This document shows, one piece after another, positions 1 through 38,262 of a stretch of DNA of 38,262 nucleotides (within the stretch, counting starts at the first letter, position 1; each line of letters opens with the position of its first letter). The stretch covers positions 1-38,262 of the forward strand of contig SDOA01000026.1 in the NCBI GenBank assembly GCA_004524595.1, read 5' to 3'. A model generated the notes under the pieces. It was not told where the DNA came from. It made no database searches and worked only from the letters and a program-made list of their open reading frames with translations. The position numbers and the translations under genes were made by a program. Source of the stretch: Candidatus Thorarchaeota archaeon (GTDB taxonomy: Archaea; Asgardarchaeota; Thorarchaeia; Thorarchaeales; Thorarchaeaceae).

Positions 1-144
1 AGCTCCTTTTGTTATTGTTCCCTCTTCATGAATGGCATTTAATATTGCACATGCTCCTTTCCCAAAAATATAATCTCCATCCTGCTCAAACCATAATTTG
101 TAGTCAGGAGAGAGCCAGTTACTCTTGGTTTCTTTCTTGGACAT
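1..144 (-). CDS. ModE-like molybdate-responsive regulator, N-terminal part
   Basis: Partial gene: only the first 48 codons lie in the window and the rest continues past base 1. The translation contains PDYKLWFEQDGDYIFGKG followed by an ILNAIHEEGTI helix. This matches the start of the ModE winged-helix domain, whose consensus has a KLWLE-dG-vfGeGr stretch and then a helix leading into the recognition region. ModE-family proteins respond to molybdate or tungstate and control transport and cofactor genes; in archaea many are single-domain HTH proteins. The ATG at 144 is preceded by a GAGGT ribosome site. A molybdenum cofactor nucleotidyltransferase gene lies about 15 kb away. Whether a molbindin domain follows cannot be seen. 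Confidence 0.72.
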   Translation of the reverse strand, partial: MSKKETKSNWLSPDYKLWFEQDGDYIFGKGACAILNAIHEEGTITKGA

Positions 145-198
145 GTGGCTACCTCAAGTACAATATTGCGATTGTTCATACCGAATAGTGAATAGATA

Positions 199-450
199 CT
201 AATGACCCCAACGGAGTCGCTCTGGTTTTGTCTCCTTCTTGAAGGCCTTCTTCACAATCTTCCAATGGTCAGCACAGACATAGGTCTTCCTTGCCCTTGC
301 GTCTTTCACTTTTAGACCAGAACTTGTTATACTCTCCATAATTCTTACTGTTGCAAATGATCTCTTTGATGGTTTTCTACAACCAACTATGCTGCATTCC
401 TTTTCTGACGACACTTGGGACACTTCAAATGTGTAAGAGTGACTGAGCAT
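199..450 (-). CDS. Small CxxxxC/CxxH putative zinc protein, 83 aa
   Basis: I do not recognise a named family. The 83-residue protein has C19-x4-C24 followed by RKPSKRS, then YVCADHW with a C-x2-H pair, and a basic tail ending in ERLRWGH. Two separated cysteine/histidine pairs with abundant lysine and arginine suggest one zinc site and nucleic-acid or ribosome binding, but that is inference. A longer reading frame exists upstream, but it overlaps the 3' end of the AIR-synthase-like gene. The ATG at 450 lies 22 bases after that gene's stop, so I chose it, although I see no clear ribosome site in front of it. It is probably cotranscribed with the upstream gene. Confidence 0.6.
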   Translation of the reverse strand: MLSHSYTFEVSQVSSEKECSIVGCRKPSKRSFATVRIMESITSSGLKVKDARARKTYVCADHWKIVKKAFKKETKPERLRWGH

Positions 451-472
451 TATAACTATAACGCAGACAAGC

Positions 473-1465
473 TCAATCGTGGTCATTTCTTGGAGTGAGA
501 ACTGATCCTTTTGTGAAATCGAACATAATACCTTGTTCATCACCCAAGGCGAGCTTGACAATCTTGGATGCATCAACCGAACCGATTCTACAAGCGGACA
601 GACCATGTTCCTTTGCCACTTGTTTTAACTCAGGAATATTTTCTTCAGTAGTAGCAAGTAAGAAGCCCAAAGAGATATACATTCGTAGCCAATCTTCTAA
701 TGGGATGTCCTTTGGCCGAGATCTATTGATAGCATCAAGATCAATGATGCCACCCTTTCCTGAATACTCAAGCATCATTGATGCTGTTCCAACAATTCCT
801 GCGACAGAAACATCCTTTGAAGCTGTAACTAGTTTCTTGAGAGCAATATCGTTCATAACGGAGAGTCGTCTGACAACAGAATCAGAGGTCCTATTGGTGA
901 CGGAGTCCCATCCAAGATTATAATGAGCACCTCTCATTCCTTTCCTGTCAAATAGAACAGCGAGAATATTACCTACTTGGGCACCTCCAGCAGTAAGAAG
1001 ATACTCTTTTTGTACAACACCTGTGGCAGAACCAACAACATAGGTAGATGATGAACGAGGATTGGTATGTCCTCTAACAATAGGCACTTTGAAGGTATGG
1101 GACCCTGAGATTAATCCGTCGAGAATGGCTTCACCAATTTGTTGGTCAGAATATGATAATGCCACTGCAAAAGATGTCGGAACCCCACCAGCGGCATAAA
1201 TGTCCATTACACTAGCGAGGACTGCATTGAATCCTGCTGCACGAGGATGCTGAATACAGAGGTCCTCAACAATAGCATCAGTCGTTAAGAGAATCATATC
1301 ATCAGAATTCGTACTAATAGCTGCAGAGTCTTCTCCAAGGCCATGAGGTGTATCACCTTTGAACGATTCAAGACGAAGTTTATCGATAATAGAAGGAAGT
1401 ACGAATTTGCGAGAGATTCCATCAAAAGTCAGCAACATTTCTAAAATATCAGTTAGGCGTGTCAA
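473..1465 (-). CDS. AIR synthase-related protein (methanogenesis marker 2-like)
   Basis: A 330-residue protein of the PurM/ThiL/SelD/HypE ATP-binding superfamily. An N-terminal helical segment is followed by the GLGEDSAAI glycine-acid motif (about residues 42-50), a LTTDAIVEDL strand, an ASVMDIYAAGG motif and a GHTNPRS segment, which is the fold's usual order. It looks closest to the 'putative methanogenesis marker protein 2' subgroup, found in methanogens and some other anaerobic archaea. The substrate is unknown; family members phosphorylate or activate small molecules with ATP. The start is TTG, supported by a GGGTGA ribosome site six bases upstream. ThiL or HypE are alternatives, but the length and motif spacing fit the marker-2 group better. 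Confidence 0.75.
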   Translation of the reverse strand: MTRLTDILEMLLTFDGISRKFVLPSIIDKLRLESFKGDTPHGLGEDSAAISTNSDDMILLTTDAIVEDLCIQHPRAAGFNAVLASVMDIYAAGGVPTSFAVALSYSDQQIGEAILDGLISGSHTFKVPIVRGHTNPRSSSTYVVGSATGVVQKEYLLTAGGAQVGNILAVLFDRKGMRGAHYNLGWDSVTNRTSDSVVRRLSVMNDIALKKLVTASKDVSVAGIVGTASMMLEYSGKGGIIDLDAINRSRPKDIPLEDWLRMYISLGFLLATTEENIPELKQVAKEHGLSACRIGSVDASKIVKLALGDEQGIMFDFTKGSVLTPRNDHD

Positions 1466-1497
1466 GAACAGTCACCCAGTTATGAACATCTTAACTC

Positions 1498-1623
1498 CTA
1501 TGGGCCACTCATAAAATCTATCACGAAGGCAGTCTGACCTAGTATGATGCCAATCCCGAGTAATGAGATTCCAATCATGAAATAGATGAGTGCTCTTATC
1601 TCTGGACGAATTTCTTCTAACAA
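1498..1623 (-). CDS. Possible 41-aa single-span membrane protein
   Basis: A short reading frame between two genes of the same strand. It starts at TTG with GGTGA seven bases upstream. The product begins with a charged LLEEIRPEIR segment and continues with a hydrophobic stretch from about residue 11 to 30 (ALIYFMIGISLLGIGIILGQ), then a short tail. The frame is open further upstream to the preceding stop, but no usual start codon is present there. It is too short for standard gene finders. The evidence is the ribosome site, the clean transmembrane segment and the gene-free interval; function is unknown. Confidence 0.45.
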   Translation of the reverse strand: MLEEIRPEIRALIYFMIGISLLGIGIILGQTAFVIDFMSGP

Positions 1624-1707
1624 TATTATTTCACCTTCGCTGATTGCGTTGGCCTTCTTGTTACTTATAGACGTTTTGGGACTGTTGAAAGGCTCTATCA
1701 GCTGATA

Positions 1708-2007
1708 TTACCGTATTCGAAACTTCTTTGCTATATCTTTTGGGATAGCATCAGGATATTCTTCATCCTTTGCGGAGATACTTGGTTCTAAGACCTTTTT
1801 GACCTCGGGTTTGCATGTGCCATCGTCGCGCATTCGCCGTTCGATACATTTGGAAAATTGACACCAAGCTCCATCGCATTCTTCATCAATCCATGTGCAC
1901 CAGACAATCTTCTTTGCACCCTTCTGGAGAATCTTCAGGGCAGAAGGCTGTTTGATGCATTTGAAGTTTTTACAAAGTGCTGTACATTCTTTATCACCTG
2001 TTGCCAT
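1708..2007 (-). CDS. Cysteine-rich small protein, 99 aa, unknown function
   Basis: Unrecognised family. The 99-residue product carries eight cysteines: CTALCKNFKC near the N terminus, a WCTWIDEEC block, a WCQFSKC block and a last GTC. The regular spacing suggests metal binding, either an iron-sulfur or a zinc site, in a soluble protein. The second half is charged and proline-bearing and probably flexible. I chose ATG at 2007, with GGAG about nine bases upstream, over a TTG five codons earlier that overlaps that ribosome site. It lies in a same-strand run with the zinc-ribbon coiled-coil gene upstream, separated by about 40 bases. Confidence 0.6.
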   Translation of the reverse strand: MATGDKECTALCKNFKCIKQPSALKILQKGAKKIVWCTWIDEECDGAWCQFSKCIERRMRDDGTCKPEVKKVLEPSISAKDEEYPDAIPKDIAKKFRIR

Positions 2008-2047
2008 AACACTTCGCTCCAAATTTGTATTTCTAAGTTATTGATTC

Positions 2048-2851
2048 TCACCTTTTTGTTGCCATGCCAAGTAATTCATCTAACCTCTTTTGTCCTCCTT
2101 CAACAATACGAATACCCCGCTCGAGCTTTTCCTTGGACTCCTCATATTTGGATCTAGAAATGTCGCCAATCTTGAACTTGGCATCAAGTCGACTTGTTTC
2201 TTTATGAAGCAACTTCAAAGTCTTCCTAATTCCCTTTGACCATTTCTTACTGGTTTTAATTGCATCTTTGAGATTAGACCTCAATTCCTTTATTGTTCCA
2301 AGGATATCTTCACGCTGTTCGCTATATACTTCTTTGTTCAGAGTACCAGAGATTTCTTCGAGTTTTGTCAGTCTGCTCTCATGCTTATCAAGAGCATCGA
2401 GTAATTGTTCTAGAACTATTTTTTGTGTAACTGAGGTTAATTCACGTCTACGTTGTTTAAGGCGTTCAAACTCGTTTCTCAATGTTTCAGCCCGAAGTGT
2501 CAATACTTCTCTGTTAGCCTGTCGAAGTTGAAGTGCCTGCCGGGTTGCCTTGGTCTGTTCTATAATTCGATTCAGTTCATCATCAATGACCTCTAACTCA
2601 GCCTTGGATAGTAAAATGGCTGATGAGTCATAGTCCATATCATCTATGTGTATTTCAAAATGAGGTAAGGATGGTGGAACAACTTCATCAACCGCAACAT
2701 CGAAATCAATAATTTCTTTGGCAGGAGCGTCGCTCCCTTCGAGAGATTTGTCAATTTCGCGGAGAGGTAGTGGGGTTCCGCAGAGTTTGCAGAATTTTCC
2801 CTCGGGTACTTCATGACCGCAAGAGGGACATTCAATAAGTGGTTCAGGCAT
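2048..2851 (-). CDS. Zinc-ribbon plus coiled-coil protein, 267 aa
   Basis: The N terminus holds a zinc ribbon of the form CPSCGHEVPEGKFCKLCG (about residues 8-25). An acidic linker follows, then a long heptad-rich helical region from about residue 75 to 200. The C-terminal stretch FKIGDISRSKYEESKEKLERG resembles a SHOCT-like short helical pair. No enzymatic motif or membrane segment is visible. Architectures with one zinc ribbon and a coiled coil are common in archaea and usually annotated as hypothetical; a scaffold or nucleic-acid-associated role would be a guess. The ATG at 2851 has a purine-rich GGATGG site upstream. Confidence 0.65.
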   Translation of the reverse strand: MPEPLIECPSCGHEVPEGKFCKLCGTPLPLREIDKSLEGSDAPAKEIIDFDVAVDEVVPPSLPHFEIHIDDMDYDSSAILLSKAELEVIDDELNRIIEQTKATRQALQLRQANREVLTLRAETLRNEFERLKQRRRELTSVTQKIVLEQLLDALDKHESRLTKLEEISGTLNKEVYSEQREDILGTIKELRSNLKDAIKTSKKWSKGIRKTLKLLHKETSRLDAKFKIGDISRSKYEESKEKLERGIRIVEGGQKRLDELLGMATKR

Positions 2852-2913
2852 TATTTATTCCATCCACAGCAAATAATGGTCTTATCAAACAGACCACTTG
2901 GCTAATGTATGAT

Positions 2914-3231
2914 TCATGTTAGCGTGCCTAATCGGCTGGCAACTTCATCAAGCTGTGCTTTTGTCGTCACAATAGTATCAGCACCATAGGTTGGAAGCAC
3001 TTTGAGTTCCTCAACTAATAGTGCGATTGCTTTTATTGCATCGATCTCTTTCTTGTCTAATGATCCATCAGGAAAAGTGAGAGATGCTTCAATCCACTTT
3101 GTTTTCGTATCATCAATCGGAAAGAGACAGTAGATATAGTCGTCGTTACAGCATATGAAGGAGGGAGTCTTCTCCCATGCTTCTGCCAATAGCGCACCAA
3201 ATGCCTTCGCGTTTTCAGCTTTATCAGCCAT
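2914..3231 (-). CDS. Hypothetical protein, 105 aa
   Basis: A compact soluble protein without recognised motifs. The N terminus is helical (ENAKAFGALLAEAWEKT). A strand-rich middle has a CCNDDYIYCLFPID segment, and the C terminus is again helical with a VEELKVLPTYGADTIVTT strand and turn. Three cysteines cluster in the middle, but their spacing does not suggest a standard metal site. It stands between the coiled-coil gene and the tRNA endonuclease gene on the same strand, with spacers of about 60 and 80 bases. The composition looks like a real protein rather than a chance frame, and the GAGGATGA stretch before the ATG is a plausible ribosome site. Confidence 0.55.
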   Translation of the reverse strand: MADKAENAKAFGALLAEAWEKTPSFICCNDDYIYCLFPIDDTKTKWIEASLTFPDGSLDKKEIDAIKAIALLVEELKVLPTYGADTIVTTKAQLDEVASRLGTLT

Positions 3232-3313
3232 CAGGATTCATCCTCGGGGCTAGATGTTATATCAAACAACATAATTGCGAACTTAATTGTTTTGCTCATG
3301 GATAGATATGGCG

Positions 3314-3877
3314 CTATGGACGATGCCAGATGAAAGAATAATGCGCAATTTCACCATTCTCTTTGACCGTAGCAATGATGAAACGTTTTCTAACACTTGT
3401 AGCAAGCCGTCCTGCTCGCACAATATCTAAGGGAACAACACCAACCTTCTGAGGAATGACATGTACTAAGAACGGTGCATGATCTAGACCTGGTCCTTTC
3501 TCATACACTGCAAAGTCTGTACCAAATTTCAGCCCGGGACGAACAACATAACCTCTCTCGCGGAGTTGACTATAGACTAAAAATCGATCTTTGAAATCTT
3601 CAGAAGTCGATGCGCCTAAAGATATGAGTTCATCTAAGGAGAGGGTTCGATCTCTGGAATCAATGACTTTGAGTTTAGATTCTCTTGTAAGATACGCACA
3701 CTCCAGTAGGGAGAGTTCAAGAGGTTTGTCAAACACTGCGGATTTTGGTTTTCTGATTCCAACTGGTTGACCAAAGTATCCTTGTTCATAGAGCTGCATT
3801 CCATCTTCAGGATTCCAGACGATAGCTCGGTCGCTAATAAGAGTGGCCACTGGAATTGTAGAAATACTGTCGGTCAA
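3314..3877 (-). CDS. endA: tRNA-splicing endonuclease
   Basis: Cleaves introns out of archaeal pre-tRNAs at bulge-helix-bulge motifs. The 187 residues match the short EndA subunit that forms homotetramers. The catalytic triad is visible in the C-terminal nuclease domain: Y125 in GLKFGTDFAVYEKGPG, H133 in DHAPFLVHV and K164 in LATSVRKRF. The N-terminal 90 residues form the usual substrate-recognition half. Translation starts at TTG, preceded by GGGTG seven bases upstream. The following DUF47 gene is on the same strand and ends 19 bases before this start, so the two may be cotranscribed. Confidence 0.93.
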   Translation of the reverse strand: MTDSISTIPVATLISDRAIVWNPEDGMQLYEQGYFGQPVGIRKPKSAVFDKPLELSLLECAYLTRESKLKVIDSRDRTLSLDELISLGASTSEDFKDRFLVYSQLRERGYVVRPGLKFGTDFAVYEKGPGLDHAPFLVHVIPQKVGVVPLDIVRAGRLATSVRKRFIIATVKENGEIAHYSFIWHRP

Positions 3878-3895
3878 TTTGATACACCCGCATCA

Positions 3896-4558
3896 TCACA
3901 TGTTTAGAGTAAGTGATAATGCTCTGATTGTGATTGCAGCATCTTCTCCAAAGTTGGAGATGTCCTCCATCATATTGATGAAATCGCGGAATCTCAAGAG
4001 GACACCTATAGGAATATCTAAAGGATAGAGCAAAGATACAATCTCTCTCTGAATTCCATCGACCTGTTTCTCAAGATTACATATCTCATCGGCGCGTTTC
4101 ATTGACTCTTGCATATTAATAGAAAGAAACCGAACCGCCTCTCTCTGTTGGGTGATTTCTTCAAGCACTAATTCACTTAGCTTTCTGATCTTATTCTTCA
4201 GTTCACCTTCGGGAGTCCATTGACCAACAATAGCAGCCAGATGATGCATACACCATTCTGCACCATCAGCTAATTTGTCGTTATAATGTACAAGGCGGAG
4301 AAGATCCTCTCTCTGCATGAGAGCATGAGCTTTAGCCAGTTCATTAAGGATAGTACGCTTCAAATCATCACCCTTTATCTCAAGCGCGGTAACCTTATCG
4401 AGGTCTTCGGAACTGATTTCATTCTTTCCTGTTAGCCAATCAGATACGGCATTTGCAACTATCTTGCTAGCAGACAGAGCGGCTCTGAAATGTTCTTCTA
4501 TCATCTGAGTGATATTGCTAAGCTCGGAAGTTAGGAATCTATCATTATCAAGGACCAT
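3896..4558 (-). CDS. DUF47 / PhoU-like protein
   Basis: An all-helical protein of about 220 residues resembling the DUF47 (PhoU-related) family, often paired with Pit-type phosphate transporters and probably a regulator of phosphate uptake. Typical signs are a long-helix bundle with ALEIKGDDLKRTILNELAK, an EICNLEKQVDGIQREI helix pair carrying the acidic E-x-x-x-D pattern, and a final FRDFINMMEDISNFGEDAA helix. No phosphate transporter is adjacent here. Its divergent neighbour instead encodes the lipid-phosphate phosphatase UppP, which releases phosphate. I chose ATG at 4558 behind GGGTG over a GTG three codons upstream. Confidence 0.8.
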   Translation of the reverse strand: MVLDNDRFLTSELSNITQMIEEHFRAALSASKIVANAVSDWLTGKNEISSEDLDKVTALEIKGDDLKRTILNELAKAHALMQREDLLRLVHYNDKLADGAEWCMHHLAAIVGQWTPEGELKNKIRKLSELVLEEITQQREAVRFLSINMQESMKRADEICNLEKQVDGIQREIVSLLYPLDIPIGVLLRFRDFINMMEDISNFGEDAAITIRALSLTLNM

Positions 4559-4640
4559 TTCATGCACCCTTCTTGGGCTGGAGTCGGGTGGAGTATCCTT
4601 TTAATACTTCTGGACATCGCTAGGCGAGAGGAATTTCACA

Positions 4641-5438
4641 GTGGAACTATGGCAAATAATCGTTGCACTCCTTCAAGGACTCATCGAATGGCTTCCAATT
4701 AGTAGCGAGGGGCAAGTTGTATTCTTCATCTACAATTTCACCACAGTTCCAACAGAACAGATTATGTCGTTAGTTATCTGGCTTCATCTAGGGACAGCTC
4801 TTGCGGTGATAGTACGATACCCTAAAACAATAATAGAGATCATATCATTAAAAGATAGAAAATTACTGAAACTGCTTATTTTAGCCACCACAGGAACTGC
4901 AATCACTGCAATTCCACTCTACTTTTTCCTCAAGACCAGCATTTCAGTATTTCAGGGTGAATTATTGAATATACTAGTTGGGATTCTTCTTCTAGTGACC
5001 GCGTTCATGTTGTACATCCCAACTCGTAGAAAGGACGAGGTAGTTCACAATGAAGAAATGAAAGAAGTGAGTGAGAGAGAGGCTATTCTGACAGGACTTG
5101 TTCAAGGAACATCAGTCCTGCCAGGCTTGAGTCGTTCCGGTGTCACAATTTCATCTCTTCTGATGCAGAAAATTGACAAAGAAACTGCTCTGCGTTTCAG
5201 TTTCCTGATGAGCGTTCCTGCAGTCTTAGGAATTCTAATCTTAGAGATTTTAACAGGAGCCCAAATTCCCGCCAGTGTCAGCATAGTTGATTTGGTAATC
5301 ATCGAGCTTATTGTCTTTGTAGTAGGACTGGGTTCAATGGAATTCTTATTGAGACTGGCAAGGAAAGTCAGCTTTTGGAAACTGTGTCTAATATTGGCAT
5401 TAGTAGCAATACTCTTTGGACTTCCCGCATTTATCTAG
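4641..5438 (+). CDS. uppP: Undecaprenyl-diphosphatase (BacA/UppP family)
   Basis: An integral membrane phosphatase that recycles polyprenyl diphosphate to the monophosphate lipid carrier used for glycan assembly. The 265 residues hold about eight hydrophobic segments. Both family signatures are present: EWLPISSEGQ near residue 17 and VLPGLSRSGVTISS near residue 158, with the active-site glutamate, serine and arginine. In archaea the likely substrate is a dolichyl-type carrier, an inference. GTG is the start, with AGAGGA eight bases upstream. It diverges from the DUF47 gene across about 80 bases that must hold both promoters, and converges on the gene at 5450 with an 11-base gap. Confidence 0.92.
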   Translation: MELWQIIVALLQGLIEWLPISSEGQVVFFIYNFTTVPTEQIMSLVIWLHLGTALAVIVRYPKTIIEIISLKDRKLLKLLILATTGTAITAIPLYFFLKTSISVFQGELLNILVGILLLVTAFMLYIPTRRKDEVVHNEEMKEVSEREAILTGLVQGTSVLPGLSRSGVTISSLLMQKIDKETALRFSFLMSVPAVLGILILEILTGAQIPASVSIVDLVIIELIVFVVGLGSMEFLLRLARKVSFWKLCLILALVAILFGLPAFI

Positions 5439-5449
5439 ACTGTCATGAC

Positions 5450-6166
5450 TCATGGACGTTTTTGAAACATGATGGCAATAGGCGCGTTTGCCTTCCGCCA
5501 CTCTGCAAGTTTGCCATCATAATCTAATGGGATTGGATGCCTTCCATGATTACCAATGACAATGAAGAGTGTATCATCACGAGCCTGACGCAATAAGACT
5601 TTGATCCAGTTGTCTGTTCGACGCACAATTTTCTCAAGCAAGGTCTTCGGAGGTGTTCTGTGCCCGTATTGTGCATATAGACTCTCAAAATCAAGAAAGT
5701 GGAGATAGAGAAGCTCACTTTTGAAGATGTGCTTTGTTGACTCGATATAGGTAGCCATATCATCACGTGGATTTACTGAATACTTTGTATCGAATCCAAA
5801 ATCAGGCATATCCTGCTCTCGACAAATTACTTTTGTTGCCTTTCCACTATTTTGAACGTGATTGATTAAATGAAAGCCATCTTGGGAACCACGCAATAAT
5901 GTGCGAATCAAAGGTATTGCATAGGGATCTTCTGTTTCTATGAGCGCGAGAGCTTCCATATTTTTGATGAGGGCTTCAGGTTTGTAGACCACAGCTTCGA
6001 AGAGGCCAAAATTATCTATTACGACCATAACCACTGCTTTTGCATTAAATTTCGATAGCAGTTCTTGATTTGGTGGTAAGAGTCCCTCAGGTGTAGTGAG
6101 TCCCAGAAAGCCCAATATCGTTGATGGAAACTCCATTGCAGTGGTTCGTACCTGTGGATATGACAT
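5450..6166 (-). CDS. Alkaline phosphatase-superfamily protein, possibly inactive
   Basis: The 238-residue sequence shows the alkaline phosphatase / phosphodiesterase fold in short form. The first strand and metal aspartate are AVVMVVIDNFG (D51), the second metal segment is HFLDFESLYAQYGH (D159, H169), and the last is IVIGNHGRHP (N206, H207, H210). Two features are odd. The usual aspartate of the D-H-G motif is asparagine, and the P-x-x-T nucleophile region reads DPYAIPLIRTLLRG, with no serine or threonine at the expected place. It may be a weak phosphodiesterase or a binding protein. ATG at 6166 follows GAGGA. It is convergent with uppP. Confidence 0.65.
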   Translation of the reverse strand: MSYPQVRTTAMEFPSTILGFLGLTTPEGLLPPNQELLSKFNAKAVVMVVIDNFGLFEAVVYKPEALIKNMEALALIETEDPYAIPLIRTLLRGSQDGFHLINHVQNSGKATKVICREQDMPDFGFDTKYSVNPRDDMATYIESTKHIFKSELLYLHFLDFESLYAQYGHRTPPKTLLEKIVRRTDNWIKVLLRQARDDTLFIVIGNHGRHPIPLDYDGKLAEWRKANAPIAIMFQKRP

Positions 6167-6277
6167 TCCGATTTCCTCAATCCTCTACAGTCTTATTATT
6201 GCCTGACCCTCAATAACCTTTTGTGAATGTCTATATATGACATGCTCTCTCACAAAAAAGAAATGGGTACCATCTTC

Positions 6278-6287
6278 TTTAATATAT
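6278..6287 (+). promoter_or_regulatory. TATA box of the Get3 gene
   Basis: The AT-rich run TTTAATATAT lies about 50 bases before the chosen Get3 ATG, which places the likely transcript start near 6310 and leaves a leader of about 25 bases containing the ribosome site. This is by pattern only. Confidence 0.5.
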
Positions 6288-6335
6288 GGAAGCTTTAAAG
6301 AGAGTACTGTAGTTAGGACAGAGAGAGGACCTCTT

Positions 6336-7307
6336 ATGACTCTCAGAGATGTTGTTTACAAAGATTCTGTCAAGTTCATCCTCTCAGGAGGAAAGGGTGG
6401 TGTGGGAAAAACAAGCTGTGCAGGAGCAATTGCAGTTCTTTCGGCACGTCATGGTTTTCGAACTCTGGTATTGTCTACAGACCCAGCTCATAGTCTGAGC
6501 GATAGTTTCGACCAGAACCTTTCGGGCGGCGAAGTTATAGCCATTGAAGGTTTTGATAATCTTTGGGGGATGGAGATTAGTACTGAGAAAGGTATGCAGC
6601 AATTCCAAGATGTGATTGGAGAAGGAGCAGCTGGGCCTGAAGCTCAAATGGCTGCGAACTTGATGGGTGACATGACAGGCATGGCACCACCGGGATCAGA
6701 TGAGGCTATGGCTTTTGGTAAGATTCTGGAGTTCATCGAAGATTCATCATATGATAGGGTAATCTTCGACACGGCTCCGACCGGTCATACTCTAAAACTC
6801 CTTGAGTTGCCAGATCTGTTGGATAGCTGGCTTGGTAAGATACTTACTCTTCGACAAAGACTCAGTTCAATGATGGGAGGTTTCAGGAGTCTATTGGGAG
6901 GAAGACAGGAAGATGAGGAAAACTCGTGGAAGATGATTCAACAGACTAAAGATAAGATTCGAGCTGCAAGGATTGAGCTATCTGACCCAGACACAACCCA
7001 ATTTGTCGTAGTCATGATTCCTGAAGCAATGGCAGTATTTGAAACACAGAGACTTCTCACGAATCTGAACTCATGGCATATTCCAGCAAATAAGATGGTT
7101 GTGAATCAACTTGTACCACCTAATCCTAATTGCCAGTTCTGTACAAAACGGTACGAGATGCAACAATCTAATCTCAAAGATATTCAGGAATTATATTCAG
7201 ATATGGACATCATTCAAGTGCCATTATTCGATAGTGAAATAAGAGGTGTCGAAGGGCTTACAAAGCTTGGTGAGATATTGATTGGTGATGAGGAGGTAGA
7301 ACTGTGA
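6336..7307 (+). CDS. get3: Get3/ArsA-type ATPase with CxxC
   Basis: A SIMIBI ATPase of the Get3/ArsA family, which in eukaryotes delivers tail-anchored proteins to the membrane. The deviant Walker A motif SGGKGGVGKT is at residues 17-26, the switch I region is STDPAHSLSD, and switch II is IFDTAPTGHTLKLLELP. The dimer-bridging zinc pair C266-x2-C269 sits in NCQFCTKRYEMQQ, which favours Get3 over an arsenite pump ATPase. The single 323-residue unit is the normal archaeal length. The frame runs back to 6237, but the promoter lies inside that part, and ATG 6336 follows a GAGAGG site. Its stop overlaps the start of a tiny membrane protein gene. Confidence 0.9.
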   Translation: MTLRDVVYKDSVKFILSGGKGGVGKTSCAGAIAVLSARHGFRTLVLSTDPAHSLSDSFDQNLSGGEVIAIEGFDNLWGMEISTEKGMQQFQDVIGEGAAGPEAQMAANLMGDMTGMAPPGSDEAMAFGKILEFIEDSSYDRVIFDTAPTGHTLKLLELPDLLDSWLGKILTLRQRLSSMMGGFRSLLGGRQEDEENSWKMIQQTKDKIRAARIELSDPDTTQFVVVMIPEAMAVFETQRLLTNLNSWHIPANKMVVNQLVPPNPNCQFCTKRYEMQQSNLKDIQELYSDMDIIQVPLFDSEIRGVEGLTKLGEILIGDEEVEL

Positions 7308-7408
7308 GAAAAGAAACTAAGAAGAAGATATACTCACTCGTCTTTCTACTCATATTACTTGTATCGGCAGTAGTTTCAACGATGCTACTTCTCGGATGGT
7401 TGCAATAA
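7304..7408 (+). CDS. 34-aa single-span membrane micro-protein coupled to Get3
   Basis: This GTG-initiated frame overlaps the Get3 stop codon and has a near-ideal GGAGGT ribosome site seven bases upstream. The product is MRKETKKKIYS followed by a hydrophobic helix of about 20 residues (VFLLILLVSAVVSTMLLLGW) and two more residues. A basic N terminus, one span and almost no tail predict N-in topology, like a minimal tail-anchored protein. Translational coupling to a tail-anchor delivery ATPase suggests a partner, substrate or membrane receptor fragment, but that is inference. I know of no named family. Gene finders with a length cut-off would miss it. Confidence 0.7.
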   Translation: MRKETKKKIYSLVFLLILLVSAVVSTMLLLGWLQ

Positions 7409-7418
7409 AAGAGAGATT

Positions 7419-7562
7419 CTATATCCCTTTTACACGTTTGACAACTGGGGGACGAACTTTGTATAGAATTCTACCACCACAGTATGGACATTTGACTCCG
7501 GGTAGGGTTTTAAGGCCATCAGGGGTTACTTCTCGATTGCAGCTATGACAAGTATAAACCAC
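7419..7562 (-). CDS. rpoP: DNA-directed RNA polymerase subunit P (Rpo12)
   Basis: The 47-residue product is the archaeal homologue of eukaryotic Rpb12, a small zinc-binding subunit that holds the Rpo3/Rpo10 platform. It begins MVYTCHSC, continues with VKCPYCGGRILYK and ends RPPVVKRVKGI, so the two CxxC pairs and the family's basic tail are all present. GTG at 7562 is the start, with GGTGGAG four bases upstream. The length is typical of the family. It is convergent with the Get3 micro-protein gene, with only ten bases between the stops, and lies downstream of the radical SAM gene on the same strand. Confidence 0.92.
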   Translation of the reverse strand: MVYTCHSCNREVTPDGLKTLPGVKCPYCGGRILYKVRPPVVKRVKGI

Positions 7563-7631
7563 AGTGCTCCACCAACTGGTTCTCGATTAATTCAGCAATA
7601 TGAACCTTTGCTTAAGGCAAGTTCTCAATAG

Positions 7632-9218
7632 CTATGGATTTTGGACTACTTCGCCCTCTAGAAGGCCTCCACTTAAGACTTTGGTAATACGAACAGAGAG
7701 TAGTGTTCCAGGTGAATATCCTCCATGTACAGTCATGAGTGGACCTTCAGCCAAGGGATATATCATAGTATAACCGTGACTATTCCATGATGGTTCCGCA
7801 GCAACACCGCGTAAGACAAGACCAAGATAGTTCTCTTTCTTTTGTCGATTAATCAGGTCCGCCTCCTGACGAAGAATCAATCCGAGATCATCCTTGACCT
7901 TTGAATCAGGATATCCTTCAAAGGCAGACCCCGGTAATGCTCGAAAACCATAGAGTATAATTCGTTCAGCTCCAGCTTTACTGACCGCTCTCATTATGTT
8001 TAACGATTCTGTTACACTTTCGGGGGTTTCACCAGGAAGTCCATAGATAAAATAGACAAAGGGTTTCATTCCATAACGGGCCGCAATTGCGACAGCAGAA
8101 ATAACATCAGAAGGACTACCACACTTCCCAATTTCTCGCATATGCTGTTCAGAGCCGGTTTCAAGCCCAATATTTGGTGAGGTAAGGGGTAGTGCTTTTA
8201 CGAGAGTTCCAGCCACTTCTTCAGTAAAAAGACATGCTTTCATATTCTCGATTGCAATATGAACCTCCTTGCTCGCGACTTGTGGAAGGGCATTGATTTT
8301 TTCCAGTAATTCTCTTATAGCAGTCAGATTAGCAGGAGGATAGCAAGGGTCAGTCAATGGCTCCATCCCCCGCATGTAATCAAGGAAACCAGGGGATTCA
8401 AGTACTATTCTATGAACACCAAGAATTACAAGTTCCCTTATCTCTTCTACAATCGTATTTATGGAACGACTTCGAGGAAACCCCCAAGTACTTGGAACAC
8501 TGCAGAACCCGCAACCAGGGGGAATATTCTCAGGACAATTCAATCGAGTGTGAGGATCGCTTGAATCACAATTTCCACAATCCGAGCATTGATAGCCATC
8601 TTTTGTTGGGAGAGTAGTTCTTCTGAAATTGGAACATCCTCGAGTCACCTCTACATACACTTTGCTTGCCTGATAGGCTTGATAGTCAATTATTCGTGTT
8701 GTAGAGGGATGGTATTCGATTGATAGTGCTTCGGAGGAGAGTAGTTTCCTATTACGGGTCACATGAATTTTGTTATTTAGTAAGAACGCACAACCATCAA
8801 TTTTAGTGAGATCAATATCTTCTTCAAAAAACCCTTTCAGAATAAGTTCTTCGAGGGTAGTTTCGCCCTCTCCAATAACAAAGAGCTCCACGTTCAGGTC
8901 TTTCAATAGTGAAGAATCAGAAGCAATCGGGCCACCTAGCACAATACGACCTTTCTTTTTAGACCTGCGCCAGAATTTTACTAATGCGGATACAGCAGGG
9001 AAATCCATTGTCATTGCACTAATTGCCAAATGGTCAAATTTTCGTAACATGTTTTTCTTTGTGGCTACATCCTCAACGCGAATAATCCTACAATCAATAT
9101 CATGCTTTTCAAAAACTCCACATACTGTTCTTGGACCACAACCTATGGAATCACGAGAACTACGTCGGATGCCAGTACCAGCACTTAGTGCATCAATAAC
9201 AAGTATTCGATTAGACAT
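7632..9218 (-). CDS. B12-binding-like radical SAM protein with TRAM-like C terminus
   Basis: A radical SAM enzyme of about 528 residues. Residues 1-125 resemble a cobalamin-binding Rossmann domain (VLGGPIAS, FVIGEGETTLEEL). The radical SAM domain begins with VEVTRGCSNFRR. The cluster cysteines appear split: C195, then an insertion holding C211, C214, C217 and C228, then C236 and C239 in PPGCGFCSVP. The domain continues through GLETGSEQ and YFIYGLPGETPES. The last 60 residues look like a TRAM or OB-like barrel (SPGTLLSVRITKVL...GEVV), seen in RNA-modifying methylthiotransferases. The substrate is unknown. ATG at 9218 has no clear ribosome site and may be read from a short leader. Confidence 0.8.
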   Translation of the reverse strand: MSNRILVIDALSAGTGIRRSSRDSIGCGPRTVCGVFEKHDIDCRIIRVEDVATKKNMLRKFDHLAISAMTMDFPAVSALVKFWRRSKKKGRIVLGGPIASDSSLLKDLNVELFVIGEGETTLEELILKGFFEEDIDLTKIDGCAFLLNNKIHVTRNRKLLSSEALSIEYHPSTTRIIDYQAYQASKVYVEVTRGCSNFRRTTLPTKDGYQCSDCGNCDSSDPHTRLNCPENIPPGCGFCSVPSTWGFPRSRSINTIVEEIRELVILGVHRIVLESPGFLDYMRGMEPLTDPCYPPANLTAIRELLEKINALPQVASKEVHIAIENMKACLFTEEVAGTLVKALPLTSPNIGLETGSEQHMREIGKCGSPSDVISAVAIAARYGMKPFVYFIYGLPGETPESVTESLNIMRAVSKAGAERIILYGFRALPGSAFEGYPDSKVKDDLGLILRQEADLINRQKKENYLGLVLRGVAAEPSWNSHGYTMIYPLAEGPLMTVHGGYSPGTLLSVRITKVLSGGLLEGEVVQNP

Positions 9219-9358
9219 CGTCACAATGAAACATATACTGTCGGTTCTTTACTTTTACCATTCATAATATTCTGATATTCTTTGTAAGCAACTACTGAAC
9301 TCCTTCAGATTTTGTGTTTTTGTCTGTTTGATGACTTCTAAGACTTCACAAAGCAGAA

Positions 9359-9366
9359 CTTATATG
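9359..9366 (+). promoter_or_regulatory. TATA box of the aIF1 gene
   Basis: The sequence CTTATATG lies about 50 bases upstream of the aIF1 ATG, in the 190-base interval between the divergent radical SAM and aIF1 genes. Called by pattern and position only. Confidence 0.4.
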
Positions 9367-9409
9367 TGTGAGAGTGCATTTCTCGGTTAGCACATTTGCT
9401 ACAAACTAA

Positions 9410-9775
9410 ATGTCAGGAGTACATAACTTAGTGAGTGACGACGAAGGCGGAATCTGCCCGAACTGCGGTTTGCCTCAGGACCTGTGTGTCTGTGAAACAA
9501 TTGCACAGGAAGAGGCAAGAATTTCTGTAACTGTTGAACGAAGAAAATGGGGTCGTCTGACTACGGTCATTGAAGGTTTTGATAAGAACATTGATCTTGG
9601 TGATTTAGCGACGAAGCTGAAAGCCAAGTTAGCCTGCGGAGGGGCTGCAAAACACGGCCATATTGAACTCCAAGGTGACCACCGAGGAGTAGTAGGCGGG
9701 GTTCTTGCAAAACTTGGATTCCCTGAAGAAATGGTCCAAATAGATTGGTCATTCCAAATGAAAGGAAGGAAATAG
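9410..9775 (+). CDS. Translation initiation factor aIF1 (SUI1)
   Basis: The archaeal homologue of eIF1, which binds the small ribosomal subunit near the P site and checks start-codon pairing. The 121 residues have an N-terminal zinc knuckle CPNCGLPQDLCVC (about residues 16-28), a form common in archaeal SUI1 proteins. The SUI1 fold follows: RRKWGRLTTVIEGF, then KLKAKLACGGAAKHGHIELQGDH, then a final QIDWSFQMKGRK. ATG at 9410 is the natural start. It converges with the TFB gene, with a 76-base gap in which I see no clear terminator. A start-selection factor is notable in a genome with many TTG starts. Confidence 0.95.
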   Translation: MSGVHNLVSDDEGGICPNCGLPQDLCVCETIAQEEARISVTVERRKWGRLTTVIEGFDKNIDLGDLATKLKAKLACGGAAKHGHIELQGDHRGVVGGVLAKLGFPEEMVQIDWSFQMKGRK

Positions 9776-9851
9776 CACATCTAGATCCTTAGAAGTTCCT
9801 TCGACCAATCATAGTACTGAAAATAAGTGAGATTAAGGTCGAGAGACAGTC

Positions 9852-10820
9852 CTATCCAATTGTCATGGAATCAATACCTAATCTCTTGACAATCTCCTTA
9901 TACCGGTTTCTTACCGTGACCTCAGTGACTCGTGCAACTTCTGCAATCTCTCTCTGAGTTCGTCGCTCATCCATCATAATTGATGCCACATAGATGGCTG
10001 CTGCTGCGAGTCCTAAGGGATCACGACCGATTGTAAGGCCTATATCACGACTTTGCTGGAGAATCTCTACTGTTCTAAGTTGAACTGGGCTTGATAGTGC
10101 TAACTGGGATGCAAACCGAGAGATGTAGTCAATGGGATTAGATAGGGGAATCTTGATTTCTAGGCTCCGAAGAAGTAATCGATAGCATTGCCCAAGCTTC
10201 TTGCGGTCAATTCTAGAACCATCAGCCACTTCATCCAGAGGACGAGGTTTCTGCCTAATTCTGCATGCAGCATAGAGAGTAGCTGCAACCATCGCCTCAA
10301 TTGAGCGACCCCTGACTAATTTCTTAATTATCGATTTTCTGTAGAGTAATGCAGCTAGCTCACGGATTGGTTGAGGTATTCCAAGCTGAGAGGCAAGCCG
10401 TTCCAACTCACTCATGGCTTGTGCTAGGTTCCGATCTAATGAACTATGAACCCTTGACCGGATCTGCCATTTTCGTAGACGGTAAATTTCTGACCTGCGT
10501 GCAGGACTGAGCTTTTTTCCAGAGGTATCACGGTCTCTCCAATCAATGACAGTTGAGAGTCCCTTATCATGTACAGTATAACGCATAGGAGATCCAACTC
10601 TGCTCCGAGAGTCACTCTCTTCAGTACTGAACGCGCGCCACTCAGCACCAGTATCTATTCGGTGATCAGAAAGAACGAGACCACAACTCCCGCAGACTCT
10701 CTCGCCGCGATTCAAATCCTCAACAACAGAAGTTGAAGCACACTCAGGACATTTAACAATCTCAAGTGAGGGCTCAACGCCTCCACTTTTCTTATCATCG
10801 GCACTGTGTGTAGGATCCAA
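9852..10820 (-). CDS. tfb: Transcription initiation factor IIB (TFB)
   Basis: Recruits RNA polymerase to TBP-bound promoters. The N-terminal zinc ribbon is CPECASTSVVEDLNRGERVCGSCGLV in two CxxC pairs. The B-reader/linker region with GAEWRAF follows, then two cyclin repeats carrying the expected AATLYAACR and AAAIYVAS segments and an ending helix-turn-helix (TQREIAEVARVTEVTVRNRYKE). The 322 residues are full length. TTG is the start, with GGAGGA seven bases upstream. An AT-rich stretch around 10912-10922 fits its TATA box. A second, much shorter cyclin-like protein is encoded at 18243-18941. Confidence 0.96.
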   Translation of the reverse strand: MDPTHSADDKKSGGVEPSLEIVKCPECASTSVVEDLNRGERVCGSCGLVLSDHRIDTGAEWRAFSTEESDSRSRVGSPMRYTVHDKGLSTVIDWRDRDTSGKKLSPARRSEIYRLRKWQIRSRVHSSLDRNLAQAMSELERLASQLGIPQPIRELAALLYRKSIIKKLVRGRSIEAMVAATLYAACRIRQKPRPLDEVADGSRIDRKKLGQCYRLLLRSLEIKIPLSNPIDYISRFASQLALSSPVQLRTVEILQQSRDIGLTIGRDPLGLAAAAIYVASIMMDERRTQREIAEVARVTEVTVRNRYKEIVKRLGIDSMTIG

Positions 10821-11008
10821 TCTCTCTCCTCCAACAAGTGGTGCCGGACCTGACCGCCAGTATTCAATGCCAAGTCAAAGTACCGATGACAGTTTCCCGG
10901 GACCCACAGAATAATATAATAAATCCTAGACTTTTAACACTTCTGTGTAGACCGATTATCTCATCGGAAATTGACGAATTGAGAGAGAAAAATCTGCGTG
11001 AATAATGA

Positions 11009-11950
11009 TTATGTTGTTTGCTCATGCCCTTTTTCAGTGATGATGACAGTGTGCTCGTGTTGTGAAACAAATTCACCCTTTTCCTCAGCGAGTATGTGAT
11101 GGGCAAAGAGTGCACCATTCTGTCTAAGCTCACGGATTGCCATTTTGAGCGATGCATGTTTCATCCGTTCAGCCAACCATCGCTCTGCAAATGGGAATTC
11201 TTTGTATTCTCTTCGAGCAATGCCAAGAAATTCTTTTGATCCTTTGAAACGTAGTGGTACTCGTATGGGAAGGAGTTGATATATTGTCGGATTCGGGAGA
11301 TCGGTGATATTACCAGACCCAGTGCTTGCAAAGGTTTCAACAGCATAGACCTCTCCTTCTTCCACGAGAACTTCAGATTTTCCAGACACACATGGAACCT
11401 GCTTTTCGGCATGAAGTTCATATTCTTTCAACTGATGACCTGTAAGCTGTTTGATTGGATTGAACCCAGCATTTTTGATTGTGTCTTCGATGAGCGCTCC
11501 GATAGTGTTCAACTTAGCACCAGGACGCATCATCCGTATCGCTACCTTTGTAGCATCTTCAGCTGCTTTAACAAGGTCAGCATGGTCAGGATTCAGCGCA
11601 ACCGTGAAAGCGGTATCAGCAATACAACCATCAACATGCGAACCACAATCAACAGTAACAAGGTCACCTTCTGCAATCACTGTTTCATCATTCAGTGGTG
11701 AGGTGTAGTGTGCTGCGATATTGTTTAGTGAAATATTACAGGGAAAAGAAGTACCAGATGAGTTAGCACGGATATGATTTTCCACAGTGTCGATGATATC
11801 GAGTACTTTGATACCTGGCTCAATCATAGGACGAGCTAATGCGAGAGCTTCTCGTGCCACCACTCCTGCACGATGCCATTTCTCCCAGACATCTTCTGAT
11901 TCTTGTCCACTCTTAGTTTCTTGAGGTTTCTCATCACCCACAATAATCAC
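11009..11950 (-). CDS. map: Methionine aminopeptidase, type II
   Basis: Removes N-terminal methionine from nascent proteins using two metal ions. The pita-bread fold's ligands are visible: the two aspartates in LVTVDCGSHVDGCIADTAF, the histidine of LTGHQL, the glutamate of VYAVETFAST and the glutamate in SQHEHTVII. An insertion of about 60 residues between the last two glutamates identifies the type II enzyme of archaea and eukaryotes. GTG at 11950 is taken as start; another GTG lies three codons later. An N-terminal charged extension of about 20 residues precedes the domain. It lies between the roadblock gene and TFB on the same strand. Confidence 0.95.
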   Translation of the reverse strand: MIIVGDEKPQETKSGQESEDVWEKWHRAGVVAREALALARPMIEPGIKVLDIIDTVENHIRANSSGTSFPCNISLNNIAAHYTSPLNDETVIAEGDLVTVDCGSHVDGCIADTAFTVALNPDHADLVKAAEDATKVAIRMMRPGAKLNTIGALIEDTIKNAGFNPIKQLTGHQLKEYELHAEKQVPCVSGKSEVLVEEGEVYAVETFASTGSGNITDLPNPTIYQLLPIRVPLRFKGSKEFLGIARREYKEFPFAERWLAERMKHASLKMAIRELRQNGALFAHHILAEEKGEFVSQHEHTVIITEKGHEQTT

Positions 11951-12005
11951 TGACCTTTTTAGTCCTCATTGGAAGGACTGATAAAAGTGACGATGGGACA
12001 TTTAA

Positions 12006-12401
12006 CTACGAAAGGACCTGCTCGATTCGTCTAGAGGTCCTTGACATTGAAAAGAACATGTACCCTATGTTTGCTCGTTTATTTGTAAGAACAACGAGAA
12101 TTGCATCTTTGCCTGCATCACAGATGATGACATACCCAGTCTCACCTTCAATGAGCATTCTAATTAAGGGGCCACGTTTGAGCTGTTTGAACACTTTTCT
12201 CGTAGCCTCTTGTATCTGCGTAGCTCTACCTGCGATTACATCTTCTTCAGGGATATTCTTGTCATCTACACCTTCAGGATACAACGAATAAATTGGAAGT
12301 CCCTGTGACTTTGAAATGATTGCGCTCGCTTCCACATTTCCTTGGGAGGCTCTATTCAAGTCTTGAAGAAGTTCTTTCAGCATTTCGGTCTTTGAAGACA
12401 A
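12006..12401 (-). CDS. Roadblock/LC7 domain protein
   Basis: The 131-residue product is a single roadblock/LC7 domain: a leading helix (MLKELLQDLNRAS), the strand-rich VEASAIISKSQGLPIYSL segment, then GPLIRMLIEGETGYVIICDAG and AILVVLTNKRANIGYMFFSM. This fold forms dimers and acts as a scaffold or GTPase regulator (MglB, dynein light chains, Ragulator). Asgard archaea encode many such proteins, which is one basis for the lineage guess. No small GTPase gene lies in the window. The start is TTG with GGGAGGT about ten bases upstream. It is followed by map and preceded by GGGP synthase on the same strand. Confidence 0.85.
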   Translation of the reverse strand: MSSKTEMLKELLQDLNRASQGNVEASAIISKSQGLPIYSLYPEGVDDKNIPEEDVIAGRATQIQEATRKVFKQLKRGPLIRMLIEGETGYVIICDAGKDAILVVLTNKRANIGYMFFSMSRTSRRIEQVLS

Positions 12402-12451
12402 ATTATATCATACCTCCCAGTAAATCTGAGTGGTAGAGAGTTGTCAAGTAT

Positions 12452-13228
12452 TTAAACTCTCTTGGCGCCAGCATCCTTGAGTGCTTGGACTATTTTTTTG
12501 AGCCCTTCGCCTTTGTCCTTCTGGATATGTTTCTCTAGATATGTCCCCTGTACTACAATTGAAGCGCCTGCATCAACAGCGCGCACTACAGATTCTGCAT
12601 CATTAAATCCGCCGCCCGTGATGACTGGAATCTCTATGAACTTTGAAACCATAGAAATCATCTCGGGAGGTACTCCACCACCCTCAGCTCCACTACCAGC
12701 TTCAAGATAGACTAACTTCATCCCTAGAAGTTCTGCAGCAATAGCATACATTGCCGGAATCTTGGGTTTATCACGAAGGAAGGGTTTTGCATCGCCAACC
12801 CAAGCAGCGGTCTTTCCAGGTGCAACCATGAGATAAGCCATTGAAATTGTTTCAATCCCAGTGAGTTTGATCTTTGGTGCAGCTAAAGCCTGAGCACCAA
12901 TGATCCAGTAGGGATTTGTACTGTTTAAGAGGGTCATAAAGAACATAGCATCAGCATGCTCAGAGACCCCTGTGATGTTTCCAGGAAAGAGAATGGTTGG
13001 TATATCAATAGCCTCGTTAATCTTTAAAACAGCTTCATCTATCACACCGAAGACCGTGCTTCCACCTATCATCACTGCATCACTACCAGCTTTCTCTGCT
13101 AGCTTTGCAATCTCCACCACTTCAGCAATAGTGGTCGAGAGGGGATCAGGATCAAGAAGCGAGAAATGAAGTGCACCTTCGCTTTGTAACTTCTCTGTAA
13201 TGTATTTCCAAACCTTTCCGGGCAACAT
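12452..13228 (-). CDS. Geranylgeranylglyceryl phosphate synthase
   Basis: Joins geranylgeranyl diphosphate to sn-glycerol-1-phosphate, the first committed step of archaeal ether lipids. The TIM-barrel sequence shows HFSLLDPDP at the first strand, a DAVMIGGSTVF strand, PTILFPGNITGVS, KLVYLEAGSGAEGGGVPPEMI, and the phosphate-binding pair ITGGGFNDAES and AGASIVVQGTYLE. The 258 residues fit the long (group II) enzymes. ATG at 13228 follows GGAGG four bases upstream; a TTG five codons earlier has no ribosome site. It diverges from the HdrA gene across an interval that contains a perfect palindrome. Confidence 0.95.
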   Translation of the reverse strand: MLPGKVWKYITEKLQSEGALHFSLLDPDPLSTTIAEVVEIAKLAEKAGSDAVMIGGSTVFGVIDEAVLKINEAIDIPTILFPGNITGVSEHADAMFFMTLLNSTNPYWIIGAQALAAPKIKLTGIETISMAYLMVAPGKTAAWVGDAKPFLRDKPKIPAMYAIAAELLGMKLVYLEAGSGAEGGGVPPEMISMVSKFIEIPVITGGGFNDAESVVRAVDAGASIVVQGTYLEKHIQKDKGEGLKKIVQALKDAGAKRV

Positions 13229-13279
13229 GACGCCTCCAGGCAATTTAGCAACCGGTTCAGTTAGGCTTTTTACGCTTTT

Positions 13280-13296
13280 GGTGATAAGTTATCACC
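13280..13296. promoter_or_regulatory. Perfect 17-base palindrome, candidate operator
   Basis: GGTGATAA-G-TTATCACC is a perfect inverted repeat of eight bases around one central base. It lies in the intergenic space between the divergent GGGP synthase and HdrA genes, about 50 bases from the former start and 115 from the latter. Such symmetry suits a dimeric helix-turn-helix repressor. No regulator gene is adjacent, and the bound protein is unknown. Confidence 0.5.
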
Positions 13297-13412
13297 TACT
13301 CCCGAAACACTTTATTGGGTTAAGCTGACGGCGCGAGTATCTGTTCGCCAGTTTTCATAACATGTGCGATGAGATAGACAGATAGGCTGCAATGAATCAG
13401 AGGAAAAAAATA

Positions 13413-15386
13413 ATGATAGACAAAAAAATTGGTGTCTTCTTATGCCACTGTGGAAGTAACATTGCTGGTGTAGTTGACATCGAACGAGTGAAGGAGGCCA
13501 TCGCGGAACTCCCGAACGTAGAAATCATTGATGATTACAAATATGTCTGCTCCAAGCCAGGTCAACAGATATTGAAAGATCATATCAAAAATCATCGACT
13601 TAATGGAGTGGTAATCGCAGCATGCAGTCCAAGAATGCACGAGCCTACTTTCAGGCAGGCAATGCGAGAGGCAGGAATCAATCCTTACCTTCTCGAGATT
13701 GCTAATATTCGAGAGCATGACTCCTGGATTCATTCAAATGATCCTGAAGCAGCTACACAGAAAGCCATTGACTTAGTACGAATGGCCGTTGCACGAACAC
13801 GACTTCTGCAGCCTCTTGAAGAACCAGAAGTCAGTATAAAGAAATCTACACTCATAGTAGGTGCAGGAATTGCCGGTATCTCTGCAGCGCTCGACCTTGC
13901 AAATGCGGGATTCAAAGTATACATGGTAGAAAAAGAACCTAGCATTGGAGGAAAGATGGCACGCTGGGACAAAACATTCCCAACACTCGACTGCAGTTCT
14001 TGCATCCTCACTCCACGAATGGCAGAGGTTGGAGCACATCCCAACATCGAGCTTATGACTCTAGCAGAAGTTGATGAAGTAGACGGTTTTGTAGGGAACT
14101 TCAAGGTAAAGATAAGACAACATCCAAGGTACATTGATGTTCAAAAATGCACGTCATGTGGAGACTGTAGTAATATCTGTCCGGTAGATATCCCTTCAGA
14201 ATTTGATGCAAATCTTTCGTACAGAAAAGCAATCTACATCCCATTTGCACAAGCAGTTCCATCAACTTACTTACTTGACATGGATAACTGTCTTGGCGTT
14301 GATGCAGTCAGATGTGGAAAATGTTTTGAGAAGTGTGATGCGGGTGCAATCAACTATGATGATACAGAAAAGATAATCGAACTCGAAGTAGGAACGATAA
14401 TTGTTGCAACTGGATTCGATCTCTTTGATGCTTCAATAAAGCAGGAATACGGTTATGGTCATTTTCCAAATGTTGTTAATCTAGGTGAAGTCGAGCGGAT
14501 GCTAAGCTCTGCTGGACCAACTCAAGGAAATGTTGTAAGACCATCAGATCTTCAAAAACCAAAGAAGATTGTCTATGTTCAATGCGTTGGAAGCCGTGAT
14601 GAACTCACAAACAAATACTGCTCGCGGGTCTGTTGTATGACTGCAATAAAACAGGCGAGAATGGTACGTGATAAAACCGGTATTGAAATCTACATATTCT
14701 ATATTGACCTGCGTACCTTCGGAAAAGGTTACGAGGAGTTTTATGAAAGCACAGCATCAGCAGGCGTCAACTTCATTCGAGGACGCGTGGGGGAGATCCT
14801 GCAGGATGATAATACCATGCTCCTGACCGTACGTGGTGAAGATACGCTACTGGGAAAGCCAATACAGTTGAAAGAGGTTGACCTTGTCGTGCTATCCACG
14901 GGGGTGGTCGCACCAGAATCCGCGAAGAAGATTGCACACGCTTTGAACCTCAGTCTTTCACCAGATGGATTCCTCCTTGAAGCACACCCTAAGCTACGAC
15001 CGGTTGACTCATTCAACGATGGCATCTTTGTAGCAGGAATGGCACAGGGACCAAAGGACATTCCAGATACTGTTGCGCAGGCGAAAGCTGCAGCAGCTGG
15101 GGCAATGGCACTAATGGGAAAAGGTAAGATCAATATAGAGCCTTACTACTCAGTTGTGGATGAGGACAAGTGTGCAGGATGTCAGGTCTGTATCTCAGTC
15201 TGTCCTTATAATGCAATACATCTTAACGAGAGAGGATTCGCGGAGGTAAACCCAGCATTGTGTAAGGGGTGTGGGACTTGTACATCAACCTGTGCAAGTG
15301 GAGCAATAGCTTCGCAACACTACACAGATGGACAGATTGCTGCGATGATTACTGAATACCTAGCACCTAAAGAAGAGGTACCATAA
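13413..15386 (+). CDS. hdrA: Heterodisulfide reductase subunit A-like flavoprotein (HdrA)
   Basis: An iron-sulfur flavoprotein that bifurcates electrons between ferredoxin and a disulfide or other acceptor in Hdr complexes. From the N terminus: the GVFLCHCGSNIAG domain, the FAD motif VGAGIAGISAALDLA (about residue 148), the DCSSCILTPRM insertion, a CTSCGDCSNICP cluster (about 246), a second cysteine region VRCGKCFEKC, a VQCVGSRDE...YCSRVCC segment, and two C-terminal [4Fe-4S] sets CAGCQVCISVCP and CKGCGTCTSTC. It is complete at 657 residues. HdrB and HdrC are absent nearby, so partners are unknown. ATG at 13413 follows AGAGGA; an ATG seven codons earlier has weaker support. Confidence 0.93.
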   Translation: MIDKKIGVFLCHCGSNIAGVVDIERVKEAIAELPNVEIIDDYKYVCSKPGQQILKDHIKNHRLNGVVIAACSPRMHEPTFRQAMREAGINPYLLEIANIREHDSWIHSNDPEAATQKAIDLVRMAVARTRLLQPLEEPEVSIKKSTLIVGAGIAGISAALDLANAGFKVYMVEKEPSIGGKMARWDKTFPTLDCSSCILTPRMAEVGAHPNIELMTLAEVDEVDGFVGNFKVKIRQHPRYIDVQKCTSCGDCSNICPVDIPSEFDANLSYRKAIYIPFAQAVPSTYLLDMDNCLGVDAVRCGKCFEKCDAGAINYDDTEKIIELEVGTIIVATGFDLFDASIKQEYGYGHFPNVVNLGEVERMLSSAGPTQGNVVRPSDLQKPKKIVYVQCVGSRDELTNKYCSRVCCMTAIKQARMVRDKTGIEIYIFYIDLRTFGKGYEEFYESTASAGVNFIRGRVGEILQDDNTMLLTVRGEDTLLGKPIQLKEVDLVVLSTGVVAPESAKKIAHALNLSLSPDGFLLEAHPKLRPVDSFNDGIFVAGMAQGPKDIPDTVAQAKAAAAGAMALMGKGKINIEPYYSVVDEDKCAGCQVCISVCPYNAIHLNERGFAEVNPALCKGCGTCTSTCASGAIASQHYTDGQIAAMITEYLAPKEEVP

Positions 15387-15434
15387 GAACAGAAGGAATC
15401 TCTTGTCAGAGTGAAATGGAAGGCAGCAGATAAT

Positions 15435-16058
15435 ATGAAAGATGTGACTGTAGCAATTCTAGCAGGAGGAAATTCAAAGAGATTTGGTTCTATGAAAGCG
15501 ATTGTGGAACTAAATGGGAAACCTCTTGTGACTCACATGGTGGACATTGCTAAACGGATAACATCAGAAGTTCTCATTGCATTATCCGACGATGAGCAGA
15601 TGCATCAGATTGAACCATATTTAAAAAACACCAGAGCAGTGGTAGACCCGGAGAATGAAGAACGATCGGCTCTGACAGGTGCATTGACAGCGTTTGAACA
15701 TACTGAAACAAAGTATACTTTACTACTACCAATCGATACGCCTTTAGCAAGTATTGACTTGCTCGAATTACTTCTCAGACTCAGAGCTGGTCACGGAGCT
15801 GTTGTTCCATCTTGGCCTTCAGGATATATCGAACCACTACACTCTGTATATCTTGCAGAGCATGCATATGCCATTGGGCTTAAACTAGTGGAACAGAGCA
15901 TCTACAAAATGAGCGAACTTCTTGATCGTATTCATAATGTGCTTTATGTTTCCACTGAAGCTCTCAAACAATTTGATCCAAACTTAGAAACCTTCAAGAA
16001 TTTCAATACAGAGAGAGAGCTAAAGACATTTGTGAGCAAAATGAAGCAGAAGAAATGA
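15435..16058 (+). CDS. mobA: MobA-like molybdenum cofactor guanylyltransferase
   Basis: A nucleotidyltransferase that attaches GMP to molybdopterin or a related sugar-nucleotide-type reaction. The N terminus has the signature AILAGGNSKRFGSMKAIVEL, with the glycine-rich loop and catalytic lysine, then GKPLVTHMVD. LLLPIDTPLASI marks the magnesium-binding aspartate, and GYIEPLHSVYLAE is the MobA-type recognition segment. The 207-residue length fits MobA. A GTG eight codons upstream is possible; both have only distant ribosome sites. It follows hdrA by 48 bases and is probably cotranscribed. Molybdenum or tungsten enzymes served by it are outside the window, but a ModE-like regulator is at its left edge. 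Confidence 0.82.
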   Translation: MKDVTVAILAGGNSKRFGSMKAIVELNGKPLVTHMVDIAKRITSEVLIALSDDEQMHQIEPYLKNTRAVVDPENEERSALTGALTAFEHTETKYTLLLPIDTPLASIDLLELLLRLRAGHGAVVPSWPSGYIEPLHSVYLAEHAYAIGLKLVEQSIYKMSELLDRIHNVLYVSTEALKQFDPNLETFKNFNTERELKTFVSKMKQKK

Positions 16059-16228
16059 GAATCTAATTGTTTCTGTGAACACAAGGGAATTTTAATTCAA
16101 CCTCTTGTATCATGCACTATAGGAGATTTCTGCACCAGCCGACAGTTATGGCACGCCGAATATCCTAGGATCTACAATCTCTCCTTTTATCTCAGGAGTG
16201 AGGTGCAGACTCTCCTATTTTCGAGTTG

Positions 16229-17308
16229 CTATAATTCTATGTTCTCGTGGCGAATTCTACATGTCCCCTCATGTCCAACCATACATGGTCCATATGGATC
16301 TTCAGGAGTACAACGTTTTCCAAAGAGGTTACACTCAACAGGATCAACCATTCCAAGGATAACCTCGTGACACTTACAACCGGAAGGAATATCTACCGAT
16401 TCTATTTCTGGAAATTCAAATTTCACACGAGCGTCAAACTCAGAGAATTCTTCCTTTATGAAGTATCCAGATCCTTTAATGACTCCGAGTCCTCTCCAAG
16501 GAGCATCAGCAATATGAAATGTCTTCTCGAGCACTTTTTGTGCAGCAATATTCCCTTCAGCGCTTACAACACGAGTGTATTCATTTTCTGATGCAGCTCT
16601 GCCATCATGTATTTGTACGAGAATCATACGAATTGCTTCAAGAACATCAAGTGGTTCAAAGCCAGCTGCCACACACGGTACGCGATGTTTCTCTGCGAAT
16701 GGCTGAAAGGCATTGGTTCCAATGATTGCAGATACATGACCCGGAGTAATGAAACCGTCTATTGAAAAACCTTCAATATTCATTAGAAGATCCATAGCTG
16801 GGGGAATCACTTTTAGAGATGTCAAAATCGAGAAATTCTCTGGAGGCTTCCGAAGAAGTTCTAAAGCCATTGTTGGTGCAGTTGTTTCGAAACCAACACC
16901 AATGAATACGACATCTTTGTTTGGATTCTTAAGAGCAATCTCAATAGCCTCATTAGCACCATAGACTATGCGAACATCTGCGCCCCTTGTACGTTCTTTT
17001 GCCAAAGAGGACTCAGTGGATGGCACTCTGAACATGTCTCCAAAAGTTGTCACAATATGACCCTGACGTGATAGCTCAATTGCCATATCAACATCTTCTG
17101 CAGCACACACACAGACTGGACAACCAGGACCTGCGACAAGGTCTAGGTTCTTAGGAAGAATTGAACGAATGCCATGTTGGCTTATTGTATCTTCATGAGT
17201 CCCACAGACGTGAATTATCCGTAATTTTCGATTCTGACTAAGAGTCTTAATCTCATTAGTGAGAGTCTTGGCATATCGTGCATTTCGAAAATTGGTCGGC
17301 TCACTCAT
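16229..17308 (-). CDS. hypD: [NiFe] hydrogenase maturation protein HypD
   Basis: An iron-sulfur scaffold that with HypC carries the Fe(CN)2CO group for [NiFe] hydrogenases. The sequence has IIHVCGTHEDTISQHGIR, the redox motif GPGCPVCVCA, GVGFETTAPTMALEL, and FITPGHVSAIIG. The C-terminal cluster region carries SGCKCHEVILG, DPVECNLFGKRC and DPYGPCMVGHEGTC. The 359-residue length is standard. ATG at 17308 is used; a TTG codon directly upstream is in frame. No hypC or hypE is next to it, and the 170 bases downstream to mobA hold no gene that I can support. The host therefore likely makes a [NiFe] hydrogenase encoded elsewhere. Confidence 0.95.
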   Translation of the reverse strand: MSEPTNFRNARYAKTLTNEIKTLSQNRKLRIIHVCGTHEDTISQHGIRSILPKNLDLVAGPGCPVCVCAAEDVDMAIELSRQGHIVTTFGDMFRVPSTESSLAKERTRGADVRIVYGANEAIEIALKNPNKDVVFIGVGFETTAPTMALELLRKPPENFSILTSLKVIPPAMDLLMNIEGFSIDGFITPGHVSAIIGTNAFQPFAEKHRVPCVAAGFEPLDVLEAIRMILVQIHDGRAASENEYTRVVSAEGNIAAQKVLEKTFHIADAPWRGLGVIKGSGYFIKEEFSEFDARVKFEFPEIESVDIPSGCKCHEVILGMVDPVECNLFGKRCTPEDPYGPCMVGHEGTCRIRHENIEL

Positions 17309-17370
17309 CAATTCAAACCCACTTTGTCAGATATCGACAATGCATAAAAGTGAAGACTTGTGGCAACTAA

Positions 17371-17739
17371 TTACTTTGGCTTTTCCTCGTATCCCTCTAA
17401 AATCGCTAGAGCTTCTCCAACAGTAATTGAGAGTTTGCTGGCTAATTGCTTTGGGGTGATAGTTGGGTTTTGTGGGATTATGTGGGTATGGGCATAACCA
17501 GCATTACCAGGAAAGAGAGGATTGTTACGAGCTGTTTCAATGAGGATTTTCCACAGAGGGTGTCCTTTGAAATCAGCTACATCAATATCGATTGTTCGAC
17601 CCGATTCGTACTTGACTGATCGTACATTTGGCAATGTATCAGTCGAACGATTGTCATCCAATGAATGTCTAAGTAGCTTCTCCTGTTTCAACGTAGCGTC
17701 CAACCTGTAATTTTCCCGGCGTAACCCATGAGGGTACAA
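17371..17739 (-). CDS. Hypothetical protein, 122 aa, HTH-like C terminus
   Basis: I do not recognise a family. The first 40 residues are polar and probably flexible. Residues 40-85 form a strand-rich part (SVKYESGRTIDIDVADFKG) with HPLWKILIETARNN. The C-terminal segment TPKQLASKLSITVGEALAILEGY looks like a short helix-turn-helix. The start is TTG. No ribosome site is visible, but a TATA-like TTATATC lies about 27 bases upstream on this strand, which fits a leaderless transcript beginning at the start codon. The true start could be further inside. It precedes hypD on the same strand by 62 bases. Confidence 0.55.
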   Translation of the reverse strand: MYPHGLRRENYRLDATLKQEKLLRHSLDDNRSTDTLPNVRSVKYESGRTIDIDVADFKGHPLWKILIETARNNPLFPGNAGYAHTHIIPQNPTITPKQLASKLSITVGEALAILEGYEEKPK

Positions 17740-17877
17740 TATACGACTCTACTTGATAGTGATATAAGCATTGTTAAAGTTCCTCTCAAACGTTGAGAAG
17801 TAGCGCGAAAAGTAGCAGCTCATCTTCAAGAGATGAAATACTCCTATCTGTTCCTATGTAGTAAGGTTTAACAAGAC

Positions 17878-17886
17878 AATATTAAA
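17878..17886 (+). promoter_or_regulatory. TATA box of the DUF211 gene
   Basis: AATATTAAA lies about 27 bases before the palindrome at 17907 and about 55 before the chosen TTG start. It predicts a transcript start inside or just before that palindrome. Confidence 0.5.
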
Positions 17887-17906
17887 GCCTTCAATTAGAA
17901 AAAAAA

Positions 17907-17918
17907 GACCAATTGGTC
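17907..17918. promoter_or_regulatory. 12-base palindrome at the predicted transcript start
   Basis: GACCAATTGGTC is a perfect inverted repeat. It lies where transcription from the TATA-like element at 17878 should begin, a usual place for archaeal repressor binding. It precedes the DUF211 gene. No repressor is identified. Confidence 0.4.
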
Positions 17919-17936
17919 AAAATACGGGGATTATTA

Positions 17937-18236
17937 TTGTTATCTCAAGGTATTCGGAGAATTGTATTAGACGTTTTGAAACCGCACAGTCCGCGATTGA
18001 CTGATCTGGCATTAATGATAACACGATATGAGCGAGTTAGTGGCCTAAACATTTCATTGAAAGAAGTAGATCAAAACACTGAGAGCATCACAATTACCAT
18101 CGAGGGTGATGACTTGAATTATGACTCGATAAAAGAAATATTAGAGCAAGCTGGAGCTGTGATTCACTCAATTGACCAAGTTGTTGCTGGAAAAAGATTT
18201 GTTGAAGAAGTCTCACTTCAGCCAGAGAACACATAA
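17937..18236 (+). CDS. DUF211 family protein
   Basis: A small archaeal protein of unknown role with a ferredoxin-like fold known to form higher oligomers. The family pattern is clear: GIRRIVLDVLKPHSPRL at the start, ISLKEVDQNTESITITIEGDDLNYDSI in the middle and VIHSIDQVVAGKRFVEEV at the end. The chosen TTG follows GGGGA six bases upstream and gives 99 residues, close to the family's usual size. An in-frame TTG eight codons earlier falls within the palindrome and has no ribosome site. It converges on the cyclin-like gene with only six bases between stops. Confidence 0.85.
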   Translation: MLSQGIRRIVLDVLKPHSPRLTDLALMITRYERVSGLNISLKEVDQNTESITITIEGDDLNYDSIKEILEQAGAVIHSIDQVVAGKRFVEEVSLQPENT

Positions 18237-18242
18237 AAAAGT

Positions 18243-18941
18243 CTAACTACGATTCAATTGATCAAAGAGCCTCTTACTCTCACTATCAATTTTCTTTCGA
18301 ACGAGTGTGTAGAGTTCTTGTTCAAACACTGCAGGTACTATTTTTACAGTATTACAGAGTTGATCAACAATCTTTTCTGTAAGATATTCTGGTGAATCCA
18401 CATTGCGACTTATGATACTACTAGCAACCTCTTCACCAACAGAAGTGCGAACAACAGATACTACAACACTAGCAATAATTCCTTGAGGATCCATAAAGAA
18501 GGGAAGTTGTGTGTTATCATGTAGCACATAGAAACCTAATTTATCAATAATACTCTCAGTATACCATTCAATACTAGATTCTTTCATGGTGAGCTTAGTC
18601 GCAAAAGCATTTTTTGTTAGTGGATTAGGATAGCTCCATGGGTGACGTGTAACCATATAGAGCGCGGCTGCAAAAAAGGGATCTTCCTCTCGTGGCAAAC
18701 CCTCCGTGGATACATATCTTCGAATTAAGTCAAGAGCCATTTTCTCATATCGTTCATCAATCTTCTTCTCTTTGAAGAATTCGTGTGCATTAAGGACCAT
18801 TGAGACAATCACCTGAGGATTTACAGCCAAGTTATCTAGTGCATGATGCGATTCCACAGGTTCCACTCCAAAAGGCAATGCTGCAATTCGCTTATATGTA
18901 GAATTCCCTTGTAAGTTATATTCTTTTGCAAAGGAAGACAA
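18243..18941 (-). CDS. Cyclin-box-like (TFB-related?) helical protein, 232 aa
   Basis: An all-helical protein with two segments resembling the cyclin repeats of TFB. One reads DPFFAAALYMVTRHPW...LTKNAFATKLTMKESSIEWYT, where a hydrophobic A-A-L-Y helix is followed by a sensor-like helix pair. A second region begins PQGIIASVVVSVVRTSVGEEVA. It lacks a zinc ribbon and a B-reader, so it is not a complete TFB. A role as an accessory transcription or cell-cycle factor is inference from weak resemblance. TTG is the start, with GGGA seven bases upstream. A coiled-coil gene ends 30 bases upstream of it on the same strand, so the two form a likely operon. Confidence 0.55.
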   Translation of the reverse strand: MSSFAKEYNLQGNSTYKRIAALPFGVEPVESHHALDNLAVNPQVIVSMVLNAHEFFKEKKIDERYEKMALDLIRRYVSTEGLPREEDPFFAAALYMVTRHPWSYPNPLTKNAFATKLTMKESSIEWYTESIIDKLGFYVLHDNTQLPFFMDPQGIIASVVVSVVRTSVGEEVASSIISRNVDSPEYLTEKIVDQLCNTVKIVPAVFEQELYTLVRKKIDSESKRLFDQLNRS

Positions 18942-18971
18942 GGTGTGTTCCCAAGGGCGCCATCAATAAGT

Positions 18972-19535
18972 CTATCGGGCAGAATAGGTTTTTTCAAGAG
19001 CCCATCGAAGTGCATTCTGTATATCTAAGAATCGAGATTCATCACCAAAATTTCGAATTATCATCTCATCAAGAATGTTGTCCTCAGCTTTTACTTCAAA
19101 ATCAAATGCATCATCCCATTCAATCTCCCCATTTTCAACACGATGACGATCTTCTTGTTGATATTTTCCTAGTATACGTTCAACAAAGAATCGTGCGAAG
19201 GCTCCTCGCGTGATATCATATATGGCATGTTCTGCAGGAATGACTCGCAGACTCTGTTCAAGAATTTCGATTGTTCCTAACTCAAGGTTTCCAGCCTTAT
19301 TTACTAATGTTATAGACTGAGTTTCACTTGTTGACATTTCGCGTTCAGGTGGAGGAGTTGTTCGAGAGGCTGCAGGAAGGACAGCATCTGCTGTGGTAAA
19401 GCTACTTCGTGCAATTTGAGCGTCTAGGGTCTCGATGTGTTGTTCCAATCTAGCTATCATATCTTTCAGCCTATCTATCTCTTTACTTAGTTCTGTTCTG
19501 ATATTTAGTAGAACCTGAATCTCTGGGGTCGCCAA
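18972..19535 (-). CDS. Coiled-coil protein of unknown function, 187 aa
   Basis: The first 45 residues form a strong coiled coil (IRTELSKEIDRLKDMIARLEQHIETLD). A polar serine- and proline-rich linker of about 40 residues follows. The C-terminal domain is helical and has acidic and aromatic character (YDITRGAFARFFVERILG, then an EWDDAFDFEVKAEDNILDEMII stretch split by turns). TTG at 19535 follows AGGTGA five bases upstream and is preferred over a GTG three codons earlier that overlaps that site. I know no family. Its tight pairing with the cyclin-like gene downstream suggests the two proteins act together. Confidence 0.55.
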   Translation of the reverse strand: MATPEIQVLLNIRTELSKEIDRLKDMIARLEQHIETLDAQIARSSFTTADAVLPAASRTTPPPEREMSTSETQSITLVNKAGNLELGTIEILEQSLRVIPAEHAIYDITRGAFARFFVERILGKYQQEDRHRVENGEIEWDDAFDFEVKAEDNILDEMIIRNFGDESRFLDIQNALRWALEKTYSAR

Positions 19536-19662
19536 TACACTCACCTACATAGACTGCGGACTATTCAACTGGTAATCTAAGAATATATCATTCGTTGTAT
19601 TATTAGTGCTCATAGAAAACGAGTAAGTACTACATAAATGAAAATTCAATCATCTAATCTCA

Positions 19663-19902
19663 CTAATCGGCTTCTACGACGGAGATAGCAAAATCTGGAC
19701 ATTCTAATTCACATAACCGACAGACTTTGCATGCCTCGAGTTTGACAACGATAGGTAAAAAGAACCCACGATTATCGACCTCTGATGATTTCTCGAAAAC
19801 GTGCTGAGGGCAGATAGAGATGCAGATATGACAGCCTTTGCACATCTTTGGATCAATATCGATTTGCTTGGCTTTTCGTGGCATTGGTTCAATCCCAATC
19901 AT
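19663..19902 (-). CDS. 2[4Fe-4S] ferredoxin / oxidoreductase delta-like subunit
   Basis: A small ferredoxin with two complete four-cysteine sets, CKGCHICISICP and CKVCRLCELECP, each ending in the usual proline. The insert PQHVFEKSSEVDNRGFFLPIV between them resembles the delta subunits of 2-oxoacid:ferredoxin oxidoreductases, though no alpha or beta subunit is adjacent. ATG at 19902 with GAGG nine bases upstream gives 79 residues. An ATG at 19935 would add 11 residues and could be leaderless, because TATTAAAT lies about 27 bases before it. It can serve as electron carrier for HdrA or hydrogenase, an inference. Confidence 0.85.
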   Translation of the reverse strand: MIGIEPMPRKAKQIDIDPKMCKGCHICISICPQHVFEKSSEVDNRGFFLPIVVKLEACKVCRLCELECPDFAISVVEAD

Positions 19903-20002
19903 CTCGCGATGCCTCAGAAATATAACGGTATTCATTGGACCAGAGATAGGGGAAATTTAATACCTTGAGAATAGATAGTCATGTGTCGTAGGTGTAATTC
20001 CT

Positions 20003-20716
20003 TTGAAACCGTTTGTCGTATTTATGTGTGCTAAATGTAGAGGATTTACTAATGCGCCAGTGGGTCAGAAGCGACGACGCTGCAGCTATTGTGGCAGTAT
20101 AATAGACATCAGTAAGGCAAACTTGGCAGTCTTTGACTCACCAGAGCAGGCTTCTGCTGCAGTTAAAGAATTCAATGCTTCCAAAGGAGGAGATGATTTC
20201 AAAGAGGCAGTAGAGAGGTCTCGAGTTCGTATAAAATCGTTAATGCCTTCCAGACCAATTAATGCCAAAGATATTACAGAGGGAGATGATCAACCCATCC
20301 CTCAAGGAAAGAGAAGGATATTGATGGCACTATTAGAAAAAGAAGCAAGAGGAAAATCTTGTAGCCTGGATAGACTTGAAGAATTAAGCGAGGCAAAAGG
20401 ACTTGATTGGACGTGGGTTGAAAAACAGATTGAATTCTTATCTAATAATGGAGCGCTCATCTTTCCTCGACCTTGGACAGTCCAGCTCGTGGTGGCAGAA
20501 GAAAAAGAGAATGAAACTGTAACTTCGAGTAAGGATGTTTCTAATGAAATTATGAAACTATTGCGAGGAAGAGGTGGCAAAGTACGAGTAGATGAGATAA
20601 TACAACATTTCTCCGAAAAGGGAATATCTGAAACATCAATCGAAAATTCATTAGAACGCTTGATGCGTGCTGGTGAGCTATTTCAACCAAGTCCAGGTCT
20701 TGTGAGCATCATATGA
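20003..20716 (+). CDS. Zinc-ribbon and winged-helix-like protein (DUF1922-like N terminus), 237 aa
   Basis: The N-terminal 45 residues form a zinc ribbon, CAKCRGFTNAP...RRRCSYCGSII, similar to the archaeal DUF1922 domain. A helical linker follows (SPEQASAAVKEFNAS). Residues 100-160 contain a helix-turn-helix-like unit ending VEKQIEFLSNNGALIFPRP, and the last 60 residues form another winged-helix-like unit (RGGKVRVDEIIQHFSEKG...LERLMRAGELFQP). This suggests nucleic-acid binding, perhaps in transcription or replication, but no specific function can be named. TTG at 20003 has AGGTG eight bases upstream. The next gene on the same strand starts 40 bases later. Confidence 0.65.
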   Translation: MKPFVVFMCAKCRGFTNAPVGQKRRRCSYCGSIIDISKANLAVFDSPEQASAAVKEFNASKGGDDFKEAVERSRVRIKSLMPSRPINAKDITEGDDQPIPQGKRRILMALLEKEARGKSCSLDRLEELSEAKGLDWTWVEKQIEFLSNNGALIFPRPWTVQLVVAEEKENETVTSSKDVSNEIMKLLRGRGGKVRVDEIIQHFSEKGISETSIENSLERLMRAGELFQPSPGLVSII

Positions 20717-20756
20717 CCGATACAATTCATTGAATAGGTTTCACCGTTAAAGAGTA

Positions 20757-21155
20757 GTGAGTCAAATGCCAATAGTCGAACTAGTAGCCAATAAAGTACT
20801 GGAAAACAATCCAGGCCTTGGTCTCGAAATTGTCGACATGATAGTTCTTCTTTGGATGTATTCCAATCCATATGACAGCCATAGACGACAACTAAGCTCT
20901 ATGCGTAATGTACTAAAAATGTCAGAGACCCTTCAAGTCCCTGGAGGAGGATTGGATATCACAGAAGAAGAACTCACGCAGATAGTATTAGGCAGCCTTG
21001 AGAAACTTAAGAGACTGGGGTTGGTCTATATCCAATCAGCAGGAGTCCATTATATCAAAGGAACCTTAACTGACTCAGGAATTGAGCTCGTTAACAGCAA
21101 TGTCAGAACTCCTGTATTGAAACGTGTTACAGCTGAGTTTGGTAATAATCCATGA
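20757..21155 (+). CDS. Hypothetical winged-helix-like protein, 132 aa
   Basis: No family recognised. The sequence is mostly helical (LGLEIVDMIVLLWMYS near residue 21), then ITEEELTQIVLGSLEKLKRLGLVYIQ, which reads like the last helix and wing of a winged-helix domain, and a final GTLTDSGIELVNSN, a common closing pattern of such domains. GTG at 20757 and ATG at 20766 are both possible starts, and neither has a strong ribosome site. It sits directly upstream of the ribosomal operon promoter and may be cotranscribed with the zinc-ribbon gene before it. Confidence 0.55.
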   Translation: MSQMPIVELVANKVLENNPGLGLEIVDMIVLLWMYSNPYDSHRRQLSSMRNVLKMSETLQVPGGGLDITEEELTQIVLGSLEKLKRLGLVYIQSAGVHYIKGTLTDSGIELVNSNVRTPVLKRVTAEFGNNP

Positions 21156-21182
21156 TGTCCTATTGCAGGTCATGTGACAACG

Positions 21183-21189
21183 TTTAAAT
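21183..21189 (+). promoter_or_regulatory. TATA box of the ribosomal operon
   Basis: TTTAAAT in the gap between the hypothetical gene and L22. Initiation about 25 bases downstream would start the transcript near 21210, just before the first hairpin of the leader. Confidence 0.45.
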
Positions 21190-21209
21190 GGATAATATCT
21201 CCGAAACCG

Positions 21210-21396
21210 ACTAGTCGCAATTAAGACGCGACTGTTTCAGATTCAGAGGAGACAGTACAGGCATCTTAGTTCTGCTCGCGAGAACAGCCTGTAGACGTGT
21301 GCCAAATGGACTGGAGTGGTTGCAAAACGCGATGAAGACTTGGAGCTTACAACACGAAGTGAGCTTTGAGAAGTCCCACATCGGAAGTGAGGCAAA
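21210..21396 (+). promoter_or_regulatory. Structured 5' leader RNA of the L22 operon
   Basis: The 187 bases before L22 contain a series of perfect or near-perfect inverted repeats. GTCGC/GCGAC pairs at 21214-21232. ACTGT/ACAGT pairs at 21231-21256, an alternative that shares two bases with the first. ACAGGC/GCCTGT encloses GTTCT/AGAAC at 21257-21292. A long nested hairpin at 21330-21383 stacks CGATG/CATCG, GACTT/AAGTC and AGCTTA/TGAGCT (one wobble). It ends just before the GTGAGG ribosome site. No sensible protein is encoded. The structure suggests a ribosomal-protein or ligand-responsive leader; that role is inference. A separately processed small RNA is the alternative. Confidence 0.55.
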
Positions 21397-21861
21397 ATGC
21401 CAACGTATGGATACTCAATCATAGGCATTGACCCGGATAGGACAGCTATAGCTAGCGGAAGAAACATGCGGGTTTCCCCAAAACAATGCAGAGAAGTCTG
21501 CAAAGAAATTCGAGGAATGAATCTAGATAAGGCTATTGAACTACTAGAGGCCGTTGTTGAAGAGAAAGCATGGATTCCCTATAGGCGTCATTACAAAAAA
21601 CGAGGTCATCATTCAGGAATGAAAAAATGGGGTCCTGGAGGTCATCCAGTAAAAGCCTCGAATCATATCCTGAAGATACTGAAGAACGCCGAGGCAAATG
21701 CTGATAATAAGGGTCTAGACATAGATCGACTAAAGATCATGCATGCAGTGACTCATAGAGGTAGAATCTACAAGAAGTATATTGAGAGGGCTTTTGGTAG
21801 AAGTACACCCTATTTTGAACAGACTTCCCATGTGGAAATCGTAGTGGAAGAGGTGGACTAA
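21397..21861 (+). CDS. rpl22: 50S ribosomal protein L22 (uL22)
   Basis: Lines part of the peptide exit tunnel and contacts 23S rRNA. The 154 residues match archaeal L22, with AIASGRNMRVSPKQCREVCKEIRG at the start, the long beta-hairpin region containing RRHYKKRGHHSG and KWGPGGHPVKAS, and the C-terminal VTHRGRIYKKYIERAFGRST segment. It opens this ribosomal run. L3, L4, L23, L2 and S19, which usually precede L22 in archaeal operons, are not upstream here, so the operon is split at this point. ATG follows GTGAGG. The stop is directly followed by the S3 start. Confidence 0.96.
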   Translation: MPTYGYSIIGIDPDRTAIASGRNMRVSPKQCREVCKEIRGMNLDKAIELLEAVVEEKAWIPYRRHYKKRGHHSGMKKWGPGGHPVKASNHILKILKNAEANADNKGLDIDRLKIMHAVTHRGRIYKKYIERAFGRSTPYFEQTSHVEIVVEEVD

Positions 21862-22773
21862 ATGTCGGCTGTGAAATACTTCATTGAACAAAATTCACGG
21901 AAACTTGCGATTGATGAGTTTTTGGCTACAGAACTCAATGCAGCAGGATATGGCGGTGTTGAGATTAGAAAGATGCCAATGAAGACGGAGGTTGTTGTTC
22001 ACGCCTCAAGGCCAGGTGTAGTCATTGGACGTCGTGGAGCAAAAATTAGAGAGCTGACATACATTCTTGAGAACGAATTTGGTATAGAGAATGTTCAGGT
22101 TGAGGTCAGTGAGATAGAGAATCCATGGTTAGATGCAGCAGTAATGGCATCAAGACTTGCAAGGCAGCTCGAACGTGGAGTCCGATTCCGCAGGATGGCA
22201 TACTGGATACTCAGGAGAGTCATGAGAGCAGGTGCAATTGGTTGCGAGATTATTGTAAAAGGCAAACTCTCAAGCAGAAGAGCTCGTTACCAGAAATTCA
22301 AACAAGGTACTATTGCCAAGACAGGAGAACCTGCTGATGTATTCGTGGATGAAGCAGATGATAGAGCAGTGCTCAAGCCGGGAGTCATTGGAATTAAGGT
22401 GCGAATAATGAGGCCTGAATCGAAACTACCAGGCGTTGTTCATATTAAACCACCGAAACCAAGGAAACAGGAAGAGATTGAATTAGTGAAGAAACCAGAT
22501 GATGAAGTGACCTCCGACGAAGAAGCCATGGAAGAGTCTCTTGAAGGAATCACAAATATCGAAGAATTACGTGAACTTGAAGAGCTTGATGGGCTCGAGC
22601 TTGTAGATGATGTAACATCGAACGATGATACTCCGGTACCAGAAAAGAAACCAGTAGAGAAAGTAACTGAAGAGTCCTCAGATTCGGACATTGATGCGAG
22701 TGAAAATGTCGAAGAAAGTATTGTAGAGGATCTTGAAGAACTCGACTCAATTGATAAGGAGGAGACCGACTAA
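21862..22773 (+). CDS. rps3: 30S ribosomal protein S3 (uS3) with acidic tail
   Basis: Forms part of the mRNA entry channel of the small subunit. Residues 1-95 contain the KH domain with the RPGVVIGRRGAKIREL glycine loop, and residues 96-200 the C-terminal domain with RRVMRAGAIGCEIIVKGKLS. After about residue 205 a strongly acidic tail of some 95 residues (EELRELEELDGLELV and similar) extends the protein to 303. Halophilic archaea also have long tails, while many archaeal S3 proteins end near 210. The start directly abuts L22, and the stop shares one base with the L29 start. Confidence 0.96.
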   Translation: MSAVKYFIEQNSRKLAIDEFLATELNAAGYGGVEIRKMPMKTEVVVHASRPGVVIGRRGAKIRELTYILENEFGIENVQVEVSEIENPWLDAAVMASRLARQLERGVRFRRMAYWILRRVMRAGAIGCEIIVKGKLSSRRARYQKFKQGTIAKTGEPADVFVDEADDRAVLKPGVIGIKVRIMRPESKLPGVVHIKPPKPRKQEEIELVKKPDDEVTSDEEAMEESLEGITNIEELRELEELDGLELVDDVTSNDDTPVPEKKPVEKVTEESSDSDIDASENVEESIVEDLEELDSIDKEETD

Positions 22774-22985
22774 TGGCGGGACTCACAGCTAAGGACATTC
22801 GTAAATTGACACCCACAGAACGTCAGAGGAAACTGTCAGAGCTCTACAACGAGATTTCAAGCATCAGAATAGAATCCGCCACTGGCGGTGGCACTGAGAA
22901 TCCCTATAAAATCAGGATTGTTCGAAGAGCAATTGCTCGAATACTGACAATTCAAAGAGAAGAAGAACTGGAGGCGTCTAAATGA
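22773..22985 (+). CDS. rpl29: 50S ribosomal protein L29 (uL29)
   Basis: A small two-helix protein near the exit tunnel that is a docking site for signal recognition particle and chaperones. The 70 residues show the L29 pattern KDIRKLTPTERQRKLSELYNEI, ending in NPYKIRIVRRAIARILTIQREEE. ATG overlaps the S3 stop by one base, and GGAGGAG precedes it. Its own stop overlaps the Rnp1 start, giving a translationally coupled chain. Confidence 0.95.
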   Translation: MAGLTAKDIRKLTPTERQRKLSELYNEISSIRIESATGGGTENPYKIRIVRRAIARILTIQREEELEASK

Positions 22986-23266
22986 AAATCACGCCAGAGA
23001 ATATCCTAAGACACGAACTCACAGGTCTCTCAATTCATATCATTGAGTCACGTGACCCAAATTTCATGTGTAGAAAGGGAAGCGTCCTTAGAGAATCAAA
23101 GGAGATGTTACACCTTGATACTACCAGAGGTGAGATGCAAGTACCAAAGAGAATCTGTGTCTTTGATATGACTCTCCCTGACGGATCTATTGTTCGTCTT
23201 GATGGAGAGGTACTGGTAGGAAGACCAGAAGATAGAGTGAAAAAACGCCTCAATAGGAGCTGGTGA
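22982..23266 (+). CDS. rnp1: Ribonuclease P protein component 1 (Rnp1/Pop4)
   Basis: One of the four or five archaeal RNase P proteins, homologous to eukaryotic Rpp29/Pop4. It binds the RNA subunit and helps pre-tRNA 5' processing. The Sm-like barrel is visible: ENILRHELTGLSIHIIESRDPNF, then GSVLRESKEMLHLDT, VPKRICVFDMTLPDG, and VRLDGEVLVGRPEDRVKKRL. The 94 residues are typical. Placement between L29 and S17 is the classic archaeal arrangement. The RNA partner appears to be encoded at the right end of this same window. Confidence 0.95.
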   Translation: MKITPENILRHELTGLSIHIIESRDPNFMCRKGSVLRESKEMLHLDTTRGEMQVPKRICVFDMTLPDGSIVRLDGEVLVGRPEDRVKKRLNRSW

Positions 23267-23268
23267 GC

Positions 23269-23634
23269 ATGACTGAAACTAAGATTAAGGTTCGAAACAT
23301 TGGTATCCCAAATGTGGAACCACCTGAAAAGACATGTGATGATATTCATTGTCCATTCCATGGTGACCTTTCAGTAAGAGGAAGAGTAGTGGAGGGAATA
23401 GTAACAAGCGCAAAAATGCACAAAACTATCTCATTCCAGCAAGACTTTCTGAGTCTCGTTAAGAAATACTCCAGATATGAGAGAAGAAGATCCAGAAAAC
23501 TTGCACATTTGCCGCCCTGTATTGATGTGAAGATTGGAGATACAGTAAAGGTTGTAGAATGTCGACCACTTAGTAAGAATGTATCAAGCGTTGTTGTTGC
23601 TGTTACAAAATCTGAAGTAGTACAGGAGGAGTAA
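23269..23634 (+). CDS. rps17: 30S ribosomal protein S17 (uS17)
   Basis: An OB-fold protein that binds 16S rRNA early in small-subunit assembly. The archaeal form has an N-terminal extension with DDIHCPFHGDLSVRGR, followed by the OB core VEGIVTSAKMHKTISFQQDF and VKIGDTVKVVECRPLSKN. The 121 residues follow from ATG at 23269, placed behind GGAG; a GTG two codons earlier overlaps the Rnp1 stop region and is less likely. The two cysteines before the barrel are usual in archaeal and eukaryotic S17. Confidence 0.95.
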   Translation: MTETKIKVRNIGIPNVEPPEKTCDDIHCPFHGDLSVRGRVVEGIVTSAKMHKTISFQQDFLSLVKKYSRYERRRSRKLAHLPPCIDVKIGDTVKVVECRPLSKNVSSVVVAVTKSEVVQEE

Positions 23635-23637
23635 TAG

Positions 23638-24060
23638 ATGTCAAGAAAGGTCGGTAGAGGAATTCGAAAATTCATCCCAAGGATTGCTAGAGGATTACCT
23701 ATTGGTGCCACTATCATGTGTGCAGACAACTCAGGAGCAAAGGAACTTCAGCTCATCACAGTCTTTGGATATAAAGGTAAGCTGAGAAAGCTTGGTAAAG
23801 CTGGGATTGGAGACCTCGTTAATGTATCAGTCCTAAAAGGGAAGCAGGAACTTAGAAAGCAGGTACTTCAGGCTGTGATTGTGCGACAAAGAAAACCATT
23901 CAGAAGACCGGATGGAACATGGATGCAGTTTGAAGACAATGCAGCGGTACTGGTAAAACCAGGTGGTGAGCCTCAAGGCTCAGAACTTAGAGGCCCAATG
24001 GCGCGAGAAGTGACACTGAAATGGCCACGCGTTGCTGCAATCGCTTCAAAAATTGTGTAA
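23638..24060 (+). CDS. rpl14: 50S ribosomal protein L14 (uL14)
   Basis: A beta-barrel protein at the subunit interface that makes an intersubunit bridge. The signature PIGATIMCADNSGAKELQLITVFGYKG is in the first third, followed by GIGDLVNVSVLKGKQELRKQVLQAVIVRQ, then PFRRPDGTWMQFEDNAAVLV, and the closing GSELRGPMAREVTLKWPRVAAIASKIV. The 140 residues are slightly long at the N terminus, as in other archaea. It starts three bases after the S17 stop behind GGAGGAG. Confidence 0.96.
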   Translation: MSRKVGRGIRKFIPRIARGLPIGATIMCADNSGAKELQLITVFGYKGKLRKLGKAGIGDLVNVSVLKGKQELRKQVLQAVIVRQRKPFRRPDGTWMQFEDNAAVLVKPGGEPQGSELRGPMAREVTLKWPRVAAIASKIV

Positions 24061-24072
24061 GAGGGACAAGAG

Positions 24073-24462
24073 ATGGTGAAGAAAATAAGTTCAAAGGCTC
24101 CAAAGAAGCAGCGGAAACTAGTTCATGCTGCACCAATTCATGCCAATAAAAACAGACTCAAATGCAGACTTGATGAATTCCTTCAGGAAGAATATGGTCT
24201 CAGATCGCTTGTTGTCAAGGAAGGCGACCTGGTCAAAATAATGAGAGGACAATTTCGTGACACAGAGGGAAAGATTGTCCGAGTAGATTACGCAGACATC
24301 CGGGTATATCTAGATAATGCAACAGTCACCAAAGCTGATGGTAAAGAAGCAAATATCCCAATACACCCGTCAAATCTGATGCTTGTTAAATTGCAATTAG
24401 ATGAGGAAAGAAAAAGACTCATTGAAAAGAAAGTGATGAAGGTCGCGGAGAGTGAAGACTAA
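24073..24462 (+). CDS. rpl24: 50S ribosomal protein L24 (uL24)
   Basis: An assembly initiator protein of the large subunit, located near the exit tunnel. A basic N terminus (SSKAPKKQRKLVHAAPIHANKN) is followed by the KOW motif VKEGDLVKIMRGQFRDTEGKIVRVDYADIRV. A C-terminal extension NIPIHPSNLMLVKLQLDEERK is shared with eukaryotic L26. The 129 residues are normal for archaea. It abuts the S4e start with no spacer. Confidence 0.95.
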   Translation: MVKKISSKAPKKQRKLVHAAPIHANKNRLKCRLDEFLQEEYGLRSLVVKEGDLVKIMRGQFRDTEGKIVRVDYADIRVYLDNATVTKADGKEANIPIHPSNLMLVKLQLDEERKRLIEKKVMKVAESED

Positions 24463-25218
24463 ATGACGAGAAGAGGTCAGAAGAAGCATCTAAAGCGGTT
24501 TCCAGCCCCAAAATACTGGCCAATTAAAAGGAAGATGACCAAGTTTACCACACGAGTAATTCCAGGGCCACATGCAAGAGATCATGCTTTAACACTTGCT
24601 TTAATTCTTAGAGAAATTCTTGGTTATGCAGACAATATGCGCGAGGTCAAGGCAATCCTCTCGAGCGGTCAAGTCAAAGTAGATGGTCAAATTCGCAAAG
24701 ATCCACGATTCCCTGTTGGGGTGATGGATGTAATCGAAATCGAGTCTTCTGGAGAACGTTTCAGACTTGTTCCTAAAAAACGTGGAGGGTTGCGTATGGT
24801 GAGTATTGATGATGCGGAAGCAAAATTCAAGCTCTGCAGAATCGAGAATAAGTCAATGGTCAAAGGAGGTAAGATTCAACTTGGACTGCATGATGGTCGA
24901 ACCATGTTATTACCAGAGGGAGAAAAACCCTCTAATTATAGCACCCTTGATACATTGAAAGTGGCAATTCCAGAACAGAAGCTTGTTAGTTCACTACAAC
25001 TTGAGAAGGGAGTCTATGCAATCGTTTCTCGAGGGAAGAACATTGGTATCGAGGGAAAAATCATAGAGATTGAGAAACGCCATGGCACTCATGCAAGTAC
25101 TGTTACACTTGAAAACCCAGAAGGAAATCGATTCCAGACAGCACTACAGTATGTGTTTGTCATTGGGAAAAATAAACCAGAAGTTAGCCTTCAATCGGAA
25201 GGAGGTAGTTCTTCATGA
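24463..25218 (+). CDS. rps4e: 30S ribosomal protein S4e (eS4)
   Basis: An archaeal/eukaryotic small-subunit protein absent from bacteria. The 251 residues hold the N-terminal GQKKHLKRFPAPKYWPIKRK stretch, an S4 RNA-binding domain (AKAILSSGQVKVDGQIRKDPRFPVG region), a central domain, and a C-terminal KOW motif with GKNIGIEGKIIEIEKRHG. The start ATG directly follows the L24 stop. The stop overlaps the L5 start by four bases. Confidence 0.96.
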   Translation: MTRRGQKKHLKRFPAPKYWPIKRKMTKFTTRVIPGPHARDHALTLALILREILGYADNMREVKAILSSGQVKVDGQIRKDPRFPVGVMDVIEIESSGERFRLVPKKRGGLRMVSIDDAEAKFKLCRIENKSMVKGGKIQLGLHDGRTMLLPEGEKPSNYSTLDTLKVAIPEQKLVSSLQLEKGVYAIVSRGKNIGIEGKIIEIEKRHGTHASTVTLENPEGNRFQTALQYVFVIGKNKPEVSLQSEGGSSS

Positions 25219-25790
25219 GCATTGAGAATGAACAGGTCTATAGAGAAGACTGGAAAATTTTTCCGATGAGAGAGCCTCGTATTGCCAAAGTCGTTGTGGA
25301 CATCTGTTCTGGTGGTGGCGAGAATCTAAGCAGAGCAGCTACTATTCTAGAACAACTGACAGGGCAATCTCCGATTCAATCCAAAGCACGTCAGACAATA
25401 CGTGATTTTGGCATTCGAAGAAAGGAGCCCATTGCAGTTCGCGTCACTCTGAGACATGAGAGAGCTGAAAAATTCCTTCGAAGAGCAATGAAGGCAAAGG
25501 ACGATGTATTACTGATCAAAAACTGGGATGATGATGGTAATTTTGCATTTGGAATCAGTGAGCATATCAATATTCCAGGTATCAAGTATGATCCGCAACT
25601 AGGAGTTCAGGGAATGAATATCACTGTCTGTATTGAACGACCAGGTTTTAGAGTAAAGCGAAGACGCAGACAGAAGGCAAAGGTGCCATATAGACACAGG
25701 ATTACGCCTGAAGAAAGTATGGTGTTTGTCAAGAACAAGTTCGGTATCGAGATACTCGAAAAGGAGCGTGAGAGGACATATCTGTTCTGA
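25215..25790 (+). CDS. rpl5: 50S ribosomal protein L5 (uL5)
   Basis: Binds 5S rRNA and contacts P-site tRNA. Recognised from MREPRIAKVVVDICSGGG near the start, LEQLTGQSPIQSKARQTIRDFGIRRKEPI, then FGISEHINIPGIKYDPQLGVQGMN and a basic C terminus ERPGFRVKRRRRQKAKVP. The 191 residues are typical for archaea. The ATG lies in an ATGA overlap with the S4e stop, so translation is probably coupled. Confidence 0.95.
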   Translation: MSIENEQVYREDWKIFPMREPRIAKVVVDICSGGGENLSRAATILEQLTGQSPIQSKARQTIRDFGIRRKEPIAVRVTLRHERAEKFLRRAMKAKDDVLLIKNWDDDGNFAFGISEHINIPGIKYDPQLGVQGMNITVCIERPGFRVKRRRRQKAKVPYRHRITPEESMVFVKNKFGIEILEKERERTYLF

Positions 25791-25801
25791 GGTGATTATG
25801 A

Positions 25802-25972
25802 ATGAGTACAAAGAAAGACCGGACACGAAAATCAAAGAAAATGGGCAAAGGCAGCAGAACATGCGTTCGTTGTGGCACACACCAGGCGATTATCCGTTCA
25901 TATAACCTGAACATGTGCCGCCGTTGTTTTAGAGAAACAGCGGTGAAGCTCGGATTCCGAAAATATGGTTAA
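25802..25972 (+). CDS. rps14: 30S ribosomal protein S14, zinc form (uS14)
   Basis: A 56-residue zinc-binding protein of the small-subunit head. The two cysteine pairs are CVRCG and MCRRC, followed by [14 protein letters not shown], which is the archaeal S14 ending. It is short enough to be skipped by length filters. ATG at 25802 follows GAGGTGA seven bases upstream. Another ATG four bases earlier is in a different frame and yields only a short unrelated peptide. S8 starts 16 bases after the stop. Confidence 0.95.
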
Positions 25973-25988
25973 GGAGGTCTAAGAGAAA

Positions 25989-26381
25989 GTGACACTACTA
26001 GACCCATTGGCGGATGCAATGTCAAGTATCTACAATAGTGAGCTTGTCGGAAAGGCCGAAGTGGTCATTTCACCTGCATCAAGCCTAATTGAAAAAGTAT
26101 TGTATGTGATGCAATCAAAGGGATACATAGGTGAGTTCGAAAGAATCGATGATGGAAAAGCGGGTAGATTCCGCATTCAACTCATGGGTCGAACGAACAA
26201 ATGTGGAGTGATTAAACCAAGATTTCCAGTGAGAAGGGATAGTTTTGAGCAATATGAGAAACGCTTCCTTCCTGCATATAATTATGGAATTCTTATTGTG
26301 ACCACTCCAGCAGGTGTGATGACTCACCAGGATGCTAAGGACCGAGGAATCGGTGGAAGACTGCTTGCATACGTATATTGA
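25989..26381 (+). CDS. rps8: 30S ribosomal protein S8 (uS8)
   Basis: Binds helix 21 of 16S rRNA and is a core assembly protein. The N terminus [32 protein letters not shown] and the C terminus [31 protein letters not shown] are both clear family blocks. The 130 residues are standard for archaea. It begins at GTG with GGAGGT about ten bases upstream. In bacteria S8 is the operon's autoregulator; whether that holds here is unknown. Confidence 0.96.
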
Positions 26382-26393
26382 GGTGATCTGACA

Positions 26394-26957
26394 ATGTCTG
26401 AAAAATCAGTCTATAATCAACGGATTGAGATTCCTAGTGATTGTCAGGTATCTCTTGATGATAAGACTATCACTATTACAGGTCCGAAAGGAATACTTGA
26501 ACGATCATTTCCAGAACCACAGACAGCGCTTATTATGGAAGGAAATGAGTTGGTTGTTTCGACCCATATCAATAGAAAACGTGCAAGAGCACTTGTTGGC
26601 ACAGTAATAGCACATGTTCGCAATATGATGTTGGGTGTTCAATCAGGATACGAGTATGAGATGAAGATAGTCTACAGCCACTTCCCAATCACCGTGGAGA
26701 TTAAAGATAAAGTGATGATTATCAAGAACTTCATTGGAGAACGTGGTGTTAGAAAAGCACGGCTTGTAGGCAATGTTGACATTCGAACGACAGAAGATGA
26801 GATATTCATCAGTGGAACGGATATCGAACATGTTTCACAGAGTGCAGCAAACATCCAACAAGCCTGCAAGATTCGCGATAAAGATAGACGAGTGTTTCTT
26901 GATGGAATCTATGTCATTCGTAAGAGGAAAGGTGACACTACAAAGTCCATTGTATAG
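26394..26957 (+). CDS. rpl6: 50S ribosomal protein L6 (uL6)
   Basis: Sits near the GTPase-associated centre. Two copies of the L6 fold are visible: the first starts with IEIPSDCQVSLDDKTITITGPKGILERSF, the second with HFPITVEIKDKVMIIKNFIGERGVRKARLV. The closing segment ACKIRDKDRRVFLDGIYVI is typical of archaeal and eukaryotic L6/L9. The 187 residues are normal. ATG follows GAGGTGA. Confidence 0.95.
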   Translation: MSEKSVYNQRIEIPSDCQVSLDDKTITITGPKGILERSFPEPQTALIMEGNELVVSTHINRKRARALVGTVIAHVRNMMLGVQSGYEYEMKIVYSHFPITVEIKDKVMIIKNFIGERGVRKARLVGNVDIRTTEDEIFISGTDIEHVSQSAANIQQACKIRDKDRRVFLDGIYVIRKRKGDTTKSIV

Positions 26958-26968
26958 GAGGCAACATT

Positions 26969-27835
26969 ATGTCAAAGAAGCCAGAGTTAATAGATATGCC
27001 CGGATTGGGTCCCAAACTAGAAGAGAAGCTTAGAGAAGCTGGGATTAAGACAGTGCTTAATCTGTCACGGGCGAAAGCAGACAAGCTTGCCGAAAAGGTA
27101 GATGGGCTAAGTGAATCAAGAGCGGCTGATCTAATCGCTCTAGCTCAGGAAATGCTTCAGGTAACTACTACTCCAAAGAAAGATGCAGTAAAGAAAGAGG
27201 TTAAACCAAAAGCTGAGAAAAAGACTGAGCTTGAAGCAAAGAAACCAAAAACTGAAACAGCAAAGAAAAAGGCTGAACCGAAGGCAGAAAAGCCAAAGGT
27301 TGAAGAACCGGCTAAGAAAAAGGCAAAAAAGGCCAAAGCTAAGGAACCAAAACCAAAGAAGAAAATTGTAAAAGAGAAGCAAGAAGTCCCTGTACGATTC
27401 AAGAATTTAGACCAGAGACTTGTTAGAATTGCACAAAATAAGAAGAATAGAATGCCCAATTTTCATGCTGATCAAGCGCATCGATGGAAACGCGTAAGCA
27501 ATCGTTGGAGAAAACTTCGCGGTATAGACAGTTATGCACGACAGAAAAAGAAAGGCAGAATTGCTATGGTCTCACCAGGATATCGTACACCCAAGGCGAT
27601 TAGAAATCTGCATCCATCACTGTATATTGAAGTACCAGTGTACAGACCTGCAGACCTTGAGGGGCTTGATGCAGACATACATGCAGTTCGAATTTCATCT
27701 ACTGTTGGAGCAAGAAAACGACAAGATATTCTCACAGCAGCTGAGATGAAGACATTGCATGTGTTGAATCCTGGCACAGTTGAAGAGGTTGCTGAAGAGG
27801 ATCTCTTCACCGAACTTGACTTGGAGGAGGACTAA
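26969..27835 (+). CDS. rpl32e: 50S ribosomal protein L32e with N-terminal HhH and lysine-rich linker
   Basis: The conserved eL32 domain covers about residues 145-275: RMPNFHADQAHRWKRVSNRWRK, then KKGRIAMVSPGYRTPKAIR and VHAVRISSTVGARKRQDI-like blocks. Ahead of it lie a helix-hairpin-helix domain (IDMPGLGPKLEEKLREAGIKTVLNL, residues 5-65), found in several archaeal L32e proteins, and about 75 residues made almost wholly of lysine, alanine, glutamate and proline. Total length is 288, against about 130 for the bare domain. The linker is probably disordered and may bind rRNA. ATG follows AGGAGG. Confidence 0.93.
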   Translation: MSKKPELIDMPGLGPKLEEKLREAGIKTVLNLSRAKADKLAEKVDGLSESRAADLIALAQEMLQVTTTPKKDAVKKEVKPKAEKKTELEAKKPKTETAKKKAEPKAEKPKVEEPAKKKAKKAKAKEPKPKKKIVKEKQEVPVRFKNLDQRLVRIAQNKKNRMPNFHADQAHRWKRVSNRWRKLRGIDSYARQKKKGRIAMVSPGYRTPKAIRNLHPSLYIEVPVYRPADLEGLDADIHAVRISSTVGARKRQDILTAAEMKTLHVLNPGTVEEVAEEDLFTELDLEED

Positions 27836-27837
27836 TA

Positions 27838-28290
27838 ATGAAACTCTCTACACAAAAAAGACTAGCAGCAGATGTAATGAAAGTCGGAGTATCTAGAGTT
27901 TGGATAGATCCCCAATTTGGGGACGAAGTCAGTCTAGCAATTACGAGAGAGGATATCAGACGTCTTGTAGATGAGGGAGCTATTCAGGAGAAACCCGCCA
28001 CAGGTGTGAGCAGAGGTAGAGCTCGATATGTTCTCCAACAGAAGAGGAAAGGGCAAAGAAAAGGGCCTGGCACCAAGAAAGGTAAAGCCAGTACAAATCT
28101 TAGTGGTAAAGAACGCTGGATGATGAAAATCCGCCCAATGCGTAAGGAACTAAAGAAACTACGCGACGAAGGTAAGATATCCCGAAAGACCTACAGAGAA
28201 CTATACTTGAAGGCCAAAGGTAATGCGTTCAGAAACACTGCACACTTGAAAACATACATCAGTGAACGTAAACTGGAGGTGTCTAAGTAA
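27838..28290 (+). CDS. rpl19e: 50S ribosomal protein L19e (eL19)
   Basis: An archaeal/eukaryotic protein that forms an intersubunit bridge. Recognised from [22 protein letters not shown] at the start, [18 protein letters not shown], the [20 protein letters not shown] basic block, and [26 protein letters not shown]. The 150 residues match the family. The start lies two bases after the L32e stop behind GGAGGAGG. Its stop overlaps the L18 start by one base. Confidence 0.95.
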
Positions 28291-29045
28291 TGGCACAAGG
28301 ACCTACATATAGAGTCAAGTTCAGACGAAGAAGAGAAGGCAAGACTAACTATTACCGACGCAGATCTCTTCTACAATCTAGACGCCCTAGACTTGTTGTA
28401 AGAAAGACGAATACAAGCACATTAGTTCAGATTATCAATGCAAATGTTACAGGTGATACAACTATAGCATCAGCTATTGCAACGGAGCTTTCAAACTATG
28501 GTTGGAGTGCCTCTACTGGAAATCTTCCTGCAGCATATCTGACAGGACTTTTAGCAGGATTACGTGCAAAAAGCCGTGGTATAAAAGAAGCAATTCTGGA
28601 TATAGGACTCAATCCACCTATCAAAGGTAGTAGGATCTATGCTGCGTTAAAAGGAGTAGTTGATGCAGGCCTTGAGGTACCTCATAGTGTAGAAGTACTA
28701 CCTGATGAGTCAAGGATTTCAGGTGAACATATTGTTGCCAGTTATGACTACTACTCTGGAAAGAAAGATACTCTAATGTTCACTAAACTTGGGAAGAAAA
28801 AGACCACCATAACAACTATTCCAAAACAGGTCGACACCGTGAAGAAAACACTTCTTGATATTCCAACAGCAGATCTGAAGAAGACTAAGAAGCGTAAAGC
28901 CCCAACAAAGAAGGTTGCAACAGAGAAGAAAGCCAAGAGAGAGAAGCCTGCGGAGAAACCACCGCGTGCTGTGCCACGAAAACCCAAACCCAAGAAACTG
29001 ATTGCAAAAGGCAAGGGCAAGAAAGGCAGGAAGGCTAAGAAATAG
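28290..29045 (+). CDS. rpl18: 50S ribosomal protein L18 (uL18) with basic tail
   Basis: Binds 5S rRNA together with L5. The domain is clear: [39 protein letters not shown], then [22 protein letters not shown] and [19 protein letters not shown]. After about residue 195 an unusual tail of some 55 residues rich in lysine, alanine and proline extends the protein to 251, where many archaeal L18 proteins end near 195. It resembles in composition the linker in L32e of the same operon. The ATG shares a base with the L19e stop. Confidence 0.94.
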
Positions 29046-29058
29046 AGGATGATTAGTG

Positions 29059-29736
29059 ATGAGCAAACAGCAAAGAAGGCGTAGAGCACCTCGAGCCGAA
29101 GTTAGCCCACTTGATGAGTGGATTCCAAAGACAAAACTTGGCAGGCTTGTCAAGGAAGGACACATCAATAGTATAGAGGAGATGCTGCATAACAATTACA
29201 GAATCAGAGAACCTGAGATTGTAGATGCACTATTTCCTGATCTTAGACAGGAAGTTGTTGATGTGAGTATGGTACAACGTCAATCAGACAGCGGTCAACA
29301 AAAGAGTTTTCGTTTGACTGTAGTTGTAGGCAATGGTGAAGGCGTACTTGGGATTGGTGTCGGTAAGGCACCAGAATTCGTACCAGCAGTTAGGGCGGCA
29401 GAGTCCAGAGCAAAGTTGAACATTACCGTGTTCCGAAGAGGTTGCGGTTCATGGGAATGCAGATGCCACGACCCGCACAGTATTCCCTTCCAAGTTAATG
29501 GTACTTCAGGATCTGTACAAGTCACATTGAGACCAGCACCAAAAGGAACGGGTCTGGTTACTGCAGATGTTGGTAAGGTAGTTCTGCGCATTGCAGGGCT
29601 TCATGATGTCTGGTCCATTACAAAAGGCCGATCCCGAACATCATCGAATTTTGCGAAAGCATTTGTAGATGCACTCACAAAGACCTACAAGATGTTACCT
29701 CCGCAAGAGTGGATATCATCAGGAGGGACTGAGTAA
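29059..29736 (+). CDS. rps5: 30S ribosomal protein S5 (uS5)
   Basis: Important for mRNA unwinding and decoding fidelity. The archaeal-type N terminus (DEWIPKTKLGRLVKEGHI) leads into the dsRNA-binding-like domain with SFRLTVVVGNGEGVLGIGVGKAPE, and then RRGCGSWECRCHDPHSIPF and VTLRPAPKGTGLVTADVGKVV, all conserved in archaeal and eukaryotic S2/S5. The 225 residues are typical. ATG at 29059 follows GAGG about ten bases upstream; a GTG directly before it is in frame. The stop overlaps the L30 start. Confidence 0.96.
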   Translation: MSKQQRRRRAPRAEVSPLDEWIPKTKLGRLVKEGHINSIEEMLHNNYRIREPEIVDALFPDLRQEVVDVSMVQRQSDSGQQKSFRLTVVVGNGEGVLGIGVGKAPEFVPAVRAAESRAKLNITVFRRGCGSWECRCHDPHSIPFQVNGTSGSVQVTLRPAPKGTGLVTADVGKVVLRIAGLHDVWSITKGRSRTSSNFAKAFVDALTKTYKMLPPQEWISSGGTE

Positions 29737-30218
29737 TGAGTGAGAATGAAAAAATCGTACTTGCAATCAGAATTAGAGGTAGTGTTAGAGTTCGTCCTCA
29801 AATTCAAGATACTCTAGAAAAACTTAGACTTGGTCGTCTGCATCAAGCAAGGATTCTAACAACTTCACCCAGCATAAATGGAATGATCGATAAAGTCAAG
29901 GACTACATTACATGGGGAGAACCCACAGAGGAGATAATTGAAAAACTGCTCTCAAAGAGAGGTCGTCTTCCAGGTAATGCCAGACTTACTGACAGCTATG
30001 TGAAAAACAACTCAGGTCATAGTAGCATCAAAGCTTTAGCAAAAGCTATTGCTTCAGGAAAGGGTGCAGTATCTGATGTTCAAGGATTAAAGCCAGTCTT
30101 CCGGCTCACACCACCATCAAAAGGTTACAGCGGTCTAAAGAAAGTACAGGTGGGAATGGGCGGTGTCAGCGGCTATCGTGGTGAAAGTATAAACGAACTC
30201 GCAGGAAAAATGATCTGA
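29736..30218 (+). CDS. rpl30: 50S ribosomal protein L30 (uL30)
   Basis: A large-subunit protein, eukaryotic L7 homologue. The 160-residue archaeal form starts with IVLAIRIRGSVRVRPQIQDTLEKLRLGRLH and continues with MIDKVKDYITWGEPTEEIIEKLLSKRGR. The C-terminal half with FRLTPPSKGYSGLKKVQVGMGGVSGYRG is characteristic of archaeal L30. The start overlaps the S5 stop by one base. A small heat shock protein gene follows where L15 normally would. Confidence 0.95.
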   Translation: MSENEKIVLAIRIRGSVRVRPQIQDTLEKLRLGRLHQARILTTSPSINGMIDKVKDYITWGEPTEEIIEKLLSKRGRLPGNARLTDSYVKNNSGHSSIKALAKAIASGKGAVSDVQGLKPVFRLTPPSKGYSGLKKVQVGMGGVSGYRGESINELAGKMI

Positions 30219-30228
30219 GGTAAAGATA

Positions 30229-30747
30229 ATGTCTTGGGATAATGATGATGAAGCCAGAAAGAACTTGCGTCGATGGTTTGGAGACTTCATCCCAGAAGAA
30301 ATGCTCCAGCTAATAGAAGAAATGATGGAGAGAATGATGACTGAGATGAATCAAGGCATGTTCATTGATCCCGAGAAATTTCAAGAAATGCTTAGAAATC
30401 AAGAGGGAATCAATCCATTCATGTCTGGCTTCTCATTGAAACTGGGACCCGGTGGAAAACCCATTGTTCAGAGATTTGGGAACACCCCGGGTAGTACAGA
30501 GCACACTCTCGAACCACTGGTTGATATCGTGGAAGAGGAAGACGAGATAATCGTTGTTGCTGAGGTGCCTGGTGTTGAGAGAGATGAGATTAAAGTTCGC
30601 ATCAAGGGAAAAACATTGACGATTCACGCAGATAATCCCGATCGACCATACCACAAAGTGATCGAACTACCCTCACGAGTGAAGAAAGATGAAGCAAAAT
30701 CAGCAATACGCAACGGCGTGCTGGAAGTACGATTGAAGAAAGAATAA
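30229..30747 (+). CDS. Small heat shock protein (Hsp20/alpha-crystallin)
   Basis: An ATP-independent holdase chaperone. The alpha-crystallin domain covers about residues 85-172: LEPLVDIVEEEDEIIVVAEVPGV, RDEIKVRIKGKTLTIHA, and a closing AIRNGVLEVRLKKE. The N-terminal 80 residues are methionine-rich and acidic (EEMMERMMTEMNQGMF), likely disordered or client-binding. The usual C-terminal I-x-I anchor is missing, so large oligomers may not form in the usual way. It starts 10 bases after the L30 stop behind GAGGT and L15 follows 16 bases later, so it is embedded in the ribosomal operon and should be made with it. Confidence 0.9.
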   Translation: MSWDNDDEARKNLRRWFGDFIPEEMLQLIEEMMERMMTEMNQGMFIDPEKFQEMLRNQEGINPFMSGFSLKLGPGGKPIVQRFGNTPGSTEHTLEPLVDIVEEEDEIIVVAEVPGVERDEIKVRIKGKTLTIHADNPDRPYHKVIELPSRVKKDEAKSAIRNGVLEVRLKKE

Positions 30748-30763
30748 ACAGGTGATTGCAGCC

Positions 30764-31213
30764 ATGCAGAGAAGAAAAACTAAGAAAATCAACAAGTTGA
30801 GAGGTCAACGATCAGCCGGATACGGTTTTACAAAGGGACACAGAGCCGCTGGACAGCGCGGTGGAAAGGGAATGGCTGGTTCAAAGAAACATCATTACAT
30901 CAAAGTAATGACTGAGAATCCACGTTACTTTGGTAAATGGGGATTCAAGAGACCTCAAAAGCTACTTGAAAATCCAAGTACACTTAACATTGGTGAAATT
31001 GATGAGGCTGCGGATAGATTTGTAGAGAGAGGTCTTGCCACAAAGACCGGTAAGCGATACAGTATTGATGTATCGAAACTAGGTATTGACAGGATTCTTG
31101 GCTCAGGAAAAGTAACACGCCAGCTAAACCTGACTGGTGTCAAAGCAATTACTGCACGGGCAAGAGAGAAGGTCACTGGGATAGGCGGGACAATCGACCT
31201 ACCCGAAGAATAG
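30764..31213 (+). CDS. rpl15: 50S ribosomal protein L15 (uL15)
   Basis: A large-subunit protein, eukaryotic L27a homologue. KKINKLRGQRSAGYGFTKGHR, AGQRGGKGMAGSKKHHYIKV, FGKWGFKRPQKLLENPSTLNI and the closing GVKAITARAREKVTGIGGTI are family blocks. ATG at 30764 has GGTGA eight bases upstream and gives 149 residues; a GTG four codons earlier lies inside that ribosome site. SecY follows after 60 bases containing a TATA-like TCTTTAAAG, so SecY may have its own promoter. Confidence 0.95.
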   Translation: MQRRKTKKINKLRGQRSAGYGFTKGHRAAGQRGGKGMAGSKKHHYIKVMTENPRYFGKWGFKRPQKLLENPSTLNIGEIDEAADRFVERGLATKTGKRYSIDVSKLGIDRILGSGKVTRQLNLTGVKAITARAREKVTGIGGTIDLPEE

Positions 31214-31273
31214 GTATCTTTAAAGGGATAGCCCATCTCGACCCGAAAAGAACCTGCAGGAGGCACTGAACAG

Positions 31274-32800
31274 TTGACCTCAACGTTTCTAAAAGCTCTA
31301 TCACCATTTGTAAGGATAATGCCTGAAGTAAAGGCACCAGACAGAGAAGTCTCATTTCGCGAGAAATTTGTCTGGACAGCTATTGTGCTGATAATCTTCC
31401 TCATCATGTCACACATGCCTCTATACGGTGTGGACAGGACTGTAGGAACTGACTACCTCTGGGCAATGCGAGTCATTCTAGCCAGCACACGAGGTACACT
31501 GATGGAGCTAGGTATAGGACCAATTGTTACTGCAGGTCTGGTCATGCAGCTTCTATCAGGGTCTAAGATAATTAGTGTGGACTTTGGAGACCCGGAAGAC
31601 CGAGCACTCTTTACTGGTGGTCAGAAGGTGCTTGCCCTCTTTATGACTGCTTTTCAAGCTATTGCATATATCGCAGGTCAAGCATATGGTCCTCTTGACC
31701 CTACAAGCGCACTCTTAGTGTTCCTTCAGCTTTTCGTAGCAGGGATCATTGTTATCCTGATGGATGAACTTGTGCAGAAGGGTTGGGGACTTGGCTCAGG
31801 AGTGTCGCTCTTCATCATGACCAATGTTGCAGGACAGGTCATGTTCAACATGCTAGACTTTACTCAGACAGAGGGTACGGGACCAATTGGCTATGTAGGA
31901 ACAAATCCTGAAGAACCTCAGGCGACTGGACTGCCAAAAGGTATTATCGCATCAATCATCGCCAATATCATGCGCACCTTAGGCATTGGTACAGCCAGTG
32001 GCCCTCCTGTGGATGCAGCATGGCTCTTCATCCGAGACGGTACTGGTCTAACTCCGACTATCCTCTCATTGATTGTCACCTTCATAATTTTTGGAGCAGT
32101 CATATGGATGGAATCAGTCCGTGTCGAGATACCTTTGCAATACGCCAAATATCGTGGCATGAAAGCAAGATATCCAATAAAGCTCCTCTACACTTCAAAC
32201 ATACCAGTCATTCTCGCCCAAGCGCTCTATGCAAACATTCTGTTCTTTGGACAGATGATCTGGAGTGCATGGAACAGGGACAATAATAACCCGTTCTTGA
32301 ATTGGATTGGAACCTTCTACAAAGACGAGGCATCAGGGAGGATGATTGCAGATTCTGGTCTGGCACGGTATATCACGCCGCCACAGGGAATCTTCAGTCT
32401 CTTGGCAGAATGGGATGGGTGGATTCATGTCATCGTCTATTCAGTCCTCATGATTCTCCTCTGTTGGGGCTTCTCAAAGGTATGGGTTGACATTAGTGGT
32501 ATCGCACCTCGAGATGTTTCGCGACAACTCCTCAACTCGGGCTATATGGTGCCTGGATTCAGGACCAGTGAGAAGGTAATGGAACGCTTGCTTGAGAGAT
32601 ACATCCCAGTTGTTGCAGGACTTGGTGGATTCCTCATTGGTATACTCGCTGCTGCTGCAGATGTTATGGGTGCACTCGCCAGCGGCACAGGTATTCTGCT
32701 GATGGTGTCTATCATAAAACAATACTACGAGCAGATAGCTAAAGCACAACTGTCTGAGATGGGCGGCGAAGGAGTTGCAGGACTTCTCGGTATCCTGTAA
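31274..32800 (+). CDS. secY: Preprotein translocase subunit SecY
   Basis: The protein-conducting channel, homologous to Sec61-alpha. The 508 residues contain ten membrane spans. Clear blocks are REKFVWTAIVLIIFLIMSHMPLYGV at span 1, GIGPIVTAGLVMQLLSGSKII around the plug region, ESVRVEIPLQYAKYRGMKARYPIKLLYTSNIPVI around the cytosolic loop, and DISGIAPRDVSRQLLNSGYMVPGFR. A longer insertion lies between spans around residues 195-245. TTG is the start, with GGAGG ten bases upstream. A good terminator follows the stop, so this ends the main operon. Confidence 0.96.
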   Translation: MTSTFLKALSPFVRIMPEVKAPDREVSFREKFVWTAIVLIIFLIMSHMPLYGVDRTVGTDYLWAMRVILASTRGTLMELGIGPIVTAGLVMQLLSGSKIISVDFGDPEDRALFTGGQKVLALFMTAFQAIAYIAGQAYGPLDPTSALLVFLQLFVAGIIVILMDELVQKGWGLGSGVSLFIMTNVAGQVMFNMLDFTQTEGTGPIGYVGTNPEEPQATGLPKGIIASIIANIMRTLGIGTASGPPVDAAWLFIRDGTGLTPTILSLIVTFIIFGAVIWMESVRVEIPLQYAKYRGMKARYPIKLLYTSNIPVILAQALYANILFFGQMIWSAWNRDNNNPFLNWIGTFYKDEASGRMIADSGLARYITPPQGIFSLLAEWDGWIHVIVYSVLMILLCWGFSKVWVDISGIAPRDVSRQLLNSGYMVPGFRTSEKVMERLLERYIPVVAGLGGFLIGILAAAADVMGALASGTGILLMVSIIKQYYEQIAKAQLSEMGGEGVAGLLGIL

Positions 32801-32810
32801 TAGAAGAAGG

Positions 32811-32843
32811 GGGGTCTTGTATGACCCCTTATGCTTTATTTTT
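32811..32843 (+). terminator. Hairpin plus T-run terminator after secY
   Basis: GGGGTC and GACCCC can form a six-base stem with a six-base loop, followed within ten bases by a T-rich run. It begins eleven bases after the secY stop. A second small inverted repeat, TTTACG/CGTAAA, follows at 32842-32858. Confidence 0.6.
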
Positions 32844-32883
32844 ACGTGAGCCGTAAATCTTTGGAGACAAAATAACGGAGTGA

Positions 32884-33234
32884 GTAATCCGGAATATACT
32901 CAGAATATCAGGATGGTTTCATAGGTCATTAGGTGGTTTTTCCCCTATCATTCTAGCGCCATATCTTGATACCAAAGAGCATGGTCTTTTATCAACAAGG
33001 ACTCCATCACGACCAAATTCTATTGGAATACCAATCGTCAGACTTGACAGTATTGATAGAAATCGTTCGAATATAGAAGGTGTTGATATGCTTGATGAAA
33101 CCCCATTGATTGATATCAAACCGTTTGTGCCTGAATTTGATAATAGACTTTCAGCCACTTCAAGATGGTTAGCAAGAACAAAAATCGTTGAAGAACATCC
33201 ACATATTGCAGACGACCGCTTCGACAAACAATAA
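32884..33234 (+). pseudogene. trmO: 5'-truncated trmO (TsaA/UPF0066) remnant
   Basis: An open frame of 116 codons without a usable start reads ISGWFHRSLGGFSP, then HGLLSTRTPSRPNSIGIPIVRLD and GVDMLDETPLIDIKPFVPEFD. These are the central and C-terminal blocks of TrmO, the S-adenosylmethionine-dependent methylase that N6-methylates t6A37 of tRNA. About the first 50-60 residues of the family are missing, a stop codon lies directly upstream, and the only in-frame ATG is deep inside. The upstream side is occupied by the secY terminator. It therefore looks like a decaying gene left by a deletion, unless a non-standard start is used. The conserved motifs are still intact, so the loss may be recent. 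Confidence 0.7.
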
Positions 33235-33315
33235 AGGATTAACTTCTGTTGTATTTCTACACCATTCATTTGCAGAACACTGCCATAAAATAGATAGAGG
33301 ACATCTACACTTCAC

Positions 33316-33333
33316 TGGATGTATAGACATCCA
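33316..33333 (+). repeat. Short inverted repeat upstream of the toroid gene
   Basis: TGGATGT-ATAG-ACATCCA is a perfect seven-base inverted repeat with a four-base loop, ending 17 bases before the ATG of the toroid gene. It could be an operator or a hairpin near the ribosome site. The stretch from the trmO remnant to this point (33235-33315) shows nothing else. Confidence 0.4.
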
Positions 33334-33350
33334 TAAGGGACTTGATATTA

Positions 33351-34322
33351 ATGGCTTGGCAACAATTTCTAAGGTATGATCCACTCCCTCAGTTTGAAGG
33401 AGTTGCAGACGATGCATTACAATATCAAGTCACTAGAGACCTTTACATGAAGAATCCAGGGTTAGCATCAAGACTTTGGACAATACCAGCAGTCATAAGA
33501 ATATTGAAGAAGCAGCAAGAAGATGGATCTTGGAGATATCCTAAACGAAAGACGGACCCCAGAGAGATATCAGGATACAGACAATTGGAAACCTTCAGAC
33601 AACTTGGGGTGCTTGTCGAAAAATATCTCTTGAATAGAGAACATCCCTCAATACAGAGCGCAGCAGAGTTCTTCTTCAGATGTCAGACTGAAGAGGGAGA
33701 CTTCCGAGGCATCTATCTAGACCAATATAGTCCAAATTATACAGCTGCATTTCTGGAGATTCTAATCAAGGCAGGATATTTTAATGAAGAAACCATTAAG
33801 CGAAGTCTTGAGTGGCTCTTATCAATTCGACAAGATGATGGAGGATGGGTGGTACCTCTGCGAACTGAGCATCTTAGATGGAGCGAAGTGAAGAGATTAA
33901 CAGAACCAATCCAGCCTCAGCGTGATAAGCCATTCTCACATATGATTACAGGAGTGGTGCTTCGCGCTTTTGCGGCGCATCCAAAGTACAACAGGTATCC
34001 AGACATAATACGCTCTGGTGAGAAACTTGCATCACGAATGTTCAAAGCAGATAGCTACACCGACCGAAAAGCACCAGAGTACTGGACAAAGATTACTTTT
34101 CCTTTTTGGTTTACAGACATCCTGTCAACATTAGATACTTTATCGAAGTTGGGGCTTCCTGCAGACAACCCAAATATCAAGGAGGCTATTGATTGGATTG
34201 CAGAGCAACAGAAGAAAGATGGAAGTTGGTCATTTCATCTCTTGAGAAGTGGAGGAGAGAAGAACTATAACCAATGGGTTGCCCTAGCAATCTGTCGAAT
34301 GCTGCAACGTTTTGTACAGTGA
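33351..34322 (+). CDS. Alpha-alpha toroid (prenyltransferase/squalene-cyclase-like repeat) protein
   Basis: The protein contains at least three QW-type repeats, QQEDGSWRYP near residue 56, RQDDGGWVVP near 160 and QKKDGSWSFH near the end, separated by helical pairs. This pattern marks the alpha-alpha barrel of terpenoid cyclases and protein prenyltransferase beta subunits. It is only about 323 residues, with no DxDD cyclase motif and no evident zinc ligands, so it is unlikely to be a classical squalene cyclase. A sugar- or prenyl-binding role is possible. ATG at 33351 has GGGA upstream; a TTG three codons before is in frame. It separates secY from adkA. Confidence 0.7.
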   Translation: MAWQQFLRYDPLPQFEGVADDALQYQVTRDLYMKNPGLASRLWTIPAVIRILKKQQEDGSWRYPKRKTDPREISGYRQLETFRQLGVLVEKYLLNREHPSIQSAAEFFFRCQTEEGDFRGIYLDQYSPNYTAAFLEILIKAGYFNEETIKRSLEWLLSIRQDDGGWVVPLRTEHLRWSEVKRLTEPIQPQRDKPFSHMITGVVLRAFAAHPKYNRYPDIIRSGEKLASRMFKADSYTDRKAPEYWTKITFPFWFTDILSTLDTLSKLGLPADNPNIKEAIDWIAEQQKKDGSWSFHLLRSGGEKNYNQWVALAICRMLQRFVQ

Positions 34323-34407
34323 ATGTACAAGGTAGAGATACAGAAGGAATTATAACCACCTCACTTGACCATCCGACCAAATTTACTAGCTAAGGTGAAT
34401 CCAGTAG

Positions 34408-34998
34408 ATGAGTGAAGCCAGAAACGTAATCATTGTAACCGGGATTCCTGGGGTTGGAAAAACCACGGTAATCAACGCCGCAGTTGATTTGGTCAAGGAA
34501 AAACATGGTGAAGAAGTACTTGTATTAAACTTTGGAACAGAGATGTTCGAAGTAGCGGTCAAGGCAGGCCAAGTAAAGGACCGTGATGAGATGAGGAAGA
34601 TGCCTACTTCACAGCAACGAAAGAACCAGAAACTAGCTGGTGAATCTATAGCAAAAAAAGGCAAAAAAGCCAGAGTGATTGTTGATACTCATACCCTTAT
34701 CCAGACAAACAATGGGTATCTCATAGGGCTCCCAGAGTGGGTTATAAGGGCTATTCAGCCGAAGACGGTTGTTCTCGTTGAAGCTGATTCAGAGAAGATT
34801 GCTGGACGCAGAAGCAGTGATGAGACACGCACTCGTGATGCGCAGTCAGTTATGGATATTCAAATTCATCAAGAAATGTGCCGAGCGGCTGCGGTTGCAG
34901 TAGGTACTATTACCGGAGCAACAGTAAGAAGGATCATGAACAGAGAGGGCAAAGTTGAAGAGGCAGCCTTAGAACTAGCAAATACTATAATGGAGTAG
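34408..34998 (+). CDS. adkA: Archaeal adenylate kinase
   Basis: Interconverts ATP + AMP and two ADP. The archaeal AdkA class is recognised by VIIVTGIPGVGKTTVINAA (P-loop), a LNFGTEMFEVA segment, RDEMRKMPTSQQRKNQKLAGE, and VDTHTLIQTNNGYLIGLPEWVI; it differs from the bacterial Adk. The 196 residues are full length. It opens the second cluster with the DUF106, L34e, Cmk, L14e and Cbf5 genes, an order seen in many archaea. ATG at 34408; a clear ribosome site is not visible, so a short or leaderless transcript is possible. Confidence 0.95.
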   Translation: MSEARNVIIVTGIPGVGKTTVINAAVDLVKEKHGEEVLVLNFGTEMFEVAVKAGQVKDRDEMRKMPTSQQRKNQKLAGESIAKKGKKARVIVDTHTLIQTNNGYLIGLPEWVIRAIQPKTVVLVEADSEKIAGRRSSDETRTRDAQSVMDIQIHQEMCRAAAVAVGTITGATVRRIMNREGKVEEAALELANTIME

Positions 34999-35005
34999 AA
35001 AATGG

Positions 35006-35578
35006 ATGCAAGATCTCTTCTTAGACTTCATGAATTGGTTTCGCATTGTATTTGACGCGGCAAGTACACCGCCATATTCCGGGATTTTTATTATGTTGGT
35101 CTCCGTATCGGTGTCGACCCTAAGTAACCTTGCCATGAGGAGATTCTCAGACATGCGTAGATTAAATCGATATCAGGCTGAGATCAAGCAATTTCAAGAG
35201 ATGGAGAAAGAGGCCAGAAGAACTCAGAATGAGAAACTCATGAAAAAAGTGAAGAGAAGAAAAGCATACATAGATAGAATCCAACGCGAACAGATGAGTT
35301 CAAGATGTAAGCCTTCTCTGATATTTATCATTCCATTCATGTTGATATTTACAATATTGAGAGGGTTTTACACTACTGCAGATGGAAGAGACATGATAGT
35401 TGCAATCATACCCTTCAATATCGATAAAGTGTTACCATTTCTTAGAGGAATGGTGGGTATTTCAACAGCTGCAGGGTTTGGAATGACCTTCTGGGGTTTT
35501 TATTTTCTTGTTGGTCTCGGACTCTCAAGTATCCTTCAACGCATTATGGGCACTCAAGTAATGACAACACCTCAGTGA
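35006..35578 (+). CDS. DUF106 membrane protein (EMC3/TMCO1/Get1 superfamily)
   Basis: An Oxa1-superfamily insertase-like protein. The N-terminal span is about residues 22-42 (YSGIFIMLVSVSVSTLSNLA). A cytosolic coiled-coil hairpin follows (RYQAEIKQFQEMEKEARR...KLMKKVKRRKAY). Two further spans lie near 105-120 (PSLIFIIPFMLIFTILRG) and 155-180 (AAGFGMTFWGFYFLVGLGLS). Three spans with a coiled coil between the first two is the hallmark of the EMC3, TMCO1 and Get1 group. It is likely to help insert small membrane proteins, possibly together with Get3 encoded at 6336. ATG follows GGAG about ten bases upstream, just after the adkA stop. Confidence 0.9.
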   Translation: MQDLFLDFMNWFRIVFDAASTPPYSGIFIMLVSVSVSTLSNLAMRRFSDMRRLNRYQAEIKQFQEMEKEARRTQNEKLMKKVKRRKAYIDRIQREQMSSRCKPSLIFIIPFMLIFTILRGFYTTADGRDMIVAIIPFNIDKVLPFLRGMVGISTAAGFGMTFWGFYFLVGLGLSSILQRIMGTQVMTTPQ

Positions 35579-35662
35579 TAGTTGAGGTACAAGTGACTCA
35601 CCGCGTTGCTTAAAAGTGAACAAAAGAGGTTCTCAATGTAACAGTAAAGAAAGGTGTATAAA

Positions 35663-35929
35663 ATGGCACGACCTGGTGAACTTACAAGAGGAAGAGCCAA
35701 TCGCTTAGTTAAGACCCCTGGACGACGATTAGTGACTCATAGACAAAAATTCCACAAGACTTCTGGAACATGTTACATAACTGGTTCTAAACTTCAGCTC
35801 CCTCGTGGGTCAGTATTTGGCATTAGTAAAAAAACGAGTAAATCAGCTAAGCGACCAAATCGACCCTATGGCGGTGTTTTATCATCAGAAGCTATGCGTC
35901 GTGGTTTGATTAAAAAAATAAGAGAGTAG
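35663..35929 (+). CDS. rpl34e: 50S ribosomal protein L34e (eL34) lacking most zinc cysteines
   Basis: Recognised by MARPGELTRGRANRLVKTPGR at the start, TSGTCYITGSKLQLPRGS in the middle, and KSAKRPNRPYGGVLSSEAMRRGLIKKIRE at the end. Most archaeal L34e proteins carry a CxxCG and a second CxxC that bind zinc. Here only C37 remains: the second cysteine is threonine and the later pair is replaced by SSEA. The zinc site is therefore lost. At 88 residues it is near normal length. ATG follows AGGTG; TTAAAAG near 35610 may be its TATA box. Confidence 0.9.
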   Translation: MARPGELTRGRANRLVKTPGRRLVTHRQKFHKTSGTCYITGSKLQLPRGSVFGISKKTSKSAKRPNRPYGGVLSSEAMRRGLIKKIRE

Positions 35930-35933
35930 CACG

Positions 35934-36473
35934 ATGAAGCGAGTCATAACTATTGGCGGGCTTCATGGGACAGGTAAAAGTTCAGTTGCAGATAGCATTG
36001 CTAAGAGATTTGAATTGAGAAGAATTTCTGCTGGAGTCATTTTTCGTCAGTTAGCACAAGAAAGAGGAATGACTCTTGAAGAATTTAGTCGAATTGCAGA
36101 AGGCGATTTAGAAATTGATGAATTAATCGACAGTACTCAGAAGAAAGCCGCTGCTGAAGGGAATGCGGTAATTGATGGTCAATTAGCAGCCTGGATGGCT
36201 GGGGATTACGCAGATTTGAAGATTCTTCTTACTGCACCGGTGGAGGTCAGGATAAACCGGATAGCAGAACGAGATGGTACAGAATTTGAATTCGCAAAAA
36301 GAGAGACCATTGCTCGTGAAGGTAGTGAAAAAGCTAGATATTTTGAATATTACAAAGTTGACATCTCAGACCTGACAATCTACGATTTAATTCTCAATAC
36401 AGGAAAATATGATCTGGAAGGAGTGACTGAGATCATAGCAAAAGCAATTGAAACTTTTTTTTCTCAAAAGTAG
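35934..36473 (+). CDS. cmk: Cytidylate kinase, archaeal type
   Basis: Phosphorylates CMP and dCMP. The P-loop GGLHGTGKSSVADSIAKRF is at residues 8-26, followed by the RRISAGVIFRQLAQERGM CMP-binding strand, AVIDGQLAAWMAG, LLTAPVEVRINRIAERDG (lid region) and YYKVDISDLTIYDLILNTGKYD. The short 179-residue form is the archaeal Cmk. It starts four bases after the L34e stop, and translation of the two is probably linked. Confidence 0.95.
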   Translation: MKRVITIGGLHGTGKSSVADSIAKRFELRRISAGVIFRQLAQERGMTLEEFSRIAEGDLEIDELIDSTQKKAAAEGNAVIDGQLAAWMAGDYADLKILLTAPVEVRINRIAERDGTEFEFAKRETIAREGSEKARYFEYYKVDISDLTIYDLILNTGKYDLEGVTEIIAKAIETFFSQK

Positions 36474-36512
36474 ATTCAACTCATTTCCAGCTCTAGCGGA
36501 AACCTCTTATTG

Positions 36513-36522
36513 CTAATAAAAA
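36513..36522 (+). promoter_or_regulatory. TATA-like element of the L14e-Cbf5 unit
   Basis: CTAATAAAAA, about 25-30 bases before a cytosine-rich start region near 36540, where the folded leader begins. Pattern-based. Confidence 0.4.
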
Positions 36523-36541
36523 CAAGAAAGAATATTCTCCC

Positions 36542-36583
36542 AGTCTATAGGGATGATACCCTGAGGCGACTCAGATGTAGACT
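36542..36583 (+). promoter_or_regulatory. Folded leader RNA before L14e and Cbf5
   Basis: AGTCTATA at 36542-36549 pairs with TGTAGACT at 36576-36583 (eight pairs, one wobble). Inside lie a small GGG/CCC hairpin (36550-36561) and CTGAG-GCGA-CTCAG, a five-pair stem with a GNRA-type tetraloop at 36561-36574; these two inner stems share base 36561. An ACA triplet follows at 36588-36590, six bases before the GAGGTG ribosome site region. The layout recalls a small H/ACA-like guide or a ribosomal-protein binding site. Function is inference. Confidence 0.5.
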
Positions 36584-36607
36584 TCGGACAAGGCGAGGTG
36601 TGAAAAA

Positions 36608-36883
36608 ATGACTTTGTATGAACCAGGTAGAATATGTGTAAAAGTGGCAGGTCGAGAGGCAGGAAGCCATTGTGTGATTGTTGAAAATAAAGAAGAGAAC
36701 TATGTTATTATTACAGGTCCAAAGGAACTCACTGGTATCCGAAGACGAATCTGCAATGTTAGACATTTGGAACCTTTAGAAACTGTACTCTCAATAACAT
36801 CTGGTGCGGATGATAAGGCTGTAGAAAAAGCCATTGCTGATGCAGGGCTCACTGAGAAGTTCCAAAAGAAAATTCGATTATAA
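36608..36883 (+). CDS. rpl14e: 50S ribosomal protein L14e (eL14)
   Basis: An SH3-like barrel protein of archaea and eukaryotes. It begins LYEPGRICVKVAGREAGSHCVIV, the KOW-like core, then NYVIITGPKELTGIRRRICNVRHLEPL, and a short helical tail. The 91 residues fit the archaeal family. Its presence together with L34e excludes those archaeal groups that have lost both. ATG follows GAGGTG, and the folded leader at 36542 lies directly upstream. Cbf5 starts 38 bases after its stop. Confidence 0.94.
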   Translation: MTLYEPGRICVKVAGREAGSHCVIVENKEENYVIITGPKELTGIRRRICNVRHLEPLETVLSITSGADDKAVEKAIADAGLTEKFQKKIRL

Positions 36884-36921
36884 TAACACAAGAAGATCCC
36901 GTATTAGGAGAGTCTGTTTCT

Positions 36922-37935
36922 ATGAAAGGCATATTGCCAGCAGACCAACCTCGTGAAGTAATATTGAAGGCATCAGATTCCACAAATCCTGATTACGGGT
37001 TTTCTTCTCTGGATAATTTACCAATGGAGTATTTACTAGAGAATGGAGTTATCTCATTAGACAAACCAGCAGGGCCGACAAGCCATGAAGTTGTGACATG
37101 GGTGAAAAAAATCCTGAGTGCTGAGAGAGTCGGTCATGGAGGCACACTTGACCCCGGAGTTACAGGAGTGTTACCAACAGGAATTGGTAATGCTACTAAA
37201 GCAATGCAGGCATTACTCCATGCTGGAAAGGAGTATGTCTGTATCTTGGAACTTCATCAAAATGTAGAAGAAACTGAAATTCGTCGAGTTGTAAATGAAT
37301 TCATTGGAAAACTGTATCAGAAGCCACCCCTCAAATCTTCTGTCAAACGGGTCCTCAGAGTCAGAGAGATATACTATAACGACATTATCGAGATCAAAGG
37401 AAGAATAGTTCTATTCCGCGTAGGATGTCAGGCTGGAACGTACATTAGAAAACTCTGTTTTGATATTGGAGAAGCTATCGGAGTAGGGGGGCATATGAGA
37501 GAACTTCGAAGAACCCGAGTAGGAAACTTCAGAGAGGATGAACACTTGTGTTCGTTGTATGACCTTAAGGATGCTTACATATTCTGGAAAGAAGATGGGG
37601 ATGATAGCCTTCTTAGAAGATACATTCAACCTGTTGAGTACGGAATTGGACACTTACCATTCATCAAAATTCGTGATTCTGCTGTTGATGCGATCTGTCA
37701 TGGAGCGGATCTAGCTGCAACAGGAGTTGTTGAGCTAAGTAGTGGTCTAAAGAAAGGAGACCTGGTAGCACTAAAGACACTGAAGGGAGAAGCGATAGCC
37801 TTAGCCACATGTACTGAAAACAGTGAAAAAATCTCCAAAGCAAAGAGTGGAATCATTGCGAATAGCGAACGGGTTCTCATGGTAAGAGGAAGGTATCCTC
37901 AGATGTGGAAGAAACATCCCGAAAAAAATGAGTGA
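36922..37935 (+). CDS. cbf5: Pseudouridine synthase Cbf5 (dyskerin homologue)
   Basis: The catalytic subunit of H/ACA guide RNPs; it also modifies tRNA U55 in archaea. The TruB domain is shown by GVISLDKPAGPTSHEVVTWVKK and the catalytic aspartate D77 in GHGGTLDPGVTGVLP, followed by QKPPLKSSVKRVLRVREIY and CQAGTYIRKLCFDIGEAIG. The C-terminal PUA domain begins near residue 250 with IKIRDSAVDAICHGADLAATGVVEL. The 337 residues are full length. RNase P RNA follows about 45 bases downstream. Confidence 0.96.
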   Translation: MKGILPADQPREVILKASDSTNPDYGFSSLDNLPMEYLLENGVISLDKPAGPTSHEVVTWVKKILSAERVGHGGTLDPGVTGVLPTGIGNATKAMQALLHAGKEYVCILELHQNVEETEIRRVVNEFIGKLYQKPPLKSSVKRVLRVREIYYNDIIEIKGRIVLFRVGCQAGTYIRKLCFDIGEAIGVGGHMRELRRTRVGNFREDEHLCSLYDLKDAYIFWKEDGDDSLLRRYIQPVEYGIGHLPFIKIRDSAVDAICHGADLAATGVVELSSGLKKGDLVALKTLKGEAIALATCTENSEKISKAKSGIIANSERVLMVRGRYPQMWKKHPEKNE

Positions 37936-37952
37936 CAGGACCATTAACCAAC

Positions 37953-37961
37953 TTTTTATCA
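37953..37961 (+). promoter_or_regulatory. TATA-like element before the RNase P RNA
   Basis: TTTTTATCA, roughly 28 bases before the predicted 5' end of the RNA. The same T-rich run could also help terminate the Cbf5 transcript. Confidence 0.35.
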
Positions 37962-37980
37962 TTTTACTTCTTAGAAAGAT

Positions 37981-38262
37981 GTGTGGCTCTGGAGCAGAAG
38001 CGCAACTGACGGTAGTCACTTGTGACAGCTGAGGAAACTCCCGACTCAAACCGACGGCAGTCTGACGAAAGGAAGGAGGTGAGAGCCTCGCTCTGGGAAC
38101 AGAAACGACACCCCCGAATTGGATACGACAATGATGCAGACTCGAATCTGTTGAGGACCAGTTCGGATAGGTTGAAACGGCCCATCACTGTTGAGCAATC
38201 TCAAGAATACATCGCTAAGGTGTCGGTCCAAGATGTAGGGTAGAGAGCACAGTTAGATGTTG
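37981..38262 (+). ncRNA. rnpB: RNase P RNA, 5' part (continues beyond the window)
   Basis: No protein fits this region, but conserved RNase P RNA blocks occur in order. GAGGAAACTC at 38031-38040 corresponds to CR-I, preceded by a GTCAC/GTGAC hairpin like P3. GGAACAGAAACGAC near 38096-38109 resembles the CR-II/III ACAGAAAC segment. GTTGAAACGGCCC at 38171-38183 and GAGCAATCTCAAGAATACAT at 38193-38212 match the region before and at CR-IV. The CR-V block and the 3' strands of P1 and P4 are not present, so the gene runs off the window. It cleaves the 5' leader of pre-tRNA; its protein partner Rnp1 is encoded at 22982. Confidence 0.75.

Follow-up and report, generated by a model that had tools for sequence, protein, structure and literature searches.

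The stretch that precedes the ribosomal protein cluster led by rpl22 is a conserved folded RNA, and we consider that it is best explained as a cis-acting ribosomal leader (r-leader) of the rpl22 operon, with a probability of roughly 70%. The window analyzed here is a whole stretch of 38,262 nucleotides from a Thorarchaeota genome; all positions refer to it, and all the features described are on its forward strand. An earlier note, made from the letters of the window alone, had proposed a densely structured leader at this place, a proposal that the comparison of relatives supports.

The rpl22 locus and the fold of its proposed leader

The leader occupies the interval between the 3' end of an open reading frame (20757–21155) and the ATG of rpl22 at 21397. 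The reading frame immediately 5' of it had no Pfam match. The rpl22 gene itself (21397–21861; Pfam Ribosomal_L22, E 5.7e-30) is the first of the operon. Among the reading frames of the run that were scanned, Pfam matches were obtained for L22, S3, L29, RNase P p29, S17, L14, L24, S4e, L5, S14, S8, L6, L19e, L18, an L15-type protein and SecY. The cluster does not amount to a complete S10 operon: L4 was located elsewhere in the five Thorarchaeota-like genomes checked (G001, G002, G003, G004 and G190), and S19 was found away from L22 in three of them (G002, G003 and G004) and was not found in the two others (G001 and G190). In the outgroup genomes G120 and G006, S19 adjoins L22. In this group, the operon thus begins at L22, which is the site of the leader. 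We also observed two copies of the S19 gene in G003 (L098 and L106), separated by about 55 kb, and, at 37990–38262 of the window, a match to the archaeal RNase P RNA (124.8 bits) that is truncated where the window stops.

The conserved core P0–P4 (21213–21333) was defined with three alignments, pair counts and the model R1, which represents 120 nt and matched the window at 21213–21334 with 104.8 bits. Its fold is a single long irregular hairpin. The outer helix P0 pairs GTCGC (21214–21218) with GCGAT (21329–21333), and the long helix P1 joins 21228–21244 to 21307–21323. Above them, the bulged site P2 (21248–21256 with 21293–21303, the latter with the consensus AxACGUGUGCC) is nearly invariant, the stem P3 is formed by ACAGGC (21257–21262) and GCCTGT (21287–21292), and the hairpin P4 (21269–21285, GTTCT/AGAAC) closes on the conserved loop GCTCGCG. 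Over 45 leaders, the most constant parts were P2 and P4 (columns 62–76), with a mean column identity of 0.94 for both P2 strands and of 0.96 for P4, compared to 0.80 for P1 and 0.68 for P0. A 3' hairpin of variable sequence, P5 (21337–21375, GACTT/AAGTC and AGCTTA/TGAGCT), lies between the core and the ribosome site; this interval folded with a mean z of −2.1, and 35 of the 40 leaders had a z under −1.

The earlier reading was based on inverted repeats, and every repeat listed was recovered with exact letters: CGATG/CATCG (21330 and 21379), GACTT/AAGTC (21337 and 21371), AGCTTA/TGAGCT with one G-U (21344 and 21360), ACAGGC/GCCTGT (21257 and 21287), GTTCT/AGAAC (21269 and 21281), GTCGC/GCGAC (21214 and 21228) and ACTGT/ACAGT (21231 and 21252). 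The hairpins that it drew from them hold for P3, P4 and P5, but the main helices P0 and P1 had been overlooked. In the nested 3' hairpin, GACTT/AAGTC and AGCTTA/TGAGCT stand, whereas CGATG/CATCG, which would have to form in place of P0, is weak and has little in its favour. Folded alone, the leader of the window reached −59.2 kcal/mol with a z of only −1.82, and 10 of 200 shuffles were equally stable, which is mildly better than chance and could by itself be taken for repeats arisen by accident. The leader fold is convincing because of the comparison among relatives, while the single sequence does not settle the question; covariation, the distribution of R1, the cognate test and the L22 tree, all described below, refute chance repeats, an explanation to which we attach practically no weight.

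Covariation among homologous leaders

Pairing was measured on A2, a MAFFT alignment of 27 leaders (25 distinct) from which R1 was built, and on A3, which contains 45 leaders aligned by R1 and, being fitted to its own structure, is biased towards it. Identical leaders were counted once, which left 41 of 45 for the A3 pair counts and for the tree-aware null. On A2, 20 of the 40 pairs showed two-sided changes and 89.5% of the cells were paired, compared to 85.0% after shuffling and 37–45% when the structure was slid. On A3, two-sided changes were observed for 26 of the 40 pairs, 91.0% of the cells were paired, and 125 cells carried two-sided changes compared to 33.3 in shuffles. On A2 as on A3, none of the 500 shuffles reached any of the five measures. 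The proportion of paired cells on A3 was 78.7% for P0, 92.5% for P1, 100% for P2, 99.7% for P3 and 92.5% for P4. P2 is too constant to be tested by covariation (100% paired, invariant), and P4 shows little covariation because little varies in it. By inspection, most of P1 was swapped in L078 and L080 by matching changes on both strands.

We then considered the phylogeny of the leaders. With a tree-aware null of our own, which keeps the per-column change counts, no pair had an E-value below 0.05 when all 8911 column pairs were considered; structure pairs made up 9 of the 20 best rows, and they pass 0.05 only if the E-value is rescaled manually to the 40 pairs under test. On an independent tree of L22 proteins with 39 tips, we examined 4352 variable column pairs; 78 of them combined a pairing of 75% or more with two or more compensatory events, and 18 of these belonged to the structure and 2 to the competing hairpin P1' described below. 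Compensations and breaks amounted to 28.3 and 31.3 for P0, 31.7 and 31.7 for P1, 10.3 and 1.0 for P3, and 1.0 and 1.0 for P4. The breaks of P0 and P1, about 31 each, thus equal their compensations on this tree, which we count against the leader reading. Covariation in homologous leaders, the check that the earlier note had asked for, was therefore positive, for the tree-aware null only after scaling.

An alignment-free test on 40 leaders, in which cognate strands were compared with non-cognate ones at identity cuts of 0.85 and 0.75, gave z values of −5.1 and −5.4 for P0, −4.8 and −5.8 for P1, and −5.7 and −5.9 for P3. The controls stayed near zero or a little below (A:C, 0.1 and 0.7; C:preSD, −0.1 and −1.0), and negative leanings were unexpectedly observed for A:SD (−2.4 and −2.5) and A:preSD (−1.8 and −2.3). 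L077, the start codon of which reads ATT, was omitted from this test, from the fold calculations and from the start-codon counts. Both strands of P1 and P3 and the 3' strand of P0 are marked by covariation, the cognate test and the L22 tree, and the 5' strand of P0 by the pairing and cognate tests.

Conservation of the region might also be due to a short upstream reading frame encoding a leader peptide, as an ATG is present at column 37 in 24 of the 45 leaders and the frames begin alike (MEAVQ, for example). This candidate was rejected: the ATG is missing in 21 of the 45, the frames are broken by single-base indels and stops and so end after 7 to 37 residues, and the changes track base pairing. 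We regard a leader peptide as scarcely credible.

Predicted promoter, ribosome-site-like sequence and a possible switch

The TATA-like box TTTAAATG is located at 21183–21190, in agreement with a block consensus, and a TATA-like hexamer starts 27–31 bases 5' of the core in all 44 leaders measured. With the usual archaeal spacing between the TATA box and the start of transcription, the box at 21183 predicts a start at or just before the first P0 base, near 21212, close to where the earlier note had placed the beginning of the leader. The leader core is probably the start of the messenger of the ribosomal protein cluster. In the 44 leaders that were parsed, 59–76 bases separate the end of the core from the start codon, and only 1 of 44 has a second TATA-like hexamer anywhere from the first base of the core to that codon. 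A TATA-like box of its own at a fixed distance and a compact, constant core would also suit an independent non-coding RNA gene that acts in trans and stands before rpl22 by chance. However, all 45 leaders examined directly precede rpl22 (44 parsed by script, and L077 judged by eye), at the short distance given above for the 44, and in 43 of 44 rpl22 has no separate TATA-like hexamer, so that a trans-acting gene appears very unlikely.

After the variable P5 hairpin comes the ribosome-site-like sequence GGAAGTGAGG (21383–21392), which is conserved in most leaders, with exceptions that include L038, L049, L062 and L064. By eye, the P4 loop seemed able to pair with the ribosome site, but this idea was rejected, as the cognate test gave no signal (z of 0.7 and 0.3).

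The 5' strand of P0, GTCGC, can pair either with the far GCGAT (P0) or with the neighbouring GCGAC (21228–21232), the outer end of P1, to form the hairpin P1'. On A2, P1' had a covariation score of 0.384 compared to 0.261 after shuffling, and 4 of its 6 pairs showed two-sided changes; its cognate z values were −3.9 and −4.9, in a test whose unexpected negative leanings for A:SD and A:preSD weaken this result. Its signal was weak on the L22 tree, and its pairs were absent from the 60 best rows of the tree-aware null. A3, which is fitted to P0 and P1, disfavours P1' (5.3 compensations compared to 26.3 breaks). The folding calculations favoured the P1' state over the P0 state by 3.4 kcal/mol in the window, but across 40 leaders the median difference was 3.4 kcal/mol in the opposite direction, and no P1' pair could be forced in L050 and L052. 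The mean folding probability of P0 was only 0.33, which we also count against the leader reading. Masking of the ribosome site by an exchange between P1' and P0 was rejected, with a computed openness of 0.52 when P0 was forced and 0.50 when P1' was forced. Since openness hardly differs and P0 has a probability of only 0.33, the switch is a hypothesis and not a result: the competing GTCGC/GCGAC hairpin suggests it without proof. Of the two overlapping 5' repeats through which switching had been proposed, GTCGC/GCGAC therefore keeps this possibility, with access to the ribosome site equal in both folds, and ACTGT/ACAGT shows no covariation. Taken as CTGTTTC/GAAGCAG, the latter was pairable in 90.2% of the cells compared to 90.1% in shuffles, had no two-sided change and gave no signal in the cognate test (z of 0.1 and 0.2); it was rejected.

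Distribution, relation to known leaders and proposed function

The L22 of the window retrieved 33 loci, of which the 26 closest (79–89% identity) belong to MAGs of Thorarchaeota-like archaea, titled Thorarchaeota in 24 cases, Lokiarchaeota in one (L024) and only "archaeon" in one (L004). Among the 33 fetched, a clearly alignable leader before rpl22 was present in all 26 Thorarchaeota-like loci. In a survey of 227 Asgard genomes, R1 matched 44, once in each and directly before rpl22 (E up to 0.1), under stricter filters with which weak matches could be lost. The 44 genomes share members with the 26 named loci, and the two counts are not independent. When matches with E up to 10 were admitted, an extra chance-level one of 14.1 bits appeared in G003. 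Within the numbered block of matching genomes, G192, G196 and G216 had no detectable rpl22. Outside the group, R1 with default filters found no match in 23 sources, including L084 and the non-Asgard loci L027–L033, and with the filters off on 13 outgroup loci only chance-level matches were obtained (best 10.5 bits, E 0.99). In another Asgard genome, a chance-level match (9.8 bits, E 1.7) lies just 5' of rpl22 (L091, 1394–1460).

At the gathering cut-offs of Rfam 15, no family was reached by the window or by the leaders L034, L037, L038 and L078, and below them the window gave only weak matches of 13 and 9.6 bits, in keeping with the undescribed leader that the earlier note had envisaged. The lack of a family also bears on a riboswitch that would sense some small molecule or ion tied to ribosome supply. 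A constant bulged site within covarying stems would fit such an RNA. However, the Rfam search was negative and the element was found before rpl22 and at no other gene, while riboswitches as a rule also control genes of transport or synthesis; we find a riboswitch highly improbable.

According to Eckert and Weinberg (2020, PMC7247131), archaea have few known cis-regulatory RNAs. The archaeal r-leaders that they list, namely L4 in Archaeoglobi, eL15 in Euryarchaeota, and S15 in Halobacteria and in Methanomicrobia, include none from Asgard archaea, a name absent from their main text. Like the leader of the window, they are covarying folds before ribosomal protein genes confined to one lineage; unlike it, they belong to other lineages and other first genes, in a comparison made by lineage, gene and kind of element. 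Among open-licence PMC papers, we found none describing an r-leader in Asgard archaea or Thorarchaeota. As no Rfam 15 family matched and no such leader was found in these papers, the element would be a new ribosomal leader of the known r-leader kind.

In E. coli, the S10 operon is regulated by L4 and the spc operon by S8, one site governing a long ribosomal protein operon. The gene neighbourhood overlaps with the one described here, which is likewise a long ribosomal protein operon; the difference, in a comparison made by gene order only, is that this operon starts at L22. The constancy of P2 and P4, beyond the need of a plain stem, suggests a bound partner. Known r-leaders are bound by a ribosomal protein of the same operon (PMC7247131), and by analogy we infer the same here. 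In the mechanism that we propose, transcription from the TATA-like box at 21183 would yield a 5' UTR of about 185 nt that opens the messenger of the rpl22 operon. An excess ribosomal protein of the operon would bind the bulged P2 site and the P4 loop and keep the P0–P1 hairpin closed, which may lower translation initiation at the ribosome site that follows P5 directly. The candidate binders are L22, the nearest, and S8, because of its regulatory role in the spc operon.

Mimicry of an rRNA site is common in r-leaders and not required, according to PMC7247131. For the present leader no likeness to rRNA rose above chance, which we count against the leader reading: the longest sequence matches had a score of 10, the two-strand motif fell within shuffles, and R1 with the filters off reached at best 8.3 bits (E 2.1) on rRNA. 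These searches covered sequence and paired motifs, and a mimicry in three dimensions may still exist. Another chance-level R1 match (7.8 bits, E 3.1) falls in a stretch of 23S rRNA which we take to resemble the L11-binding GTPase centre. Facing G-A pairs, the core of the kink-turn recognized by L7Ae, were absent by eye from the constant P2 strands of the alignment. This lack of rRNA likeness, together with an access to the ribosome site computed the same between folds, is also what would be expected if the conserved 5' UTR determined the stability of the mRNA or its rate of translation without responding to a ribosomal protein, and fold, place and promoter fit such a UTR equally well. We nevertheless hold it to be unlikely, since a plain stem would not require P2 and the P4 loop to be nearly as constant as they are.

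A different, strongly conserved leader precedes rpl22 in 8 of the 227 genomes (G060–G067; loci L118–L125). It resembles the r-leader proposed here as a strongly conserved stretch at the same gene and differs from it in its letters and its predicted fold. With the filters off, R1 found nothing above chance in L118, L120, L122 and L123 of this clade, nor with default filters in L084, and Rfam gave no match for L118 and L122. Separately, G090 and G091 (L126–L127) have in common a 231-base stretch before rpl22, with 72% identity. The second clade is a hint at more than one origin of such control. A more extended reading, which we consider doubtful, is that the first Asgard r-leader would be a conserved three-strand switch, with P1' forming first on the nascent RNA and P0/P1 once the protein holds P2 and P4, while other Asgard clades would have evolved unrelated leaders at the same gene.

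R-leaders are RNAs that let other cells balance their ribosomal proteins. The leader described here, found in every examined Thorarchaeota-like genome with a detectable rpl22, offers a concrete target for studying the control of ribosome supply in these relatives of eukaryotes, and a putative new RNA-protein pair to identify.
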